A stretch of 64,000 nucleotides of DNA from Marixanthomonas sp. SCSIO 43207. Lineage in GTDB: Bacteria > Bacteroidota > Bacteroidia > Flavobacteriales > Flavobacteriaceae. A program made the position numbers and the translations under genes. The notes beneath the pieces are model-generated. The model did no database searches. It had not been told where the DNA came from and saw nothing but the letters and a program-made list of their open reading frames with translations. Each line of letters starts with the position of its first letter. Positions within the stretch are counted from its first letter, which is position 1. The stretch lies in assembly GCF_019904255.1 (NCBI RefSeq), contig NZ_CP063203.1, positions 434,001-498,000 on the forward strand. Reading direction: 5' to 3'. Of this stretch, positions 1 through 64,000 are shown piece by piece.

Positions 1-1
1 A

Positions 2-226
2 ATAATTACAGATCAAGCTGTACTAGACGATTTATATGATAGTAAAGATAACGCTTGGTTTGATGGTGAAAAAGATCCCAATTTAACTGCTATTAAATTT
101 ACACCTAAAGAAGCAGCCTATTGGAATAACGACAGTAATAAATTGATTACTTTTTTTAAACTTCAAGCAGCTGCTGTAACAGGTGACAATAAAGATATTG
201 GCACTTCAGGCAAAATGGATTTATAA
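2..226 (+). CDS. Pyridoxamine 5'-phosphate oxidase-family protein, C-terminal part
   Basis: This is the 3' end of a gene that starts before the window; 74 codons and a TAA stop are visible. The tail contains AWFDGEKDPNLTAIKF and EAAYWNNDSNKL, the pattern seen in the C-terminal part of general-stress proteins of the split-barrel flavin-binding PPOX family (power-type stress protein 26 relatives). Those proteins bind FMN or related cofactors; the exact reaction is usually unknown. The assignment rests on recall of the family's tail, since the flavin-binding N-terminal part is not in the window. A hairpin terminator follows directly. Confidence 0.7.
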   Translation: MITDQAVLDDLYDSKDNAWFDGEKDPNLTAIKFTPKEAAYWNNDSNKLITFFKLQAAAVTGDNKDIGTSGKMDL

Positions 227-237
227 AAATTGAGAAG

Positions 238-275
238 CAATCCCCTTTTAAATATGAAAAGGGGATTTTTATTTT
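238..275 (+). terminator. Rho-independent terminator after PPOX-family gene
   Basis: Inverted repeat AATCCCCTTTT / AAAAGGGGATT with a short AT-rich loop, followed by a T-rich run. It ends the upstream gene and separates it from fabD. Confidence 0.8.
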
Positions 276-303
276 TACTTTTGAACTTTAAAAACTACCA
301 ACT

Positions 304-1185
304 ATGAAAGCATATGTATTCCCCGGACAAGGTGCTCAATTCTCAGGAATGGGTAAAGACTTGTATGAAAACTCAGATAAAGCAAAACAACTTTTTAATC
401 GAGCAAACGATTTATTAGGCTTTGACATTACAAAAATTATGTTTGAAGGTTCTGCAGAAGAGTTAAAACAGACCAATGTCACACAACCTGCTATTTTTTT
501 ACATTCAACTATATTAGCAAGTGAACTAGGAGACTCTTTTAAACCAGATATGGTTGCCGGTCACTCATTAGGTGAATTTTCAGCTTTGGTAGCCAACGGA
601 ACATTATCATTTGAAGATGCACTTATTTTGGTTTCACGAAGAGCGCAAGCTATGCAAAATGCTTGTGAAATTAAACCATCAACAATGGCTGCAGTATTGG
701 GTCTTGAAGATCACGTAGTAGAAGCTATATGCGCTGATATTGATGGAACCGTAGTTGCAGCAAATTATAACTGCCCAGGTCAATTAGTAATATCTGGAGA
801 AACTACTGCTGTAGAGAGTGCTTGTGAGGCATTAAAAGAGGCAGGAGCTAGAAGAGCATTATTACTTCCGGTAGGTGGCGCTTTTCATAGCCCATTAATG
901 GAACCTGCACGCGAAGAGCTGGCCGCTGCCATTGAACACACAAATTTCTCAAATCCTATTTGCCCGGTATATCAAAACGTTAGCACCTTTGCCGTGACTG
1001 ACCCAAAAGAAATTAAGAAAAATCTCATTTTTCAATTAACGGCACCGGTAAAATGGACGCAAAGTGTTCAAAATATGATTAAAGATGGAGCCAATCATTT
1101 CATAGAAGTTGGTCCAGGTAATGTATTACAAGGTTTGGTTAAAAAAATTGACCGTTCACAAACTACCGAAAAAGCAGAGGTTTAA
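304..1185 (+). CDS. fabD: Malonyl-CoA:ACP transacylase FabD
   Basis: Transfers malonyl from CoA to acyl carrier protein, the entry step of type II fatty acid synthesis in the cytosol. The 293 residues match the usual FabD length. The N-terminus has the typical FPGQGAQ motif (6-12). The nucleophile elbow GHSLG (86-90) supplies Ser88, and the GAFHSPLM segment supplies the partner His195. QPAIF (61-65) and VGPGNVLQGL near the end also fit the family. The ATG start is in a normal position after a terminator. It lies alone in front of an oxidoreductase gene 29 bases downstream, so the two may share a transcript. Nothing unusual was seen. Confidence 0.97.
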   Translation: MKAYVFPGQGAQFSGMGKDLYENSDKAKQLFNRANDLLGFDITKIMFEGSAEELKQTNVTQPAIFLHSTILASELGDSFKPDMVAGHSLGEFSALVANGTLSFEDALILVSRRAQAMQNACEIKPSTMAAVLGLEDHVVEAICADIDGTVVAANYNCPGQLVISGETTAVESACEALKEAGARRALLLPVGGAFHSPLMEPAREELAAAIEHTNFSNPICPVYQNVSTFAVTDPKEIKKNLIFQLTAPVKWTQSVQNMIKDGANHFIEVGPGNVLQGLVKKIDRSQTTEKAEV

Positions 1186-1214
1186 TACAAAACCACCAAG
1201 TCAACCTATCATTT

Positions 1215-2258
1215 ATGAAACAAGTAGACTACATAGTTGTTGGCTTAGGAATTGCCGGTATAAGTTTTTGTGAAACTTTGCGTAAAAACAATAAAAGCTT
1301 TCTTGCTTTTGATAAAAAATCTAATTACTCCACCCTTGTTTCAGGTGGAGTTTTTAATCCCGTAGTTTTAAAACGTTTTACAGCAGTCTGGAAAGGGCAA
1401 GAATTTTTAAAAAAAGCCATTCCTTTCTATACATCTATTTCAGAAAATCTAGACGTTGAACTACTTGAAAAAACCTCGATATTTAGAATATTTAATTCTG
1501 TTGAAGAGCAAAACGATTGGTTAGTTGCCGGCGATAAAAACAACCTCTCCCCTTTCCTTTCTTCTGAAATCATAAAAAACCACAATGAAGCAATACAAGC
1601 ACCTTTCGGGTTTGGTAAAGTAGAAGAAAGTGGAAAAGTAAACCCTTCAATTTTTTTGAGTTCTTATAAAAAAATGCTTCAACAAAATAATCAACTAATC
1701 ACTGAAGCATTTGATTATGAAAAACTTCAAATAGAAGAAACTTGTGTTACCTATCAAGATATTAAAGCTAACAAAGTTGTTTTTTCTGAAGGTGCTTCGG
1801 CTATAAAAAATCCGTATTTTCCTGTAGAAAATTTTGTTCCTAATAAAGGTGAATATTTATTTATTAAAGCTCCCAAGCTTAAAAATGAAGTAATACTTAA
1901 AGGTGCTTTATTTATTATTCCGCTAGGTAATGATGTATATAAAGTGGGTGCAACTTACAGCCGAAATGACCACACAACACACACTACAGAAGAAGCAAGA
2001 AACACAATACTTAAAAAACTTGACAAAATAATTTCTTGTGACTTTGAAATTATTGATCAAATTGCGGGCGTACGTCCTACTGTTAAAGACAGAAAACCTC
2101 TTATTGGCAAATTACAGCACGATGCTATTTACTTTTTTAATGGTTTGGGCACACGAGGCATTTTAATGGCTCCTCTTTTGGCAGAGTGGCTTTATAACTT
2201 TGCAGAGAAAAACGGTGACTTGCCTAATGAGGTTAATATAAAAAGGTACACAAATTAA
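1215..2258 (+). CDS. FAD-dependent oxidoreductase (DAO/DadA type)
   Basis: A 347-residue flavoprotein of the D-amino-acid-oxidase-like fold. The N-terminal dinucleotide-binding glycine motif GLGIAGIS (10-17) and the C-terminal AGVRPTVKDRKPLIG block, followed by FFNGLGTRGILMAPLLA, are characteristic of the fold, where the last block closes over the FAD. No signal peptide is seen, so it is likely cytosolic. The substrate cannot be read from the sequence; amino acids or tRNA-type substrates (MnmC-like) are both known in this superfamily. It shares its stop region with the convergent DUF983 gene: the palindrome TTAA serves both strands. Confidence 0.85.
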   Translation: MKQVDYIVVGLGIAGISFCETLRKNNKSFLAFDKKSNYSTLVSGGVFNPVVLKRFTAVWKGQEFLKKAIPFYTSISENLDVELLEKTSIFRIFNSVEEQNDWLVAGDKNNLSPFLSSEIIKNHNEAIQAPFGFGKVEESGKVNPSIFLSSYKKMLQQNNQLITEAFDYEKLQIEETCVTYQDIKANKVVFSEGASAIKNPYFPVENFVPNKGEYLFIKAPKLKNEVILKGALFIIPLGNDVYKVGATYSRNDHTTHTTEEARNTILKKLDKIISCDFEIIDQIAGVRPTVKDRKPLIGKLQHDAIYFFNGLGTRGILMAPLLAEWLYNFAEKNGDLPNEVNIKRYTN

Positions 2259-2629
2259 TCTGCCTTTTCTGGATTGTATTTAAAGAAAAAATTAATCCAA
2301 ATATTACGTGACAACCTTAAGATTATAGGAAAGAAAACTACTAACGTTCCCGAAATAACAAAGAAGGTGTGCAACCTACCCAACCCTATAAAGAAATATG
2401 AAATTATAAATGCAGCTACTGCAAATGCAACTCCTACTGCATAACTAACATACATGGCACCGTAAAAGAAAGAGGGTTCAATTTTAAATTTTGTTTTACA
2501 ATGCGGACAGTTGTCATGCATATTTAATGTTTCAGAAAAAATGTACGGGTTTTTATTTTTATACATTTTACCAGTATGACACACAGGACATGTTCCCGTA
2601 AATATGCTATATAATTTTGAGCCTTTCAT
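2255..2629 (-). CDS. DUF983 membrane protein
   Basis: A 124-residue protein with two CxxC pairs (Cys14/17 and Cys41/44) before two membrane helices (about 57-80 and 84-105). This is the layout of DUF983: a small zinc-ribbon-like head on a two-helix membrane anchor. The role is unknown. The four cysteines suggest zinc binding, but that is inference. It is transcribed convergently with the FAD oxidoreductase and overlaps its last four bases. It is divergent from the ABC-F gene, so the 67 bases between the two starts must hold both promoters. Confidence 0.85.
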   Translation of the reverse strand: MKGSKLYSIFTGTCPVCHTGKMYKNKNPYIFSETLNMHDNCPHCKTKFKIEPSFFYGAMYVSYAVGVAFAVAAFIISYFFIGLGRLHTFFVISGTLVVFFPIILRLSRNIWINFFFKYNPEKAD

Positions 2630-2696
2630 AGTTATTTTTTTACCACTACAAATTTAAGCATCTTTGCAAAAATTTACTGTTACAATTGTTACATTC

Positions 2697-4613
2697 ATGC
2701 TAAACATTCATAATCTTTCTGTTTCTTTTCAAGGTGAGTACCTTTTTGAAAAAATTACCTTTCAACTTACACCAGGTGATCGTGTAGGTTTGGTAGGAAA
2801 GAACGGAGCCGGTAAATCTACTTTGCTTCGTATTATAGCCAATGAGCAAGAATATGACGAAGGACAAATTGCAACCGATAAAGAAGTTACCATTGGTTTT
2901 TTAAAACAAGATATAGATTTTACAAAAGGAAGAACGGTTCTAGAAGAATCTTACGAAGCTTTTACCAATATAAAATCACTTGAAAAAAAACTTGAGTACA
3001 TCAACACACAACTAGCCGAACGAACTGATTATGAAAGCGAAAGCTATAACCAATTGATGATTGACCTTAATGATGTACAGCAACAATATGAAATTCACGG
3101 CGGTTATAATTATCAAGGAGAAACAGAACGTGTATTACAAGGATTAGGATTTAAAAGGGATGATTTTAACAAACCCACTGAAACGTTCTCAGGCGGTTGG
3201 CGTATGCGTATTGAACTAGCAAAATTATTACTTCAAAATAATGATATTTTACTGCTAGATGAACCTACAAACCATTTGGATATTGAATCCATTCTTTGGC
3301 TTGAAGAGTTTTTAAAAGGATATGCAGGAGCTGTCGTTGTAGTGTCACACGATAAGATGTTTTTGGACCACGTAACTACTAGAACTATTGAAATATCTTT
3401 AGGAAAAATATACGATTACAAATATCCTTATTCTAAGTACTTGGTGCAACGTGCTGAGCTACGAGAACAACAACTTGCTGCACAGAAAAACCAACAAAAA
3501 GAGATTGAAAACACAGAAAAACTTATTGAAAAGTTTAGAGCCAAAGCAAGTAAAGCTAGCATGGCACAATCACTTATAAAAAAACTGGATAAAATTGATC
3601 GTATTGAGGTTGATGAAGATGATAATAGTGTAATGAGTTTGTCATTTCCGGTTTCGGTAACACCGGGAAAAGTTGTGATTGAGGCAGAAGACATATCAAA
3701 AACCTATGGCAATAATCACGTATTGAGTCACATTGATTTGAGAGTTGACCGGGACAGTAAAATTGCGTTTGTTGGTCAAAACGGCCAAGGAAAATCTACA
3801 CTGGCAAAAATAATCGTCGGCGAAATTGAGCATCAAGGTAAGATGAATCTAGGCCACAATGTACAGATTGGCTATTTTGCTCAAAATCAAGCAGAGTATC
3901 TTGACGGTTCAAAAACAGTAGAAGACACAATGATTGATGCTGCCGATATGAAAACACGACCGCGTGTAAGAGATATTTTGGGTGCTTTCCTTTTTAGAGG
4001 TGAAGAAGTAGATAAATATGTTAGAGTGCTTTCGGGAGGTGAACGCAATCGCTTGGCATTGGCAAAACTTTTATTAGAACCATTTAATGTATTGGTGATG
4101 GATGAGCCCACCAATCACTTAGACATAAAATCTAAAAATGTACTTAAAGAAGCGCTCAAAAACTTTGAAGGTACTTTAATTTTGGTATCTCACGACCGTG
4201 ACTTTCTTCAAGGAATGACCGATAGAGTCTATGAGTTTAAAGACCAAAAGATCAAAGAATATCTAGGTGATATTGATTATTTTTTAGAACAAAGAAACCT
4301 AGAGAATTTACGTGAAGCCGAAAAACGTACCGTTTCAGAAAAGAAAGAAAAACAAAAAACCTCATCTGGTAAGGAAGATTATGAGCAACAAAAGAAGTTA
4401 AAATCGCTTCAGAATAAATTAAGTAAAATAGAAAGTAATATCAGCAAGCTTGAAAAACAAATTAAAGAACTTGATGTTGAGCTGGCTGTAAATTATGATG
4501 AAACCATTGCTCAGCCCAATTTTTTTGAGGGATATCAAGCCAAAAAGAAAAAGCTTAATAACCTTATGGAAGAATGGGAAGTGGTAACTTTAGAGCTAGA
4601 AGAATTAAAATAA
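2697..4613 (+). CDS. ABC-F family ATPase (Uup/YheS-like)
   Basis: A 638-residue soluble protein with two ABC domains and no membrane segments. Domain 1 has GKNGAGKS, FSGGWRMRIELAKLL and LLDEPTNHLD; domain 2 has GQNGQGKS, LSGGERNRLALAKLL and VMDEPTNHLD. The linker between them is charged and helical, and the C-terminus ends in a Lys/Glu-rich coiled coil, as in Uup-type members. ABC-F proteins act on ribosomes or DNA intermediates rather than as transporters. I chose ATG 2697 (MLNIHNLSVSF) over an earlier in-frame alternative start, because the upstream codons overlap a promoter-like CATCTTTG at 2659-2666 and the family starts directly with the first ABC strand. Confidence 0.93.
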   Translation: MLNIHNLSVSFQGEYLFEKITFQLTPGDRVGLVGKNGAGKSTLLRIIANEQEYDEGQIATDKEVTIGFLKQDIDFTKGRTVLEESYEAFTNIKSLEKKLEYINTQLAERTDYESESYNQLMIDLNDVQQQYEIHGGYNYQGETERVLQGLGFKRDDFNKPTETFSGGWRMRIELAKLLLQNNDILLLDEPTNHLDIESILWLEEFLKGYAGAVVVVSHDKMFLDHVTTRTIEISLGKIYDYKYPYSKYLVQRAELREQQLAAQKNQQKEIENTEKLIEKFRAKASKASMAQSLIKKLDKIDRIEVDEDDNSVMSLSFPVSVTPGKVVIEAEDISKTYGNNHVLSHIDLRVDRDSKIAFVGQNGQGKSTLAKIIVGEIEHQGKMNLGHNVQIGYFAQNQAEYLDGSKTVEDTMIDAADMKTRPRVRDILGAFLFRGEEVDKYVRVLSGGERNRLALAKLLLEPFNVLVMDEPTNHLDIKSKNVLKEALKNFEGTLILVSHDRDFLQGMTDRVYEFKDQKIKEYLGDIDYFLEQRNLENLREAEKRTVSEKKEKQKTSSGKEDYEQQKKLKSLQNKLSKIESNISKLEKQIKELDVELAVNYDETIAQPNFFEGYQAKKKKLNNLMEEWEVVTLELEELK

Positions 4614-4638
4614 TAGTTTCATTAAATTTTAAAACAAA

Positions 4639-4818
4639 TTGAAAGAACATTTTTTTCAATGTCCTTATTGCTGGGAGCAAATATCAATGCTTCTTGATCC
4701 TTCTGTGACAGCTACTTATGTAGAAGACTGTGAAATATGTTGTAATCCTATTGAAGTTTCGGCTACGTTTCAAAGTGGAGAATTGGTTGCTTTTTCAGCA
4801 GAAAGCATAGAACAATAA
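4639..4818 (+). CDS. Small CPxC-type cysteine-rich protein, TTG start
   Basis: A 59-residue reading frame, opened by TTG, encoding [20 protein letters not shown] and then [12 protein letters not shown]. Two CxxC pairs about 30 residues apart make a zinc ribbon likely. It resembles the short CPXCG-motif proteins found in many Proteobacteria and Bacteroidota, whose function is unknown. There is no ATG or GTG in frame that would keep the first CPYC pair, so TTG 25 bases after the ABC-F stop is the best start. It probably rides on the ABC-F transcript. The next gene starts 40 bases downstream. Confidence 0.75.
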
Positions 4819-4858
4819 ATTTTAGTATCTTTATAAGAGTAATCACTTGTTATAAACA

Positions 4859-5215
4859 ATGTTATCCAATTTTAGCTTTTCAGATAGTACAGTTGGTTTT
4901 CTTATAGAAGGCAAGTTTGACACAGAAACTGTTAATAAGCTTCTTTCAGATATTGAAGCAAAATTAAAAGTTTATGATCAAATCAATCTTTATATAGAAG
5001 ATGTGGGTATAAAGTCTTTTCATCTTCCTGCTTTAATTAAAGAAACCATCTTTAAGCTTAAACATAAAGACCGTTTTTATAAAGTAGCATTGGTAAGCAA
5101 CCGAAAATGGATACACGCCTGCGGAAGCATCTCCTCATTATTCACAGATTCTATTACACAAAATTTTACTTCAGAAAATCGTTTAAAAGCAATGACGTGG
5201 ATTGCAGAAGGCTAG
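4859..5215 (+). CDS. SpoIIAA-like (STAS-fold) protein
   Basis: A 118-residue soluble protein. The pattern FLIEGKFDTETVNKLL, then INLYIEDVGIKSF, then RFYKVALVSNRKWIHACGSISSLF follows the strand-helix alternation of SpoIIAA-like STAS proteins (the family once called DUF3478). The precise role is unknown; members often accompany stress genes. A TATCTTTA element at 4826-4833 differs by one base from the Bacteroidota -7 consensus and could drive it. Its TAG stop directly abuts the stop codon of the convergent AsmA-like gene with no base between. Confidence 0.7.
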   Translation: MLSNFSFSDSTVGFLIEGKFDTETVNKLLSDIEAKLKVYDQINLYIEDVGIKSFHLPALIKETIFKLKHKDRFYKVALVSNRKWIHACGSISSLFTDSITQNFTSENRLKAMTWIAEG

Positions 5216-6778
5216 TTAATTTTTTCCACCTGTAAGACCGCTCTTAAGTCCTTTTGAAACATTTAGCCACAAATAATTGAAAAAGGATTTTGTTTTATCA
5301 CGGGTTACTTCACCAGATCCTTTTCTGAATTGTTGATCACTTTTATTACTATCTTTTGAAATAAAAATATTGGCAATAGCAGATAGAATTCCGTTTTTCT
5401 TATTTCCCTCCTTATTAAGAACCGATACTTTAAATTGATCATAATTTATCTTTAAATCAACTTGTGATCTCGTGTGATTACCATCTATGGTAAAATACGT
5501 TTTATTAGCTTCTCCTTCTAGCTGCACCTTAAGATTAGGAACGGTAAAACTATTAATATCTGGTGCTTGCAAGCTACCCACATTGGCTTTGAATAAAAAG
5601 CGATCATTGGGGTCATTAACATCAAAAGTCCATTGGGTAGTAAAAGGCGTATTTTTCATGAAAACGGCATCAATTGCAATGGTTGTTTTAACAGGGTCTT
5701 TGTAAGTATTACTCACGTTACTTATTGATGCATTAAGGTTTTTAAAGTTTATTTTTCCTCCTTGATTGTCTTTCTTTACTTTTTCGGTATATACAATTTC
5801 TGCATTATTGATTTTTATAGAATCTAAAGTTAAATTAAACGAAATGTCCCGAAGCATTTTACTGTACAAAGGTTTTATGGTAGTATCATCTGCCAGTAAT
5901 TTGTTGCGATAAATATCTAAAAAAGGGTTTTCAAAAAATATTTTATCTCCGGTTATTGATAATATTCTTTTTTTGAAACCAAAATCTACATTTTTAACTA
6001 CAAGTGAGTCTACATTTAAATCAAAATGATCTCGTTCTTTGCGTAACAAACGTGCATGCTCCTGTCTTGAATATTTTGTAAACAAATGCACTCCTTTAAT
6101 CGTTACATCATTATCTTGAAGGTTTAAGTTTTTTACGGTAGCATTTTCAAAATTGCTTACTTTTACAAAAATTGTATCGGTTGAAGCAGTATAATCTCCA
6201 TAAGCTATTGGTAGCCGTTTTTTTATTAAATTTTTATTGGTTGTAATAGAATCAACCTCCATAGAAAAGTGTTCGGTAAAAAGCAAGACTGAATCTTTTG
6301 TTCCGTCATAAATAGTAAGCCTAGCATCATTAATTTTTAACTTATCCAAAAACAATGGTCTGTTCATTTTAATTACGCCACTTTTTACATCTTTTCTTTC
6401 TTTATTCAGTTTATGCTTATGATAAACTATGGTTGGGCTAAGTATTTCAATCTCGTCAACCTGTATTTTATGATTGATGAGGTAGTTCCAATAGCTTATA
6501 TCTTCAATAATTAATTTTTCTGCCGAAATTTTTGTATGCGTTTGGTTGTCATTTTTGTTTTTAATGAAAACTGTAGGACTGGTAAGTGTAAGTGTACCTT
6601 CGGTAATGTTTAATTGAAGGTTGTCATAGGATTGAACTATATGATTAGGTAATCTATTTTTCAAAAATTGTTCTACCTTATTTTTCAGAAAATAATTGAT
6701 AGCTACAATACTTCCTATTACAAGAATAAGTGTTGAAAATAAAAGGATTAAAAAATATCGAGTCTTTTTTGTCATCAT
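5216..6778 (-). CDS. AsmA/DUF748-like membrane-anchored protein
   Basis: 520 residues: one N-terminal membrane helix (about 6-28) and a long beta-rich periplasmic part with repeated short strands such as LTLTSPTVFIKN, LKINDARLTIYDG and LVVKNVDFGFKK. The layout suits AsmA/DUF748 proteins, a group linked to lipid transport or outer-membrane homeostasis through repeating beta-groove folds. The sequence is diverged and I recognise no exact family, so the name is an inference from layout. It stands alone, ends flush against the SpoIIAA-like gene, and starts about 110 bases before the initiator tRNA on the other strand. A second, larger AsmA-like protein lies at 59671. Confidence 0.6.
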   Translation of the reverse strand: MMTKKTRYFLILLFSTLILVIGSIVAINYFLKNKVEQFLKNRLPNHIVQSYDNLQLNITEGTLTLTSPTVFIKNKNDNQTHTKISAEKLIIEDISYWNYLINHKIQVDEIEILSPTIVYHKHKLNKERKDVKSGVIKMNRPLFLDKLKINDARLTIYDGTKDSVLLFTEHFSMEVDSITTNKNLIKKRLPIAYGDYTASTDTIFVKVSNFENATVKNLNLQDNDVTIKGVHLFTKYSRQEHARLLRKERDHFDLNVDSLVVKNVDFGFKKRILSITGDKIFFENPFLDIYRNKLLADDTTIKPLYSKMLRDISFNLTLDSIKINNAEIVYTEKVKKDNQGGKINFKNLNASISNVSNTYKDPVKTTIAIDAVFMKNTPFTTQWTFDVNDPNDRFLFKANVGSLQAPDINSFTVPNLKVQLEGEANKTYFTIDGNHTRSQVDLKINYDQFKVSVLNKEGNKKNGILSAIANIFISKDSNKSDQQFRKGSGEVTRDKTKSFFNYLWLNVSKGLKSGLTGGKN

Positions 6779-6848
6779 TTAAAAGTACAAAACGCAGAAG
6801 TTTAAACGAAAACTTTATGAAAAGCTGTTAAATTTTATTGATTAAACA

Positions 6849-6880
6849 CTTGCTAGATTAAAAATCCTTTGTATCTTTGC
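6849..6880 (+). promoter_or_regulatory. Promoter of initiator tRNA (-33/-7 Bacteroidota type)
   Basis: TTG at 6850-6852 and a perfect TATCTTTG at 6872-6879, 19 bases apart, 10 bases before the mature tRNA 5' end. This matches the primary sigma-factor consensus of Bacteroidota. Confidence 0.75.
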
Positions 6881-6889
6881 CGTCCACAT

Positions 6890-6962
<73 letters not shown>

Positions 6963-6968
6963 CTAAGA

Positions 6969-7000
6969 AAAAGCTTCCGAAAATTCGGGAGCTTTTTTTT
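6969..7000 (+). terminator. Rho-independent terminator after tRNA-fMet
   Basis: AAAGCTTCCGAA / TTCGGGAGCTTT hairpin with an AA loop, followed by eight T. It lies seven bases after the tRNA. Confidence 0.85.
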
Positions 7001-7100
7001 ATATAAAAATGTACCATTCTTTGACGTTTTTTTTACTACAAACAAATTGAATGATAAACATTTCATAAACTAAGCAAAGCGTTCATATTCTTTAATTTAC

Positions 7101-7108
7101 TAATTTTG
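7101..7108 (+). promoter_or_regulatory. -7 element of the Crp/Fnr gene
   Basis: Exact TAATTTTG ending four bases before the ATG at 7113. If the usual spacing to the transcription start holds, the mRNA starts at or within a few bases of the start codon, so translation would be leaderless or nearly so. Confidence 0.6.
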
Positions 7109-7112
7109 CACG

Positions 7113-7685
7113 ATGAATTCAGAACTACGTTCACTACGCAATCATATTGAAGAAATAGTTAAATTAACCGATGAAGAATGGAAGTTTGTTTCTTCACATT
7201 TTGAATACAAAAAACTTAAAAAACATCAATTTTTAATTCAAGTTGGTCAACCTGTAGATTATGAGTTTTGGATTATTGAAGGATTAATAAGAGCATATAA
7301 TATAGACGAAAAAGGAAAAGAACACATTCTTCGATTTGGGATGGAGAATTATTGGATAAGTGATCACTATGCATTTCAGTTTCAAATACCTGCAACCATA
7401 TTTGTAGACTGCCTTGAAGACTCTAAGTTTCTTTGTTTAAGTTTTGAAAATCGTGAATTGATTTGCAATGAGGTTCATGCAATGGCAAATTTTTTCAGAA
7501 TTAAAGCCAATTATGGTTATGTGAGTTTGCAACGCCGAATCCTTTCATTGTTAACCCAAACTGCAGAAGAACGTTATGATGGTCTATTGGAAAAATTACC
7601 CAAACTCATTCAACGAGTACCCAAAAAACTACTAGCCTCCTACTTAGGTGTAAGTCGTGAAACATTAAGCAGACTGAAAGGTTAA
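7113..7685 (+). CDS. Crp/Fnr-family transcriptional regulator
   Basis: 190 residues. Residues about 25-120 form the cyclic-nucleotide-binding-like beta barrel (FLIQVGQPVDYEFWIIEGLIRAY). The end forms the helix-turn-helix, with recognition helix SRETLSRLKG. That helix carries the Arg-Glu-x-x-x-Arg pattern which in E. coli CRP contacts TGTGA half-sites. The protein stops just after the recognition helix without the wing, as is common for short Bacteroidota members. No Fnr-type cysteine cluster is present; the effector is unknown. It precedes the KefF/KefC-like genes on the same strand, and CRP-type palindromes lie at 11384-11422, so it is the natural candidate regulator of the cluster. Confidence 0.88.
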   Translation: MNSELRSLRNHIEEIVKLTDEEWKFVSSHFEYKKLKKHQFLIQVGQPVDYEFWIIEGLIRAYNIDEKGKEHILRFGMENYWISDHYAFQFQIPATIFVDCLEDSKFLCLSFENRELICNEVHAMANFFRIKANYGYVSLQRRILSLLTQTAEERYDGLLEKLPKLIQRVPKKLLASYLGVSRETLSRLKG

Positions 7686-7770
7686 TTTTAATATTAAACT
7701 CAACATCCTATTAAGTTAATCATCTTGCTTTTAGGGTTTTCAAGAAAAGTATTTCAATTATTTTAGACAA

Positions 7771-8364
7771 ATGAAAAAAGCTTTAGTTTTATTTGCCCAT
7801 CCAAAATTTGAAAATTCACGTGCCAATGCAGCCTTGGTAAATCGTTTAAGTACAAAGCACCATGTCACATTTCACGATTTATATGAAAATTACCCTACTT
7901 TTCATATAAATGTAAAGAAAGAACAAGAGCTACTTCAGCAACACGATATTATAATATGGCATCATCCGTTTTACTGGTATAGTGGCCCTGCTTTATTGAA
8001 GCAATGGATGGATATGGTGTTAGAATTTAATTGGGCTTATGGTCCTGAAGGGAATGCCTTACAGGGCAAAACAGTGTTTAATGTAATTACAACTGGCGGC
8101 TCAAGAGAGGTTTATTGTTCTGAAGGTTACAATAGTTTTACTGTCAATGAATTTTTGCGTCCTTTTCAACAAACCGCAAACTTGTGCGGCATGAAATATT
8201 TACCACCATTTGCTTTGATGGGGTCCCATCGATTATCTGATGAAGACTTAATCACCTATGCCGATCAATATGAAAATTTAATTGATTTATTACAAGATGA
8301 TTTTCAAGTTGAAACTTTATCCAACTGTTATTTCTTAAACGATTTAGCACTATTAAATAAATAA
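7771..8364 (+). CDS. KefF/KefG-like NAD(P)H quinone oxidoreductase
   Basis: 197-residue flavodoxin-fold protein. ALVLFAHPKFENSRANAAL is the FMN-phosphate loop of the family, IIIWHHPFYWYSGPALLKQWMDMVL the active-site region with the conserved W-x-S-x-P-A-x-L-K-x-W pattern, and VITTGGSREVY the third flavin loop. Such proteins reduce quinones and act as ancillary activators bound to KefB or KefC potassium channels. Its stop is two bases before the start of the KefC-like antiporter, so it is almost certainly in the same operon, and this supports the ancillary-subunit role. Start ATG 7771 gives the normal family N-terminus. Confidence 0.88.
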   Translation: MKKALVLFAHPKFENSRANAALVNRLSTKHHVTFHDLYENYPTFHINVKKEQELLQQHDIIIWHHPFYWYSGPALLKQWMDMVLEFNWAYGPEGNALQGKTVFNVITTGGSREVYCSEGYNSFTVNEFLRPFQQTANLCGMKYLPPFALMGSHRLSDEDLITYADQYENLIDLLQDDFQVETLSNCYFLNDLALLNK

Positions 8365-8366
8365 TT

Positions 8367-10262
8367 ATGACGGGATCCTTACTTTTTGAAGCTATCGTTT
8401 TTTTATCTGGAGCTCTTGTTTGTGTATTTATTGCAAAAAAGCTAGGTCTAAGTTCAGTATTGGGGTATTTAATTGCCGGAGTACTTATTGGTCCTTATGT
8501 GCTTGGCTTTATTGGTGAGGAAGGTGAAGATATATTACATTTTGCTGAATTTGGTGTAGTGGTGATGTTATTTTTAATTGGCCTCGAAATTGAACCAAAA
8601 AATTTCTGGAAAATGCGTAAATCCATTATTGGTATGGGAGGCATTCAAGTAATATTAACCGTCACACTTACCTATTTACTATTTACATTTTTAGGTTTTG
8701 ATTGGCAGGTGGCGCTGGTGATAGGAATGGCAGTTTCATTATCATCAACTGCTATAGCTTTACAAACCATAAAAGAAAAGGGATTAATGGATACCACATT
8801 TGGTATTAGCTCATTTTCTATCTTACTATTTCAGGATATTATCGTTATTTTTATGTTGGGTGCTTTACCATTATTATCAAATGGTACGCAAGATTTATCT
8901 TCAGATGCTGGACACGGTACAGCTTCACTTATAGAAAATCTTCCTATTGGCCTTCAAACTTTAGCTATTATTGCTTCGGTTGTTTTAATTATTTTGGTAG
9001 GAAGTTATTTAATCGTTCCAATCTTACGCAAAGTAGCCAAAACCGGAGTTCGTGAGTTGCTCATTGCTGCTGCATTTTTAATTGTTTTTGCTATTTCATA
9101 TTTAATGGAGTTTGTAGGTCTTAGCCCTGCGCTTGGTGCCTTTTTGGGTGGCGTAGTATTATCTACCAGCGAATTTAAACACGAGCTAGAAAGCACGCTA
9201 GAACCTTTTAAAAATTTGCTGTTAGGCCTCTTCTTTATGGCGGTTGGTGCAAGTATTAACTTTATTGTCATTGCAGAAAGCCCTTTAACAATTGGTGGTC
9301 TTCTATTTACTATAATTATATTAAAGGCCGCTGTACTGTATGTAACAGGACGCATTTTTAAATTAAAACTAGATCAAAAACTACTGCTTACATTTAGTTT
9401 GGCACAAGTTGGTGAATTTGCCTTTGTACTGCTTTCGTTTGCATTTCAGCTCAATATACTTAAACCAGAACAGATGGATATGATGCTTGTGATTACAGCG
9501 GTATCTATGTCACTTACACCTATATTGAGTGTTATTAATGAACGGTTTATTCTACCAAAAGTAGGGACCAAAGAATCTATAAAACGTCCTATGGATCATA
9601 TCGCAAAAACACAGAAAGTAATTCTAGTGGGGTTTGGGCACTTTGGGAGTACAGTAGGTCGTTTTTTGAGATCACACGGTGTAGAAGCAACAATCTTAGA
9701 TATAGACTCAAACCGAGTAGATTTTTTACGAAAAATGGGCTTTGATGTGTATTATGGCGATGCAACTCGATTAGATTTACTGGAATCTGCTGGGATAGCT
9801 CAAGCCAAACTTCTTATTTGCGCTATTGACAATCCTTCAGTAACCAAAGAAGTGGCTAAGCTAGTAAAAGAAAAATATCCTCATGTAGAATTATTGGTGC
9901 GAGCAAAAAACAGATATGAAGCTTATGAGCTGTTAAATTTAGGTATCGAAAACATCTACAGAGAGACTTTAGACACATCATTATCACTTGCAAGCGCTGC
10001 TCTTCATAAATTAGGATTCAGAAAATATACATTAAATCGTCAAGTACAAAACTTTATTACCTATGACGAAGAGAGTTTAAGAAGGCTTGCAAAGGAACCC
10101 AATCGTGATGAAAACTACATATTTAAAGCACGTCAAGAACTAGAACAACAAGAAGACCTTCTAGAAAAAGATTTAAAAAGAGGTATTGTCACCTACGATA
10201 AACACTGGGATGGAGAACACATAAGAAAATCACTCCATCAAGATGAAAACCAAGATTTATAA
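8367..10262 (+). CDS. kefC: KefC-like glutathione/electrophile-gated K+:H+ antiporter (CPA2)
   Basis: 631 residues. The first ~385 hold about 12-13 membrane helices of the Na+/H+ exchanger CPA2 domain. A cytosolic RCK/TrkA-N domain follows (about 410-530), with the Rossmann motif GFGHFGSTVGR and the KefC-like stretch YYGDATRLDLLESAGIAQA. A charged tail of about 70 residues ends the protein. KefC opens on binding electrophile adducts, lets K+ out and acidifies the cytosol, which protects DNA and proteins. Flavobacteria often lack glutathione, so the ligand here may be another thiol adduct or nucleotide (inference). It is tightly coupled to the KefF-like gene, and the monooxygenase follows after 20 bases. 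Confidence 0.9.
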   Translation: MTGSLLFEAIVFLSGALVCVFIAKKLGLSSVLGYLIAGVLIGPYVLGFIGEEGEDILHFAEFGVVVMLFLIGLEIEPKNFWKMRKSIIGMGGIQVILTVTLTYLLFTFLGFDWQVALVIGMAVSLSSTAIALQTIKEKGLMDTTFGISSFSILLFQDIIVIFMLGALPLLSNGTQDLSSDAGHGTASLIENLPIGLQTLAIIASVVLIILVGSYLIVPILRKVAKTGVRELLIAAAFLIVFAISYLMEFVGLSPALGAFLGGVVLSTSEFKHELESTLEPFKNLLLGLFFMAVGASINFIVIAESPLTIGGLLFTIIILKAAVLYVTGRIFKLKLDQKLLLTFSLAQVGEFAFVLLSFAFQLNILKPEQMDMMLVITAVSMSLTPILSVINERFILPKVGTKESIKRPMDHIAKTQKVILVGFGHFGSTVGRFLRSHGVEATILDIDSNRVDFLRKMGFDVYYGDATRLDLLESAGIAQAKLLICAIDNPSVTKEVAKLVKEKYPHVELLVRAKNRYEAYELLNLGIENIYRETLDTSLSLASAALHKLGFRKYTLNRQVQNFITYDEESLRRLAKEPNRDENYIFKARQELEQQEDLLEKDLKRGIVTYDKHWDGEHIRKSLHQDENQDL

Positions 10263-10282
10263 ATGCAATTCACATTTAAAAG

Positions 10283-11347
10283 ATGAAAACACCCGCTGAA
10301 TATAAGCTCTATGACACAATTATTATTGGTGGAGGACAGTCTGGATTGTCTGTTGCCTATTTTCTAAGACGAAAGAAGCGCAACTATATTATTTTGGATG
10401 ATCGAAAAAAACCAGGTGGAGCTTGGCAAGAAACCTGGGACAGTCTTACGTTATTCTCTCCTTCTACTTACAGTTCACTTTCTGGATGGCAAATGCCAAA
10501 AGGGAATCAAGAATATCCTTCAAAAAATGAATTTTTACAATATTTGCAAGAATATGAAACCCGCTATAATTTTCCTATTGAACGAAATGTTTCTGTAAAA
10601 AAAGTAATTAAAGATAATGATGCCTTTAAGCTTGAAACCAACAATGGTATATATAAAGCCAAAACCTTGGTGAGCGCCACAGGAACTGCCAGAAACCCTT
10701 ATATCCCTCATTATCCGGGTTACGAAAAGTTTGAAGGTAAAAAAATACATTCTGTAGCCTATAAAAATACAGATGGATTGCTTGGTAAAAAAGTATTGGT
10801 AGTTGGCGGAGGCAATTCTGGCGCTCAATTATTAGCCGAAATTTCTAAAGTTGCCAATACCACTTGGGTAACTCAAAAAGAACCAACTTTTTTACCTGAA
10901 GAAATTGATGGACGCTATCTTTTTAATCAAGCAACAGCTCGTTATTTGAACAAAGAGGATAATAACTTTAACAAAACAGCTTCTTTAGGTGATATTGTAC
11001 AAGTTGAGACAGTACGTGAAGCTTTAAAGCGAGATGTGTATCAATATCATTTACCTTTTGAAAGGTTCTATGAAAAAGGTGTTATATGGAAAAATAGAAC
11101 GAAAGAACCGTTTGATGTTGTAATTTGGTGTACAGGTTTTAATGCATCTCTTGATCATTTGTCATCACTTACTATTTCAGAAAATAATAAAATTGACACC
11201 AAAGGCACACGATCAATTAAAGAACCTAATCTTTGGTTGGTAGGATATGGAAACTGGACCGGATATGCTTCGGCAACTATTTATGGAGTTGGTAAAACTG
11301 CAAGAGAGACGGTTGCAGAAATTGAAGATACACTTGTCAATATGTAA
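10283..11347 (+). CDS. CzcO-like flavin-containing monooxygenase
   Basis: 354 residues with two dinucleotide-binding motifs: an FAD site near the N-terminus (IIIGGGQSGLSVAYFL) and an NADPH site in the middle (VLVVGGGNSGAQLLAEI). Between them lies the short SATGTARNPYIPHYPG segment typical of flavin monooxygenases and CzcO-type proteins, and WCTGFNASLDHL closes the FAD site. It probably oxidises a small thiol, amine or carbonyl compound with NADPH and O2; the substrate is unknown. Position after the KefC-like gene (20 bases) suggests co-transcription and a detoxification role, which is inference from context. Confidence 0.85.
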   Translation: MKTPAEYKLYDTIIIGGGQSGLSVAYFLRRKKRNYIILDDRKKPGGAWQETWDSLTLFSPSTYSSLSGWQMPKGNQEYPSKNEFLQYLQEYETRYNFPIERNVSVKKVIKDNDAFKLETNNGIYKAKTLVSATGTARNPYIPHYPGYEKFEGKKIHSVAYKNTDGLLGKKVLVVGGGNSGAQLLAEISKVANTTWVTQKEPTFLPEEIDGRYLFNQATARYLNKEDNNFNKTASLGDIVQVETVREALKRDVYQYHLPFERFYEKGVIWKNRTKEPFDVVIWCTGFNASLDHLSSLTISENNKIDTKGTRSIKEPNLWLVGYGNWTGYASATIYGVGKTARETVAEIEDTLVNM

Positions 11348-11383
11348 TTTTTATTGGGTTAAAAATATTTTCTTTCTTAAAAA

Positions 11384-11399
11384 TGTGACATACATCACT
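11384..11399 (+). promoter_or_regulatory. CRP-type palindrome, site 1
   Basis: TGTGA-N6-TCACT: both half-sites agree with the TGTGA-N6-TCACA consensus except the last base. It is centred 23 bases before site 2 and lies upstream of a -7 element at 11467-11474. Confidence 0.6.
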
Positions 11400-11406
11400 T
11401 TATTTA

Positions 11407-11422
11407 TGTGACCTATCGCACA
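11407..11422 (+). promoter_or_regulatory. CRP-type palindrome, site 2
   Basis: TGTGA-N6-GCACA: one mismatch to the TGTGA-N6-TCACA consensus. The 23-base centre-to-centre distance to site 1 is about two helical turns, so two dimers would sit on the same face of the DNA. Confidence 0.6.
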
Positions 11423-11466
11423 TAAAAACTGTGCGCTTGATCATCTTTCAGTATCAATTAAACCTC

Positions 11467-11474
11467 TAATTTTG
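11467..11474 (+). promoter_or_regulatory. -7 element of the DJ-1-like gene
   Basis: Exact TAATTTTG, 19 bases before the ATG at 11494. A TTG at 11437-11439 lies further away (27 bases) than usual for a -33 element, which fits a promoter that needs an activator. Confidence 0.55.
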
Positions 11475-11493
11475 CATCAAAATAAAAGATTAA

Positions 11494-12249
11494 ATGAAAT
11501 CAATCATACACACAACATTACTTGTCCTTTTTTCACTAACGATAGGTAATGCACAAAAGCAAGAAACTATGAAAAATCCAAAAATCGCAATGATTCTTTC
11601 TAGTCATGAACAACTAGGAAACACTGATAAAACAACCGGTTATTTTTTAAGTGAGGTTACTCATGCTTATGAAGTTTTTAAAGAAGAAGGTTATGACATT
11701 ACTTTTGTAAGCCCTGAAGGTGGTTTACCTCCGGTTGACGGTTTTGACCTAGAAGATCCTATCAATAAAAAGTTTTGGGAAGATGACGCATTTCAAGAAA
11801 AACTAAAAAACACCTATAAACCTTCTGAAATAAAAGCAGAAGAATATGATGTAATTTATTATGCAGGTGGTCACGGTACTATGTGGGATTTTCCTAACAA
11901 CGAGGAGCTTTCAAGCATTGCTACTACTATTTATGAAAAAGACGGGATAGTGAGTGCAGTATGCCACGGCCCATCTGGATTGGTAAATATTAAACTTTCT
12001 AATGGAAAATACTTAGTTGATGGTAAAAATCTAAGTGTTTTTACCAATGAAGAAGAAGAGAACGTAGGCTTAACAGAAGTGGTGCCTTTCCTACTAGAAG
12101 ACAAGCTACAATCACGTGGTGCAACAATAATTAAAGCCGATATGTGGCAAGAAAAAGTAAGTGTTGACGAACGCTTAGTTACAGGGCAAAACCCTGCATC
12201 TGCCGGATTGGTTGCAAAAAAAGTTGTTGAGCTAATTAAAAACAATTAA
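11494..12249 (+). CDS. DJ-1/PfpI (Hsp31-like) protein with signal peptide
   Basis: 251 residues. An N-terminal hydrophobic stretch ending in IGNAQ looks like a signal peptide, cleaved after about residue 20. The rest is the DJ-1/PfpI fold: Glu54 (GYFLSEVTHAYEVF), YYAGGHGTMWDF, and the nucleophile elbow AVCHGPSGL with Cys157-His158. Hsp31 and YhbO relatives act as glyoxalase III, deglycase or holdase chaperones for carbonyl damage. An internal Met26 (MKNPKIAMIL) could give a cytosolic form. The two CRP-type sites and its own promoter lie upstream; a bidirectional terminator lies downstream. Confidence 0.88.
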   Translation: MKSIIHTTLLVLFSLTIGNAQKQETMKNPKIAMILSSHEQLGNTDKTTGYFLSEVTHAYEVFKEEGYDITFVSPEGGLPPVDGFDLEDPINKKFWEDDAFQEKLKNTYKPSEIKAEEYDVIYYAGGHGTMWDFPNNEELSSIATTIYEKDGIVSAVCHGPSGLVNIKLSNGKYLVDGKNLSVFTNEEEENVGLTEVVPFLLEDKLQSRGATIIKADMWQEKVSVDERLVTGQNPASAGLVAKKVVELIKNN

Positions 12250-12285
12250 TAAACCTACTAATTTTAATAATTGTGTTTTAAGTTT

Positions 12286-12316
12286 AAAAAAAGCCTTTTT
12301 CGAAAGGCTTTTTTTA
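12286..12316. terminator. Bidirectional terminator between DJ-1-like and sensor kinase genes
   Basis: AAAAAAAGCCTTT-TTCG-AAAGGCTTTTTTT: a perfect stem with a TTCG tetraloop, flanked by A and T runs. It can stop the plus-strand DJ-1-like gene and the minus-strand kinase gene. Confidence 0.85.
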
Positions 12317-13423
12317 TTGGAGAGGAATTTTAATTACCGTCTCTACCCCTTTGTTATTTTCTTTGTTTCTCACTTCAAAGAAGTAATCATTTCCGTAGAG
12401 GTTGTGCAACCTATCGTTAATATTTGACAACCCAACTCCCTGTTTTAGTAAAAGATGATGTTTTTTATTTAAAAGAGCACCGTCATTTTCAATCACCATT
12501 ATCAATTGATTTTTTGAAGAAGAAATGGTAATATGCACTTGTAAATCTGTATGATTATAATCATACCCGTGTTTTACAGAATTTTCAATAATAGGCTGCA
12601 ATAAGAGACTGGGTACTTTTTTTGATAACAAGCTTTCATCTATGTCTTTGGTAATGGTTAATTGTTCAGAAAATCTAACTTTTACAATATTTATGTAATG
12701 ATCTACAATACGAAGTTCTTTCTTTAAGGTAATTCTATTGTTTTCATTATCATATAATATTTCTCTAAGAAAATCACTTAAATCTGCAATGGTGTCTTTT
12801 GCCTTGTTTGCGTCTAAATCTGTTAAAACAGCTATTGAGTTGAGAGTATTGAACAAAAAATGTGGTTGTAATTGTGATGAGAGCATTTTCATCCGGGTAT
12901 TGACCAATTGCACTTCAAGTTTACTTTGTTTTTTCTCAGCTTTTTTTACTTCTTTTACGTAGTAATAGGTGTAAATCATAAACACCATCGCAAAATAGAT
13001 TAGAAAATTTAAATCTATAACATACATAAATCTAAACATACTCCCTTCTATATCATATTCAGCAAATCGTAACTTTCCTACAAGAATTAAATAAAAATCA
13101 AACAACAACCGTATCACCAAACCAATTAAAAGAGAGAACACGATATGTGTTGAAATAATTTTTACCCAAGAATAGTTTTTTCTTAAAAACCGTTTGGTGC
13201 TTATTGCTATCAAGGTCATATACCCTACTACAATGATAAAGTCAAACAACAGATTATCTACTAAAAACTGTTTCCAAGAAATTACATCCATTTTTTCCAT
13301 CCCTATTGATTGCATATAAATTGTTTTTACAATCAAAACAACATCAAAAAGAGCGTAAAAACCGGCTAGTAAAAGCACCAGTTTTACATCTATATATTTA
13401 CTATTTGGGATAGAAAGTCTCAT
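12314..13423 (-). CDS. LytS-type sensor histidine kinase
   Basis: 369 residues with four predicted membrane helices (about 12-33, 57-76, 88-115, 134-156), a short coiled coil and a His_kinase domain. The phosphoacceptor sits in LQPHFLFNTLNSI (His188). The ATPase part has the N-box IIENSVKHG and the G-box GVGLSNINDRL. There is no recognisable extracellular sensor domain, so the membrane helices themselves may sense the signal. It is the second gene of the pair: its ATG overlaps the regulator's stop by one base (TAATG), which points to translational coupling. The two form a LytS/LytTR system; the target genes are unknown. Confidence 0.92.
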   Translation of the reverse strand: MRLSIPNSKYIDVKLVLLLAGFYALFDVVLIVKTIYMQSIGMEKMDVISWKQFLVDNLLFDFIIVVGYMTLIAISTKRFLRKNYSWVKIISTHIVFSLLIGLVIRLLFDFYLILVGKLRFAEYDIEGSMFRFMYVIDLNFLIYFAMVFMIYTYYYVKEVKKAEKKQSKLEVQLVNTRMKMLSSQLQPHFLFNTLNSIAVLTDLDANKAKDTIADLSDFLREILYDNENNRITLKKELRIVDHYINIVKVRFSEQLTITKDIDESLLSKKVPSLLLQPIIENSVKHGYDYNHTDLQVHITISSSKNQLIMVIENDGALLNKKHHLLLKQGVGLSNINDRLHNLYGNDYFFEVRNKENNKGVETVIKIPLQ

Positions 13424-14187
13424 TATATGCCTAGTTTTTCTAAAAATTCTTTTTTATGAGATTTGCTTATACGCACCAATGTATCATTGGTCATTTTTGC
13501 ATCAATTTCTGAAAAATCTGAATGTATAATCTCTTTCACGTGAGCTATATTCACAATACTTGATCTATGAATACGTACAAATGAATGGTTTTCCAAAAGT
13601 TGGTGCAAATTGGTTAAAGACTCTCTTAAAACATACTTTTTTTCTTCTGTAAAAAGCTCAGCGTAACATCCTGAAGCTTTTATATACATTATATTCTCCG
13701 GACTTAACAAAACTGTCTTATTACCTTGTTTAACGGGCAATTTGAGTTGGTTGATTCCATTTTCAGACTTTAATTTATAGAGATTAAAAAGTTCAATAAT
13801 TCGTTTTTCAAAATTTGAATTGGCTTCATTCTTTGATATTTTAAGAACCTTTTCTATGGTTCTAAAAAAACGTTCGTCTTTAAAAGGTTTCAGTAAAAAA
13901 TCAAATGCATCAACGTCAAAGGCTTTTAAGGCATAGTTATCATAAGCAGTTACAAAAATGACTATGGGTTTTGATTCTGTTTGTATTTTTTGAAGCACTT
14001 CAAAACCGTTCATATCTTTCATGTTAATATCTAAAAAAATGAGATCAGGTTTCAGAGTGTTTATTTCTGAAATTGCTGTTTTACCATTTGAGCATTGACC
14101 GCTCACTTCAACTTCGGGAACTTTATTAAGTAATCCCAAAACCCTCTTGCGAGCAAGTTCTTCATCATCTATAACGAGTGCTTTCAT
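13423..14187 (-). CDS. LytTR-family response regulator
   Basis: 254 residues. The receiver domain has the acidic pair in IDDEE, phospho-acceptor Asp53 (FLDINMKDMNGF) and Lys in LLKPFKDE. The C-terminal LytTR DNA-binding domain spans about 155-250: KLPVKQGNKTVLLSPENIMYIKASGCY, then FVRIHRSSIVNIAHV. It would bind direct repeats as a dimer. First gene of the operon with the LytS-type kinase. I did not find a clear LytTR repeat pair in the upstream 170 bases. Confidence 0.93.
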   Translation of the reverse strand: MKALVIDDEELARKRVLGLLNKVPEVEVSGQCSNGKTAISEINTLKPDLIFLDINMKDMNGFEVLQKIQTESKPIVIFVTAYDNYALKAFDVDAFDFLLKPFKDERFFRTIEKVLKISKNEANSNFEKRIIELFNLYKLKSENGINQLKLPVKQGNKTVLLSPENIMYIKASGCYAELFTEEKKYVLRESLTNLHQLLENHSFVRIHRSSIVNIAHVKEIIHSDFSEIDAKMTNDTLVRISKSHKKEFLEKLGI

Positions 14188-14298
14188 CTTGTTAAGGTAC
14201 TGAAATTCTTTAATTTGAATTGAATTACCGGTATTGAAATAGTTCTTTTTAAAAATAAATACCGTTTTAAACAGCGGTTAATAAAGGTTTTATTAACT

Positions 14299-14340
14299 AA
14301 TAACAGACCACCAGCTTCTATACCCAATGGCCTGTTATTT
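14299..14340 (-). terminator. Possible terminator of the secreted-protein gene
   Basis: On the minus strand AATAACAG-G-CCA pairs with TGG-T-CTGTTATT (one G-U pair) around a 17-base loop. It lies just after the stop at 14358 and before the LytTR operon. The T run is weak, so it may be an attenuating hairpin. Confidence 0.45.
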
Positions 14341-14357
14341 ATTAAAAATGGAAGGTT

Positions 14358-14909
14358 TTAATTAACGGCTACACCTATTCCTTGATCTCTTGCGTCAATT
14401 TTTAGGCTTTGTCTTTTATTGCCATTTTCTAGTTTTACACGATAAAAAGCTTTTACAAGTAAATCACCTTTTGTTTTTGCATTGTATTTTGTTTTTACCA
14501 AAGTCCATCCTTGGTAGGTACTATGCATATCTTGACGTAATGCTAATGGTAAAACAACATTTTTAAAATTTTGCTGGGTTTTTAAAAGGTTGCCGTTTTG
14601 ATCAAAATCTGCTTTTAAATAACCGTCTTTACTTTTTAAAGTAACAATATAAGAGTCAAATTTTTTGTTTTCCGACGCATCTATTACTTTTTGAATGTCA
14701 AAATGAGCATTCATAAATGCAATTGGGTCTTCTGCAAATTGACCGTTAAAACGTTCATTTACGTTGTATGAAAAACTATCTTCTTGTTCAATTGTTGATA
14801 GGTTAAAAGGTGCGTAAGTTAATTCTGTTGGGTCTAGTTCCATTACTTCTTGCGCACTCAAGATTGTTACACTTAAGCATAAAACTGCGCTAATTATTAA
14901 AGTTTTCAT
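14358..14909 (-). CDS. Secreted protein of unknown function
   Basis: 183 residues from ATG 14909, which begins directly with a signal peptide (MKTLIISAVLCLSVTILSAQ). An earlier in-frame start would put 18 extra residues before it and is unlikely. The mature part (DPTELTYAPFNLSTIEQED, then DGYLKADFDQNGNLLKTQ) looks like a small beta-rich periplasmic or surface protein with a PepSY-like tone, but no named family is certain. There is no T9SS C-terminal domain. It stands alone upstream of the two-component pair, on the same strand. I do not assign a function. Confidence 0.6.
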   Translation of the reverse strand: MKTLIISAVLCLSVTILSAQEVMELDPTELTYAPFNLSTIEQEDSFSYNVNERFNGQFAEDPIAFMNAHFDIQKVIDASENKKFDSYIVTLKSKDGYLKADFDQNGNLLKTQQNFKNVVLPLALRQDMHSTYQGWTLVKTKYNAKTKGDLLVKAFYRVKLENGNKRQSLKIDARDQGIGVAVN

Positions 14910-15095
14910 GATGAATAATTTTAAGGGTTTAAAGGTTTTATAAGTTGATAAATCATTGTACAATTTGATTTTATTAACTCTAAATTACTCAATATTAATA
15001 CTTAAAATTTGCAAATGATGTGAACAGCTAAGTTTTGCTATTAAAATCCTTAAAAAGTGAAGTGAATGTATGGACAGTGTAAAAAAATGAGAAGA

Positions 15096-15605
15096 CTACA
15101 TAATGCGTCGTGCTTCTACAAAGGCATTGTTCCAGTAATTTTCATCAAGCGATGAAATGATTACACCTCTAGAAGTTGTAGAATGAATAAACTTGAGTAT
15201 GCCTCTTCTAGATTCAACAACCAAACCTACGTGATTAATGTTTCTATGAGTTTTGCTGGTTTGAAAAAACAACAAATCACCTTCTGCAACGTCTCTTAAA
15301 GAAATACGTTTTCCTTGTTTGGCCATATCACGAGAGACTCTTGGTAGTAGAATATCTTCATTTTTAAAAGAAGTATATATCAACCCTGAACAATCCATAC
15401 CCCGTTTTGTAGTTCCGCCAAATTTGTAACGAGTACCTTCAAACGTTTTTGCAAAACCTACAATTTTTTGAGCTTTATTAGGCCGTACTACTTCTTTACT
15501 ATTACTACTATTACCTATTACATTTTTATTTTTTGACACCGAACGAGAAGAACCACAGGAAATCAATGTAATGGCAAGACCTAAGATTAGTAAAAACTTT
15601 TTCAT
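15096..15605 (-). CDS. NlpC/P60-family lipoprotein peptidase
   Basis: 169 residues. Lipoprotein signal with lipobox ending LISC, so Cys17 would be lipidated. The NlpC/P60 domain covers about 48-168, with the catalytic Cys72 (GMDCSGLIYTSF), His125 (INHVGLVV) and third polar residue His141 (FIHSTTSRG). Members cleave stem-peptide bonds in peptidoglycan (gamma-D-Glu to diamino acid). Length and layout match flavobacterial Spr/NlpC-type lipoproteins. It follows lpxB by 48 bases and likely shares its transcript, within a row of minus-strand envelope genes. Confidence 0.9.
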   Translation of the reverse strand: MKKFLLILGLAITLISCGSSRSVSKNKNVIGNSSNSKEVVRPNKAQKIVGFAKTFEGTRYKFGGTTKRGMDCSGLIYTSFKNEDILLPRVSRDMAKQGKRISLRDVAEGDLLFFQTSKTHRNINHVGLVVESRRGILKFIHSTTSRGVIISSLDENYWNNAFVEARRIM

Positions 15606-15653
15606 AGTAGATTTGGTTTCACTAAAAATAACTAATTTTTTTAAAAATTATTT

Positions 15654-16763
15654 TTATAATGCTTCAATAATTAATTGAGCTGTTTTTTTACTAGCTCCTT
15701 TTCCTCCTAATTTTTGCTCAAGGTCATAATAGTCAAGAAATAAAACCGCTCGATTATAATCATCCAAAATGTTTGTCAATTCTTCTTTTAATCGTTTGGT
15801 GGTAAAGTCTGTTTGAATCAACTCTGTCACAGCTTCTTTATCCAAAATTAAATTGACCAATGAAATATAATCTAGATTAATAACGCGTTTTGCAATTTCA
15901 TATGAAATGCGACTTCCTTTATAACAAACCACTTGCGGGACCTTGTATAAAGCTGTTTCTAGCGTTGCCGTGCCTGAGGTAACTAATGCAGCGTGTGAAA
16001 TGCTCAACAAGTCATACGTTTTATTCAATAGTAAATGCACATTTTGTTTTTTCAAAAAGGGCTTGTAAAATGACGCATCTTGACTTGGAGCACCAGCAAT
16101 GACAAATTGAAATTCAGAAAAATCTTCAACTACGCTTAACATTACCTTGAGCATTTTTGAAATTTCTTGCTTTCTACTTCCCGGAAGTAATGCAATTATA
16201 GGACGATCATCTAGCTGGTGTTGTGTTTTAAAAGAAGCTGGATCTACTTGTGTACGTTGTGCAATTTCATCAATTAAAGGATGCCCAACAAAATGAACCG
16301 GAAAGTCGTGTTTATTTTCATAAAACTCCTTTTCAAATGGTAAAATCACATACATATGATCAACATCACGTTTTATTACTTTAATCCGGTTTTCTTTCCA
16401 CGCCCATATTTGAGGCGATATGTAGTAGTGTGTTGCTATTTTCTGCTGTTTTGCCCATTTGGCAATACGAAGATTAAACCCGGGATAATCAATAAAAATA
16501 ATTGCGTCTGGATTAAAACTTTCAATGTCTTTTTTACAGAAAGAAATATTTTTGAGTATCGTGCGAAGATTAAAAAGAACTTCAACAAATCCCATAAAGG
16601 CCAAGTCGCGATAGTGTTTTACCAAAGTACCGCCAACGGCTTCCATTAAATCACCTCCCCAAAACCTGAAAGTTGCTTCAGGATCTTGAGCTTTTAACTC
16701 TTTCATTAAATTGGCTCCGTGTAAATCTCCGGATGCCTCGCCTGCTATGAGGTAATATTTCAT
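15654..16763 (-). CDS. lpxB: Lipid-A-disaccharide synthase LpxB
   Basis: 369 residues. Joins UDP-2,3-diacylglucosamine with lipid X to the lipid A disaccharide, at the inner face of the membrane. Recognised by the N-terminal YLIAGEASGDLHGANLM, the FWGGDLM and DYPGFNLRIAKWAK motifs, YISPQIWAWKENR, and ALLPGSRKQEI in the second glycosyltransferase-B domain. Length is normal. A perfect minus-strand -7 element (TATTTTTG, 16796-16803) lies about 30 bases upstream and suggests its own promoter. The next gene downstream, an NlpC/P60 lipoprotein, follows closely. surE and a small membrane protein lie upstream on the same strand. Confidence 0.96.
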   Translation of the reverse strand: MKYYLIAGEASGDLHGANLMKELKAQDPEATFRFWGGDLMEAVGGTLVKHYRDLAFMGFVEVLFNLRTILKNISFCKKDIESFNPDAIIFIDYPGFNLRIAKWAKQQKIATHYYISPQIWAWKENRIKVIKRDVDHMYVILPFEKEFYENKHDFPVHFVGHPLIDEIAQRTQVDPASFKTQHQLDDRPIIALLPGSRKQEISKMLKVMLSVVEDFSEFQFVIAGAPSQDASFYKPFLKKQNVHLLLNKTYDLLSISHAALVTSGTATLETALYKVPQVVCYKGSRISYEIAKRVINLDYISLVNLILDKEAVTELIQTDFTTKRLKEELTNILDDYNRAVLFLDYYDLEQKLGGKGASKKTAQLIIEAL

Positions 16764-16795
16764 GAATTATATATTTCTGAAAAATAACATCCTAA

Positions 16796-16803
16796 CAAAA
16801 ATA
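16796..16803 (-). promoter_or_regulatory. -7 element of lpxB
   Basis: Reads TATTTTTG on the minus strand, an exact TAnnTTTG match, 33 bases before the lpxB ATG. It lies in the gap after the small membrane protein gene. Confidence 0.5.
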
Positions 16804-16868
16804 AGGTTTAATTGCAACTTTGGATAGCATTGGTATACTTTGGTTTAGTCACGGTGACTCTATAATCT

Positions 16869-17156
16869 TTACAAAAACTTTGAAATCAATATTAATAAAG
16901 CGGCCAAAACGGTTGCCATAACCACTCCCCTAGCTCGATATACTTGATTTTTTTTCAGAAGAATGAAAAATGCACATAAATTTAAAATAGCACCTAATGC
17001 TATAATGTTTCCTAAAACATCTTGCTCGATTGCAAATTGAATGGTTTTTTCAAAAGTTTCTTCAGAAAAGAAAAAAATGTATAAATAGCTTCCTGCTAGG
17101 TTGGCCACAATACCTATAAAAAAACCAATAAACAATTCTTTTGTTAACTTACTCAT
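16869..17156 (-). CDS. Small three-helix membrane protein
   Basis: 95 residues with three predicted membrane helices (about 8-30, 46-66, 75-93) and a short polar stretch between the first two. No named domain is recognised. Its ATG lies inside the end of surE (8-base overlap), so translation is probably coupled to surE. Conserved proteins of this size often sit between surE and lpxB in flavobacteria as far as I recall, but the function is unknown. Confidence 0.7.
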   Translation of the reverse strand: MSKLTKELFIGFFIGIVANLAGSYLYIFFFSEETFEKTIQFAIEQDVLGNIIALGAILNLCAFFILLKKNQVYRARGVVMATVLAALLILISKFL

Positions 17157-17931
17157 CTAGACTCCAACTGTTTAAATCTTTTATAGCGTGATGGGCAGTA
17201 AGATCAAACTGTACCGGCACAACTGAAACAAAGCCATTTGCCAGCGCCCATTCATCTGTGTCTTCCCCTTTGTCTTCATTAATAAACTCACCTGTTAACC
17301 AATAATATTCTCTACCTAAAGGGTTAACACGTTTATCAAATTGTTCTTCCCAATGTGCATTGGCTTGTCTACAAACTTTTATACCTTTTATTTTTCCTTC
17401 GGCCAATTTTGGGAAGTTTACATTTAACACAACCCCTTTAGGTAATCCGTTTTCAAGTGTTTGCTTAGCAATTTTTTTGATAAACTTTTTGGTTGGTTCA
17501 AAATCTGCATCTAGAGAGTAATCAAGTAATGAAAAGCCTATGGATGGTATCCCTAATGTACCAGCTTCAACAGCTGCACTCATGGTTCCACTATAAATTA
17601 CATTAATTGATGAATTACTTCCATGGTTCACACCACTCACGCACAGGTCTGGTTTGCGTTTTAAAATTTCATTTACCGCCAATTTTACACAATCTACAGG
17701 AGTTCCGCTACTACTGTATTCTTCTTGTGGTTCATCTTTATGAACTTTTACTGCATCACAATAAAGCGTATCGTTGATAGTAATTGCGTGGCCCATTCCG
17801 CTTTGCGGTGAGTCTGGTGCTACTACACAAACGTCTCCAATTGTATTCATAACTTCTATTAGCGCTCGTATTCCGGGAGCAGTAATTCCATCGTCATTGG
17901 TAACTAAAATAAGTGGTTTTTTCTTTGTCAT
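17149..17931 (-). CDS. surE: 5'-nucleotidase SurE
   Basis: 260 residues. Metal-dependent survival protein that removes phosphate from 5'- and 3'-nucleotides and short polyphosphate. The N-terminal TNDDG holds the two Asp metal ligands (13-14), Ser44 lies in DSPQSGMGHAIT, and the third metal site is in CVSGVNHGSNSSINVIYSGTM. Size matches the family. It is the first gene of a minus-strand run (surE, small membrane protein, then lpxB and NlpC) and divergent from the aminotransferase gene. Confidence 0.95.
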   Translation of the reverse strand: MTKKKPLILVTNDDGITAPGIRALIEVMNTIGDVCVVAPDSPQSGMGHAITINDTLYCDAVKVHKDEPQEEYSSSGTPVDCVKLAVNEILKRKPDLCVSGVNHGSNSSINVIYSGTMSAAVEAGTLGIPSIGFSLLDYSLDADFEPTKKFIKKIAKQTLENGLPKGVVLNVNFPKLAEGKIKGIKVCRQANAHWEEQFDKRVNPLGREYYWLTGEFINEDKGEDTDEWALANGFVSVVPVQFDLTAHHAIKDLNSWSLDE

Positions 17932-18019
17932 AACGTGAATTTGAAAACGTAAAAATACAATTTTATGATGGGGTATACTTTAAGAAATAGTTTCATTTTT
18001 CTTGAAATAGATAATATCA

Positions 18020-18050
18020 TTGCACCCCGAATTCAATTTTCGTAATTTTG
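18020..18050 (+). promoter_or_regulatory. Promoter of the DegT-galE operon
   Basis: TTG at 18020-18022 and exact TAATTTTG at 18043-18050, 20 bases apart. The ATG at 18078 lies about 27 bases further on. A TTG codon in frame at 18048 overlaps the -7 element and cannot be the start. Confidence 0.7.
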
Positions 18051-18077
18051 AAGAAACAATTCTTTTCAAAATATAGT

Positions 18078-19235
18078 ATGCGAAAAATACAAATGGTCGA
18101 TTTAAAAGGCCAATATGAACATATTAAAGATCAAGTAAATCAATCTGTTCTAGAAGTTATTGATTCTACAGCTTTTATTAATGGTCCTGAAGTACAACAA
18201 TTTCAAAAGGAACTAGAAGAATACTTAGATGTAAAACACGTTATTCCTTGTGCAAATGGTACCGATGCGTTACAAATTGCTATGATGGGTTTAGGGTTAA
18301 AACCCGGAGATGAAGTTATTACAGCAGATTTTACTTTTGCAGCTACTGTTGAAGTGATTGCTCTATTAGGCTTAACCCCTGTTCTAGTTGATGTTGATCC
18401 TGTAAATTTCAATATTGATGTAGAAGCTATTAAAAAAGCAATCACACCAAAAACAAAAGCTATTGTACCTGTTCATTTATTTGGTCTAGCTGCCAATATG
18501 GATGAAATTATGCAAATTGCTAATGACAATAACTTATATGTTATAGAAGATAATGCACAAGCCATTGGCGGCACGTATACCTCAAAAGATGGTACAAAAA
18601 CAAAAACAGGGACTATTGGCCACGTAGGTTCTACTTCATTTTTTCCTTCAAAAAATTTAGGTTGCTATGGAGATGGTGGTGCTATTTTTACAAATGACGA
18701 TGATTTGGCTCATACTATAAGAGGAATTGTTAATCATGGAATGTACGTAAGGTATCATCATGATGTTGTGGGCGTAAACTCAAGACTAGACTCCATACAA
18801 GCGGCAGTTTTACGTGCAAAGCTACCTCATTTAGACACCTACAACGCTTCAAGAAGAAATGCGGCAAGGAAATATTCAAAAGCTTTTAATGGCATTGAAA
18901 ATATCATTATTCCTACCGGGTATTGCGAAGCCGAAAACGCTGTTTGTGATGTATGTGATTGTCACGTGTTTCATCAATATACACTTCGGGTTTTAAATAC
19001 AGATCGAGATGCTTTGGTTAATCATTTAAATGAAAACGGAATCCCTTGTGGTGTTTATTACCCAATTCCTCTTCATCTTCAAAAAGCATATAAAGATGAA
19101 CGCTATAATGAGTCTGACTTTTCAGTAACCAATCAATTGGTTAAAGAGGTTATTTCACTCCCTATGCACACTGAACTAGATGATGAACAAATTGAATATA
19201 TTACCACAACTGTAATCAACTTTGTAACTAACTAA
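18078..19235 (+). CDS. DegT/DnrJ/EryC1/StrS-type sugar aminotransferase
   Basis: 385 residues. PLP enzyme that aminates a keto-sugar nucleotide, normally for O-antigen, capsule or glycan building. It begins with the typical MVDLKGQYEHIK segment; PCANGTDALQIAM binds the PLP phosphate, IEDNAQAIGGTY holds the Asp that pairs with the ring nitrogen, and Lys192 (SFFPSKNLGCYGDGGA) forms the Schiff base. Four cysteines at 283, 290, 293 and 295 (CX6CX2CXC), just before VFHQYTLRV, are an insertion relative to the textbook family and may bind metal. The stop overlaps the galE start (TAATG). Confidence 0.92.
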   Translation: MRKIQMVDLKGQYEHIKDQVNQSVLEVIDSTAFINGPEVQQFQKELEEYLDVKHVIPCANGTDALQIAMMGLGLKPGDEVITADFTFAATVEVIALLGLTPVLVDVDPVNFNIDVEAIKKAITPKTKAIVPVHLFGLAANMDEIMQIANDNNLYVIEDNAQAIGGTYTSKDGTKTKTGTIGHVGSTSFFPSKNLGCYGDGGAIFTNDDDLAHTIRGIVNHGMYVRYHHDVVGVNSRLDSIQAAVLRAKLPHLDTYNASRRNAARKYSKAFNGIENIIIPTGYCEAENAVCDVCDCHVFHQYTLRVLNTDRDALVNHLNENGIPCGVYYPIPLHLQKAYKDERYNESDFSVTNQLVKEVISLPMHTELDDEQIEYITTTVINFVTN

Positions 19236-20257
19236 TGAAAAAAATATTAGTTACCGGCGGTCTTGGTTACATTGGTTCTCACACCGTTGTTGAACTTCAA
19301 AATGCAGGTTTTGAAGTAGTAATTATAGACAATTTATCAAATTCATCACTCGATGTTTTGGGAGGCATTACCAATATCACCTCTCAACCTCCTACATTTG
19401 AACGTTTAGATTTACGAAATAAATCGAAGGTAACAGAATTTTTCAAACTCCATAAAAACATAGAAGGAGTTATACATTTTGCCGCTAGTAAAGCTGTTGG
19501 TGAGAGTGTAAAAAACCCACTTCTATACTATGAAAACAACATTAACACCCTTGTTTATTTATTGCAAGAATGCAAAGCACACAAGATAAACAACTTTATT
19601 TTCAGTTCATCTTGCACTGTTTATGGCGAACCAGACAGCCTGCCTATTACAGAAACTGCACCTGTAAAAAAGGCGATGTCTCCCTACGGAAATACCAAAC
19701 AAATAAATGAAGAGATTTTAATTGACACTTGTGCGTCCTCTCAACTACAATCTATTGCTTTACGGTATTTCAACCCTATTGGCGCCCATGAAACAGCAGA
19801 AATAGGCGAATTACCTATTGGTGTGCCTCAAAATCTTGTTCCGTTTATTACACAATCTGCAGCCGGAATAAGAGAACAACTATCTGTTTTTGGCAACGAT
19901 TATAATACTCCAGATGGAAGTTGTATAAGAGATTACATTCACGTTGTAGATCTAGCAAAAGCCCACGTGGTTGCACTTCAAAGATTACTAGAGCAAAAAA
20001 ATAAAAGTTCGTTTGAAGTTTTTAATATAGGAACGGGACAGGGAAACTCGGTTTTTGAAGTTATCAAAGCATTTGAAAACGTTACCGGAAAGAAATTAAA
20101 CTATAATGTTGTGGAAAGACGCTCTGGTGATGTAACTGCTGTTTATGCAGATACAACAAAAGCTAATGAAGAATTAGGCTGGAAAGCAGAAAAAACCATT
20201 CAACAAGCATTAGCTTCAGCTTGGAAATGGGAGCAAAAAATCCGAAATAAAGCGTAA
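19235..20257 (+). CDS. galE: UDP-glucose 4-epimerase GalE
   Basis: 340 residues. Interconverts UDP-glucose and UDP-galactose (or the N-acetyl forms) with bound NAD. Extended SDR: NAD-binding GGLGYIGSHT (8-17), catalytic Ser in FSSSCTVYGEP (Ser126 region), and Tyr151/Lys155 in SPYGNTKQ. ALRYFNPIGAHETAEIGE and GSCIRDYIHVVDLA are the GalE sugar-binding stretches. The start overlaps the aminotransferase stop by one base, so the two make a nucleotide-sugar pair, probably for surface glycans. Confidence 0.95.
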   Translation: MKKILVTGGLGYIGSHTVVELQNAGFEVVIIDNLSNSSLDVLGGITNITSQPPTFERLDLRNKSKVTEFFKLHKNIEGVIHFAASKAVGESVKNPLLYYENNINTLVYLLQECKAHKINNFIFSSSCTVYGEPDSLPITETAPVKKAMSPYGNTKQINEEILIDTCASSQLQSIALRYFNPIGAHETAEIGELPIGVPQNLVPFITQSAAGIREQLSVFGNDYNTPDGSCIRDYIHVVDLAKAHVVALQRLLEQKNKSSFEVFNIGTGQGNSVFEVIKAFENVTGKKLNYNVVERRSGDVTAVYADTTKANEELGWKAEKTIQQALASAWKWEQKIRNKA

Positions 20258-20294
20258 CTTTAGTTTTTCTTATTCACTTTTTAAACTTCAACTT

Positions 20295-21575
20295 ATGAAA
20301 ACAAAGTTCGTTTGTATTCTTTTCGTGTTATTTTCAGTATTCGTTCAAGCACAAAAAACCTATTTACATTGTGGTAAAATGGTAGATGTAAAAAATGGCG
20401 TTGTACTTAATTCAAAAACCATTATTGTTTCAGGCAATACAATTGAAGCTATAAAAGACGGTTTTATCATACCTGATGACAAAGCATCAAAAATAATTGA
20501 CCTGAAAGATAAAACTGTGCTACCAGGTTTAATTGACATGCACGTACATATTGAAGGTGAAACAAGTGCTGATAATTACTTAAAACCATTCACATTAAAC
20601 GAAGCAGACGTTGCTTTTAATTCTGTTGTATTTGCTGAAAAAACACTTATGGCAGGGTTTACAACTGTAAGAGACCTAGGTGGAAGCGGTGTCAATGTAG
20701 CCCTTCGTAATGCCATAAATAGTGGTAAAATAACAGGACCTAGAATTTTTACTGCAGAAAAAGCTCTTGCCTCAACCGGCGGTCATGCAGACCCTACAAA
20801 CGGTAGAAAACGTGATTTAATGGGCAACCCTGGACCTAAAGAAGGTGTTTTAAACGGTATAGAAGATGCCCGAAAAGCCGTTAGACAACGATATAAAAAT
20901 GGAGCAGATTGGATTAAAATAACAGCAACCGGAGGTGTGTTAAGCGTTGCGAAAAATAGTAAAAACCCTCAATTTACTGAAGAAGAAATTCAAGCTATTG
21001 TCGCTACAGCAAAGGATTATGATATGCAAGTTGCTGCTCACGCTCACGGGGACGAAGGGATGCAACGAGCCATAAGAGCGGGTGTAAAAACAATTGAGCA
21101 TGGTACACTTATGAGTTCAGAAACGATGGCTTTAATGAATGAAAAAGAAGCATATTTGGTTCCTACAATAAGTGCAGGAAAATACGTAGCCGATAAAGCA
21201 AAAGTTGATGGGTATTATCCTTCCATTATCGTTCCAAAAGCTCTTGAAATTGGTTCTCAAATTCAGAATATGTTCAGCAGGGCTTATAAGAAAGGTGTTG
21301 GTATTGCTTTTGGCACAGACGCTGGAGTGTTTCCTCATGGAGAGAATGGAAAAGAATTTGGCTATATGGTTGAAGCAGGTATGCCACCAATAGAAGCAAT
21401 ACAATCTGCAACAATTACTAATGCAAAGTTGCTAGGTGAAGCTAAAAACCTTGGCCAACTAGAAGCAAATTTTATAGCAGATATCATTGCCGTAGATGAT
21501 GATCCTATAAAAAATATTAAAACTTTGGAATATGTGGTATTTGTGATGAAAAGTGGTGTTATTGAAAAATATTAA
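20295..21575 (+). CDS. Secreted metal-dependent amidohydrolase (prolidase/imidazolonepropionase type)
   Basis: 426 residues starting with a signal peptide (MKTKFVCILFVLFSVFVQAQ). The TIM-barrel amidohydrolase fold shows all metal motifs: HxH in DMHVHIEGE (His83, His85), a probable carboxylated lysine in ADWIKITATGGV, His in AAHAHGDEGM and TIEHGTLM, and the final Asp in FGTDAGVFPHG. Exported relatives act on Xaa-Pro/Xaa-Arg dipeptides or cyclic amides, but the substrate cannot be read. It is 37 bases after galE on the same strand; co-transcription is possible although the functions are not obviously linked. Confidence 0.88.
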   Translation: MKTKFVCILFVLFSVFVQAQKTYLHCGKMVDVKNGVVLNSKTIIVSGNTIEAIKDGFIIPDDKASKIIDLKDKTVLPGLIDMHVHIEGETSADNYLKPFTLNEADVAFNSVVFAEKTLMAGFTTVRDLGGSGVNVALRNAINSGKITGPRIFTAEKALASTGGHADPTNGRKRDLMGNPGPKEGVLNGIEDARKAVRQRYKNGADWIKITATGGVLSVAKNSKNPQFTEEEIQAIVATAKDYDMQVAAHAHGDEGMQRAIRAGVKTIEHGTLMSSETMALMNEKEAYLVPTISAGKYVADKAKVDGYYPSIIVPKALEIGSQIQNMFSRAYKKGVGIAFGTDAGVFPHGENGKEFGYMVEAGMPPIEAIQSATITNAKLLGEAKNLGQLEANFIADIIAVDDDPIKNIKTLEYVVFVMKSGVIEKY

Positions 21576-21914
21576 CCATACTTATTTACAATTAATGAAA
21601 GCTCAAGTATTTTCTTTATTACCACATTATTAATAACTTTTGTTTGTCATAGTCAAACAAAATTTGAAAAATATTTTATTAAAACGATGCTAGATTGCAA
21701 TTAGAATTAGTTCTAAATATTCAAAGAAATTAAACTTAGAGTTTCACTCCGTGGATTGAGTTTCAAAACCTATTTAAGATTTTAAAAAAATTTATAAAAA
21801 CTTTTGTAATCTTGAACTACACTCTATTTTAAGAGATTCCGGAGGTTTAACATAGTATCCTTGCATAAAACCTTAAGTCTTTGTTATTTTGTACTTTAAC
21901 TTTAAAACAAAGTG
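21576..21914. other. Gene-free AT-rich stretch
   Basis: No reading frame with coding character on either strand. It contains a perfect 9-base inverted repeat (21638-21662). Near its 3' end is TTATTTTG, one base from the -7 consensus, before the small basic protein gene. I see nothing else. Confidence 0.6.
21638..21662. repeat. Perfect 9-bp inverted repeat (7-bp spacer)
   Basis: TTTTGTTTG-N7-CAAACAAAA, 62 bases after the amidohydrolase stop. It is followed by only three T, so it is a weak terminator candidate; an operator for an unknown regulator is the alternative. Confidence 0.5.
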
Positions 21915-22106
21915 ATGAAATTAGTTTCAGTGAAACGAAAAACAAAGAGTGAAAAACGATTTACCGAAAAAATGGGAATGTTTACTGCGAAAGTGGTGTA
22001 TGTAAAAAAACGATTTTTAAATATCCCCTTTAAAACATTACACAAATACCGCGAAACCTATTACGGTAAAGTAAAAGATTGTGAAGATTGCCAAATCACG
22101 GCATAA
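21915..22106 (+). CDS. Small basic protein of unknown function
   Basis: 63 residues from ATG 21915, rich in Lys and Arg (KRKTKSEKRFTEK, VVYVKKRFLNI) and ending in KDCEDCQITA with a CxxC. It has no signal peptide or membrane helix. I recognise no named family; the charge suggests nucleic-acid or ribosome contact, but that is only inference. A GTG directly upstream is in frame, but ATG is the simpler choice. A strong terminator follows, so it is an independent short transcript. Confidence 0.6.
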   Translation: MKLVSVKRKTKSEKRFTEKMGMFTAKVVYVKKRFLNIPFKTLHKYRETYYGKVKDCEDCQITA

Positions 22107-22130
22107 AAAATATAATAACTTTTAAAATTA

Positions 22131-22163
22131 AAAAGCCCTCTATTTTCTATAGAGGGCTTTTTA
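22131..22163. terminator. Terminator between small basic gene and gldN
   Basis: AAAAGCCCTCTAT / ATAGAGGGCTTTT, perfect stem with a short TTTCT loop, flanked by A and T runs. It can serve both the plus-strand small gene and the minus-strand gldKLMN operon. Confidence 0.85.
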
Positions 22164-22186
22164 ATTGTAATTGTATGTTTATCGCA

Positions 22187-23086
22187 TTAATAGTTCCAAA
22201 GATCAATTTCCATGTTACGGATGCTCTCTTCGATTCTATCTGATTCTAATAATTGCATAAGCGCATTATCATTAATGTAATCACGTACACCTCGATCTCC
22301 TTGTACGTTATCTTCTTTATAAATCATAGCTTCAAATCGCCTAGAATTGAGCAAATGATCGTATGAAATTGGCTGTGACGTGTTTTTACGGTTAAAAGCT
22401 TTGGCATTATGCAACACATCTCTTGCTGCCGGAAACCAAACCCAGAACAACTCAACCTTACTATCAATATTATCATCAGGGAACGCCTTTGAACGGGCTT
22501 CATTAGCTACTGGACAAATTCCTAACAACCTATATTTAAGTTCGCCTTGACGCTTGTCTATGTACCATATACCACGTATGCGCCATTCTTCAAGATCTCC
22601 TGCATCAAGAGTAAATTTTCTGATGTATTGAGGATCAACTGTTCCTTCAGCATTAAATTGTTCAATACCAAGATCTGTTGTATCGCTATACACCAATGAA
22701 GCACTTAAATCATCAAGTGTTCTCTTTTCAGTAAAATAAGAGTCTGCATACACATGCTCTATATCTCCATTTTTTATTCCTGAAACAAGTACATCATATA
22801 ATGATCTACGCTCTGAACCAATGTTATTTGTATCAATAGGATAGTACAATGGAAAGTTTACTCGCTCATCAAGATCTATAATTTCCCAAGTTGTTTTTGA
22901 CCATAATACATCACGCTCATCTACGTAACCATAAGGCAAAGGTTCATCATTATCATAGGCAATTTGTGCCTCGGTCTTCTTACCTATATCATCCGGAGTT
23001 TCGGCATTTAATATATTTACTTGTGCGGTAGCACCAAAAGATATTAAAAGACCAAAAAGAGCCGTAATAACATTTTTATTGTTCAT
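22187..23086 (-). CDS. gldN: Gliding/T9SS protein GldN
   Basis: 299 residues with an N-terminal signal peptide (ending FGATAQV). GldN (PorN in Porphyromonas) is a periplasmic part of the type IX secretion system; with GldK it forms the large ring under the outer membrane. Characteristic stretches are NILNAETPDDIGKKT, DDEPLPYGYVDERDVLWSKTTWEIIDLDERVN, and SYDHLLNSRRFEAMIYKEDNVQGDRGVRDYI. It is last in the conserved order gldK-L-M-N, 17 bases after gldM, and the terminator follows. Confidence 0.95.
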   Translation of the reverse strand: MNNKNVITALFGLLISFGATAQVNILNAETPDDIGKKTEAQIAYDNDEPLPYGYVDERDVLWSKTTWEIIDLDERVNFPLYYPIDTNNIGSERRSLYDVLVSGIKNGDIEHVYADSYFTEKRTLDDLSASLVYSDTTDLGIEQFNAEGTVDPQYIRKFTLDAGDLEEWRIRGIWYIDKRQGELKYRLLGICPVANEARSKAFPDDNIDSKVELFWVWFPAARDVLHNAKAFNRKNTSQPISYDHLLNSRRFEAMIYKEDNVQGDRGVRDYINDNALMQLLESDRIEESIRNMEIDLWNY

Positions 23087-23103
23087 ATTCTTTACTTTTT
23101 ATT

Positions 23104-24660
23104 CTAGTTTGTCAACTCAATAAATACAGGAGCCGTTTTCTTTAACTTAACATTACTTCCTGAAATACTGGTGTTAATATCATAAATCTGTACAGCTTCA
23201 CCACGTTTTGCTCTTCTTAAAGCAGCTTTTGCTTGAGCATTTAGTTTGGTTCCACTTACTATCACTGTAGGTTGACCAGAGACTTTAAAGCTAAAGCCTG
23301 TTACACGTAAGTTAAGGTCAAAATCAAAATCTTCTAGAATAGCACTAATACTAGCTATTTCAAGGCCTTGACGTTGCATTCTTACAATACCGGTTTCTCC
23401 TCGTACGGCACCTGTTGGTGCAGGTATTCCTTTAATACGGAATTCTTTAGGAGTTCTAATTGGCTCACCATCAGGTAAAGTACCACTAGCGGTAATAGTA
23501 ACTGTAGAACCTGTAGTAGGCCGCATAACATATTTACTACCAGACACCTTACTTAAACCAGGTGCAGATGCATTCACCTTATTATCTGGGATACCAGGAA
23601 TAGAAACCGTCATAGGGTTATCTACACCACGATAAACTACATTCATTTTATCTGCTGAAATTACAGCTGAATTAGGCTTAGATATGGTTGAAAATGTACT
23701 TTTTACTGGCACTTCAATATCTTTCCCGTCTTCTGCAAAAATCAAGTTACCTTCAATAGTATGGTCACCTGCACTTCCCGCACTTATATTTAATTTTACT
23801 TTACCACCCTCAAAAGAATATTCGTTTTCTTTTAATGGTCTTCCATCTAGAGTTAGTTCTACTCGAGAGGGTTTAGTATTAGGGTCTGTTCTACCTAAAA
23901 CGATACCTCCATCAAACTCTTCTCCTGCGTAATAAGCAGATTTTGATGTTTCAAGAAGAGTATTATAATTAGTAAATGACAAAGCAACTTCTTGTTGACC
24001 AGCTAACATTTTTGATAAAATCTCGCTTTGGGTTGTTTTGATATCATTCTGCATTTGAGTTAGTTTAGTTCTGGATGCAACTAACGGGAATCCTTCAAAG
24101 TGATAATTTAACCACGGTACTTCAACACCGTCACGACGTTCTACTGGTTGTGTTTTAAATTTAGCTTCTACATCACTAGCGATACTAGGATAAGAATCTC
24201 CTATAAGACTAATTACTCCTTCTCGATATGCATCGATTTTTGAAATAAAAGTCTTTCCTTCTGGCGATAATTTATCGCCTTGAAATAATTTTTGATCTAA
24301 ATAATCAGATTTATCTTGAACTTCATAATCTTCAGTTTCATCAGGTTTTAAGGTTCCAACCATACCTGTTTTTAAATCTGAAAGATAAGTGTCTAATTCA
24401 TTAGACATTGAACTTATTTGATCAGCCTTTTCTTTTACAGCACCGTACTGTTCTGCTTGTTCACTAGCTTTTGTTGCTAGGTTATTCATAAACGCAGTGT
24501 TTCTAGCTTCGGTAGCTGTATTTGAATCTGCTAATCGTTCATTTAAAAGCCCAAAAGCTGATAATACTTCTTTGGACATATTTAATGCCAACATTGCGAT
24601 GAAAATCAGATACATCAGATTAATCATCTTTTGTCTAGGTCCTAGTTTTCCACTTGCCAT
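23104..24660 (-). CDS. gldM: Gliding/T9SS motor protein GldM
   Basis: 518 residues. One N-terminal membrane helix (about 13-32, MINLMYLIFIAMLALNMSKEVL) and a long periplasmic part of four domains: helical first, then three beta domains. GldM pairs with GldL to form the proton-driven rotary motor of type IX secretion and gliding and reaches to the GldK/GldN ring. Opening MASGKLGPRQKMINLMYLIF is typical. The protein is of normal length and no motif is missing to my eye. gldL is 46 bases upstream, gldN 17 bases downstream. Confidence 0.96.
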   Translation of the reverse strand: MASGKLGPRQKMINLMYLIFIAMLALNMSKEVLSAFGLLNERLADSNTATEARNTAFMNNLATKASEQAEQYGAVKEKADQISSMSNELDTYLSDLKTGMVGTLKPDETEDYEVQDKSDYLDQKLFQGDKLSPEGKTFISKIDAYREGVISLIGDSYPSIASDVEAKFKTQPVERRDGVEVPWLNYHFEGFPLVASRTKLTQMQNDIKTTQSEILSKMLAGQQEVALSFTNYNTLLETSKSAYYAGEEFDGGIVLGRTDPNTKPSRVELTLDGRPLKENEYSFEGGKVKLNISAGSAGDHTIEGNLIFAEDGKDIEVPVKSTFSTISKPNSAVISADKMNVVYRGVDNPMTVSIPGIPDNKVNASAPGLSKVSGSKYVMRPTTGSTVTITASGTLPDGEPIRTPKEFRIKGIPAPTGAVRGETGIVRMQRQGLEIASISAILEDFDFDLNLRVTGFSFKVSGQPTVIVSGTKLNAQAKAALRRAKRGEAVQIYDINTSISGSNVKLKKTAPVFIELTN

Positions 24661-24706
24661 TTGTAGTCTTTTTTAAAGATTAATAAATTTAGTTGAAAAA
24701 ACTAGA

Positions 24707-25354
24707 TTAGTTTCTATTCATTGCTGAAAGCATTCCACCGTAGACTCCATTAAGTGAAGAAAGGTTTGTAGCTAAATGCTCCATTTGTTGTTTTAATTGA
24801 GTAGCGTTCTCTGCTACTTGCTCATTAACTTCAGCTTGACGGCTTGTAGATTCTACTTGTACTTTATAGAGGCTGTTTAATGATTCCATTTGAGCAGCGG
24901 CTAAAGCCATCTCCTCGCTATATTTTTTGGTAGAGCTCATTGCTTCTGCAGTTGGAGCCATTCCTTTTGCAGCACCTTCAAAAGAACGAATGCTTGTACT
25001 TAGGCTGTTCATTAATTCTGAATCGATACGTGCTTCTTTTAGCATTTCATCTAGCTTCTTAGATAAAAGCCCTTCTGCATCTTTAGGCTGCTCTTCTTTC
25101 TTTTTCCCTCTTGATTGACCTCCAGCCAATTCTGGGTAAACCAATGACCAGTCTAAATCGTCATCTACAGGTTCAAATGCTGAAATTGCAAAAATAATTG
25201 CTTCAGTAATAAGACCAATTGCTAAAAGGATACCTCCATTAAGAGGGCCAAGTTCCCAGTGAAGTATTTTAAATAAAGCTCCTAAGATTACAATAGAAGC
25301 TCCAAGGCCATAGGCCATGTTAAACAGTTTCTTTGATGATTTTGACTGTGCCAT
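24707..25354 (-). CDS. gldL: Gliding/T9SS motor protein GldL
   Basis: 215 residues. Two N-terminal membrane helices (about 13-33 and 38-58) carrying the acidic residue used in proton flow (in ILHWELGPLNGG and FAISAFEPV contexts), then a cytosolic helical, coiled-coil tail rich in Gln, Glu and Ala. GldL makes a ring around GldM in the inner membrane. The sequence AYGLGASIVILGALFKILHWE is the family's signature. It lies between gldK (73 bases) and gldM. Confidence 0.96.
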   Translation of the reverse strand: MAQSKSSKKLFNMAYGLGASIVILGALFKILHWELGPLNGGILLAIGLITEAIIFAISAFEPVDDDLDWSLVYPELAGGQSRGKKKEEQPKDAEGLLSKKLDEMLKEARIDSELMNSLSTSIRSFEGAAKGMAPTAEAMSSTKKYSEEMALAAAQMESLNSLYKVQVESTSRQAEVNEQVAENATQLKQQMEHLATNLSSLNGVYGGMLSAMNRN

Positions 25355-25427
25355 AATTAAAAGTTTTTAGATTAGTTTAGTTAAGTTATGATTTTAAATA
25401 TCGTTATTTTGGTATTACAAGAGGGGC

Positions 25428-26801
25428 TTATCTTCCGTCACCAAAATCATTGTTTAAAGTTACATCTGTACCCATGTAATCTTGTACAGTTCTGAAACCA
25501 ATATAGCTTCTTGCAGAATCTGCATATTCATAATCACGAGTACTCACTTGCAAGAAGTAAGCTACATCTTTCCAAGAACCACCACGTACTACTTTTCTCA
25601 TGTTATCAGGATCGTTAACATTAGGGTTCATAGTTGAGGTGTATTCATATGAAGCAGGGTCATAAGAAGAGGCTACCCATTCACTTACATTACCTGCCAT
25701 ATTATAAAGGTTATAATCATTAGGCTCGTAAGCGTCTGCTTCTACAGTATACAAGGCTTGATCTGCAGCATAATCACCACGTAAAGGTTTAAAGTTTGCC
25801 ATAAAACAACCTCTGTCATTTTTAGCATAAGGACCTCCCCAAGGATATGTAGCAGACTCGAGACCACCGCGTGCAGCGTATTCCCACTCTGCTTCACCTG
25901 GAAGACGGAATGAATTTACGTGTTGACGATTTCTTGATTTTTGATACGCATTTTTATACAAAGTTCTCCAAGCACAAAATGCTTTTGCTTGTTTCCAACT
26001 TACTCCTACTACCGGATAGTCTCCGTATGCTTCGTGCCAAAAGTAATCGTTGTGCATTGGCTCATTATACGAGTAATTAAAGTCTTTGATCCAAACTGTT
26101 GTATCTGGATATATTTTTACTTCTTCTTTCTTTATGAAGTCTTTTCTGTTTTTACCTTTTGCTTTTGCTGCAGCACCAATATCCATATAAGTATATTGAA
26201 ACTTCAACTTATCTACATCAATTGTACGCTGACCATTGTAAGCTTCTTCGGCAGGGATATACATCGTATCCATAACTTCTGAATAATACTCATCAGGAAA
26301 TTCTGATGTATCCCAAATGATATCAATATCATTGTTTATTTTTCTTCCGGCATAGAAATCTTCACCCATCCCGTAATAGTTATCATAGTTGTATTGTTCC
26401 CAAGGAGTCATTTCTTCACTTTCTTGGTCAACAAAGGCAAATTCACCAATACCACCATCACCAGGTGTAGCTCCTACTTCATCTGCTAAAATAGCCAACT
26501 TAAGGCGCACTGTTGAGTCTCGCACCCAATTTACAAATTGTCGATACTCTGCATTGGTAATCTCAGTTTCATCCATATAAAAAGAGCGGACTGTAACTGT
26601 TTTGGTAGGCGCGTCATTTACGGCTACAAAATCGTCATCCGCTTTACCCATGATGAAAGATCCACCTGGGATAAGGGTCATTCCAAACGGTTTTTCGGGA
26701 TGCCATTTTTTACCTTCTGCCCCTATTAATTCACCCCGGTCTCCGGAATTACAGCTGTATAGAAAGGCAACAATCGCAGTTAATGCAATAAACTTCTTCA
26801 T
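25428..26801 (-). CDS. gldK: Gliding/T9SS lipoprotein GldK
   Basis: 457 residues. Lipoprotein signal with lipobox ending LYSC (Cys17), then a formylglycine-generating-enzyme-like (sulfatase-modifying) fold: GMTLIPGGSFIMGK, FYMDETEITNAEYRQFVNW, PVVGVSWKQAKAFCAWR, RLPGEAEWEYAARGG, NLYNMAGNVSEWVASSYDP, VVRGGSWKD. In GldK this fold is structural and not thought to be enzymatic; the protein forms the outer-membrane-bound ring with GldN. It is the first gene of the operon. Confidence 0.96.
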   Translation of the reverse strand: MKKFIALTAIVAFLYSCNSGDRGELIGAEGKKWHPEKPFGMTLIPGGSFIMGKADDDFVAVNDAPTKTVTVRSFYMDETEITNAEYRQFVNWVRDSTVRLKLAILADEVGATPGDGGIGEFAFVDQESEEMTPWEQYNYDNYYGMGEDFYAGRKINNDIDIIWDTSEFPDEYYSEVMDTMYIPAEEAYNGQRTIDVDKLKFQYTYMDIGAAAKAKGKNRKDFIKKEEVKIYPDTTVWIKDFNYSYNEPMHNDYFWHEAYGDYPVVGVSWKQAKAFCAWRTLYKNAYQKSRNRQHVNSFRLPGEAEWEYAARGGLESATYPWGGPYAKNDRGCFMANFKPLRGDYAADQALYTVEADAYEPNDYNLYNMAGNVSEWVASSYDPASYEYTSTMNPNVNDPDNMRKVVRGGSWKDVAYFLQVSTRDYEYADSARSYIGFRTVQDYMGTDVTLNNDFGDGR

Positions 26802-26835
26802 AGGTATCAGGTTAAATTTTCGAGATTTAAGGGCG

Positions 26836-26866
26836 TAAACCTATTTATAAAATTTTTAAAAAGCAA
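26836..26866 (-). promoter_or_regulatory. Promoter of gldKLMN
   Basis: On the minus strand a TTG and TAGGTTTA (one base from TAnnTTTG) stand about 20 bases apart, 35 bases before the gldK ATG. This is the best promoter candidate in the 113-base gap. Confidence 0.5.
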
Positions 26867-26914
26867 CATATTTCTTAAAAAAACCTTAACTCTCGTTGTT
26901 CTTAGTTTGTTAGA

Positions 26915-28078
26915 TTATACTTCATTCTTTCGGCGGGCTTTATACCACCTTTCCGGAATTTCTTGATTCGTTGCACTCAAATAATCGCCATAAGTGCAAG
27001 GTAATAACGTTGGTGTTTTTAATTTATTATTAACACCTGAAATAAATGGCAGCTCTATCCACCATCTTCCGGTTTTATTACTCTTTTTAAATATTAAAAT
27101 GTCATCTTCAATAGGCACTTTATATGTATTGTAATCTTTATCATTCTCAAAACTACCTTCTTGAACTCTAAAATTAACTCCTTCTATAAAATACCAAAGT
27201 ATTTGTGCAACTAGCATAGCGCCGGTTTCTGCAGTTTTAAAATCTTTTAACTCATAGATTCCAAAAGAACTTACTCTATTGCTAATACCTGCATATCGAG
27301 CTATGGCACAAATTTCTCTTCCGTCAAAGCCATTAGGACTTGCGCTATTCTTATAACTCATTTCTGCACTTTTTATTGCTGAAATATCCATAGCCACAAT
27401 ATCGGCATCTCGTAAAATAGGCTCTACAACGGTAATATCTTGAGTTACTTCACCCAATCTATAGGCGTCAAAATACAATTTTTCCATTAAAGCAATCTCT
27501 TCTGGAGCGTTAAAATAAGATTGATAGCCTAACAAACTGTAATTAAAAAGGTTATAAGGCTTGTCTACGATGATTTTTCCTACAAAAGATTTATTGCTAA
27601 TGGGTTTTTCGGCATCGCCTAGATCAAACTTAGTATCAACATTTGCCAAGTTTATCATACTTCCGTGTGAATCATATGCTCTGTAATGGGCATATAAAAG
27701 ATCTTGACTCCCACCAAGAATTAAGGGAATAATCTTTTTTTTCAGCAAAGCTTCAATTACAGTTTTTACGGCAAAGTACGTATCTTGAACTGTTTCTCCT
27801 TTTTCTATATTACCTATATCAATAATATTGTATGACCAATTACCCGGGTAGAGCGCATACAAAGCTTTTCTAAAAGACGAAACAGAAACTTCTTCCCCCA
27901 AATAATTTTCATCATTTCGGTTTTCAAGAATTCCTAAAATGGCAAATTTTACATTTTTTAAATCTGGGAGATCACCTGTAACATGGTGTGTTTGTATCTG
28001 TTTACCTAAAACACCTTCTGGTAAAACCTCCTTGTGTGCGATTACTGTTTTTGAAATCGGCGAGAGAAACTCTATCAT
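26915..28078 (-). CDS. Ureohydrolase (arginase)-fold protein with degenerate metal site
   Basis: 387 residues, similar overall to formimidoylglutamase/arginase proteins of flavobacteria. The fold signs are LILGGSQDLLYAHYRAYD, NLANVDTKFDLGD and DIVAMDISAIKSAE. Compared with working ureohydrolases, however, GGDHS has become GGSQD (122-126), DAHxD has become NVDTKFD (146-152) and the SxDxDxxDP site has become MDISAIKSAE (230-239). Most manganese ligands are thus missing, so catalysis is doubtful. It overlaps topA by one base (TAATG) and lies upstream of gldK on the same strand. From memory, flavobacterial genomes keep such a gene next to gldK, which suggests a conserved, perhaps non-enzymatic, role. 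Confidence 0.8.
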   Translation of the reverse strand: MIEFLSPISKTVIAHKEVLPEGVLGKQIQTHHVTGDLPDLKNVKFAILGILENRNDENYLGEEVSVSSFRKALYALYPGNWSYNIIDIGNIEKGETVQDTYFAVKTVIEALLKKKIIPLILGGSQDLLYAHYRAYDSHGSMINLANVDTKFDLGDAEKPISNKSFVGKIIVDKPYNLFNYSLLGYQSYFNAPEEIALMEKLYFDAYRLGEVTQDITVVEPILRDADIVAMDISAIKSAEMSYKNSASPNGFDGREICAIARYAGISNRVSSFGIYELKDFKTAETGAMLVAQILWYFIEGVNFRVQEGSFENDKDYNTYKVPIEDDILIFKKSNKTGRWWIELPFISGVNNKLKTPTLLPCTYGDYLSATNQEIPERWYKARRKNEV

Positions 28079-30576
28079 TATTTTTTCTTAGCTGATGTTT
28101 TTTTCTTTTTTCGGGTTTTCTTTTTTGGCGCTTTTTTTTCTAAAATATCTTTTGCTTCTTCAAGCGTAATTTTATCGGCTTTTGTACTCTTAGGAAGCTC
28201 AACTTTTGTTTTACCTTTAATCAAATTGAAACGCCCCCAACGTGCTTTTTCTAGTCGTATACCTTCATCTGGCCATTCATTGATCAATTTATCAATTTCT
28301 TTTTGTTTTTTGACCTCTATCAATTCAATAATATCTTCTTCTGAAAGATTATCAAAATCATACTTCTTGTTCACGTTGATAAACATACTATTCCATTTAA
28401 TAAATGGACCGAAACGCCCAACCCCTTTTTGAACCGGAAGCCCTTCATACTCATATATAGGTGCGTCTGCTTTTTTCTTTTCTTCAATCAACTCTTTGGC
28501 TTTTGCCATATCAACATCTAGAGGGTCCATACCCTTGGGTAATGATATGAATTTTTTACCCCAACGCACATAAGGTCCATACCGGCCATTGTTAGTCTCT
28601 ACTTCTTCTCCATCATATACACCTAGGTCTTTAGGAAGTTTAAATAAATCTAGCACTTCTTCTAGAGTAACTAAATGCAATTGTTGATCAGGACGCAAAC
28701 TGGCAAATTGTTTTTCCTCATCATCTGGAGCGCCTATTTGAGCCATTGGTCCGTATTTTCCTAATCGCACCAACACGGTTCTACCACTTTCTGGGTGTTC
28801 TCCCAGGATGCGCTCGCCGCTTTCGCGTTCTGCATTTTCTTGAACGTCTTCTACGTGTGGATGAAATTTCTTATAAAAATCTTGAAGCATTTCTTTCCAC
28901 TGCTCTTTTCCTTCGGCAATGTCATCAAAGTCTTCTTCTACTTTTGCCGTAAAATTATAGTCTAGAATATTTCCGAAGTGATCTACCAAAAAGTCATTAA
29001 CTACCATACCTATATCTGTTGGGACCAACTTTCCTTTATCACTTCCTACAGTTTCTGTTAAGGTCTTATCTTTTACGGTGTCACTTTGTAATGTTAATTG
29101 AAGATACTTTCGCTCGGTTCCTTCTACGGTTCCTTTTTCAATGTAGTTTCTACCTATAATTGTTGAGATGGTAGGCGCATAGGTTGATGGACGACCTATA
29201 CCTAACTCTTCCATTCTTTTCACAAGAGAGGCTTCTGTAAAGCGGTACGGAGGTCTTGTAAAACGTTCTGTAGCGGTGATATACTTATTATCCAATGTAT
29301 CTCCTTTGGTAAGCTTTGGCAACATACCATCTTGTTCTTCATCTTCGGTATCGGTTCCTTCTAAATACACTTTTAGAAAACCGTCAAACTTTATCATTTC
29401 ACCGTTGGCACTAAACTGCTCTTCAACTTTTTCTTTACCAAGCACGTCAATTTTAACATTGGTGCGTTCTAACTGAGCATCGCTCATTTGTGATGCTATG
29501 GTTCGTTTCCAAATTAAATTATACAAACGTTCTTGATCACGGTCGCCACTTATTGTGTGTCTTGACATATCGGTAGGCCGTATCGCTTCGTGAGCCTCTT
29601 GTGCTCCTTTAGACTTTCCTTTGTAGTTACGAGGTTTGCTATATTTATCACCGTAAGCCGAACTAATTTCCTTTTCGGCAGCTTTTTTGGCGTCATTAGA
29701 AAGGTTAACACTATCAGTACGCATATAGGTAATTAAACCTGCTTCATACAAACGTTGTGCAATGGTCATCGTTTTTCCTACCGAAAAGTATAATTTTCTT
29801 GATGCTTCTTGTTGAAGCGTTGATGTGGTAAAAGGCGGAGCTGGTGATTTTTTTGCCGGCTTTTTGGTAAGGTCGGCTATTTTGTAATTGGCACCAATAT
29901 TCTTCTGAAGAAATGCTCTTGCTTCTTTTTCGGTTTCAAAATTCTTTGGAATTTTTGCTTTAAAAGTGCTTCCGTCTTCTGTTTTAAACTCTGCATCTAC
30001 TCGATAGGATGCAACCGGTGAAAATGCTTCAATATCACGCTCGCGCTCAACTATTAAACGCACTGCGACACTTTGCACACGACCCGCAGACAGACCTCCT
30101 TTTACCTTTCGCCATAAAACTGGTGAAAGTTCATAACCCACCAAACGATCTAAAATGCGTCGCGCTTGCTGTGCATTTACAAGATTGTAATCAATTTTAC
30201 GAGGGTTTTCAATTGCTTTAAGGATTGCCGTTTTTGTGATTTCATGAAAAACAATACGTTTTGTTTTATCGTCTTTCAAATCTAGTTCTTCGGCCAAATG
30301 CCACGCAATAGCTTCTCCTTCTCGGTCCTCATCACTTGCAAGCCAAACGGTCTCAGCACTTTTTGCTAATTTTTTCAAGTCACGTACCAAGCTTTTTTTA
30401 TCACTTGGTACTATATATTTAGGAGTAAAATCTCCTTCGGTATCTACACCTATTTCTTTTGACGGCAGGTCTGCAATGTGCCCAAAACTAGAAGCAACCT
30501 TGAACTCTTTCCCGAGAAATTTTTCAATGGTTTTAGCCTTTGCGGGCGACTCTACTATCACTAAATTCTTTGCCAT
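28078..30576 (-). CDS. topA: DNA topoisomerase I TopA
   Basis: 832 residues from ATG 30576 (MAKNLVIVESPAKAKTIEKFLG); a TTG two codons earlier is less likely. Relaxes negative supercoils by a 5'-phosphotyrosyl break. The Toprim domain has VIVESPAKAK and LASDEDREGEAIAWHL; the active Tyr lies in GLITYMRTDS. In place of four-cysteine zinc fingers the C-terminus carries repeated Gly-x-Tyr/Phe-Gly-Pro units (KYGPMAQIG, YGPYVRWGKKF, RFGPFIKWN, RWGRFNLIKGK), then a Lys-rich tail (KKTRKKKKTSAKKK) that likely binds DNA. First gene of the topA / ureohydrolase pair. Confidence 0.96.
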   Translation of the reverse strand: MAKNLVIVESPAKAKTIEKFLGKEFKVASSFGHIADLPSKEIGVDTEGDFTPKYIVPSDKKSLVRDLKKLAKSAETVWLASDEDREGEAIAWHLAEELDLKDDKTKRIVFHEITKTAILKAIENPRKIDYNLVNAQQARRILDRLVGYELSPVLWRKVKGGLSAGRVQSVAVRLIVERERDIEAFSPVASYRVDAEFKTEDGSTFKAKIPKNFETEKEARAFLQKNIGANYKIADLTKKPAKKSPAPPFTTSTLQQEASRKLYFSVGKTMTIAQRLYEAGLITYMRTDSVNLSNDAKKAAEKEISSAYGDKYSKPRNYKGKSKGAQEAHEAIRPTDMSRHTISGDRDQERLYNLIWKRTIASQMSDAQLERTNVKIDVLGKEKVEEQFSANGEMIKFDGFLKVYLEGTDTEDEEQDGMLPKLTKGDTLDNKYITATERFTRPPYRFTEASLVKRMEELGIGRPSTYAPTISTIIGRNYIEKGTVEGTERKYLQLTLQSDTVKDKTLTETVGSDKGKLVPTDIGMVVNDFLVDHFGNILDYNFTAKVEEDFDDIAEGKEQWKEMLQDFYKKFHPHVEDVQENAERESGERILGEHPESGRTVLVRLGKYGPMAQIGAPDDEEKQFASLRPDQQLHLVTLEEVLDLFKLPKDLGVYDGEEVETNNGRYGPYVRWGKKFISLPKGMDPLDVDMAKAKELIEEKKKADAPIYEYEGLPVQKGVGRFGPFIKWNSMFINVNKKYDFDNLSEEDIIELIEVKKQKEIDKLINEWPDEGIRLEKARWGRFNLIKGKTKVELPKSTKADKITLEEAKDILEKKAPKKKTRKKKKTSAKKK

Positions 30577-30706
30577 ATTCAATTTTGTTTGGGGTACAAA
30601 AGTATGTGATTTTTTTTATACCATAGTTTTGCTTCATAAATTTAGCCTTCTGTTAACACGGTATGTTTCCAAAAATCAAGAGATTACAATATATAAATTT
30701 CAGCAT

Positions 30707-31327
30707 ATGTTACAAATAAATTCTGAAGTAATAAGATCAAGATACCTTGCCGCTATTGCACTAGCAGCTATAAGTTTACTCTTTACGCAATGCAGTTCTC
30801 TGGAAGATGTTTCTACTTTTTCAACCCAAAAAAACATTCATGTTATAGTTGAAATACCAGCAGGAACCAACGCAAAGGTTGAGTATAACAAACAACTAAA
30901 AAAACTAAAGATTGATCAAGAAAATGGTAAGGATCGCATTATAGAATACCTCCCCTATCCTGGCAACTACGGATTTATCCCTTCTACATATTCAAACCCT
31001 GAAAAAGGCGGTGATGGCGACCCTCTTGATGCTTTGGTTATATCATCCCGCTTGCTTTCGGGCTCTGTAGTTGAAACCATTCCTATTGGTGTTCTTAAAA
31101 TTTTGGACAACGGTGAGCAAGATTATAAAATAATTTGTATTCCGTCAGAAAAAAAACTACAAACTGTTTCTGCAGCATCGTTTGATGAATTTTCAGAAAA
31201 ATATCCAGATGCGCTTACAATAATCGAACTCTGGTTTTCAAACTACGACCAAAAAGATACTGTCATTGTTAAAGGTTGGGGTGATGAAAAGGAAGCCCTT
31301 TCTGAAATAAATAAGGTTTTAAAATAA
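30707..31327 (+). CDS. ppa: Family I inorganic pyrophosphatase with lipoprotein signal
   Basis: 206 residues from ATG 30707 (an upstream in-frame start is rejected because it runs through topA's promoter and start). The N-terminus LAAIALAAISLLFTQCSS looks like a lipoprotein signal with Cys29. The pyrophosphatase core follows: VEIPAGTNAKVEY, YLPYPGNYGFIPSTY, and the signature DGDPLDALV (Asp103, 105, 108), then GVLKILDNGEQDYKI with the Asp/Asp/Lys trio. So the active site seems complete, but the protein should be on a membrane surface, unlike the cytosolic textbook enzyme. It may serve periplasmic pyrophosphate, or the lipobox may be misleading. Convergent with the next gene. Confidence 0.85.
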   Translation: MLQINSEVIRSRYLAAIALAAISLLFTQCSSLEDVSTFSTQKNIHVIVEIPAGTNAKVEYNKQLKKLKIDQENGKDRIIEYLPYPGNYGFIPSTYSNPEKGGDGDPLDALVISSRLLSGSVVETIPIGVLKILDNGEQDYKIICIPSEKKLQTVSAASFDEFSEKYPDALTIIELWFSNYDQKDTVIVKGWGDEKEALSEINKVLK

Positions 31328-31332
31328 TAGAA

Positions 31333-32091
31333 CTATATTTCAGAAACTGGTAATGCATCATCAAAACCAACCGCATCTTTATAAACATAATAAAGTGGTA
31401 TATGCACAAAGGATGCTGTTATAAAAACACCAACAAAACAAAGTAACACACCTAGTTGCGCTATAATTCCTGAAAGAAAAATGAGCCCAAAAATGATTAT
31501 CCAAAATTTATTACCAATCTTAAAACTTGCTTTTATAATTTCAGAAACAGACAGTTTTGGATTAAAAGCAAATACAACAACGAGCATTTGCAACGGGACC
31601 ATAACATAAAACAAAGGCAAATAACAAAGTAGTGCAGCTAGCAACGCAATTCCGGTTGCAGCTAATGAAAGTACAAATAGTTTGCTGAAATTACCTTTTA
31701 ACATTGCAAAATAACCTCCAGTATCTTGAGGTGTTCCGGTATCAACTTTTTGAAGCACCTTAAAGAAATGTGCCGTAATTGCATAAGCAAACACTTGCGA
31801 GATCATTATCAAAGCCATCAACAACAAAAAGTAACCTATAATTACCGGTAACGGATATTCAATAAACGGATTAAATTCTTGTCCGTACTGGTTTTCATTA
31901 GCTTGTATAAAAACAGGAACCAAAGGCACATAAGCAAAAATGAAAATAGGGATAGAAACCGCAAAAGTTACCAAAACGTGTAAAGTACCTTCAACCCAAA
32001 CTTTTTTAAAAAGGTCAAAACTTTTTGAAAAGACATTCCCAAAATCTGGAGTTGATGCGTGTTCAATTTTTTTAAACAGTGGATGTTCCAT
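31333..32091 (-). CDS. Multi-pass membrane protein of unknown function
   Basis: 252 residues with about six predicted membrane helices (36-62, 83-108, two within 135-170, two within 190-230). The soluble N-terminus has FGNVFSKSFDLFKKVWVEG, a pattern seen in the DUF975/GlpQ-membrane-like proteins of Bacteroidota, and the second repeat-like stretch LSVSEIIKASFKIGNKFW resembles it. No enzymatic motif is seen. It ends five bases from the pyrophosphatase stop, convergent. It is divergent from miaB, whose promoter fills the gap. Confidence 0.65.
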   Translation of the reverse strand: MEHPLFKKIEHASTPDFGNVFSKSFDLFKKVWVEGTLHVLVTFAVSIPIFIFAYVPLVPVFIQANENQYGQEFNPFIEYPLPVIIGYFLLLMALIMISQVFAYAITAHFFKVLQKVDTGTPQDTGGYFAMLKGNFSKLFVLSLAATGIALLAALLCYLPLFYVMVPLQMLVVVFAFNPKLSVSEIIKASFKIGNKFWIIIFGLIFLSGIIAQLGVLLCFVGVFITASFVHIPLYYVYKDAVGFDDALPVSEI

Positions 32092-32144
32092 TAATAAGAT
32101 GATTAGTAGTTAATCTGTAAATTTATAAAAAAGAAGTCTGCCAT

Positions 32145-32177
32145 TTTGACACAAACTCTTTTTTAATTGTATCTTTG
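32145..32177 (+). promoter_or_regulatory. Promoter of miaB
   Basis: TTTG at 32145-32148 and exact TATCTTTG at 32170-32177, 21 bases apart. The ATG follows 48 bases later. Confidence 0.7.
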
Positions 32178-32224
32178 TCAATCAAAATTTTTTTAAAGAA
32201 CAGAACAATTAGTTAGTACGAAGT

Positions 32225-33673
32225 ATGGAAGAGAAAATTATTGACGAAAACAAACAAGGTGAGGCTTTAGTATTAGAACCACAAAAGCAAAACGCTCGAA
32301 AACTCTATATTGAAAGCTACGGTTGCCAAATGAATTTTAGCGACAGTGAAATTGTTGCTTCCATTCTAGCCAAAGAAGGATTCAATACTACTCAAAAGCT
32401 AGAGGAAGCAGACTTGGTTTTGGTCAACACATGTTCTATTCGGGATAAAGCCGAACAAACCGTAAGAAAACGACTTGAAAAATACAACGCTGTAAAACGC
32501 GAAAACCCAGGAATGAAAGTTGGCGTATTAGGCTGTATGGCAGAACGCCTTAAAAGTAAATTTCTAGAAGAAGAAAAAATTGTCGATATGGTAGTGGGGC
32601 CAGATGCCTATAAAGATCTACCCAACTTAATAGAAGAGGTAGACGCCGGTCGTGATGCTGTAAATGTAATTTTAAGTAAAGAAGAAACTTACGGTGATGT
32701 AGCTCCGGTACGCCTGGGCGGTAATGGCGTTACGGCTTTTGTAAGCATCACAAGAGGTTGTGATAATATGTGTACTTTTTGCGTGGTACCTTTTACAAGA
32801 GGTAGAGAACGAAGCCGTGATCCACAAAGTATTGTTGCCGAAGTTAATGACTTAGCCGAAAAAGGGTATAAAGAAATTACTTTGCTAGGGCAAAACGTAG
32901 ATAGTTATTTATGGTATGGTGGAGGATTAAAGAAAGACTTTAACAAAGCTACCGACATTCAAAAAGCAACTGCAACCAATTTTGCAGGCTTATTAGACCT
33001 AGTAGCTACAGCACAACCCAACATGCGTATTCGTTTTTCTACTAGCAATCCACAAGATATGACCGAAGATGTTTTGCACAGTATGGCAAAGCATAAAAAT
33101 ATTTGTAATTACATTCATTTACCTGTTCAAAGTGGTAGCACCCGCATTTTAAAAGAAATGAATCGTCAACACACTCGCGAAGAGTATTTTGAATTAATTG
33201 ATAAAGTAAGAGAAATCATACCAGACTGCGCCATTTCTCAGGATATGATAACCGGTTTTCCTACAGAGACAGAGCAAGATCACCAAGATACATTAACATT
33301 GATGGAATACGTAAAATATGATTTTGGATTTATGTTTATGTATTCAGAAAGACCGGGTACAATGGCTGCTCGTAAACTTGAAGATGATGTGCCGGAAGCA
33401 ATCAAAAAACGTCGCTTAACTGAAATTGTAAACCTACAACAACAGCACAGCGCATATAGAACCAAACAATTTTTAGGTAAAACCGTAGAAGTTTTAATTG
33501 AAAAGGAATCTAAGAAAAGTAATAAAGAATGGAGTGGTCGTACAGAGCAAAATACCGTAGCTGTATTTCCTAAAGAACATTATAAAGTAGGTGATTTTGT
33601 CAATGTAAAAATTAACGATTGCACAACAGCAACCTTAATTGGAGAAGCGGTTGGATATTCAGAAAATAATTAG
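32225..33673 (+). CDS. miaB: tRNA methylthiotransferase MiaB
   Basis: 482 residues. Adds the 2-methylthio group to N6-isopentenyl-A37 of tRNA, using two iron-sulfur clusters. The N-terminal cluster cysteines are Cys34 ([11 protein letters not shown]), Cys70 (NTCSIRDKA) and Cys104 (GCMAER). The radical-SAM triplet is GCDNMCTFC (179, 183, 186). The C-terminal TRAM domain ends the protein ([15 protein letters not shown], then [12 protein letters not shown]). A 20-residue N-terminal extension is normal for Bacteroidota. It has its own promoter; the sigma-54 activator gene follows after 149 bases. Confidence 0.96.
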
Positions 33674-33822
33674 AAAATCATTCTATGGCCCCTAAAGAGA
33701 ATCAAAAAACATAGTATTATAGACTCGGGTGTTATTTGAACAACCTGAAACCCAATGTAATATATGATTGGGCGTTTTATGGAGATTTTCGAGGCTGTTA
33801 TAAACTTTATTTACTAATAAAA

Positions 33823-35115
33823 ATGGAAAGCATACAAGCAACAAAACAACGGTTCGGGATTATTGGGGATGACCCAAAACTAAACCGTGCCATAGAAAAA
33901 GCTATACAAGTTGCCCCAACCGATATTTCGGTGTTAGTAACTGGTGAAAGTGGTGTAGGTAAAGAAAGTATCCCAAAAATAATTCATGCGCTTTCACATA
34001 GAAAACACGGTAAATACATCGCTGTAAACTGTGGCGCAATTCCTGAAGGAACAATAGACAGTGAATTATTTGGTCATGAAAAAGGAGCTTTTACAGGTGC
34101 AACCTCAACCAGAAGCGGTTATTTTGAAGTAGCAGATGGCGGAACCATTTTTTTAGATGAAGTAGGCGAACTTCCATTGCCTACACAGGTACGTTTGTTA
34201 CGTGTTTTGGAAAATGGCGAATTTTTAAAAGTGGGTTCTTCAAAAATTCAAAAAACAGACGTTCGTATCGTAGCTGCAACCAATGTGAAAATGGCTGAAG
34301 CGATTCAGAAAGAGAAGTTCAGAGAAGATTTATACTATCGATTAAGCACTGTAGAAATCAACATTCCACCCCTTCGAGATCGAAAAGATGATATTCATTT
34401 GTTATTCAGAAAATTTGCGGCAGATTTTGCTCAAAAATATAAAATGCCAACTGTACGATTGGACGATGACGCAGTTGATTTATTGTTAAAATATCGCTGG
34501 GGCGGAAACATTAGGCAACTTCGCAATATAGCCGAACAAATTTCAGTTTTAGAACAAGATCGCACCATTTCACACGATACCTTAAAACATTACTTACCCG
34601 ATGTAGGCAGTAACCTTCCGGCAATAATAAACAATAAAAAAGAAGAAAGCAGTTTTAGTAATGAGCGTGAAATACTTTACAAAGTTTTGTTTGATATGCA
34701 ACGCGATGTGAACGATTTAAAAAAACTCACGCTAGAACTTATGAAGAGCGGAAACGCGAGTAAAGTAAGAGAAGAAAATTCATCATTAATTAATAAAATT
34801 TATGATGAAGACAACAACCACGAAGAGCATTTAGCTTCTATTGTAGAAGATGATGATGAGAGTGCTTCAGATGTAGAAGTATTAGGAATTCCTTCTAATG
34901 CTTCAGAAAACGATTCTGAAGAAAATAAAAGAAGCGATAAATACGATTTTGCTGAAGAAATTGAAGAAGAAGAAAGTCTTTCACTTCAAGATAAAGAATT
35001 AGAGCTCATTAAAAAATCACTAGAAAAGTATGGCGGAAAACGTAAAGATGCAGCCGAAGAACTAGGAATTTCTGAACGTACACTCTATAGAAAAATTAAA
35101 CAATACAACTTATAA
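33823..35115 (+). CDS. Sigma-54-dependent transcriptional activator (no receiver domain)
   Basis: 430 residues from ATG 33823; the longer reading frame upstream lacks conservation signs. AAA+ domain from the start: Walker A GESGVGKE (41-48), the sigma-54 contact loop GAFTGA (88-93), Walker B TIFLDEVGEL, and sensor residues in the WGGNIRQLRNIAEQ region. A very acidic linker follows (about 290-385), then a Fis-type helix-turn-helix (KRKDAAEELGISERTLYRKIKQYNL). There is no receiver or GAF domain, so activity must be controlled otherwise, perhaps by level or by a partner. lptE follows 21 bases after the stop. A sigma-54-type promoter lies upstream of groES. Confidence 0.93.
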   Translation: MESIQATKQRFGIIGDDPKLNRAIEKAIQVAPTDISVLVTGESGVGKESIPKIIHALSHRKHGKYIAVNCGAIPEGTIDSELFGHEKGAFTGATSTRSGYFEVADGGTIFLDEVGELPLPTQVRLLRVLENGEFLKVGSSKIQKTDVRIVAATNVKMAEAIQKEKFREDLYYRLSTVEINIPPLRDRKDDIHLLFRKFAADFAQKYKMPTVRLDDDAVDLLLKYRWGGNIRQLRNIAEQISVLEQDRTISHDTLKHYLPDVGSNLPAIINNKKEESSFSNEREILYKVLFDMQRDVNDLKKLTLELMKSGNASKVREENSSLINKIYDEDNNHEEHLASIVEDDDESASDVEVLGIPSNASENDSEENKRSDKYDFAEEIEEEESLSLQDKELELIKKSLEKYGGKRKDAAEELGISERTLYRKIKQYNL

Positions 35116-35136
35116 TTAGTAGATTGGTCACCAGCT

Positions 35137-35649
35137 ATGAAAAAAGTAAAACAATTTTTACTACTATCCATCACCACAATTTTATTGCAAGGGTGTGGTG
35201 CGTATTCTTTTACCGGAGCAGATATTGATTACTCAACCACCAAAACATTTCAGGTAAATTTATTTGAAAACAATGCACCCATTGTAGAACCGGGTATTGC
35301 TCGTGATTTTACCATTCAATTGCAAGATTTAATGTTAAATCAAACCAGTCTTGACTTAGTAAACAATAATGGTGATTTGGTGTATGAAGGTGAAATTGTA
35401 GAATACTACATTGCTCCTATTACGGCTACCTCACAAAGTACAGCAGCACAAAACCGCTTAACAATAGCGGTAAACGTAAGATTTTACAACACAAATGATG
35501 AAAGCAAAGATTTTGAGCAACGATTTTCATTTTACTTTGACTATGACGGTGCCGCACAGTTAACAGGCTCAGATCTAGATGAGGCATTAAACATAATTTT
35601 TGAACGTATTACACAAGATATTTTCAACAAATCACTCGCAAATTGGTAG
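35137..35649 (+). CDS. lptE: LPS assembly lipoprotein LptE
   Basis: 170 residues. Lipoprotein signal with lipobox LLQGC (Cys20), followed by GAYSFTGADIDYSTTKTFQVNLF, the opening of the Bacteroidota LptE family. It plugs the LptD barrel and helps place LPS in the outer leaflet. The body is a small alpha/beta protein: QDLMLNQTSLDLVNNNGDLVYEGEIVEYYIAPI. It lies in a row EBP-lptE-TPR-secG with short gaps, a grouping I recall as common in flavobacteria. The next gene probably starts five bases past its stop. Confidence 0.9.
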   Translation: MKKVKQFLLLSITTILLQGCGAYSFTGADIDYSTTKTFQVNLFENNAPIVEPGIARDFTIQLQDLMLNQTSLDLVNNNGDLVYEGEIVEYYIAPITATSQSTAAQNRLTIAVNVRFYNTNDESKDFEQRFSFYFDYDGAAQLTGSDLDEALNIIFERITQDIFNKSLANW

Positions 35650-35653
35650 TATT

Positions 35654-36571
35654 TTGAATACAAAAAACTATACAGATTTACTTTCAAAACCTCAACACAT
35701 TGATAAAGAGGCGATGGATCAATTGGCAGTCATTATAGAAAAGTACCCCTATTTTCAAAGTGCACGCGCGCTTCAATTGAAAGCTTTAAAAGCTCAAAAC
35801 AGCTTTCTATATAATGATGCTTTAAAAAACACTGCTGCTTATACTACAGACCGCGACATACTTTTTGAGTTTATTACTTCTGAAACATTTTCTCAAAATG
35901 AAATTTCACAAATCATTCAACAACACGATCCTGAAATTCATGATATCGAAGTAGTTTCAGAAAACGTTTCAGAACAAACTGCAATTGAGCTTGACAATCA
36001 AATGAAAGCTGAAATTAAAAAAGCTGAAGCTATTTTAAACCCAGATTTATTTGAACGAAAATTTGGCTCTGTAGAAAAATTGGCAACCTCTACCACAAGC
36101 TCAGAAATTGAAAAAAATAAAGCCGAAGAAACTCTTGAGCTTGATAAGCCACTCAATTTTACCAAAAATGATACGCATTCCTTTAGTGAATGGTTAAAAC
36201 TTACTCAAGCAAAACCTATTGATCGATCCAAATCACAAGAAAAGAAAGACAACTCATTTTCAGAAGAAAAGAAAGAAAAAACAACACCTTCACATCAAGA
36301 CAGGAAGTTTAAAATGATTGATAAGTTTATTCAGGAACGACCAAAAATTAAACCTGCTCAACAACAATCAACAAAAGAAAACCTCGCAAAACCTTACACA
36401 CAGGCACCTGACGCTTTAATGACCGAGACATTGGCAAAAGTTTACTTGCAACAAAAAAATTATAAAAAGGCCATTCAAGCATATAAAATATTAATTTTGA
36501 AAAATCCCGAAAAAAGTGGTTTCTTTGCAGACCAAATTCGTGCAATAGAAAAAATAATAGACACACAATAA
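35654..36571 (+). CDS. TPR-containing protein, TTG start
   Basis: 305 residues from TTG 35654 (NTKNYTDLLSKPQHIDK). An ATG at 35600 is in frame but would overlap lptE by 50 bases and add 18 residues without family character, while relatives begin near MNxxNYT; so TTG is preferred. The N-terminal part is helical (YPYFQSARALQLKALKAQNSFLYNDALK, AAYTTDRDILFEFI). A charged, low-complexity middle follows, and the end has one TPR-like pair (LAKVYLQQKNYKKAIQAYKILILKNP). No signal peptide, so cytosolic. Role unknown; its steady place between lptE and secG hints at envelope biogenesis (inference). Confidence 0.75.
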   Translation: MNTKNYTDLLSKPQHIDKEAMDQLAVIIEKYPYFQSARALQLKALKAQNSFLYNDALKNTAAYTTDRDILFEFITSETFSQNEISQIIQQHDPEIHDIEVVSENVSEQTAIELDNQMKAEIKKAEAILNPDLFERKFGSVEKLATSTTSSEIEKNKAEETLELDKPLNFTKNDTHSFSEWLKLTQAKPIDRSKSQEKKDNSFSEEKKEKTTPSHQDRKFKMIDKFIQERPKIKPAQQQSTKENLAKPYTQAPDALMTETLAKVYLQQKNYKKAIQAYKILILKNPEKSGFFADQIRAIEKIIDTQ

Positions 36572-36572
36572 T

Positions 36573-36914
36573 ATGAGTACGTTTACAATATTTATAGCTT
36601 TAATCATTTTTGTCGCCTTTTTATTGGTGGTAGTAATTATGGTACAAAACCCAAAAGGCGGTGGTTTATCTTCAACTTTTGGAGGTGGCGGTGGCCAGCA
36701 AATGGGTGGTGTTAAAAAAACAACCGATTTTCTAGATAAAAGTACCTGGACATTGGCCATTGTATTATTAGCTTTAATCTTATTAAGCAATATCCCAATT
36801 ATGGGCGGTAGCGGTGCAACTGCAACCGATACTTTTGGTGATGAGCCTGTTCAACAAACACAAATGTTGGACCCTACAACAACCGACACCGATACAACCG
36901 GTCAAGGGAACTAA
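36573..36914 (+). CDS. secG: Preprotein translocase subunit SecG
   Basis: 113 residues. Two membrane helices (about 4-24 and 56-78) joined by a Gly-rich loop, NPKGGGLSSTFGGGGGQQMGG, which is typical of SecG; VVIMVQNPKGGGL is the family's key stretch. A Thr/Asp-rich tail of about 30 residues extends past the E. coli length, as often in Bacteroidota. SecG assists SecYE during SecA-driven export. The ATG follows the previous stop after one base. A terminator closes the operon. Confidence 0.93.
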   Translation: MSTFTIFIALIIFVAFLLVVVIMVQNPKGGGLSSTFGGGGGQQMGGVKKTTDFLDKSTWTLAIVLLALILLSNIPIMGGSGATATDTFGDEPVQQTQMLDPTTTDTDTTGQGN

Positions 36915-36940
36915 AAAAATATTTCTTTACACAAAATTGA

Positions 36941-36975
36941 AAATGTCAGCTTGTCATAAGCTGGCATTTTTTGTT
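36941..36975 (+). terminator. Terminator after secG
   Basis: AAATGTCAGCTT / AAGCTGGCATTT hairpin (one G-T pair) with a GTCAT loop and a T run. It isolates secG from the groES promoter. Confidence 0.8.
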
Positions 36976-36998
36976 TCAATCTGTCAGTAACAAAGGCA

Positions 36999-37016
36999 GT
37001 GGCACAATTTCTGCCT
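36999..37016 (+). promoter_or_regulatory. Sigma-54-type (-24/-12) promoter candidate of groESL
   Basis: GTGGCACAATTTCTGCCT: GG at 37001-37002, ten bases, GC at 37013-37014, with the TGGCAC-like context expected of -24/-12 promoters. The predicted start near 37025 leaves about 40 bases of leader to the groES ATG. A TATCTTGC stretch right after it could be an imperfect alternative -7 element. Confidence 0.5.
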
Positions 37017-37066
37017 ACTATCTTGCACATAAAACTTAATAATAACAACTAAAAATAATATTGAAA

Positions 37067-37342
37067 ATGGCAGTAAAAATTCAACCACTTTCAGACAGGG
37101 TTTTGGTAGAACCCCAAGAAGCAGAAACGAAAACCGCAAGTGGAATTATCATTCCAGATTCTGCAAAAGAAAAACCTCAAAAAGGAACGGTAGTAGCAGT
37201 AGGTAAAGGAAAAAAAGACCACGATATGACCGTTAAAAAAGGAGATACAGTTTTATACGGAAAGTATTCTGGCACCGATTTAAAATACGAAGGTAAAGAC
37301 TACCTTATTATGCGAGAAGATGATATTCTTGCAATTATTTAA
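37067..37342 (+). CDS. groS: Co-chaperonin GroES
   Basis: 91 residues from ATG 37067 ([20 protein letters not shown]); a TTG two codons earlier is not needed. The mobile loop is [21 protein letters not shown], and the roof and end are [28 protein letters not shown]. GroES caps the GroEL ring. First gene of the bicistronic groESL unit, with a sigma-54-type motif upstream and no CIRCE repeat, so HrcA-type control is not apparent. Confidence 0.97.
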
Positions 37343-37412
37343 TATATCATAAAAACAAAACTTCGTGACTTCTATAAGTAACGTAGTTTAATTTTTACAC
37401 ATTAAAGTATAA

Positions 37413-39092
<1,680 letters not shown>

Positions 39093-39136
39093 TCATCCAT
39101 TATAAATACGTAATGACATTGTCATTCAATCATAAA

Positions 39137-39172
39137 AAAGGTCTTCAATCAAGTTTGAAGACCTTTCTTTAT
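39137..39172 (+). terminator. Terminator after groEL
   Basis: AAAGGTCTTCAA / TTGAAGACCTTT perfect stem with a TCAAGT loop and a T-rich tail. Confidence 0.85.
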
Positions 39173-39189
39173 TTTATTTATAAAACAAA

Positions 39190-39217
39190 AACCACCTTTT
39201 TTAAGGGTGGCTTTCCT
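39190..39217. terminator. Second hairpin, likely terminator of the small minus-strand peptide
   Basis: AACCACC / GGTGGCTT stem around a T-rich loop. It lies 52 bases beyond the stop of the small basic peptide gene at 39269, on whose strand it is followed by a T-rich stretch. Confidence 0.5.
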
Positions 39218-39268
39218 CATTAAGTTTCTAACTATTTGAAGGTTTATCCGAAATAAACCTAATACAAA

Positions 39269-39367
39269 TTACTTCTTCTTTCCAGTAATTTGTGGAGCCT
39301 TTTTAGCCTGATGTTTTTGAGGCTGCGCCTTTTGAGACGACGGCTTACTGTTTGACTTTTGTCCCAT
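39269..39367 (-). CDS. Very small basic peptide
   Basis: A 32-residue frame with ATG and TAA: it opens with MGQKSNSKPSSQK and ends in APQITGKKK. It is extremely rich in Lys, Gln, Ser and Pro with no hydrophobic core, like disordered nucleic-acid-binding tails. Coding is supported by a plausible start, a hairpin downstream and by lying alone in a 426-base gap; composition alone could mislead. No function is assigned. The rest of the gap, up to the NHL gene at 39519, shows only AT-rich DNA. Confidence 0.5.
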   Translation of the reverse strand: MGQKSNSKPSSQKAQPQKHQAKKAPQITGKKK

Positions 39368-39518
39368 AATAATAGTGTTTAAGAACGTAGTAAATGTACT
39401 TCAGAAAATGATGCGTGATACTGCGTTGGCTAAAATTTAACTAAAATATTTTAGTTAAATTTTTTAATAGAATTATTGAGCTAAAACACTATTCAAAAAC
39501 AATATCTACACCTTTTAT

Positions 39519-40352
39519 TTATTTGGTATCTTCAGAAGAAGTATATTCATAAATAGCAACATTGCCGGCTAAATAATTGAGAATATAAAGATTGTTATTG
39601 CGTACATAAATATCTGAAGGAGATTGTATCTTTTCTGAAATTTCTTGAAGCAGATCACCTTGATGTGTATAAATTAAAACACGGTTATTTTCAAAATCTG
39701 TCACAAACAACCTCTCATCTGTAACGTATAACCCCATAGCTACGTTTAGATCATCATCATTTCCTATACTAGTAAGCAACGCTCCCTTTTTATCATACAC
39801 TTGCACCCTATTATTATATCCATCAGCAATCCAAATAGTATCTTGTGTTATTTGAACATCGGTAGGTTGATACAAGGCTTTTGAATCGTTTTTACCTATC
39901 TGAAGCCAATCAACACCATTGTTTGTAAACAAAACTTGGTTATCATCAAAATATGAAATAGCCATTTCATTTTTAAAAACTGAAACAGAAGATGGAGCTT
40001 TAAGAGAATCTTTTATAGGAATAACAGAACGCTCTGCTCCAGATGTAATAGTGATACGGTTTTCTTTAAATTCAGGAATGAGTAAATTTTTTCCATCTGT
40101 TGCAATATGCATAGGACGGCTAAATGAATCAAGAGTTCTTACGGCTTCATTATTTTCGGCTAAAGAGACGATACGGTTACCTACACCATCGCTTATCCAA
40201 ATGGTGTTATCTATTTCGGCAATACCCAATGGACTAACACCTTCTAATTGAACAGTTTTTAAAAACTTCCAGTTTTCTTCTGGTTGTTTCTTTGACTCTG
40301 AACAAGCAAGTAGTAAAAATAAAGCAAGGATGCTTAGGCCTATATTTTTCAT
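39519..40352 (-). CDS. NHL-repeat beta-propeller lipoprotein
   Basis: 277 residues. Lipoprotein signal with lipobox LLLAC (Cys17). Then about six repeats of the NHL type, seen in ISDGVGNRIVSL, ATDGKNLLIPEFKENRITI, IADGYNNRVQVYDKKGALL, VTDFENNRVLIYTHQGDLL and YLAGNVAIYEY. This should fold as a six-bladed propeller on the periplasmic or outer surface, used for binding partners. Ligand unknown. It is the gene after the DUF3347 lipoprotein (51 bases), on the same strand, so the two may be co-transcribed. Confidence 0.8.
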   Translation of the reverse strand: MKNIGLSILALFLLLACSESKKQPEENWKFLKTVQLEGVSPLGIAEIDNTIWISDGVGNRIVSLAENNEAVRTLDSFSRPMHIATDGKNLLIPEFKENRITITSGAERSVIPIKDSLKAPSSVSVFKNEMAISYFDDNQVLFTNNGVDWLQIGKNDSKALYQPTDVQITQDTIWIADGYNNRVQVYDKKGALLTSIGNDDDLNVAMGLYVTDERLFVTDFENNRVLIYTHQGDLLQEISEKIQSPSDIYVRNNNLYILNYLAGNVAIYEYTSSEDTK

Positions 40353-40403
40353 AGAAAAAGGCTTTAAGGTTATTTTTAAAAAAGATTTGTAAGTGTTTCT
40401 GGG

Positions 40404-40946
40404 TTATTGAATTTCTGCATCTACGCGACCGCATTTTAGCATTCTATCACCAAAATAAGGATTCATAATATCTTTGCTTTCACTCAACCAATATGCACCT
40501 TCGTTATTAAAAGCCATTGGGCAGTATTGTTTATAGATTGTACCAGATTGTAACGCATCTTTCATTATATTTTCAACCTCAACAGTTACATCAACAAAGG
40601 CTTTGCGTTGCTCTTCTACGTCACTACTTTCAGATATTTTTTGCGTTGCATCTAAAACATTTTTATCAACCCCAAAGTTTGCAAATGCAGTCATCAAGTT
40701 TGAAGCTTCTTGTGAGGCTTTTTTGGCATTTGTATTTACTAGTGCTGTTTTAAGGTTAATATATTGATTAAAAATTGATGCTTTTTTTTCATCTTTAAAC
40801 TTTGCATCTATGTTTTCAGACTCGTACACTTTAGCTTCTTTAGTCTCTACAGTTTTTACTTCGGGCTCGGTTTTCTTTTTATCATCTGCACAAGAAAAAA
40901 GAGTAACTGCAACTAATAATATGGATAAAATTATGCTTTTTTTCAT
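40404..40946 (-). CDS. DUF3347 lipoprotein
   Basis: 180 residues. Lipobox LFSC (Cys19), a charged linker, then a helical DUF3347 domain: FNQYINLKTALVNTNAKKASQEASNLMTAF, and the family's end block IYKQYCPMAFNNEGAYWLSESKDIMNPYFGDRMLKCG, with two Cys and Met/His-like residues. In other proteins this domain is attached to CusB-type efflux adaptors, where a copper link is suspected. Here it stands alone on a lipoprotein. Metal binding is inference. Confidence 0.85.
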   Translation of the reverse strand: MKKSIILSILLVAVTLFSCADDKKKTEPEVKTVETKEAKVYESENIDAKFKDEKKASIFNQYINLKTALVNTNAKKASQEASNLMTAFANFGVDKNVLDATQKISESSDVEEQRKAFVDVTVEVENIMKDALQSGTIYKQYCPMAFNNEGAYWLSESKDIMNPYFGDRMLKCGRVDAEIQ

Positions 40947-40993
40947 GGTTTTTTATTTCAAAAAATTATGTTTTCCAAAGATACAAAATTGCT

Positions 40994-41419
40994 TTATGCT
41001 TTCTTCTGAAAATAAAACGCAGGAATCAAAATAAGTAAAAATAAAGGCTGAATTAAAAAACGTCTCACATAAAACAAAAGCATATAATCTCCCGGTTGGT
41101 ATGTGTTAATTAAAAAATTATAAAAACCTGCCAAAAGCAAAAAAAGAGCTACGTACAAAAGAGTTGATAGCTTTACTATTTCAGCCTTTTTAAACGCAAA
41201 CCAAAGAATGAATAAAGACAAAATGGTGTTTATAAAATATCGAAAGGCAAGATGTACCATTAATTTTGACATTTTAAAATCTGGCAACATTGCATTTGAA
41301 TAGTCGTGTTTAAAAAATTGAATCAAGGGATCATAAAAAAGAGTTTCTTCAAAAAGCCTAACACCTATCAACAAACAAAACCCTACAACACACAATATGA
41401 TGCGAATCGCTTTATTCAT
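40994..41419 (-). CDS. Exosortase F system-associated membrane protein
   Basis: 141 residues with four predicted membrane helices (about 5-22, 60-78, 84-105, 114-136). The stretch VRLFEETLFYDPLIQFFKHDYSN and the second LPDFKMSKLMVHLAFRYFINTILSLFILW match the small partner that follows xrtF in Bacteroidota. Its role is unknown. Its start lies inside the last bases of xrtF (8-base overlap), which makes coupled translation likely. No other gene of the system is visible. Confidence 0.85.
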   Translation of the reverse strand: MNKAIRIILCVVGFCLLIGVRLFEETLFYDPLIQFFKHDYSNAMLPDFKMSKLMVHLAFRYFINTILSLFILWFAFKKAEIVKLSTLLYVALFLLLAGFYNFLINTYQPGDYMLLFYVRRFLIQPLFLLILIPAFYFQKKA

Positions 41420-41969
41420 TATTCCTTTTTTTAACAGTCACATTTTTAACCCAAAATAACCAAAGCAAAAAAACCATCCCATAAATAATCGCAGGAAAAA
41501 CTATTTGATGTAAAAAATCTGTATGCTCAGGATAATGGTACAATGCAATTGTAAGCAATGCAACTCGCAAAATATTTACAGCATAAATAAGTGCTATTCC
41601 GGCAAAAATAAAAAGAGCGGTTTTTTTAAATTTTTCTGAAAATGATACAACAAAAGCTACAAACAGAATTATAACACTTACAGCATTGCACCCTTCAACC
41701 ACTTGTGCCAAAAAAACATCATCAATATACAAACCCATAGACGCACCCGGAACAAATGCTTGCATCGATGCGTTATACCCAAACGATTCAATTACAGCCG
41801 TAGTTTGTTTGGCAACAAGGTGTGTAATAAAATCTGGATAATACACTTCACTTTTTCCGTAATCTAGGTACAAAGAATATAAAAATATAAGCACCAAGTA
41901 AGTTCCTAAGAACAAAAGAATAAACTTGATAACAGATTTATATTTCAGAAAAAGAGTTTTCAAATACAA
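41412..41969 (-). CDS. xrtF: Exosortase XrtF
   Basis: 185 residues with about four to five membrane helices. Exosortases are membrane cysteine proteases that cut a C-terminal sorting tail and pass the protein to the surface. The catalytic set is visible: Cys94 in VVEGCNAVSVI, Arg135 in VNILRVALL and His154 in DFLHQIVFPA. The F type is short, lacks extra domains and is flavobacterial. Its usual substrate is unknown; no obvious tail of the PEP-CTERM pattern was seen in this window. Start ATG 41969 gives a normal length. Confidence 0.9.
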   Translation of the reverse strand: MYLKTLFLKYKSVIKFILLFLGTYLVLIFLYSLYLDYGKSEVYYPDFITHLVAKQTTAVIESFGYNASMQAFVPGASMGLYIDDVFLAQVVEGCNAVSVIILFVAFVVSFSEKFKKTALFIFAGIALIYAVNILRVALLTIALYHYPEHTDFLHQIVFPAIIYGMVFLLWLFWVKNVTVKKRNNE

Positions 41970-42051
41970 TATATAATTTTAACAAAAATAAAGCATTTCA
42001 ACTTGGGCTTTATGCAGCTTTTGAAATACTTTTACCACAAAATAAATCACT

Positions 42052-42507
42052 ATGTCTTTTGAAGCTTTAAAACCCAAAGTAACTACAATTTTAGCAAACG
42101 AAAAAGAATCTGTAAAACAACGCCTTACAGAAGTTTGTGAATTACTACAAACCTCATTAGGGTATTATGATTGGGTAGGCTTCTATTTTGCAAATCACGA
42201 TCAAAAAACATTACACCTTGAAGCCTTTGCCGGTGAACCTACAGACCATGTAGTGATACCATTTGGAAAAGGAATTTGTGGTCAAGTAGCAGAAAGTAAC
42301 GAAAATTTTGTAGTTGCCGATGTAAAAGCTCAAAACAATTATATTGCTTGCAGCATGTATGTTAAAGCAGAAATTGTTATTCCGCTTTTTAAGGATGGAA
42401 AAAACATTGGGCAAATAGATATTGATTCACACACAGAAGATCCTTTTTCTTCTGAAGACGAGCGTTTTCTTGAATGGGTCAATCAACAAGTAGCTCAAAT
42501 TTTATAG
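42052..42507 (+). CDS. GAF-domain free methionine-R-sulfoxide reductase
   Basis: 151 residues, a single GAF domain. FGKGICGQVAESNENFVVADV and NYIACSMYVKAEIVIPLF correspond to the fRMsr (YebR) motifs KGVCG and HIACD, with Cys76 and Cys100 as the likely redox pair; a third family cysteine is not evident. It repairs free Met-(R)-sulfoxide with thioredoxin. DGKNIGQIDIDS and FLEWVNQQVAQIL end the fold. It is alone on the plus strand, divergent from xrtF, and ends two bases before the permease stop. Confidence 0.85.
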   Translation: MSFEALKPKVTTILANEKESVKQRLTEVCELLQTSLGYYDWVGFYFANHDQKTLHLEAFAGEPTDHVVIPFGKGICGQVAESNENFVVADVKAQNNYIACSMYVKAEIVIPLFKDGKNIGQIDIDSHTEDPFSSEDERFLEWVNQQVAQIL

Positions 42508-42508
42508 C

Positions 42509-43765
42509 TTACATACCCGTTCTAATTGCCTCAACCGGATCTAGTTTTGAAGCTGAAATAGCCGGAAGTATTCCTGAAATTAATCCAATTCCTGCTGAAA
42601 TTGCAGTACCAATAAACATATTCCAAGGTGATAAAACAAATTCAAAGTCACCTGTAAATTGTGAGGCTAATAATGACACAAAAAAGACAAGCACTAGGCC
42701 TATCAAACCTCCAATAACTGCAAGTATAACAGCTTCAAATAGAAACTGTAATAATATAAACCGGTTTTTTGCACCCAATGATTTTTGAATTCCAATTAAA
42801 TTAGTTCGTTCTTTTACACTCACAAACATAATATTGGCAATACCAAAGCCACCAACTAGTAACGAAAACCCACTAATTATGAGGCCTATAAAATTCATTT
42901 GTCTGGTAATATTATCTATTAAATCTGCAAACCCTTGTAGTTGATTTACAAAAAAGGTATTTACTTCACCAGGTTTAGTTCCTCTTTTTAAACGAAGTTT
43001 TTGCTCCAGTAAAGCTATAAACTCTTCATTATCGATATCTTTCTCGGGTTTTATCACAATCTGCGGAAACGTGCTTTTATTATTATCGCCATACATGCGC
43101 CTAACAATATTTACCGGCATCCAGATTGACGTGTCTTTTGAGCCACCAAACAAACCTGCTCCTTCTTTTTCTAGTACGCCAATTACATTAAACTTTCTAC
43201 CATAAATGCGTACTTCTTTCCCAATGGCTCTTTGGCTTCCGCCGAAAAGCTTTTGAGCAATTTCATACCCTACAACTACAACCATAGACCCGCTATTGGA
43301 TTCGGCGCCATTAAAAAAACGTCCAGTATCCAATTGCAGCGCTTCTATGTAATAATATGTATCTGTTACAGCACCAATAGGAACATCGCTTATTTGATTA
43401 TCACCATATTTTACTGTTTCATTAGGCACATTTAAGGTGTAAGTTGCATAATCCAAATTTGGAACATTACTTTCTAAGTACTGGTATTCTTCATAAGTCA
43501 CCATTGGGAACTGGTCTCGTTTCCATCGAGGAACATCTGTGGGGCCAAAAGAAAAATGTGATAAAATAATCGTGCTTTTATCAAGTGAACTTATATTTCC
43601 TTCAATCTCTCTTTTTAAAGAATCTACAGCTGCCAAAACAGCAATTATTGAAAAAATACCTATAGTTACTCCCACCAATGACAGAAATGTACGTAGCTTG
43701 TTGTTTTTTAATGCATTGACTGCAAAACCAAAACTTTCTTTTAAAACTCGTAAGTAAACCAGCAT
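42509..43765 (-). CDS. MacB/FtsX-type ABC transporter permease
   Basis: 418 residues. N-terminal helix in LRTFLSLVGVTIGIFSIIAVLAAVDSL, then the MacB periplasmic core (about 45-265), then the FtsX domain with three helices (about 285-405) and the end block LPAISASKLDPVEAIRTGM. This family drives mechanotransmission for export of peptides, lipoproteins or drugs, with an ATPase partner. The partner gene is not adjacent, so it must be elsewhere. The convergent fRMsr gene ends almost at the same place. No substrate can be named. Confidence 0.88.
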   Translation of the reverse strand: MLVYLRVLKESFGFAVNALKNNKLRTFLSLVGVTIGIFSIIAVLAAVDSLKREIEGNISSLDKSTIILSHFSFGPTDVPRWKRDQFPMVTYEEYQYLESNVPNLDYATYTLNVPNETVKYGDNQISDVPIGAVTDTYYYIEALQLDTGRFFNGAESNSGSMVVVVGYEIAQKLFGGSQRAIGKEVRIYGRKFNVIGVLEKEGAGLFGGSKDTSIWMPVNIVRRMYGDNNKSTFPQIVIKPEKDIDNEEFIALLEQKLRLKRGTKPGEVNTFFVNQLQGFADLIDNITRQMNFIGLIISGFSLLVGGFGIANIMFVSVKERTNLIGIQKSLGAKNRFILLQFLFEAVILAVIGGLIGLVLVFFVSLLASQFTGDFEFVLSPWNMFIGTAISAGIGLISGILPAISASKLDPVEAIRTGM

Positions 43766-43904
43766 TTTTATTCAGTTATTAATTATTAAAACAACAGTTA
43801 CGTTTAATAAAATTACAAATCTGTACTCCTATTTTATTGTAAAATACAAGGTATTGATTTTTTTGAAAAAATTAATACATCCATTGGACGGTTTCTATAC
43901 CATA

Positions 43905-43938
43905 TTGTTACAATTTTATATGTAATTATGTACTTTTG
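43905..43938 (+). promoter_or_regulatory. Promoter of purH
   Basis: TTG at 43905-43907 and exact TACTTTTG at 43931-43938, 23 bases apart. The purH ATG is 18 bases after the -7 element. Confidence 0.65.
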
Positions 43939-43956
43939 CCCCTTAAATTTCAATCC

Positions 43957-45489
43957 ATGGGCGATACAAAAAAAATCACTTCAGCATTAATTTCAGTTTT
44001 TCATAAAGAAGGACTAGAACCAATTGTAAAACAGCTTGACAAACTAGGCGTTACCATATACTCTACCGGCGGAACTCAAAAATTTATCAATGACCTAGGA
44101 ATCGATGTTGTACCGGTTGAAGAGGTTACCGATTATCCTTCTATTTTGGGAGGTCGTGTAAAAACCTTGCACCCAAAAGTTTTTGGTGGTATTTTAAACC
44201 GTCAAGACAATGAAAGTGATGTTACCGAAATGGATCAATACAATATTCCTCAGCTTGATTTGGTGATTGTAGATCTATATCCTTTTGAAAAAACGGTTGC
44301 CTCTGGCGCAGCCGAACAAGATATTATTGAAAAAATAGATATTGGCGGTATTTCACTAATACGCGCAGCTGCAAAAAACTTTAAAGACACACTTTGTGTT
44401 TCTTCTATGGAAGATTATGAAGAGGTGTTACAGCTTATTTCAGAAAATGAAGGAAAAACCAGCTTGAAAGACAGAAAGCGTTTTGCTGCAAAATCATTTA
44501 ATATATCTTCTCATTACGATTCTGCGATATTCAACTACTTTAATTCTGAAAAAGAAATTACTTCATTAAAAATAAGCGAAACAAAAGGAAAAGAACTTCG
44601 TTACGGCGAAAACCCACATCAAAAAGGCTATTTCTTTGGTGATTTTGAAGCGATGTTTGATAAATTACACGGTAAAGAATTAAGCTACAACAACCTTCTT
44701 GACGTTGACGCCGCAATTAACTTAATGTCTGAGTTTACAGATGAAGCACCTACATTTGCCATTTTAAAACACAATAATGCCTGCGGAATTGCCCAACGAG
44801 ATACTGTTAAACAAGCATATGTTGATGCATTGGCAGGTGATCCCGTTTCGGCCTTTGGCGGAATTTTAATTAGTAATTCTGAAATTGACGAAGCCACCGC
44901 TGAAGAAATTCATAAACTATTTTGTGAAGTAGTTATTGCACCTTCTTTTTCAGAAAATGCTTTAGACATTTTAAAAGGAAAAAAGAATAGAATTATATTA
45001 ATTCAAAAACAAACTAAACTTCCAGAAACACAAGTAAGAACTAGCCTCAACGGATATTTGGTTCAAGATAAAGACTCAAAAACCGATTCAAAAGAAGAAT
45101 TAACTTACAAAACCAACAATAAACCTAGCAATAGCGAGTTAGAAGATTTGTTGTTTGCTTCAAAGATTTGTAAACACACCAAAAGTAACACCATTGTTTT
45201 GGCAAAAAACAAACAATTGTGTGCCAGCGGAACCGGACAAACATCTCGCGTAGATGCGCTACGTCAAGCCATTGAAAAAGCCAATAGTTTTGAGTTTAAT
45301 TTAGACGGAGCTGTTATGGCCAGCGATGCGTTTTTTCCATTTCCAGATTGTGTAGAAATAGCAGACAACGCCGGAATTAAAGCAGTAATTCAACCCGGAG
45401 GCTCTATAAAAGATGAGCTAAGCATTGATTATTGCAACAAAAATGAAATGTCAATGGTATTTACAGGTACTCGTCATTTTAAACACTAA
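43957..45489 (+). CDS. purH: Bifunctional PurH (AICAR formyltransferase / IMP cyclohydrolase)
   Basis: 510 residues from ATG 43957 (MGDTKKITSALISVFHKEGL). A TTG start 21 bases earlier overlaps the -7 element and is rejected. Last two steps of purine synthesis. The N-terminal IMP cyclohydrolase (MGS-like) domain has YSTGGTQKFIND and GGRVKTLHPKVFGGIL; the C-terminal transformylase domain has LRYGENPHQKGYFFGD, LKHNNACGIA and the end FTGTRHFKH. Length is normal. It stands just ahead of mreB, and a -7 element between the two suggests mreB has its own promoter. Confidence 0.97.
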   Translation: MGDTKKITSALISVFHKEGLEPIVKQLDKLGVTIYSTGGTQKFINDLGIDVVPVEEVTDYPSILGGRVKTLHPKVFGGILNRQDNESDVTEMDQYNIPQLDLVIVDLYPFEKTVASGAAEQDIIEKIDIGGISLIRAAAKNFKDTLCVSSMEDYEEVLQLISENEGKTSLKDRKRFAAKSFNISSHYDSAIFNYFNSEKEITSLKISETKGKELRYGENPHQKGYFFGDFEAMFDKLHGKELSYNNLLDVDAAINLMSEFTDEAPTFAILKHNNACGIAQRDTVKQAYVDALAGDPVSAFGGILISNSEIDEATAEEIHKLFCEVVIAPSFSENALDILKGKKNRIILIQKQTKLPETQVRTSLNGYLVQDKDSKTDSKEELTYKTNNKPSNSELEDLLFASKICKHTKSNTIVLAKNKQLCASGTGQTSRVDALRQAIEKANSFEFNLDGAVMASDAFFPFPDCVEIADNAGIKAVIQPGGSIKDELSIDYCNKNEMSMVFTGTRHFKH

Positions 45490-45495
45490 AAATGT

Positions 45496-45503
45496 TACAT
45501 TTG
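45496..45503 (+). promoter_or_regulatory. -7 element of the mre operon
   Basis: Exact TACATTTG beginning six bases after the purH stop. The predicted start leaves a leader of about 45 bases before the mreB ATG. Confidence 0.5.
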
Positions 45504-45553
45504 TGAATAGCAGTAGCTTATCACGTATAATTTCAATACCACCAAAATAAGAT

Positions 45554-46582
45554 ATGGGATTTTTTGATTTCTTAACGGAAGAAATAGCCATCGATTTAGG
45601 GACAGCAAACACCTTAATCATTCACAACGACAAGGTTGTTGTTGATGCACCTTCCATTGTTGCACGAGACCGTTCTACCGGTAAAATTATAGCCGTTGGT
45701 CGAGAAGCCAGCATGATGCAAGGAAAAACACATGAAAACATTAAAACCATTCGCCCATTAAAAGATGGTGTAATTGCAGATTTTGATGCTAGTGAAAAAA
45801 TGATCAATATGTTCATTAAAGACATTCCGGCATTAAAGAAAAAATGGCTTACCCCTTCCCTACGTATGGTGGTTTGTATTCCTAGCGGAATTACCGAAGT
45901 AGAAATGCGCGCCGTTAAAGAAAGTGCAGAACGTGTAAACGGTAAAGAAGTATATCTTATTCACGAACCCATGGCTGCTGCAATAGGTATTGGTGTAGAT
46001 ATTATGCAACCCAAAGGTAATATGGTAGTTGACATAGGTGGTGGTACTACAGAAATTGCTGTAATTGCACTTGGTGGGATTGTATGTGATAAATCTATAA
46101 AAATTGCCGGTGATGTATTTACAAACGACATTATCTATTACATGCGCACCCAACACAACTTGTATGTAGGCGAACGTACTGCCGAAAAAATTAAAATTCA
46201 AATCGGTGCTGCTACAGAAGACTTGGAGCTTCCACCAGAAGAAATGTCGGTTCAAGGTAGAGATTTGTTAACCGGAAAGCCTAAACAAGTGCAAACCTCT
46301 TTCAGAGAAATTGCAAAAGCCTTAGACAAATCAATTCTTCGTATTGAAGATGCTGTGATGGAAACACTATCACAAACTCCTCCAGAGTTGGCGGCAGATA
46401 TCTACAACACCGGAATTTATTTAGCTGGTGGTGGATCAATGCTACGTGGCCTAGATAAACGTTTGTCTCAAAAAACAGACCTTCCGGTGTATATAGCAGA
46501 AGATCCTTTAAGAGCTGTAGTTCGCGGAACAGGCATTTGCTTGAAAAACTTAAACAAATACAAAAGTGTGTTGATAAAATAG
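45554..46582 (+). CDS. mreB: Rod-shape actin MreB
   Basis: 342 residues. Actin-fold filament protein that guides elongation of the cell wall along the inner membrane. Phosphate-1 loop AIDLGTANT, phosphate-2 loop VVDIGGGTTEIAVIALGG, connect-1 HEPMAAAIGIG, and the adenosine region LAGGGSMLRGLDK. The N-terminus MGFFDFLTEEIAIDLG suits the amphipathic membrane contact. First of mreB-C-D-mrdA-rodA, a complete rod system. Confidence 0.97.
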   Translation: MGFFDFLTEEIAIDLGTANTLIIHNDKVVVDAPSIVARDRSTGKIIAVGREASMMQGKTHENIKTIRPLKDGVIADFDASEKMINMFIKDIPALKKKWLTPSLRMVVCIPSGITEVEMRAVKESAERVNGKEVYLIHEPMAAAIGIGVDIMQPKGNMVVDIGGGTTEIAVIALGGIVCDKSIKIAGDVFTNDIIYYMRTQHNLYVGERTAEKIKIQIGAATEDLELPPEEMSVQGRDLLTGKPKQVQTSFREIAKALDKSILRIEDAVMETLSQTPPELAADIYNTGIYLAGGGSMLRGLDKRLSQKTDLPVYIAEDPLRAVVRGTGICLKNLNKYKSVLIK

Positions 46583-46595
46583 GAAATAACTCGTC

Positions 46596-47423
46596 ATGCA
46601 ACAGATAATCTTTTTCTTTATACGGAATAAAAATTTCCTGTTGTTTGGTATTTTATTCCTCTTCTCAATTTACCTCACTATACAAACACACAGCTTTCAC
46701 AACGGAAAGTATGTAAGTTCGGCTAATTTTTTAAGCGGAAATGTTTTTAGTGCAAAAAGTAATGTTACCGGATATTTTGGATTAGAAAACGAAAATGAAC
46801 GTCTCATTGAAGAAAATAAACGCCTTAGAACACAACTAAGTACCTTTAATTCAGAAAGAGATTCTTTAAAAATTGATAGCAACAATATATCACCAGATTT
46901 CATCTTCAGAAGTGCGAGAATAATTAACAACACGTATTCAAAAACCAAAAACTACCTTACCCTGAAGAAAGGAAAAAAGGATAGTATAAAGATTGATATG
47001 GGTGTTATTTCTTCAAAAGGAATAATTGGTATAGTAAACGCCACTTCAGAAAACTTTTCTACAGTGCAATCTATTTTAAACACCAACAGCCAAATTAACG
47101 CACGATTAAAAAAATCTAGTCACTTTGGTTCTCTTACTTGGGATACTAAAAAACCAAATATTGTTCAATTAATTGATATACCAAGACTAGCTCCTGTTGC
47201 TGTAGGCGACACAATCGTTACAGGCGGAAAATCAACAATTTTTCCTGAAGGAATTTTAATAGGTACTGTTGATTCTTTTAATCTGGAAGAAGATGCAAAT
47301 TATTATGACCTTCAAGTAAAACTGTTTAATGATATGACCAATTTAAAACACGTTTATATCATTGAAAATATGAACAAAGAAGAAATCCTTCAACTGGAAA
47401 ATGAAGTAGAGAATGCAGAATAA
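46596..47423 (+). CDS. mreC: Rod-shape protein MreC
   Basis: 275 residues. One N-terminal membrane helix (about 12-27), a coiled coil (LENENERLIEENKRLRTQLSTF), and the periplasmic beta domains (DMGVISSKGIIGIVNATSENFSTVQSIL; GSLTWDTKKPNIVQLIDIP). MreC links MreB to PBP2 and activates it. Starts 13 bases after the mreB stop and overlaps mreD by 11 bases. Confidence 0.93.
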   Translation: MQQIIFFFIRNKNFLLFGILFLFSIYLTIQTHSFHNGKYVSSANFLSGNVFSAKSNVTGYFGLENENERLIEENKRLRTQLSTFNSERDSLKIDSNNISPDFIFRSARIINNTYSKTKNYLTLKKGKKDSIKIDMGVISSKGIIGIVNATSENFSTVQSILNTNSQINARLKKSSHFGSLTWDTKKPNIVQLIDIPRLAPVAVGDTIVTGGKSTIFPEGILIGTVDSFNLEEDANYYDLQVKLFNDMTNLKHVYIIENMNKEEILQLENEVENAE

Positions 47424-47919
47424 CGCGATATTGATAAATGTAGTAAGGTTTATTCTCCTTATTTTAATTCAGGTTTTACTATTAAATCACATTAATTTTT
47501 TAGGGTACATCAATCCCTATGTTTACATCTTATTTATTTTACTTTTTCCGCTTAACGGAAACAAAGGATTACTTATTTTTTTAAGTTTTGTATTGGGTCT
47601 TACTGTAGATATTTTTGGTGATTCGGGAGGTGTTCACGCAGCAGCTTCTGTGTTTATTGCGTATATACGTCCTTGGATTTTAAAATTTTCATTTGGCATA
47701 AGTTATGAGCACAACAATATAAAGATTAACAAAACCTCACTTGCACAACGTTTTACATATGTTTCGGTTATGGTTTTGTTACATCATATCATTTTATTCT
47801 GGTTAGAAGTTTTTAGTGTTTCGCACATACTTTTAATACTAAAATCTACGTTATTTTCAGGAATATTTAGTATAATTCTATTAATGAGCTTTCTAACCTT
47901 ATTCAGCCGAAAAAATTAA
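47413..47919 (+). CDS. mreD: Rod-shape protein MreD
   Basis: 168 residues with five predicted membrane helices; LNHINFLGYINPYVYILFILLFPL and LLIFLSFVLGLTVDIFGDSGGVHAAASVFIAYIRPWIL are typical of the Bacteroidota MreD. It completes the elongation complex in the inner membrane with MreC and RodA. Its ATG lies within the end of mreC, which suggests coupled translation; mrdA starts 50 bases on. Confidence 0.9.
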   Translation: MQNNAILINVVRFILLILIQVLLLNHINFLGYINPYVYILFILLFPLNGNKGLLIFLSFVLGLTVDIFGDSGGVHAAASVFIAYIRPWILKFSFGISYEHNNIKINKTSLAQRFTYVSVMVLLHHIILFWLEVFSVSHILLILKSTLFSGIFSIILLMSFLTLFSRKN

Positions 47920-47969
47920 TTATTAACCCGCTTTTCTGAAGCTGTTTTAAAAAGAGCAAACGTAGTAAC

Positions 47970-49838
47970 ATGCGTAAATTATTATTAATTGTTGTTGTAT
48001 TGATTACCGGAGTAGTGTTTGCCGGAAGATTATTTTATCTTCAGGTTTATGACACTTCATTTCAACAATTATCACAAAACAATGCTGTAAAAGTTCTTTA
48101 TGATTATCCGCAACGTGGTTATATTTTTGATAGAAATGGAGAATTACTGGTGTCAAATCAGCCTTCGTATGATGTCATGGTTATTCCAAGAGAGGTAAAA
48201 CCACTTGACACAACCGAATTCTGTAAACTATTAAAGATAACCAAAGGCAGGTTTGATACTATTTTACAAAAAGCTAAAGTATACTCTCCTCGATTACCAT
48301 CTGTTGTTATCCCGCAATTAACAAAATCTGAATATGCATTTCTTTCAGAAAAAATGTATAAATATGAAGGGTTTTACATTCAAAAGCGATCTCTTAGAGA
48401 TTACCAAGTAGAACATTCTGCCAATGTATTGGGTTATATTGCTGAAGTAAACCAAAGAATCATCAAAGAAAACCCTTATTACCAAATGGGTGAGTTAATT
48501 GGTAAACAAGGAGTTGAACTACAATATGAAGATGTTTTACGAGGAGTAAAAGGTGTAAAATACATTCAAAAAGATCGATTTAATAGAGATATTGGCCCTT
48601 TTAATAACGGAATTTTTGACACGCTTCCCAAAAAAGGAAAAGATCTACAGTTAACCATAGATTCTGAATTGCAAAAATATGGTGAACAATTAATGATAAA
48701 CAAACGTGGCGGTATTGTTGCTCTTCAACCCAAAACAGGTGAGATATTAAGCTTAGTTACAGCACCAAACTATGACCCCGGTTTGCTGGTAGGAAGAGAA
48801 CGCTCAGAAAACTTTACTCGGCTTTGGTATGATACTATTGCAAAACCACTTTTTGATAGAGGCTTGCAAGGCGAATATCCTCCGGGTTCTCCTTTTAAAA
48901 CGCTTACAGCCTTGATTGGTATGCAAGAAGGTGTGATTGACACTGAAGAACGTATTGCTTGTCACGGTGGCTATTTTTATGGTAGAGGCAGAAAATTAGG
49001 CTGTCACCACCACCCAAGCCCTTTATCTATGACTGCCGGAATTGCAAATTCTTGTAACGCCTATTTCTGTACCGTTTATAGACGGTCTATTGAAAAATAT
49101 GACACCCCACAAATAGGGATTGATAATTGGGAGCGTCACCTTGAAAGTTTTGGCTTGGGACATTATTTAGGATATGATTTACCAAGCGGTAGACCTGGAA
49201 AAATCCCTGATTCAGATTTGTATAATAGAGTTTACAGATACCCTGAATATAAATGGTATGCAACAGCTACTATATCAAACGCTATTGGGCAAGGAGAAGT
49301 GTTAATGACACCTATACAAATGGCAAACTTTACTGCTACAATTGCAAATAGAGGTTGGTACTATACACCACACGTTATAAAAGGGATAGGCGAAAAAGAC
49401 AGTATACCAAAAGAATACACAAAAAAACATATGACTACTATTGATCCAAAGCATTTTGAACCAGTAGTTGAAGGTATGCACGAAGTTTATACCCGAGGTA
49501 CAGCTTCACACATTGGTGTTCCCGGTATTGAAATTTGTGGAAAAACAGGAACTGCAGAAAATTACATACGCATCGACGGAAAAAGGATGCAATTAACAGA
49601 TCATTCTATATTTGTTGCCTTTGCTCCTAAAGATGATCCTAAAATTGCAATTGCTGTATTTGTTGAAAATGGCTATTGGGGTTCTAGATGGGCAGGACGA
49701 ATTGCAGGTTTGATGATTGAAAAATATATAAAAGGAGAAATCACCCGAAAAGACATGGAAAACTTTGTACTCAACGGAAGTCTAGAAGAAGAATACGCAA
49801 AACCGTACAGCGGTGAACCTTTTAAAATAAATAAATAA
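47970..49838 (+). CDS. mrdA: Penicillin-binding protein 2 (transpeptidase)
   Basis: 622 residues. N-terminal membrane helix (about 4-20), a dimerisation region (YDYPQRGYIFDRNGELLVSNQPSYDVMVIP), then the transpeptidase domain: SxxK as SPFK in GEYPPGSPFKTLTALIG, SxN as NSCNAYF and KTG as CGKTGTAEN. It makes lateral-wall cross-links together with RodA. It carries insertions such as HGGYFYGRGRKLGCHHHPSPL, a Cys/His-rich pocket also known in other PBP2 proteins that may bind zinc. The stop overlaps the rodA start by one base (TAATG). Confidence 0.95.
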   Translation: MRKLLLIVVVLITGVVFAGRLFYLQVYDTSFQQLSQNNAVKVLYDYPQRGYIFDRNGELLVSNQPSYDVMVIPREVKPLDTTEFCKLLKITKGRFDTILQKAKVYSPRLPSVVIPQLTKSEYAFLSEKMYKYEGFYIQKRSLRDYQVEHSANVLGYIAEVNQRIIKENPYYQMGELIGKQGVELQYEDVLRGVKGVKYIQKDRFNRDIGPFNNGIFDTLPKKGKDLQLTIDSELQKYGEQLMINKRGGIVALQPKTGEILSLVTAPNYDPGLLVGRERSENFTRLWYDTIAKPLFDRGLQGEYPPGSPFKTLTALIGMQEGVIDTEERIACHGGYFYGRGRKLGCHHHPSPLSMTAGIANSCNAYFCTVYRRSIEKYDTPQIGIDNWERHLESFGLGHYLGYDLPSGRPGKIPDSDLYNRVYRYPEYKWYATATISNAIGQGEVLMTPIQMANFTATIANRGWYYTPHVIKGIGEKDSIPKEYTKKHMTTIDPKHFEPVVEGMHEVYTRGTASHIGVPGIEICGKTGTAENYIRIDGKRMQLTDHSIFVAFAPKDDPKIAIAVFVENGYWGSRWAGRIAGLMIEKYIKGEITRKDMENFVLNGSLEEEYAKPYSGEPFKINK

Positions 49839-51097
49839 TGGCTGTAGGAAAGAGCTTGGTAAAGCTAGATTGGCTTACTATTTTTCTATATTTTGCTTTA
49901 ATCGCCATTGGTTGGGTTAATATCTACTCTGCTTCATTAGATGATAGCGCTACTAGCTTTTGGGACTTTGACCAAATTTACACCAAGCAATTAATCTGGA
50001 TATTTTTAAGCGTAGTACTCATCATATTTATTTTAGCAATTGAAGCTAAGTTTTATGAACGCTTTTCCAGTATTATTTACCTAGCGTCTCTGTTATCCCT
50101 AGTAGGTCTATTTTTCTTTGGCAAAACCATATCTGGAGCGACATCATGGTATTCATTTGGCGGTGTTGGTTTGCAGCCAAGTGAATTTGCAAAAGCTGCT
50201 ACAGCATTAGCATTGTCAAAATTTTTAACAGACATACAGACCGATATATATGTTTTTAAAGACCAGTTAAAAGCATTTATGATAATCCTATTGCCAGCAC
50301 TACTTATTGTACCTCAGCCAGACCCTGGAAGTGCTTTAATCTATGCAGCATTTATTTTTCCATTATACAGAGAAGGACTTCATTTTGTTTATTTATTACT
50401 AGGTTTTTTTGCAGCCGCTCTTTTCATATCTACATTAGCTTTTGGTTTTTGGTGGGTGATTGTAGGAGTAATACTCATTGCTGCATTTATTTTCTTCAGA
50501 AGAAGAAAAAAACGTCCTAGCATATTCAAATATTCGGTTATTGTATTGGCTTGTATTGGGTTTTCTCTTTCGGTAAATTATATATTTAATAACATATTTG
50601 AGCAGCGCCATAGAGACCGTTTTAATATCGTTTTGGGTAAAGAAACAGATTCAAAAGGTATTGGCTATAACACCAACCAAAGTGAAATTGCCATTGGTAG
50701 CGGAAGATGGTTAGGAAAAGGCTGGACAGAAGGCACACAAACTAAAGGCAAGTTTGTTCCTGAGCAACATACAGATTATATTTTTAGTACCGTAGGTGAA
50801 GAGTGGGGCTTTATTGGTAGTATGGTCGTGCTACTACTGTACGTAGGCCTAATTGTAAGGTTATTATTTTTAGCTGAAAGACAAAAAAACCCATTTAGTA
50901 GAGTGTATGGGTATAGTGTAGCCTCTATCCTTTTCTTTCATTTTTTTGTAAATGTAGGTATGGTAACAGGGCTTTTACCCACCGTTGGTATACCGCTACC
51001 GTTTTTTAGCTATGGCGGCTCCGGTTTATGGGGTTTTACCATCTTACTCTTTATCTTTATTAGATTGGATGGAGCAAATTCTTATTACGGAATTTAA
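49838..51097 (+). CDS. rodA: Peptidoglycan polymerase RodA
   Basis: 419 residues, SEDS family, about ten membrane helices. It polymerises lipid II together with PBP2. Key motifs are GGVGLQPSEFAKAATALALSKFL, PQPDPGSALIYAAF (the catalytic Asp region), EQHTDYIFSTVGEEWGFIGS and GIPLPFFSYGGSGL. An insertion between helices, rich in Arg and Lys (FFRRRKKRPSIFK), lies in the cytosolic loop. Stop region TTAA is shared with the convergent nuclease gene. No terminator fits between them. Confidence 0.95.
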   Translation: MAVGKSLVKLDWLTIFLYFALIAIGWVNIYSASLDDSATSFWDFDQIYTKQLIWIFLSVVLIIFILAIEAKFYERFSSIIYLASLLSLVGLFFFGKTISGATSWYSFGGVGLQPSEFAKAATALALSKFLTDIQTDIYVFKDQLKAFMIILLPALLIVPQPDPGSALIYAAFIFPLYREGLHFVYLLLGFFAAALFISTLAFGFWWVIVGVILIAAFIFFRRRKKRPSIFKYSVIVLACIGFSLSVNYIFNNIFEQRHRDRFNIVLGKETDSKGIGYNTNQSEIAIGSGRWLGKGWTEGTQTKGKFVPEQHTDYIFSTVGEEWGFIGSMVVLLLYVGLIVRLLFLAERQKNPFSRVYGYSVASILFFHFFVNVGMVTGLLPTVGIPLPFFSYGGSGLWGFTILLFIFIRLDGANSYYGI

Positions 51098-51909
51098 TAG
51101 TTTTTCCAATAATTCACATCAAGTTTTGCTTCGAGAGGTTTTTCTATAGAGTTGGGTAAGTTTGAAAAGAAATCAATTCCTGTATGTCTCTCTACGTCAT
51201 CAATGGTGACGGCGTATGCATAGTATGAATCACTCGTAGCTTGATTAGGAATTAAAAAAGCAATCGCTCTGTGATTTCCTTGTGAATAGTCTACAATAAT
51301 TTTATAAAAATGTTCTGGAACTGCAACCTCTTCATCACCGATGGTTAATAACCCTTTTTTTAAAACTCCTCCGGTAACTACATGTACGCCATCAAACTTT
51401 TTTGCCCAACTGCGTGTTTTCTGTTCCAGACGGTTCCAAATACCGGCATTAAACTCATGATTTTGCGGACTTATATTACTGGTTAAAAAGGTTTCGTGAT
51501 AGGCATTTTCTGAAAACTCTCTGTCTGCTGCTGCGCATAAATGTCCTCTATCATAACCTGAGTTTTTATAATTACGCCAATCTGCAGAACCTGTGCTTAC
51601 TTTTCTATCTGTTATATAATAAGGCCTTTTATAGTTGTTGTTTACAACGTGGTTTTTACTTAACTCATAAGCAACCCATTCTGCCTGTTCAAAAGGTTCA
51701 GCATATGACAAGGTGTAGTATTTATGCTTAATTACAGTATTGTAAGTTGAGCTTGGTAAATAATCTGAATTAAATTCTGAATACGCTTCAACTGTTTCTT
51801 GACTCATATCTGGATAAGACTCATTCTGCTTATCCACATATTTTTCAGCATAAAACAAACCTACAGTTACTAATATTATCAATAAAGGATATATAAGTTT
51901 TCTAGACAT
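51094..51909 (-). CDS. Membrane-anchored DNA/RNA non-specific endonuclease
   Basis: 271 residues. N-terminal signal or anchor (about 5-21, LIYPLLIILVTVGLFYA), then a beta-beta-alpha-metal nuclease domain: the DRGH motif at 120-123 in SGYDRGHLCAAADREF, with His123 as the base, and NISPQNHEFNAGIWNRLE with the Mg-binding Asn154. Such enzymes cut DNA and RNA outside the cytosol for nutrient uptake or biofilm turnover. It overlaps rodA by four bases. Confidence 0.9.
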   Translation of the reverse strand: MSRKLIYPLLIILVTVGLFYAEKYVDKQNESYPDMSQETVEAYSEFNSDYLPSSTYNTVIKHKYYTLSYAEPFEQAEWVAYELSKNHVVNNNYKRPYYITDRKVSTGSADWRNYKNSGYDRGHLCAAADREFSENAYHETFLTSNISPQNHEFNAGIWNRLEQKTRSWAKKFDGVHVVTGGVLKKGLLTIGDEEVAVPEHFYKIIVDYSQGNHRAIAFLIPNQATSDSYYAYAVTIDDVERHTGIDFFSNLPNSIEKPLEAKLDVNYWKNY

Positions 51910-51930
51910 ACACTCTAATTACTGAAATTT

Positions 51931-52701
51931 TTAATCTTTAAGGCTTTTTATTTGACCTTTTAACTCTTCCATTGATTGTTGTAATTGCTTAAAAAGAGTT
52001 GTTTCAGACGGTTCATCAATATTAAAGCTTAGTTTACTGTTTACCTGCCACAACTCTTGAATATTTTTTACTTCAACATCAATAGGAAGATAGTCTGGGT
52101 TAAGAGAGATAAGACGAACTTTGGAGGGATTATTTGCTATTTTCTGTAGTTTTTTAACCAATACTGAATCATGTAATACGATGATATAGATTAAGCTATC
52201 ATTGGCTTCATTGATGTTTGAAACTGCTTTTCCCAAAACCCATTCATTGGGACGAATAGAAGGCATCATACTATCTCCTTCAACCTGAAATCCTCGATAA
52301 GTAGCATTGCGATATTGCGGTAACGGAATATTAAACGCCGGGAGAGAATCATAATACTCAACATCTTGAATATTGTGAGGGTATCCCGCGGCTGCCTTTT
52401 GATTTACTAATAAAATGGTTTCTTGATCATTTGAGTCTACTGTAATGACTTTGGGGTTTACATTGGCTTGATTAATCTCAAGGTATTGAGTAAAGCTTTC
52501 ACCAAATAACCAAAGAGGATTAATACCAAATTGACTTAAAAGCTTAGTAACAACTTTTCCGGTGATTTTGGTTTTCCCTCTTTCAATGTCTGCTGTGGTA
52601 GAACCTATTTCCAAAAGTTCAGCAAAAGAATGCTGTGTGTATTTAAGTTCTTCTCTTACTTTCTTAAAGCGCTTTGCTTCAATGGGTAGTTTTCGTTCCA
52701 T
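51931..52701 (-). CDS. XRE/S24-family LexA-like repressor
   Basis: 256 residues from ATG 52701; a longer frame upstream passes the operator, and an ATG at 52716 is a second choice. N-terminal HTH (FKKVREELKYTQHSFAELLEIGSTTADIERGKTKIT). The S24 peptidase domain follows with Ser144 in VEGDSMMPSIRPNEWVLG and Lys183 in LVKKLQ. The hinge KAAAGYPHN contains an Ala-Gly bond (105-106), the cleavage site of LexA and CI, so SOS-type self-cleavage is possible. A perfect 19-bp palindrome lies just upstream and suggests self-repression. Neighbours do not reveal other targets. Confidence 0.88.
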   Translation of the reverse strand: MERKLPIEAKRFKKVREELKYTQHSFAELLEIGSTTADIERGKTKITGKVVTKLLSQFGINPLWLFGESFTQYLEINQANVNPKVITVDSNDQETILLVNQKAAAGYPHNIQDVEYYDSLPAFNIPLPQYRNATYRGFQVEGDSMMPSIRPNEWVLGKAVSNINEANDSLIYIIVLHDSVLVKKLQKIANNPSKVRLISLNPDYLPIDVEVKNIQELWQVNSKLSFNIDEPSETTLFKQLQQSMEELKGQIKSLKD

Positions 52702-52719
52702 TTTCCGAAGATACATTCT

Positions 52720-52738
52720 TTTTGGAATATATCCAAAA
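52720..52738. promoter_or_regulatory. Perfect 19-bp palindromic operator candidate
   Basis: TTTTGGA-N5-TCCAAAA, 19 bases before the S24 repressor ATG (minus strand). The complementary strand has TTATTTTG, one base from the -7 consensus, overlapping the palindrome's outer half, so a bound repressor would block RNA polymerase. Confidence 0.6.
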
Positions 52739-52819
52739 TAACATGGACAACCTTTCAAAACTCTACCTACAAAATATGAAATTATTTTTTTAACACACTT
52801 CAACAATTAAAATTTTAAT

Positions 52820-52827
52820 TACTTTTG
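52820..52827 (+). promoter_or_regulatory. -7 element of the acidic lipoprotein gene
   Basis: Exact TACTTTTG, 30 bases before the ATG at 52858. No clear -33 element. Confidence 0.5.
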
Positions 52828-52857
52828 GGTTATTATTAATCACTAATCACACATATT

Positions 52858-53094
52858 ATGAAAAAAGTATTTTTATCATTTGCAGCCTTAGCTCTAGTTG
52901 CCTCTGTATATTCTTGTAGAGAAACAAACGAAGAAAAAGCTGAAGAAAACATGGAAGAAATGACTCAAGACATTGAAGACGCAGCTGAAGATACAGGTGA
53001 TGCTATTGAAGAAGCAGCCGAAGATACCGGTGAAGCTATGGATAACGCAGCTGATGAAGTTGAGGATGAAATGAAAGGAAATGATGATATGTAA
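52858..53094 (+). CDS. Small acidic lipoprotein with 11-residue repeats
   Basis: 78 residues. Lipobox SVYSC puts the lipid on Cys20. The remainder is almost entirely Glu, Asp and Ala, in three 11-residue units (39-49, 50-60, 61-71) of the type IEDAAEDTGDA, IEEAAEDTGEA, MDNAADEVEDE. This periodicity resembles group-3 LEA proteins, which fold as helices on drying. It would be a long amphipathic helix under the outer membrane. Function unknown. It has its own -7 element and a strong terminator, so it is likely a highly expressed single gene. Confidence 0.7.
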   Translation: MKKVFLSFAALALVASVYSCRETNEEKAEENMEEMTQDIEDAAEDTGDAIEEAAEDTGEAMDNAADEVEDEMKGNDDM

Positions 53095-53112
53095 TTAATT
53101 GCATATGTATAG

Positions 53113-53145
53113 AAAAACCCGCTCAGTATTGAAGCGGGTTTTTTT
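53113..53145 (+). terminator. Terminator after the acidic lipoprotein gene
   Basis: AAAAACCCGCT / AGCGGGTTTTT stem with a CAGTATTGA loop and a T run. Confidence 0.85.
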
Positions 53146-53184
53146 ATGTTTTCAACGGAAAATTGCACATTTTAAAATGTTAAC

Positions 53185-53206
53185 AAAAAGTTAATAATAA
53201 CTTTTT
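53185..53206. repeat. Perfect 9-bp inverted repeat, very AT-rich
   Basis: AAAAAGTTA-N4-TAACTTTTT in the 236-base AT-rich gap before the small lipoprotein gene. It may be a second weak hairpin or a binding site. The rest of the gap holds nothing else I can support. Confidence 0.4.
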
Positions 53207-53343
53207 AAAAATATATTTTAGTGCATTTAATCGAATATTTAAGTAATTTTGACCAATATATTTTTTATTTAAGAAAGAGTTAACCTACAAATGTAAGTAA
53301 AAGATATATTTATTTGACTATTAGATTTTTAAGGATTTCACCG

Positions 53344-53351
53344 TAAGTTTG
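53344..53351 (+). promoter_or_regulatory. -7 element of the 40-residue lipoprotein gene
   Basis: Exact TAAGTTTG, 30 bases before the ATG at 53382. A TTG at 53314-53316 is 27 bases away, longer than usual. Confidence 0.5.
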
Positions 53352-53381
53352 TTTCATAATTTAACTTAAAAACGAGACATT

Positions 53382-53504
53382 ATGAAAAAACTTATGTTTA
53401 TTTTAGCAGTACTTGCACTTGCAGCAAGTTGTACCCCAGAATCATTAGGAACCGATGAGCAACAACTTGACAAATCAGAATATCAGATCCCACCAAACGG
53501 ATAA
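53382..53504 (+). CDS. Very small lipoprotein (40 residues)
   Basis: A lipoprotein signal (MKKLMFILAVLALAASC, Cys17) and a 23-residue polar tail, TPESLGTDEQQLDKSEYQI plus PPNG. It has a promoter, a clean ATG and a TAA. Similar short lipopeptides with Gln/Asp-rich tails are, as I recall, frequent in flavobacteria but unnamed. The next gene begins within it (50-base overlap, other frame), so the two are probably translated together. Confidence 0.6.
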   Translation: MKKLMFILAVLALAASCTPESLGTDEQQLDKSEYQIPPNG

Positions 53505-53976
53505 AAAACAATCATATATAAACGGGGTGTTGTTAACTATCTTTTTAGTTACAACACCCTTTTTATTTTACTTTTACAAATTTGCCCCAAAAGGTGAAGA
53601 AGAATGGAAAACAATCTTTGGCACTATAACTTCGGGCGGTTTTGACAACATTCAAATCTATTTACACGCACTTGTTACAAAACTCACTTTTGTACTATTA
53701 ACAGGAATTTGGTTTTTAACCTCAAAAAACTGGTGGCGTTACGCTATTTTAATCCCCTTCACCATGTTCCTATTTCAATTATCTGGTGTAATCAACTTTA
53801 AAATAAGCTATATTGATGAGTTTGATTTTTGGTACTCTTTACCTATAATCATACCCATACTCGTTTTATTGATTTACGTATCATACATCGCTAGAAAGAA
53901 AAGCATTAACAATGAGGATGAGCTTAAAAAAGAGGTAGATGATGAGATAAAGAAACTCCTAAGTGACGATTTATAA
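53455..53976 (+). CDS. Three-helix membrane protein of unknown function
   Basis: 173 residues. A polar N-terminus (SNNLTNQNIRSHQTDKKQ), then four hydrophobic segments (about 24-42, 73-90, 94-110, 127-146) and a charged tail (KKSINNEDELKKEVDDEIKKLL). WKTIFGTITSGGFDNIQIYLHALVTKLTFVLLTGIWFLTSKNWW is a strongly patterned stretch. No named family is recalled with certainty. The start lies inside the small lipoprotein gene; the frame does not allow an ATG after its stop before the first helix. Operon with that gene; a bidirectional terminator follows. Confidence 0.65.
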   Translation: MSNNLTNQNIRSHQTDKKQSYINGVLLTIFLVTTPFLFYFYKFAPKGEEEWKTIFGTITSGGFDNIQIYLHALVTKLTFVLLTGIWFLTSKNWWRYAILIPFTMFLFQLSGVINFKISYIDEFDFWYSLPIIIPILVLLIYVSYIARKKSINNEDELKKEVDDEIKKLLSDDL

Positions 53977-54010
53977 ATCGCTTGTCCAAAACATTTAAAT
54001 ATAAAAACAA

Positions 54011-54038
54011 AAAAGCCTTATCAAACGATAAGGCTTTT
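54011..54038. terminator. Bidirectional terminator before tRNA genes
   Basis: AAAAGCCTTAT / ATAAGGCTTTT perfect stem with a CAAACG loop. It ends the plus-strand membrane-protein gene and the minus-strand tRNA transcript. Confidence 0.85.
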
Positions 54039-54039
54039 G

Positions 54040-54125
54040 TACTGAAGGCGGGACTTGAACCCGCACGGACATTTCTGTCCATTGGATTTTAAGTCCAACG
54101 TGTCTACCAATTCCACCACTTCAGC
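54040..54125 (-). tRNA. tRNA-Leu (UAA)
   Basis: 86-base cloverleaf with a long variable arm, as in class II tRNAs. Anticodon stem-loop TTGGA CTTAAAA TCCAA gives UAA. Acceptor stem GCTGAAG/CTTCAGT has a G-U first pair. T arm GCGGG TTCAAGT CCCGC is intact. No encoded CCA. Confidence 0.93.
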
Positions 54126-54172
54126 ATATTGGTATATTTTCTTTTAGTCAATTAACTAGTCAAGATACTCTG

Positions 54173-54245
54173 AGCGAAAAACGGGATTCGAACCCGCGAC
54201 CTCCACCTTGGCAAGGTGGCGCTCTACCAACTGAGCTATTTTCGC
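54173..54245 (-). tRNA. tRNA-Gly (GCC)
   Basis: 73-base cloverleaf. Acceptor GCGAAAA/TTTTCGC; anticodon stem-loop CACCT TGCCAAG-type gives GCC; T arm GCGGG TTCGAAT CCCGT. It lies 47 bases upstream of tRNA-Leu on the same strand, so both are probably processed from one transcript. Confidence 0.93.
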
Positions 54246-54340
54246 GTTTTTAAAGAACTGCGCTTACGTATATAAGCGGATGCAAATTTAAAACTTTTAC
54301 CCTAAAAGCAAAGCTATTTTTAAAAAATTTACACACTTTT

Positions 54341-56965
54341 TTATTTCTTTATTTTAACTGAAGCATTTCGCTGTAACATTCGTTTAATTTCATTTAGCTT
54401 CATTAAAGCCTCAACAGGTGTAAGAGTATCAATATCAATGTCTAATATTTCTTCTCTCAATTCTTCCAATAGAGGATCATCAAGTTTAAAGAAACTTAAT
54501 TGCATTTCTTCTTTTGAAAGCTGTTTCATTTCTTCAGTTAATTCTTCAGAAGAATGTGAGCGTTCTAGGCGTTTTAATATTTTATTGGATCGATTAATGA
54601 CAGCTTGAGGCATCCCGGCCATTTTTGCTACATGTATACCAAAACTGTGATGTGAACCGCCTGGAACTAGCTTCCGAAGGAAAAGTACGTTGTCTTTTAA
54701 TTCTTTTACCGAAACATTATAATTTTTTACTCGGTCAAAAGTTTCTGTCATTTCATTTAATTCATGATAATGAGTAGCAAACAATGTTTTGGCACGAGAA
54801 GGGTGCTCGTGCAAATATTCACTAATGGCCCAAGCTATTGATATACCGTCATAGGTACTGGTTCCACGACCTATTTCATCTAAAAGCACCAAACTTCTTT
54901 CTGAAATATTATTCAAAATACTAGCCGTTTCATTCATCTCAACCATAAAGGTACTTTCACCCATTGAAATATTATCGCTCGCTCCTACTCGTGTGAAAAT
55001 TTTATCTACACACCCCATTCGCACAGCTTCTGCAGGAACAAAACTTCCCATTTGAGCCAGTAAAACTATTAATGCTGTTTGACGTAAAATAGCAGATTTA
55101 CCACTCATATTGGGACCTGTAATCATGATGATTTGCTGGTTTTCCCGATCTAAAAAAACATCATTAGCAATATAAGGGCTATCGAGCGGTAATTGCTGTT
55201 CAATAACAGGATGACGACCTTCTTTTATATCTAAATCAAAACTATCATCAAGTAAAGGGCGTTTGTATTTATGAGAAGCTGCTTGTACTGCAAAAGAACA
55301 CAAGCAATCCAGCTCGGCTATCAAAGAAGCATTTTGCTGTACCGAACCAATAAACTGAAGCATCCACTCTACTAGTTTGCCAAATAAGTTTTGTTCAAGT
55401 GTTATTATTTTTTCTTCAGCACCTAATATTTTGGCTTCATACTCTTTTAATTCTTCGGTGATGTACCGTTCTGCACTTACGAGTGTTTGTTTTCTTATCC
55501 ACTCTTCAGGAACTTTATCTTTATGAGTGTTTCTTACTTCAATATAATACCCAAACACATTATTTGAAGCTATCTTTAAGGAGGTTATCCCGGTGCGTTT
55601 TGCTTCACGCTCCAGCATATTGTCAAGGTATTCCTTTCCACCGTTGGCAATGCTTCTAAGCTCGTCAAGCTCTTCAGAAAAACCTTCTGCAATTGCGTTT
55701 CCTTTTAAAATGTTTACGGGAGCCTCTTCAACAAGGGTTTCTTTTATTTTGTTTCTAAGAGATTCGCATTCGTGTATTTGTTCTCCCAGTATTTGCAGTG
55801 ATTCATTTTCAGCTTGTAATGCTTCATTTTTTATCGGAATAACAGCTTCTAGAGAGTTTTTAAGCTGAATCACTTCCCTAGGGTTAATTTTACCGGTTGC
55901 TACTTTTGAAATAAGGCGCTCTAGATCGCCCATTTTCTTCAAATGTTGTTGTGCACGGGTTAAAACCTTTTTGTTGTCAAGCAAATAACTGACTACTTCG
56001 TGACGACGATTGATAGTTTCGGTATTTTTAAGTGGCAATGCCATCCAACGTTTCAACAATCTACCACCCATAGGCGAAATAGTTTTATCCATTACATCAA
56101 GTAAGGTTACCGCATTTTGCTGTGTTGAGTGATACAGTTCTAGATTGCGAATTGTAAAACGGTCCATCCAAACGTATTCTTCTTCGGCAATGCGAGCTAT
56201 TTTGGTAATATGTTGCAGTTTGTTATGTTGCGTTTCATCTAAATAATGCAATACAGCACCTGCGGCTATAATTCCATTTTCTAGATGATCAATGCCAAAA
56301 CCCTTTAAATTTTTAGTATTGAAATGTTTATTTAAAGTTTCAGAAGCATAATCAATTTGATATACCCAATCTTCTAGATGAAAGGTGTGATATTGATCGC
56401 CAAAGGCTTCAGAAAAATACTTGCGTTTTTGTTTACTGAAAAGAATTTCTGAAGGATTAAAATTTTGGAGTAATTTGTCAATATACTCTGCATTACCTTC
56501 TGAGGTTAAAAACTCACCCGTAGAAACATCTAAAAAGGCAATCCCGATTTCTTTTTTGGTATTTGAAGAAAAATGTAACGCAGCCAAAAAGTTATTTGAT
56601 TTGGATTGTAAAATATCATCGTTAAGCGCTACTCCAGGGGTTACCAGTTCGGTCACACCTCGTTTTACTATCTTCTTGGTTTGTTTGGGGTCTTCTAGCT
56701 GATCACAAATAGCTACTCTACAACCGGCTTTAACTAGTTTAGGTAAATAGGTGTTTAAAGAATGGTGTGGAAAACCAGCTAACTCGGTACGATCTCCTCC
56801 ATTATTTCTGGCAGTAAGTGTGATGTTTAATATTTTGGCAGATTTCACGGCGTCTTCACCAAAAGTTTCATAAAAATCACCTACACGAAACAGCAATAAA
56901 GCATCTGGGTGTTTTGCTTTAATCGCATTGTATTGTTTCATCAAAGGAGTTACTTTCTTCGCCAT
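54341..56965 (-). CDS. mutS: DNA mismatch repair protein MutS
   Basis: 874 residues. Recognises mismatches and recruits MutL. The mismatch-binding domain begins with [34 protein letters not shown], which holds the Phe-x-Glu wedge (GDFYETF). The ATPase domain has [51 protein letters not shown] and [10 protein letters not shown]. All domains are present in the usual order and length, and it belongs to the true mutS (MutS1) group, not mutS2. Start is normal. It is divergent from the RNA methylase gene. Confidence 0.97.
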
Positions 56966-57125
56966 AATCGTTCAAAAAATGTATTCTGTAAATGTAAGGA
57001 AACACCCTTGCTTTCCATAAAAATCACACCTACAAGTTATCTTGATTTATCAACAACTAATCAATAAACAAGTTTATGAAACGGTTTAAGATTTCTTACA
57101 TTTACAGATAAAAGAAAAGATTGGT

Positions 57126-57662
57126 ATGCAAAATAGAAAGTTAAAAAACAGTGAGCTAGAACGAATTTCTCCTTCTGAATTTAAAGAGGCCGATAAAACA
57201 CCACTTATTATCATTCTTGATAATATAAGAAGCCTTAATAATATAGGCTCGGTCTTTCGCACGGCAGATGCTTTCTTAACAAAGAAAATTTACCTGTGCG
57301 GCATAACAGCGCAACCACCACATAAAGATATACAAAAAACAGCGTTGGGCGCTACCGATAGTGTGGAGTGGGAATATGCTGAAAACACAATGGATGTAAT
57401 TTCTAAATTACAAGATGAAGGTGTTTTTGTAGCTTCTATTGAACAGGCTGAACTTTCTGTTTCGCTAGAAGATTTTTCACTTCAAAGAGCGATGACATAT
57501 GCAGTGGTTTTTGGTAATGAAGTAAAAGGCGTGCAACAAGAGGTTGTTTCGGCGAGTGATGCGGTGATTGAGATTCCGCAATATGGCACTAAACATTCGT
57601 TAAATATTTCAGTGAGTGTTGGGGTTGTTGTATGGGATTTTTTCAGTAAACTGAAAAAGTAA
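57126..57662 (+). CDS. SpoU/TrmH-family RNA ribose methyltransferase
   Basis: 178 residues, SPOUT fold with a trefoil knot. Motif 1 LIIILDNIRSLNNIGSVFRTADAF, motif 2 VVFGNEVKGVQQEVV, motif 3 IEIPQYGTKHSLNISVSVGVVVWDF. It is shorter than TrmH or RlmB and lacks their extra N-terminal domain. It uses SAM for 2'-O-methylation of tRNA or rRNA; the target is not clear from sequence. It ends eight bases before the convergent folK fusion stop. Confidence 0.9.
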   Translation: MQNRKLKNSELERISPSEFKEADKTPLIIILDNIRSLNNIGSVFRTADAFLTKKIYLCGITAQPPHKDIQKTALGATDSVEWEYAENTMDVISKLQDEGVFVASIEQAELSVSLEDFSLQRAMTYAVVFGNEVKGVQQEVVSASDAVIEIPQYGTKHSLNISVSVGVVVWDFFSKLKK

Positions 57663-57670
57663 ACTCTTTT

Positions 57671-58795
57671 TTAATTTACAATTTGTTTTAAGACAGTTAA
57701 ATAGTCTTTTCTGTTTTTTACAAAGTCTAATTCTGAAATATCTAGAACCTTAATGCGGTTATCGTGTTGGTTTTTAATAAACTCAAGATATCCTTGGTTT
57801 ATTTTTTTTAAATAATCGGCTTCAATAGACTGTTCATATTTTCTTCCTCTTTTTTGAATGTTTTCAAGCAGTCGTTCTGTGTTTTGATATAAGTAAATGT
57901 ACACATCTGGCTTTGGCAACTCTTTATGCATCAAGTGAAAGAGTTTTTTATACAGGATATATTCTTCTTCAGCTAGTGTGACTTTGGCAAATATCAATGA
58001 CTTGTACACATCATAATCTGCTACAACACATTCTTTAAATAAATCAAATTGTTTAATATCATCTAGTAATTGTTGATATCTATCTGCTAAAAAAGACATC
58101 TCTAACGGAAACGCATACCGTTGCTGGTCTTTATAAAATTTTGGTAAAAATGGATTGTCTTTAAACCGTTCTAATATCAATTTTGCATTAAAATCTGATG
58201 CAATTTGTGTAGCCAAGCTGGTTTTTCCGGCGCCTATATTTCCTTCAATTGCTATATAATTAAATGCAGAAATATCATAATCGCTTTTGGGGTTTACCAA
58301 CCATTTTGATTGTTTTTCCAATTGGCTTTCATCTGTAGTTTCGGCCAATAATTTTATAATTTTTTTCTTAAAAACAGGATGATCTGTTTGAGCAGCTATT
58401 TCGGCCAAAGGCTGCAAAACAAATTTTCTATTTTGCATTTCAGGATGAGGAATAGTAAGTTTTTTACTTTCTTTAATTACTGCATCAACCAAAAGAATAT
58501 CAATATCAATAGGTCTTGATGTGTATCCTCCTTTTTTACGTTGACGTCCCATTTTTTTTTCAATGGAAAGAATTGCGTCCATTATTTTATTAGGAGAAAG
58601 CGTGCTTTGAACCAAGATTGCACAATTTAAAAAATCATCGCCTTCAAATCCCATTGCAGGAGTTTTATAAACTGATGATATTTTAATCACTGCACCTATT
58701 TCTTCATAAATTGAAGTTATTGCCTGTTGTAGGTTTTCAAATTTATTCCCTAGGTTACTACCTAACGATAAGTATATGTTTTGAAGTGGTTTGAT
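57671..58795 (-). CDS. folK: FolK (HPPK) - deoxynucleoside kinase fusion, probable ATC start
   Basis: About 374 residues. The N-terminal half is HPPK, which pyrophosphorylates hydroxymethyl-dihydropterin for folate: YLSLGSNLGNK, VYKTPAMGFEGDDFLNCAI and RPIDIDILLVD. The second half (about 175-374) is a deoxynucleoside kinase with P-loop IEGNIGAGKTS, the ERF box region LERFKDNPFLPKFY, and DRYQQLLDDIKQFD. The HPPK first strand with SLGSN is encoded before the first usual start codon, GTG 58690. Between the in-frame TAA at about 58818 and that GTG there is no ATG, GTG or TTG; ATC at 58795 (then KPLQNIYLSLGSN) matches where relatives start. A base error or an ATC start explains this. Without it the first 35 residues, needed for pterin binding, are lost. 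Confidence 0.75.
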   Translation of the reverse strand: MKPLQNIYLSLGSNLGNKFENLQQAITSIYEEIGAVIKISSVYKTPAMGFEGDDFLNCAILVQSTLSPNKIMDAILSIEKKMGRQRKKGGYTSRPIDIDILLVDAVIKESKKLTIPHPEMQNRKFVLQPLAEIAAQTDHPVFKKKIIKLLAETTDESQLEKQSKWLVNPKSDYDISAFNYIAIEGNIGAGKTSLATQIASDFNAKLILERFKDNPFLPKFYKDQQRYAFPLEMSFLADRYQQLLDDIKQFDLFKECVVADYDVYKSLIFAKVTLAEEEYILYKKLFHLMHKELPKPDVYIYLYQNTERLLENIQKRGRKYEQSIEADYLKKINQGYLEFIKNQHDNRIKVLDISELDFVKNRKDYLTVLKQIVN

Positions 58796-58902
58796 GGGTG
58801 TTTTCCAGTTATTTTTTTAGAAATAAAAAATCAATATTGAAACTTGATAGTGCAGCCTCACTAATTTAAGACGAAATTAAGGAAAAGAAAAATACTGACC
58901 AT

Positions 58903-58910
58903 TAAATTTG
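58903..58910 (+). promoter_or_regulatory. -7 element of yhhQ
   Basis: Exact TAAATTTG, 18 bases before the GTG start at 58928. Confidence 0.5.
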
Positions 58911-58927
58911 TTTGTTTAAACGCATAC

Positions 58928-59623
58928 GTGGAAATACAACAACGCAAAGATCTTTTATTAGCACAGCGCATCTACTTGATTTTGGGCGCTTTATTTATTG
59001 CCTCATTGGTAGTTTCCAATTTAATATTTCAGAAATTTTTTTACTGGGATTTTTTCGGAATCTACACATTTGAAATCTCTGTTGGAATTCTTCCCTACCC
59101 TATCACGTTTTTAATAACCGATATTATTAGTGAAGTATACGGAAAGAAAAAAGCCAATCAAGTGGTCACTGCCGGTATTTTTGCATCGTTCTTTTCATTA
59201 TTAATTATTTATGTTTCGGCAGCTGTCCCAGCAACAGATTGGAGCCCAATTGACGATGCTCTTTTTACAAAAGTATTTGGGGCTACAGCAATTGCAGTAT
59301 TAGCATCGATGTTGGCCTATTTGTTTGCTCAATACATAGACATTCAGATATTTCATTTTTGGAAACGCATAACCAAAGGCAAACATTTATGGATACGAAA
59401 CAATTTTTCTACTTTCTTTTCGCAGTTTGTAGACACATTTACAGTATTAATATTGCTCTGTAGTTTTGGAAAAATAGATTGGGGGTTATTTGGCGGTTTA
59501 TTACTAAGTGGTTTTCTATTTAAGGTATTGGTTGCTGCTTGTGATACTCCTCTTTTATACGCTGTTGTATTTGTAATGAGAAAACGATTTGGTTTAAAAA
59601 TGGGAGAAGAAATTAAAATGTAA
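58928..59623 (+). CDS. yhhQ: Queuosine precursor transporter YhhQ (GTG start)
   Basis: 231 residues, about six membrane helices, vitamin-uptake-like fold (formerly DUF165). The key stretches are YPITFLITDIISEVYGKKKANQVVTAG, FAQYIDIQIFHFWKRITKGKHLWIRNNFSTFFSQFVDT and KVLVAACDTPLLYAV. It brings queuine-type precursors (preQ0/preQ1) into the cell for tRNA modification. The GTG codon gives the normal N-terminus; no ATG is available in frame upstream. I saw no preQ1 riboswitch in the 100-base gap, and no que gene is nearby. Confidence 0.88.
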   Translation: MEIQQRKDLLLAQRIYLILGALFIASLVVSNLIFQKFFYWDFFGIYTFEISVGILPYPITFLITDIISEVYGKKKANQVVTAGIFASFFSLLIIYVSAAVPATDWSPIDDALFTKVFGATAIAVLASMLAYLFAQYIDIQIFHFWKRITKGKHLWIRNNFSTFFSQFVDTFTVLILLCSFGKIDWGLFGGLLLSGFLFKVLVAACDTPLLYAVVFVMRKRFGLKMGEEIKM

Positions 59624-59670
59624 ATACTTAATAAACAGGTAAAAAATCAAAAATTTGATAAGTTGTAATT

Positions 59671-62298
59671 ATGAAAAAGATTTTAAAGATAATAGGTGTT
59701 TTAATAGTGATTATATTGCTTTTTCTTATAGCAGCGCCTTTTCTATTTAAAGGTTCACTAGAAAAATTGCTAAAGAAAAACATCAATCAAAACCTCAACG
59801 CAACTGTTGAATGGAGAGAAATGGATTTAAGTCTTTTTAAAAGTTTTCCAGATGCAGCTGTGGTTATTAATGATTTTAGCGTTGTAAACAAATCACCCTT
59901 TGAAGGAGATACACTTGCTAAAGGAAAAACAATCAAACTGGATATGGGTGTGATGCAACTGCTTAAAAGTAGTGACGAGCCTATAATTGTTGATGCCTTA
60001 CAACTTGATGATGCGTTTATAAACATTAAGGTAGATTCTTTAGGTAATGCCAATTATGATATTGCCATAAAAGAAGATGCACCGATAACCCAAAGCAAAA
60101 CAGAAGCCACATCTAGTAATGAAGGATTTACATTCAACCTTCAACATTATGAGATTAATGATTCTCAAATCAATTATTTAGATGAAGCAACCAAGACATT
60201 CTTAACCTTAAAAGATGTCAATCACGAAGGTACAGGTGATTTTTCACTAGACGTTTCAGAATTAAAAACACAAACCAATGCTTTGGTCTCACTTAAAATT
60301 GAAGATATTGAGTATTTAAGTGAGAATACAGTGTCACTAGATGCTGTTTTTAACATGGATTTGAAAAATCAGAAATATACTTTTCTTGATAATGAAGCAA
60401 AAATCAATGAACTACCGCTCACCTTTGACGGTTTTTTTAAGGTGAATGAAACCCATAATGAAATTGACCTTACCTTTAAAACACCTTCTTCAGACTTTAA
60501 AAACTTTCTAGCCGTTATCCCTAAAGAGTACGTGAAAGACATTAATAACGTAACTACTACAGGTAATTTTAGCGTACAGGGTATGCTCAAAGGTAAAATT
60601 GATGAAACGTATATTCCTACTATGGATATAAGCGTACAAAGTGACAATGCCTCTTTTAAATATCCAGATTTACCAAAAGCCGTTGAAAACATTCATATTG
60701 ATGCTGTTTTAAAAAATGAAACTGGCTTAATAAAAGATACCTATCTCAATATTGGCGGCTTGACCTTTAAAATTGACAATGAAACATTTACTGCAAACGG
60801 AAGCATTAAAAACCTTACTGAAAATGCCTTAGTAAATATGGCTCTTAAAGGCACCATCAACCTTGCCAATATAGAAAAAATTCTTCCTGTTGAAATGGAA
60901 CAAAACCTTACCGGTGTGTTTAAAGCAGATATAACGACAAATTTTGATATGCAGTCTATAGAAAAGGAGCAATATCAAAACATTAAAAGTTCGGGTACAG
61001 CGAGTATTTCTGGGTTTAACTACAACGATGCAGCTTTTAAAAACGAACTAAAAATTAGCAATGCTTCTACCACATTTTCACCAGGTGTAATTAAGCTTAC
61101 CAGTTTTAAAGCCTCAACAGGAAACACAGATGTTTCGGCCACCGGAACCATGCAAAATTTAATTCCGTGGGTGATGGCCAAACAAGACCTAAAAGGTTCT
61201 TTTAACGTACAATCAAATACTTTTAATGTAAATGATTTTATGACTTCGGAAACAGGTGAAAAAACTAAAAGTTCTTCTGAAGAAAATAATAAATCACAAA
61301 ACTCTACTGTCAAAGAAGCGATTAAAATTCCAGATTTTTTAGATGCAACGCTTAACTTTTCGGCAAACACAGTTCTTTATGACAATCTTAATTTGACCAA
61401 TGTTAAAGGAACAGCTACTATTAAAGATGAAACAGCAACATTAAGTAACGTGACTTCCAATATTTTTGGTGGAAATATTGCACTAGGCGGAAATGTTTCA
61501 ACCAAAAACACCACCCCAACTTTTGCAATGAATCTTGATTTAAGCAAGATTGACATTGATGAATCGTTTAAAAACCTAGAGTTACTTCAGTTTTTAGCAC
61601 CCATTGCAAAAGCATTACAAGGTAATTTAAGCACCAAAATTGATCTAAATGGTGAATTAACCAATGACCTTACACCAAAAATTTCAACTCTGGCCGGTAA
61701 TGCTGTTGCACAAATATTAACTGCAGAAGTTGACAAACAAGAACTACCATTACTCTCACGATTGGGTGAAAAGGTTTCTTTTCTTAATATTGACAGACTT
61801 AGCTTGCGTGATGTAAGCACAGTTTTAAAATTTAATAACGGAAATATTGAAGTGCAACCATTTGATTTTGATGTAAAAGGCATTAATGTTGCGGTACGAG
61901 GAAATCACGGTCTCGATAAAAGCATAAACTACAATGCTACGCTCGATGTACCCGGAAAATATTTAGGCGGCGATGTTTCAAATTTATTGGCAAAACTAGA
62001 CCCCGAAAATGCTCAAAATGTTACTGTAAATGTACCGGTAAATATAAACGGAACACTTAATAATCCTTCAATTTCTGTTGATACAAAGTCTGCAGTTTCT
62101 GAACTTACACAACGATTGATCGAAAAACAAAAACAAGAATTAAAAGATAAAGGAACTGATATTCTTGGTGATATTCTCGGCGGCGGAAACAAAAAAGACT
62201 CTACAGACACACAGCAAAACACCACGACGGTAGTTAAAGATATTTTAGGAGGTATTTTTGGCGGAAAGAAAAAAGATACTACCAATAACGGAGGTTAA
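59671..62298 (+). CDS. AsmA-family protein (large)
   Basis: 875 residues. One N-terminal membrane helix (about 6-27), then an AsmA N-domain (PFLFKGSLEKLLKKNINQNLNATVEWREMDLSLFKSFPDAAVVINDF) and a very long beta-groove region, with many strands that repeat every 20-30 residues. The end has AsmA C-domain strands (ATLDVPGKYLGGDVSNLLAKLDPE, then VNVPVNINGTLNNPSISVDTKSA) and a Gly/Lys-rich tail with IFGGKKK. Related proteins (TamB, YhdP) form bridges that move phospholipid between the membranes. The window's other AsmA-like protein is smaller. It stands alone, 47 bases after yhhQ. Confidence 0.85.
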   Translation: MKKILKIIGVLIVIILLFLIAAPFLFKGSLEKLLKKNINQNLNATVEWREMDLSLFKSFPDAAVVINDFSVVNKSPFEGDTLAKGKTIKLDMGVMQLLKSSDEPIIVDALQLDDAFINIKVDSLGNANYDIAIKEDAPITQSKTEATSSNEGFTFNLQHYEINDSQINYLDEATKTFLTLKDVNHEGTGDFSLDVSELKTQTNALVSLKIEDIEYLSENTVSLDAVFNMDLKNQKYTFLDNEAKINELPLTFDGFFKVNETHNEIDLTFKTPSSDFKNFLAVIPKEYVKDINNVTTTGNFSVQGMLKGKIDETYIPTMDISVQSDNASFKYPDLPKAVENIHIDAVLKNETGLIKDTYLNIGGLTFKIDNETFTANGSIKNLTENALVNMALKGTINLANIEKILPVEMEQNLTGVFKADITTNFDMQSIEKEQYQNIKSSGTASISGFNYNDAAFKNELKISNASTTFSPGVIKLTSFKASTGNTDVSATGTMQNLIPWVMAKQDLKGSFNVQSNTFNVNDFMTSETGEKTKSSSEENNKSQNSTVKEAIKIPDFLDATLNFSANTVLYDNLNLTNVKGTATIKDETATLSNVTSNIFGGNIALGGNVSTKNTTPTFAMNLDLSKIDIDESFKNLELLQFLAPIAKALQGNLSTKIDLNGELTNDLTPKISTLAGNAVAQILTAEVDKQELPLLSRLGEKVSFLNIDRLSLRDVSTVLKFNNGNIEVQPFDFDVKGINVAVRGNHGLDKSINYNATLDVPGKYLGGDVSNLLAKLDPENAQNVTVNVPVNINGTLNNPSISVDTKSAVSELTQRLIEKQKQELKDKGTDILGDILGGGNKKDSTDTQQNTTTVVKDILGGIFGGKKKDTTNNGG

Positions 62299-62372
62299 CT
62301 TTAAGGTTCCCTTGCATTTTAATTGCATTACAAATCCTATATTAATGCATTAAATATTTAACCTCATACTAG

Positions 62373-63023
62373 ATGGTATATGACATTATAATGCTGTTGG
62401 TTTTTTTACTCACGGGTTTTTTGGCCTCTGGACTTGGTGCAATTCCTGCAAGTTCTTCAAACGTTGCTGTTGTTACCACGACGTTGAAAAAATCTTTTAA
62501 AAAAGGTTTTAAAATTACTATTGGAGCGGCTATTGGTAGTGTAATTCTATCTTATATTGCTTTAAATTACAGCCGCATGTTTACTGATTTTTTTGAAGAA
62601 AACCGCTGGCTTCAATATAGCTTTGTTTTTACATTTTTTGTGATAGGCGTTTTAGTGTTACTACGAAAACGATTTAAGCTAGATTTTAAAAATCCTCTTT
62701 CTGAAAATTGGCAAATAGGTGGTTTTTGGAAAGGACTTTTTTTAGCCCTATTAAATCCTCCAGCACTTATTTTCTGGATTGTATTAATAAGTATTGCAAA
62801 CAGATATCTTTTCACTCTTTCTAAATTCAGTCCTGTTTTAAATTTAATTTTATTTTTTGCAGGGATCTTCTTCGGAAAAATTATTACGCTGTATTACTAC
62901 GGAAAAATGAGTGATCACTTTAAAGATAGACAACAAAAAAACAACCCCATAATTTACAATATTATTGGCGCCGCACTAGTTGTAGGATCTGTTGTGCAGT
63001 TTATAAGAATGTTAATGGATTAA
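62373..63023 (+). CDS. LysE-family exporter
   Basis: 216 residues with about six membrane helices. The start matches the LysE/RhtB pattern: LLTGFLASGLGAIPASSSNVAVVTTTLKKSFKKGFKITIGAAIGSVILSY, and the middle NPPALIFWIVLISIANRYL is the family's helix-4 region. Members export amino acids or small metabolites. Substrate unknown. Its TAA overlaps the DUF2797 gene stop in the palindrome TTAA. Confidence 0.8.
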   Translation: MVYDIIMLLVFLLTGFLASGLGAIPASSSNVAVVTTTLKKSFKKGFKITIGAAIGSVILSYIALNYSRMFTDFFEENRWLQYSFVFTFFVIGVLVLLRKRFKLDFKNPLSENWQIGGFWKGLFLALLNPPALIFWIVLISIANRYLFTLSKFSPVLNLILFFAGIFFGKIITLYYYGKMSDHFKDRQQKNNPIIYNIIGAALVVGSVVQFIRMLMD

Positions 63024-63814
63024 GCTACTTTAATAGAAACCACATACCCTTCATTTCCGCGTACATTAAACACAGTATTATCTTCAAAAATCAAATATTG
63101 TGCTTTAATTCCTTTTAAAACTCCTTCGTAAAATGGGGTTTTTTGTAGGTTTAAACTTTTAAGCTTGGTAGGGTATTGCAATACGGGGAATTCTAGATTG
63201 GTTTCGGTATTATTTTCAATATAATAATCTTTCGCTTCTTCAGGAATGTACTGTTTTAAGTTATTACGCCACGCTACCAAGTTCTCGTCTTTAATATCAT
63301 TTTTAAGCATAGTACGCCAGTTGGTTTTATCTGCTACGTGGTCTTTTAAGGCTACTTCGGTTATTCCGGCTAAATACCTATTTGGTACTTCTACAATTTC
63401 AATTGCTTCGTGTGCACCTTGATCAATCCAGCGTGTAGGCACTTGCGTTTTTCTAGTAACGCCTACTTTTACATTGCTACTATTGGCAAGATAGACAATG
63501 TGTGGTTGCAACTGTACTTTCTTTTCATATTCTAGGTCACGATCTTCCTTATCAAGATGGGCTGTACTCAATTCTGGTTTCATAATCCAGTCTGCAGCTT
63601 GCGGAATTTCATAAAAACAGTCATAACAAAAACCTTGTCTATAGATTTTTTTTTCTAGGCCGCAATTAAGACATTGAAATTTCAGAAAATTTATTGAAAC
63701 CTTTTTGTCTAGTAATTGATTGACATTGAGGAAGTCATTTTCAAACACTAAGTAATACTGAATAGGCGAGCCGTTTTCAGTCTTCATTTTAGTTAATACA
63801 CCTTCGTAATTCAT
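63020..63814 (-). CDS. DUF2797 protein (nuclease-like N-part, zinc pair)
   Basis: 264 residues from ATG 63814 (MNYEGVLTKMKTENGSPIQYY); an earlier start adds an unlikely Lys/Phe-rich lead. The region has four Cys in two pairs (FQCLNCGLEKKIYRQGFCYDCF) like a zinc knuckle and the segment PHIVYLANSSNVKVGVTRKTQVPTRWIDQGA, which resembles GIY-YIG-type nuclease strands (VYLxxxxxVKVGVTR). DUF2797 function is unknown. Overlaps the LysE gene end by four bases and is divergent from the GH3 gene. Confidence 0.85.
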   Translation of the reverse strand: MNYEGVLTKMKTENGSPIQYYLVFENDFLNVNQLLDKKVSINFLKFQCLNCGLEKKIYRQGFCYDCFYEIPQAADWIMKPELSTAHLDKEDRDLEYEKKVQLQPHIVYLANSSNVKVGVTRKTQVPTRWIDQGAHEAIEIVEVPNRYLAGITEVALKDHVADKTNWRTMLKNDIKDENLVAWRNNLKQYIPEEAKDYYIENNTETNLEFPVLQYPTKLKSLNLQKTPFYEGVLKGIKAQYLIFEDNTVFNVRGNEGYVVSIKVA

Positions 63815-63858
63815 AAAAAGAAAATTCTTATTTTTATGCTTTAAAGATAGGTTAAAAT

Positions 63859-64000
63859 ATGCCAATCCCCATAGTAAACTCCATCGCTTCGTGGTTTTTA
63901 AAGAAACGATTTCATCAAATTGAATTGTTTCTGAAATATCCTATAGAAGTTCAGGAAGAACTAATGCACGTTTTGCTAGAAAAAGCAAAACATACCGAAA
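63859..64000 (+). CDS. GH3-family protein, N-terminal fragment
   Basis: The first 47 codons of a gene that leaves the window: PIPIVNSIASWFLKKRFHQ and ELFLKYPIEVQEELMHVLLEKAKHTE. This matches the opening of the bacterial GH3 (auxin-responsive promoter) family, ATP-dependent acyl-adenylate-forming enzymes that join acids to amines. The ATP-binding and other motifs lie outside the window. Only the N-terminal pattern supports the name. Its ATG is 44 bases from that of the divergent DUF2797 gene. Confidence 0.7.
   Translation, partial: MPIPIVNSIASWFLKKRFHQIELFLKYPIEVQEELMHVLLEKAKHTE

Follow-up and report, generated by a model that had tools for sequence, protein, structure and literature searches.

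A putative near-cognate AUC start codon of the folK-dNK fusion gene, conserved in a clade of Flavobacteriaceae

The HPPK-dNK reading frame and its N terminus

Where does translation begin in a gene whose conserved N terminus lies ahead of every ATG, GTG, or TTG in its frame? The question is raised by the folK-dNK fusion, which joins an HPPK domain to a deoxynucleoside kinase (dNK) domain and has roles in folate making and in the recycling of DNA building blocks, in Marixanthomonas sp. SCSIO 43207. The window, that is, the whole stretch of 64,000 nucleotides that was analysed, carries it on the minus strand in a stop-to-stop frame of 381 codons (58816-57671). The frame is closed upstream by TAA (58819-58817), after which the minus strand reads AAA AAT AAC TGG AAA ACA CCC ATC, the ATC occupying 58795-58793, and continues with AAA CCA CTT CAA AAC ATA TAC TTA TCG TTA GGT AGT AAC. 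Between this TAA and the GTG at 58690 (58688..58690), the first canonical start in frame, there are zero ATG, GTG, or TTG codons in frame. We propose the ATC at 58793..58795 (AUC in the mRNA), 35 codons upstream of the GTG, as the start codon; the fusion would then extend over 57671..58795 (minus strand), with 374 codons plus the stop. Codons are numbered here from the Tyr of YLSLGSN as 0, so that the ATC is codon -7.

The upstream part of the frame completes the HPPK domain. With it included, the Pfam profile PF01288 is matched over positions 1-115 of 116 (129.9 bits), with the first strand and the GSN loop present, whereas translation from GTG 58690 gives a match only from profile position 29 (99.7 bits). 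The dNK domain PF01712 is matched by Pfam over positions 1-198 of 203 (144.5 bits), and its P-loop GNIGAGKT is present in the translation. In a PDB sequence match, the protein from the ATC on aligns with solved HPPKs, e.g., 3qbc, from its residue 7, the alignment beginning at the residue before YLSLGSN. The initial annotation had placed the closing TAA at about 58818, which is right to within a base, and its statements that no canonical start lies upstream of GTG 58690, that HPPK sequence continues for 35 codons upstream, and that a start at the GTG would cut the HPPK N terminus all agree with the minus-strand sequence and the Pfam matches. Gene finders limited to ATG, GTG, and TTG must therefore cut the first residues of this protein.

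Over 400 kb we also took the 318 ORF pairs that are reciprocal best matches of this genome and one congener, and looked for conserved coding sequence ahead of the first canonical start. The longest such stretch is that of folK-dNK, with 38 codons and 32 identical residues, where differences fall 5/3/18 on the first, second, and third codon positions. The other 27 stretches of at least 10 codons reach 24 codons at most, and none among them has a comparable third-position excess. According to this comparison and the domain matches, the coding sequence begins before any ATG, GTG, or TTG, with an AUH codon (AUC, AUU, or AUA) at the predicted start position.

Conservation of codon -7 among relatives

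Seven Marixanthomonas genomes, this one included, were searched, and the 5' end of folK was readable in six of them; the seventh, which is 55% complete, gave a kinase paralogue only. Codon -7 is ATC in four of the six and ATT in two, and the sequence is nearly identical from the ATC on and diverges before it. For a wider comparison, start regions were taken from 149 family genomes, 397 family genomes, and 38 named loci. All 149 genomes of the former set gave an HPPK-dNK match, in some cases to one domain or a paralogue only; from this first listing, 100 places were fetched besides the given loci, and the most divergent or split matches, about 15, were left out. Before counting, we dropped dNK-only paralogues and fragments (L007–L013), a fragment (L074), non-flavobacterial loci (L077–L079), the infC loci, and the 20-kb stretches, and left out L059 and G207, whose 5' ends are missing. 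Rows that agreed in both protein start and start codons were then combined, which reduced 197 to 184 distinct loci.

By a fixed rule, these 184 loci start with ATG (116), TTG (26), ATC (23), ATT (16), ATA (1), GTG (1), or no assignable codon (1). The starts that lie at codon -7 itself are ATG in 104 loci, ATC in 22, ATT in 16, TTG in 11, and ATA in 1. A tree was built from 120 of the 184 proteins with the start region left out; it took in all rows of at least 60% identity and, below 60%, all non-ATG rows together with every third ATG row, and rows of 300 residues or fewer were excluded. This tree contains a clade of 64 Flavobacteriaceae rows, its branch having an SH-aLRT support of 86 on a quick tree run without bootstrap, that comprises 39 AUH, 22 UUG or GUG, 2 ambiguous, and 1 ATG start, the last at codon -9 (L028). 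The rule assigns TTG at -4 to L015 and L249, the two rows labelled ambiguous by hand. In the neighbouring group of the clade 39 of 40 rows start with ATG, as do 14 of 16 in the outer group. The named AUH members include Marixanthomonas spongiae and Ulvibacter antarcticus, and members of Aureitalea and Pukyongia start with TTG.

Codon -7 is ATG in none of the 64 clade rows and in 104 of the 120 rows outside, where "outside" refers to all rows not in the clade, including L006 (an ATT fragment that is off the tree) and L034 (no call). Conversely, ATH (ATC, ATT, or ATA) stands at -7 in 40 of the 64 clade rows and, L006 included, in 5 of the 120 outside. The AUH rows counted at -7 below number 39, with L174 (ATC at -9, on a long branch) excluded. 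The near-cognate codon is thus conserved in related species, both among the congeners and on the 120-protein tree. Other HPPK-dNK fusions of Flavobacteriaceae have the same two domains and, outside the clade, mostly start with ATG at the same codon, so that the ATC of the window occupies the homologous Met position, as the initial annotation had suggested. It had named orthologues lacking the GSN segment as a case against its reading; the orthologues we inspected keep the segment.

Evidence for initiation at codon -7 and competing explanations

Several features of the AUH rows point to codon -7 as the start. The stretch between the upstream stop and the Tyr lacks canonical codons altogether in 29 of 39, and in 21 the upstream stop is at most four codons away. 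Against this count two rows (L002 and L006) in which a TTG at -11 immediately follows the stop, and 8 further AUH rows whose canonical codon lies at -16 or farther upstream. Stop codons begin at -10 in the 40 AUH rows inspected for them, and none lies within -9 to -1 (40/40). Parsimony counts of changes on the tree, given for the first, second, and third codon positions, are 110/105/109 for codons -16 to -8, which resembles non-coding DNA, 0/1/13 for codon -7, and 135/47/306 for codons 0 to 24. The counts for codons -6 to -2 (34/29/40), with their weak third-position excess, speak against coding from -7.

The upstream context was scored with a model trained on 311 ATG starts from two congeners. 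Among in-frame codons of the AUH rows the mean score is highest at -7 (1.62, the next being 1.05), although -7 is the best-scoring codon in only 14 of the 39 rows. Adenines at nucleotides -14 to -11 mark initiation regions in Flavobacterium johnsoniae, according to PMC6847099. Relative to codon -7, the fraction of A at these nucleotides averages 0.76 in AUH rows and 0.10 in folK genes starting with ATG, with 0.52 for other genes; in the window, the corresponding place relative to ATC 58795 (58806..58809, minus strand) has 1 of 4 bases A.

A second codon competes with -7 for the role of start. The ATA at codon -1 (58775..58777, minus strand) is shared by 36 of 39 AUH rows, against 1 of the 25 other clade rows, a conservation nearly equal to that of AUH at -7, while other Ile columns have ATA in about half of the rows at most. 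In most rows it is preceded by a purine at -3 and a C at -1, as is the ATA of infC, and in the window its context score exceeds that of the ATC (1.89 vs 1.02). If ribosomes initiated there, alone or in addition to the ATC, the protein would begin (f)Met-Tyr-Leu-Ser-Leu-Gly-Ser-Asn and the ATC region would be leader. We consider this improbable: in none of the 184 loci is a canonical start found only at -1, the latest lying at -4; the stop-free stretch from -9 to -1 argues against it in 40/40 rows; the mean context score is 0.78 at ATA -1 against 1.62 at -7; and genes in general use ATA for Ile somewhat more often near their starts (80 of 195 Ile codons) than elsewhere (1939 of 6847). Moreover, L255, L263, and L265 keep AUH at -7 and are missing the ATA, so that the latter cannot be the only start in these rows. 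The ATA could act as a further near-cognate start or belong to the initiation context. Two further explanations deny the near-cognate start altogether, and we give neither any real credence. A start at GTG 58690, which we reject, has in its favour that it is the first canonical codon in frame, but the truncated HPPK would lose the first 28 profile positions, the context score of the GTG is -1.97, and the next canonical codon downstream of -7 occupies 14 different positions in the 39 AUH rows, so that the GTG is not conserved in place. A sequencing or assembly error at 58793, raised in the initial annotation and suggested by the oddity of the codon alone, is refuted by the same codon in relatives, since ATC, ATT, or, in one case, ATA stands there in 6 of 6 readable congeners and in many other genera, the 40 clade rows with AT[C/T/A] coming from many independent assemblies.

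If codon -7 is the start, its weakness could still be merely tolerated in a low-demand enzyme, having drifted after a change of promoter and leader and serving no regulation. The interchange of AUH and UUG on the tree is in keeping with this, and so is the loss of ATG from the divergently transcribed neighbour in the same clade, which fits a weakening of both genes. Against it stands the third base of codon -7, which varies among C, T, and A at the ordinary third-position rate and is never G, whereas in the same 39 AUH rows G-ending codons occur in 38 of 38 conserved fourfold columns. AUG therefore seems to be selected against at -7, although the common descent of the rows calls for caution. 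Choosing rows for AUH does not explain the absence, since clade membership was taken from the tree, and none of the 64 rows in the clade has ATG at -7. Mere tolerance is accordingly an unlikely account, even if a less remote one than those above. Since the weak codon has persisted, and AUG has been avoided, across this clade of marine Flavobacteriaceae, it most likely serves, under selection, to hold down the amount of enzyme. In several subclades UUG, which is not discriminated by IF3, replaces AUH, so that sensitivity to IF3 has not been retained throughout.

Initiation factor 3, leader, and comparison with known systems

Our preferred reading, to which we assign a probability of about 0.78, is that the conserved near-cognate start keeps HPPK–dNK translation low and sensitive to IF3. 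Ribosomes would initiate at AUC 58795, the initiator tRNA reading it with a third-base mismatch and placing Met as the first residue, on an mRNA predicted to have a leader and no Shine-Dalgarno sequence. Discrimination by IF3 against AUC, AUU, and AUA would make translation weak and scale it to the permissiveness of initiation, and the weak codon would be a selected device that holds HPPK-dNK low to the benefit of the cell. In PMC4611024, triplets with a 3' G are treated as canonical and AUU, AUC, and AUA as discriminated by IF3, from which weak translation of folK-dNK is expected. We found no AUC or AUU in PMC11497404, and no report of this folK-dNK start among the papers listed by a literature search that was mostly without subscription journals.

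Near-cognate starts themselves are known from infC, pcnB, and sigR, and the new element here is that a clade of Bacteroidota would use one, apparently under selection, in a metabolic gene. infC encodes IF3 itself and is autoregulated. We found it to start with ATA GCA in 21 of 21 parsed genomes out of 27 searched (L181, L184, L185, L187-L194, L196-L199, and L201-L206; in L191 an in-frame TTG lies farther upstream of the ATA). folK-dNK thus shares with the infC of the same genomes an AUH start with a 3' base other than G but differs from it in being a metabolic gene with AUC or AUU and, once, AUA. The initial annotation was right on the sequence and on its most likely meaning: an ATC start after the manner of infC is supported by the AT[C/T/A] codon of relatives, and limitation of expression by IF3 would follow from it. 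In E. coli, the chromosomal gene pcnB, which encodes poly(A) polymerase, is limited by its AUU start; folK adjoins pcnB there, although we claim no link to the present case. The closest published counterpart is sigR of Streptomyces, which has a conserved GTC start that is repressed by IF3 (PMC5472188). Both genes have a lineage-conserved non-canonical start that annotation misplaces, and the IF3-limited translation is reported for sigR, which has GTC and a long ribosome-binding site; folK-dNK has AUH, no Shine-Dalgarno sequence, and a Bacteroidota host, and its IF3 effect is a prediction. AUH starts are known from few bacterial genes, where they serve regulation; if our reading is true, folK-dNK, a metabolic gene that retains such a start across many genera with signs of selection against AUG, would lend itself to testing whether start-codon proofreading controls genes in bacteria that lack Shine–Dalgarno sequences. 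A search of a plasmid collection returned distant matches only.

A promoter-like element, TAATTTCG, lies at 58872..58879 (minus strand), 76 nt before the ATC, and resembles the Bacteroidetes promoter -7 element TANNTTTG. PMC6847099 gives this consensus and places transcription starts 4-5 nt from the element, and a leader of about 70 nt would result in the window from the position of TAATTTCG. TAnnTTyG occurs 15–35 nt upstream of the start in 23 of 40 AUH rows. In ATG rows, this strict form is rare at 6–14 nt before the start (4/116), and TAnTTTG is found at this distance in 86 of 116, compared with 2 of 311 other genes from Marixanthomonas. If TAnTTTG is the promoter, the folK mRNAs of ATG lineages would be almost leaderless, a hint only, since the published consensus has one base more than this motif, so that leader length in these lineages is a guess. 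Leaderless mRNAs need AUG and are inhibited by excess IF3, according to PMC9031893 and PMC4611024. Given this dependence, the loss of AUG may have become possible with a longer leader. Leader RNA folding gave no signal (z -0.90 and -0.54).

A broader and quite speculative reading, which we regard as improbable, would place folK-dNK under IF3-dependent translation by two designs, an almost leaderless AUG mRNA in the ATG lineages, as TAnTTTG would imply, and in the AUH clade a leadered AUC or AUU with adenines at -14 to -11 and perhaps the AUA as a second start. The formyl group on the initiator tRNA comes from folate, so that the gene could then act as a sensor of initiation, with feedback to folate synthesis.

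The divergent neighbour mentioned above is a membrane protein gene, presumably yhhQ-like, at 58928..59623 (plus strand), with a GTG start. Among its counterparts, 41 of 51 in the clade begin with GTG or TTG, whereas 57 of 61 outside it begin with ATG; AUG was thus lost from both divergently transcribed genes in one and the same clade. Both losses would be explained if the promoter region that the two genes share had become stronger and weaker starts compensated for this. Elsewhere in the window, a 359-codon open frame (30248..31324, plus strand) lies opposite a gene that we take to be topA-like and is conserved in a congener; it is probably a by-product of the coding strand.
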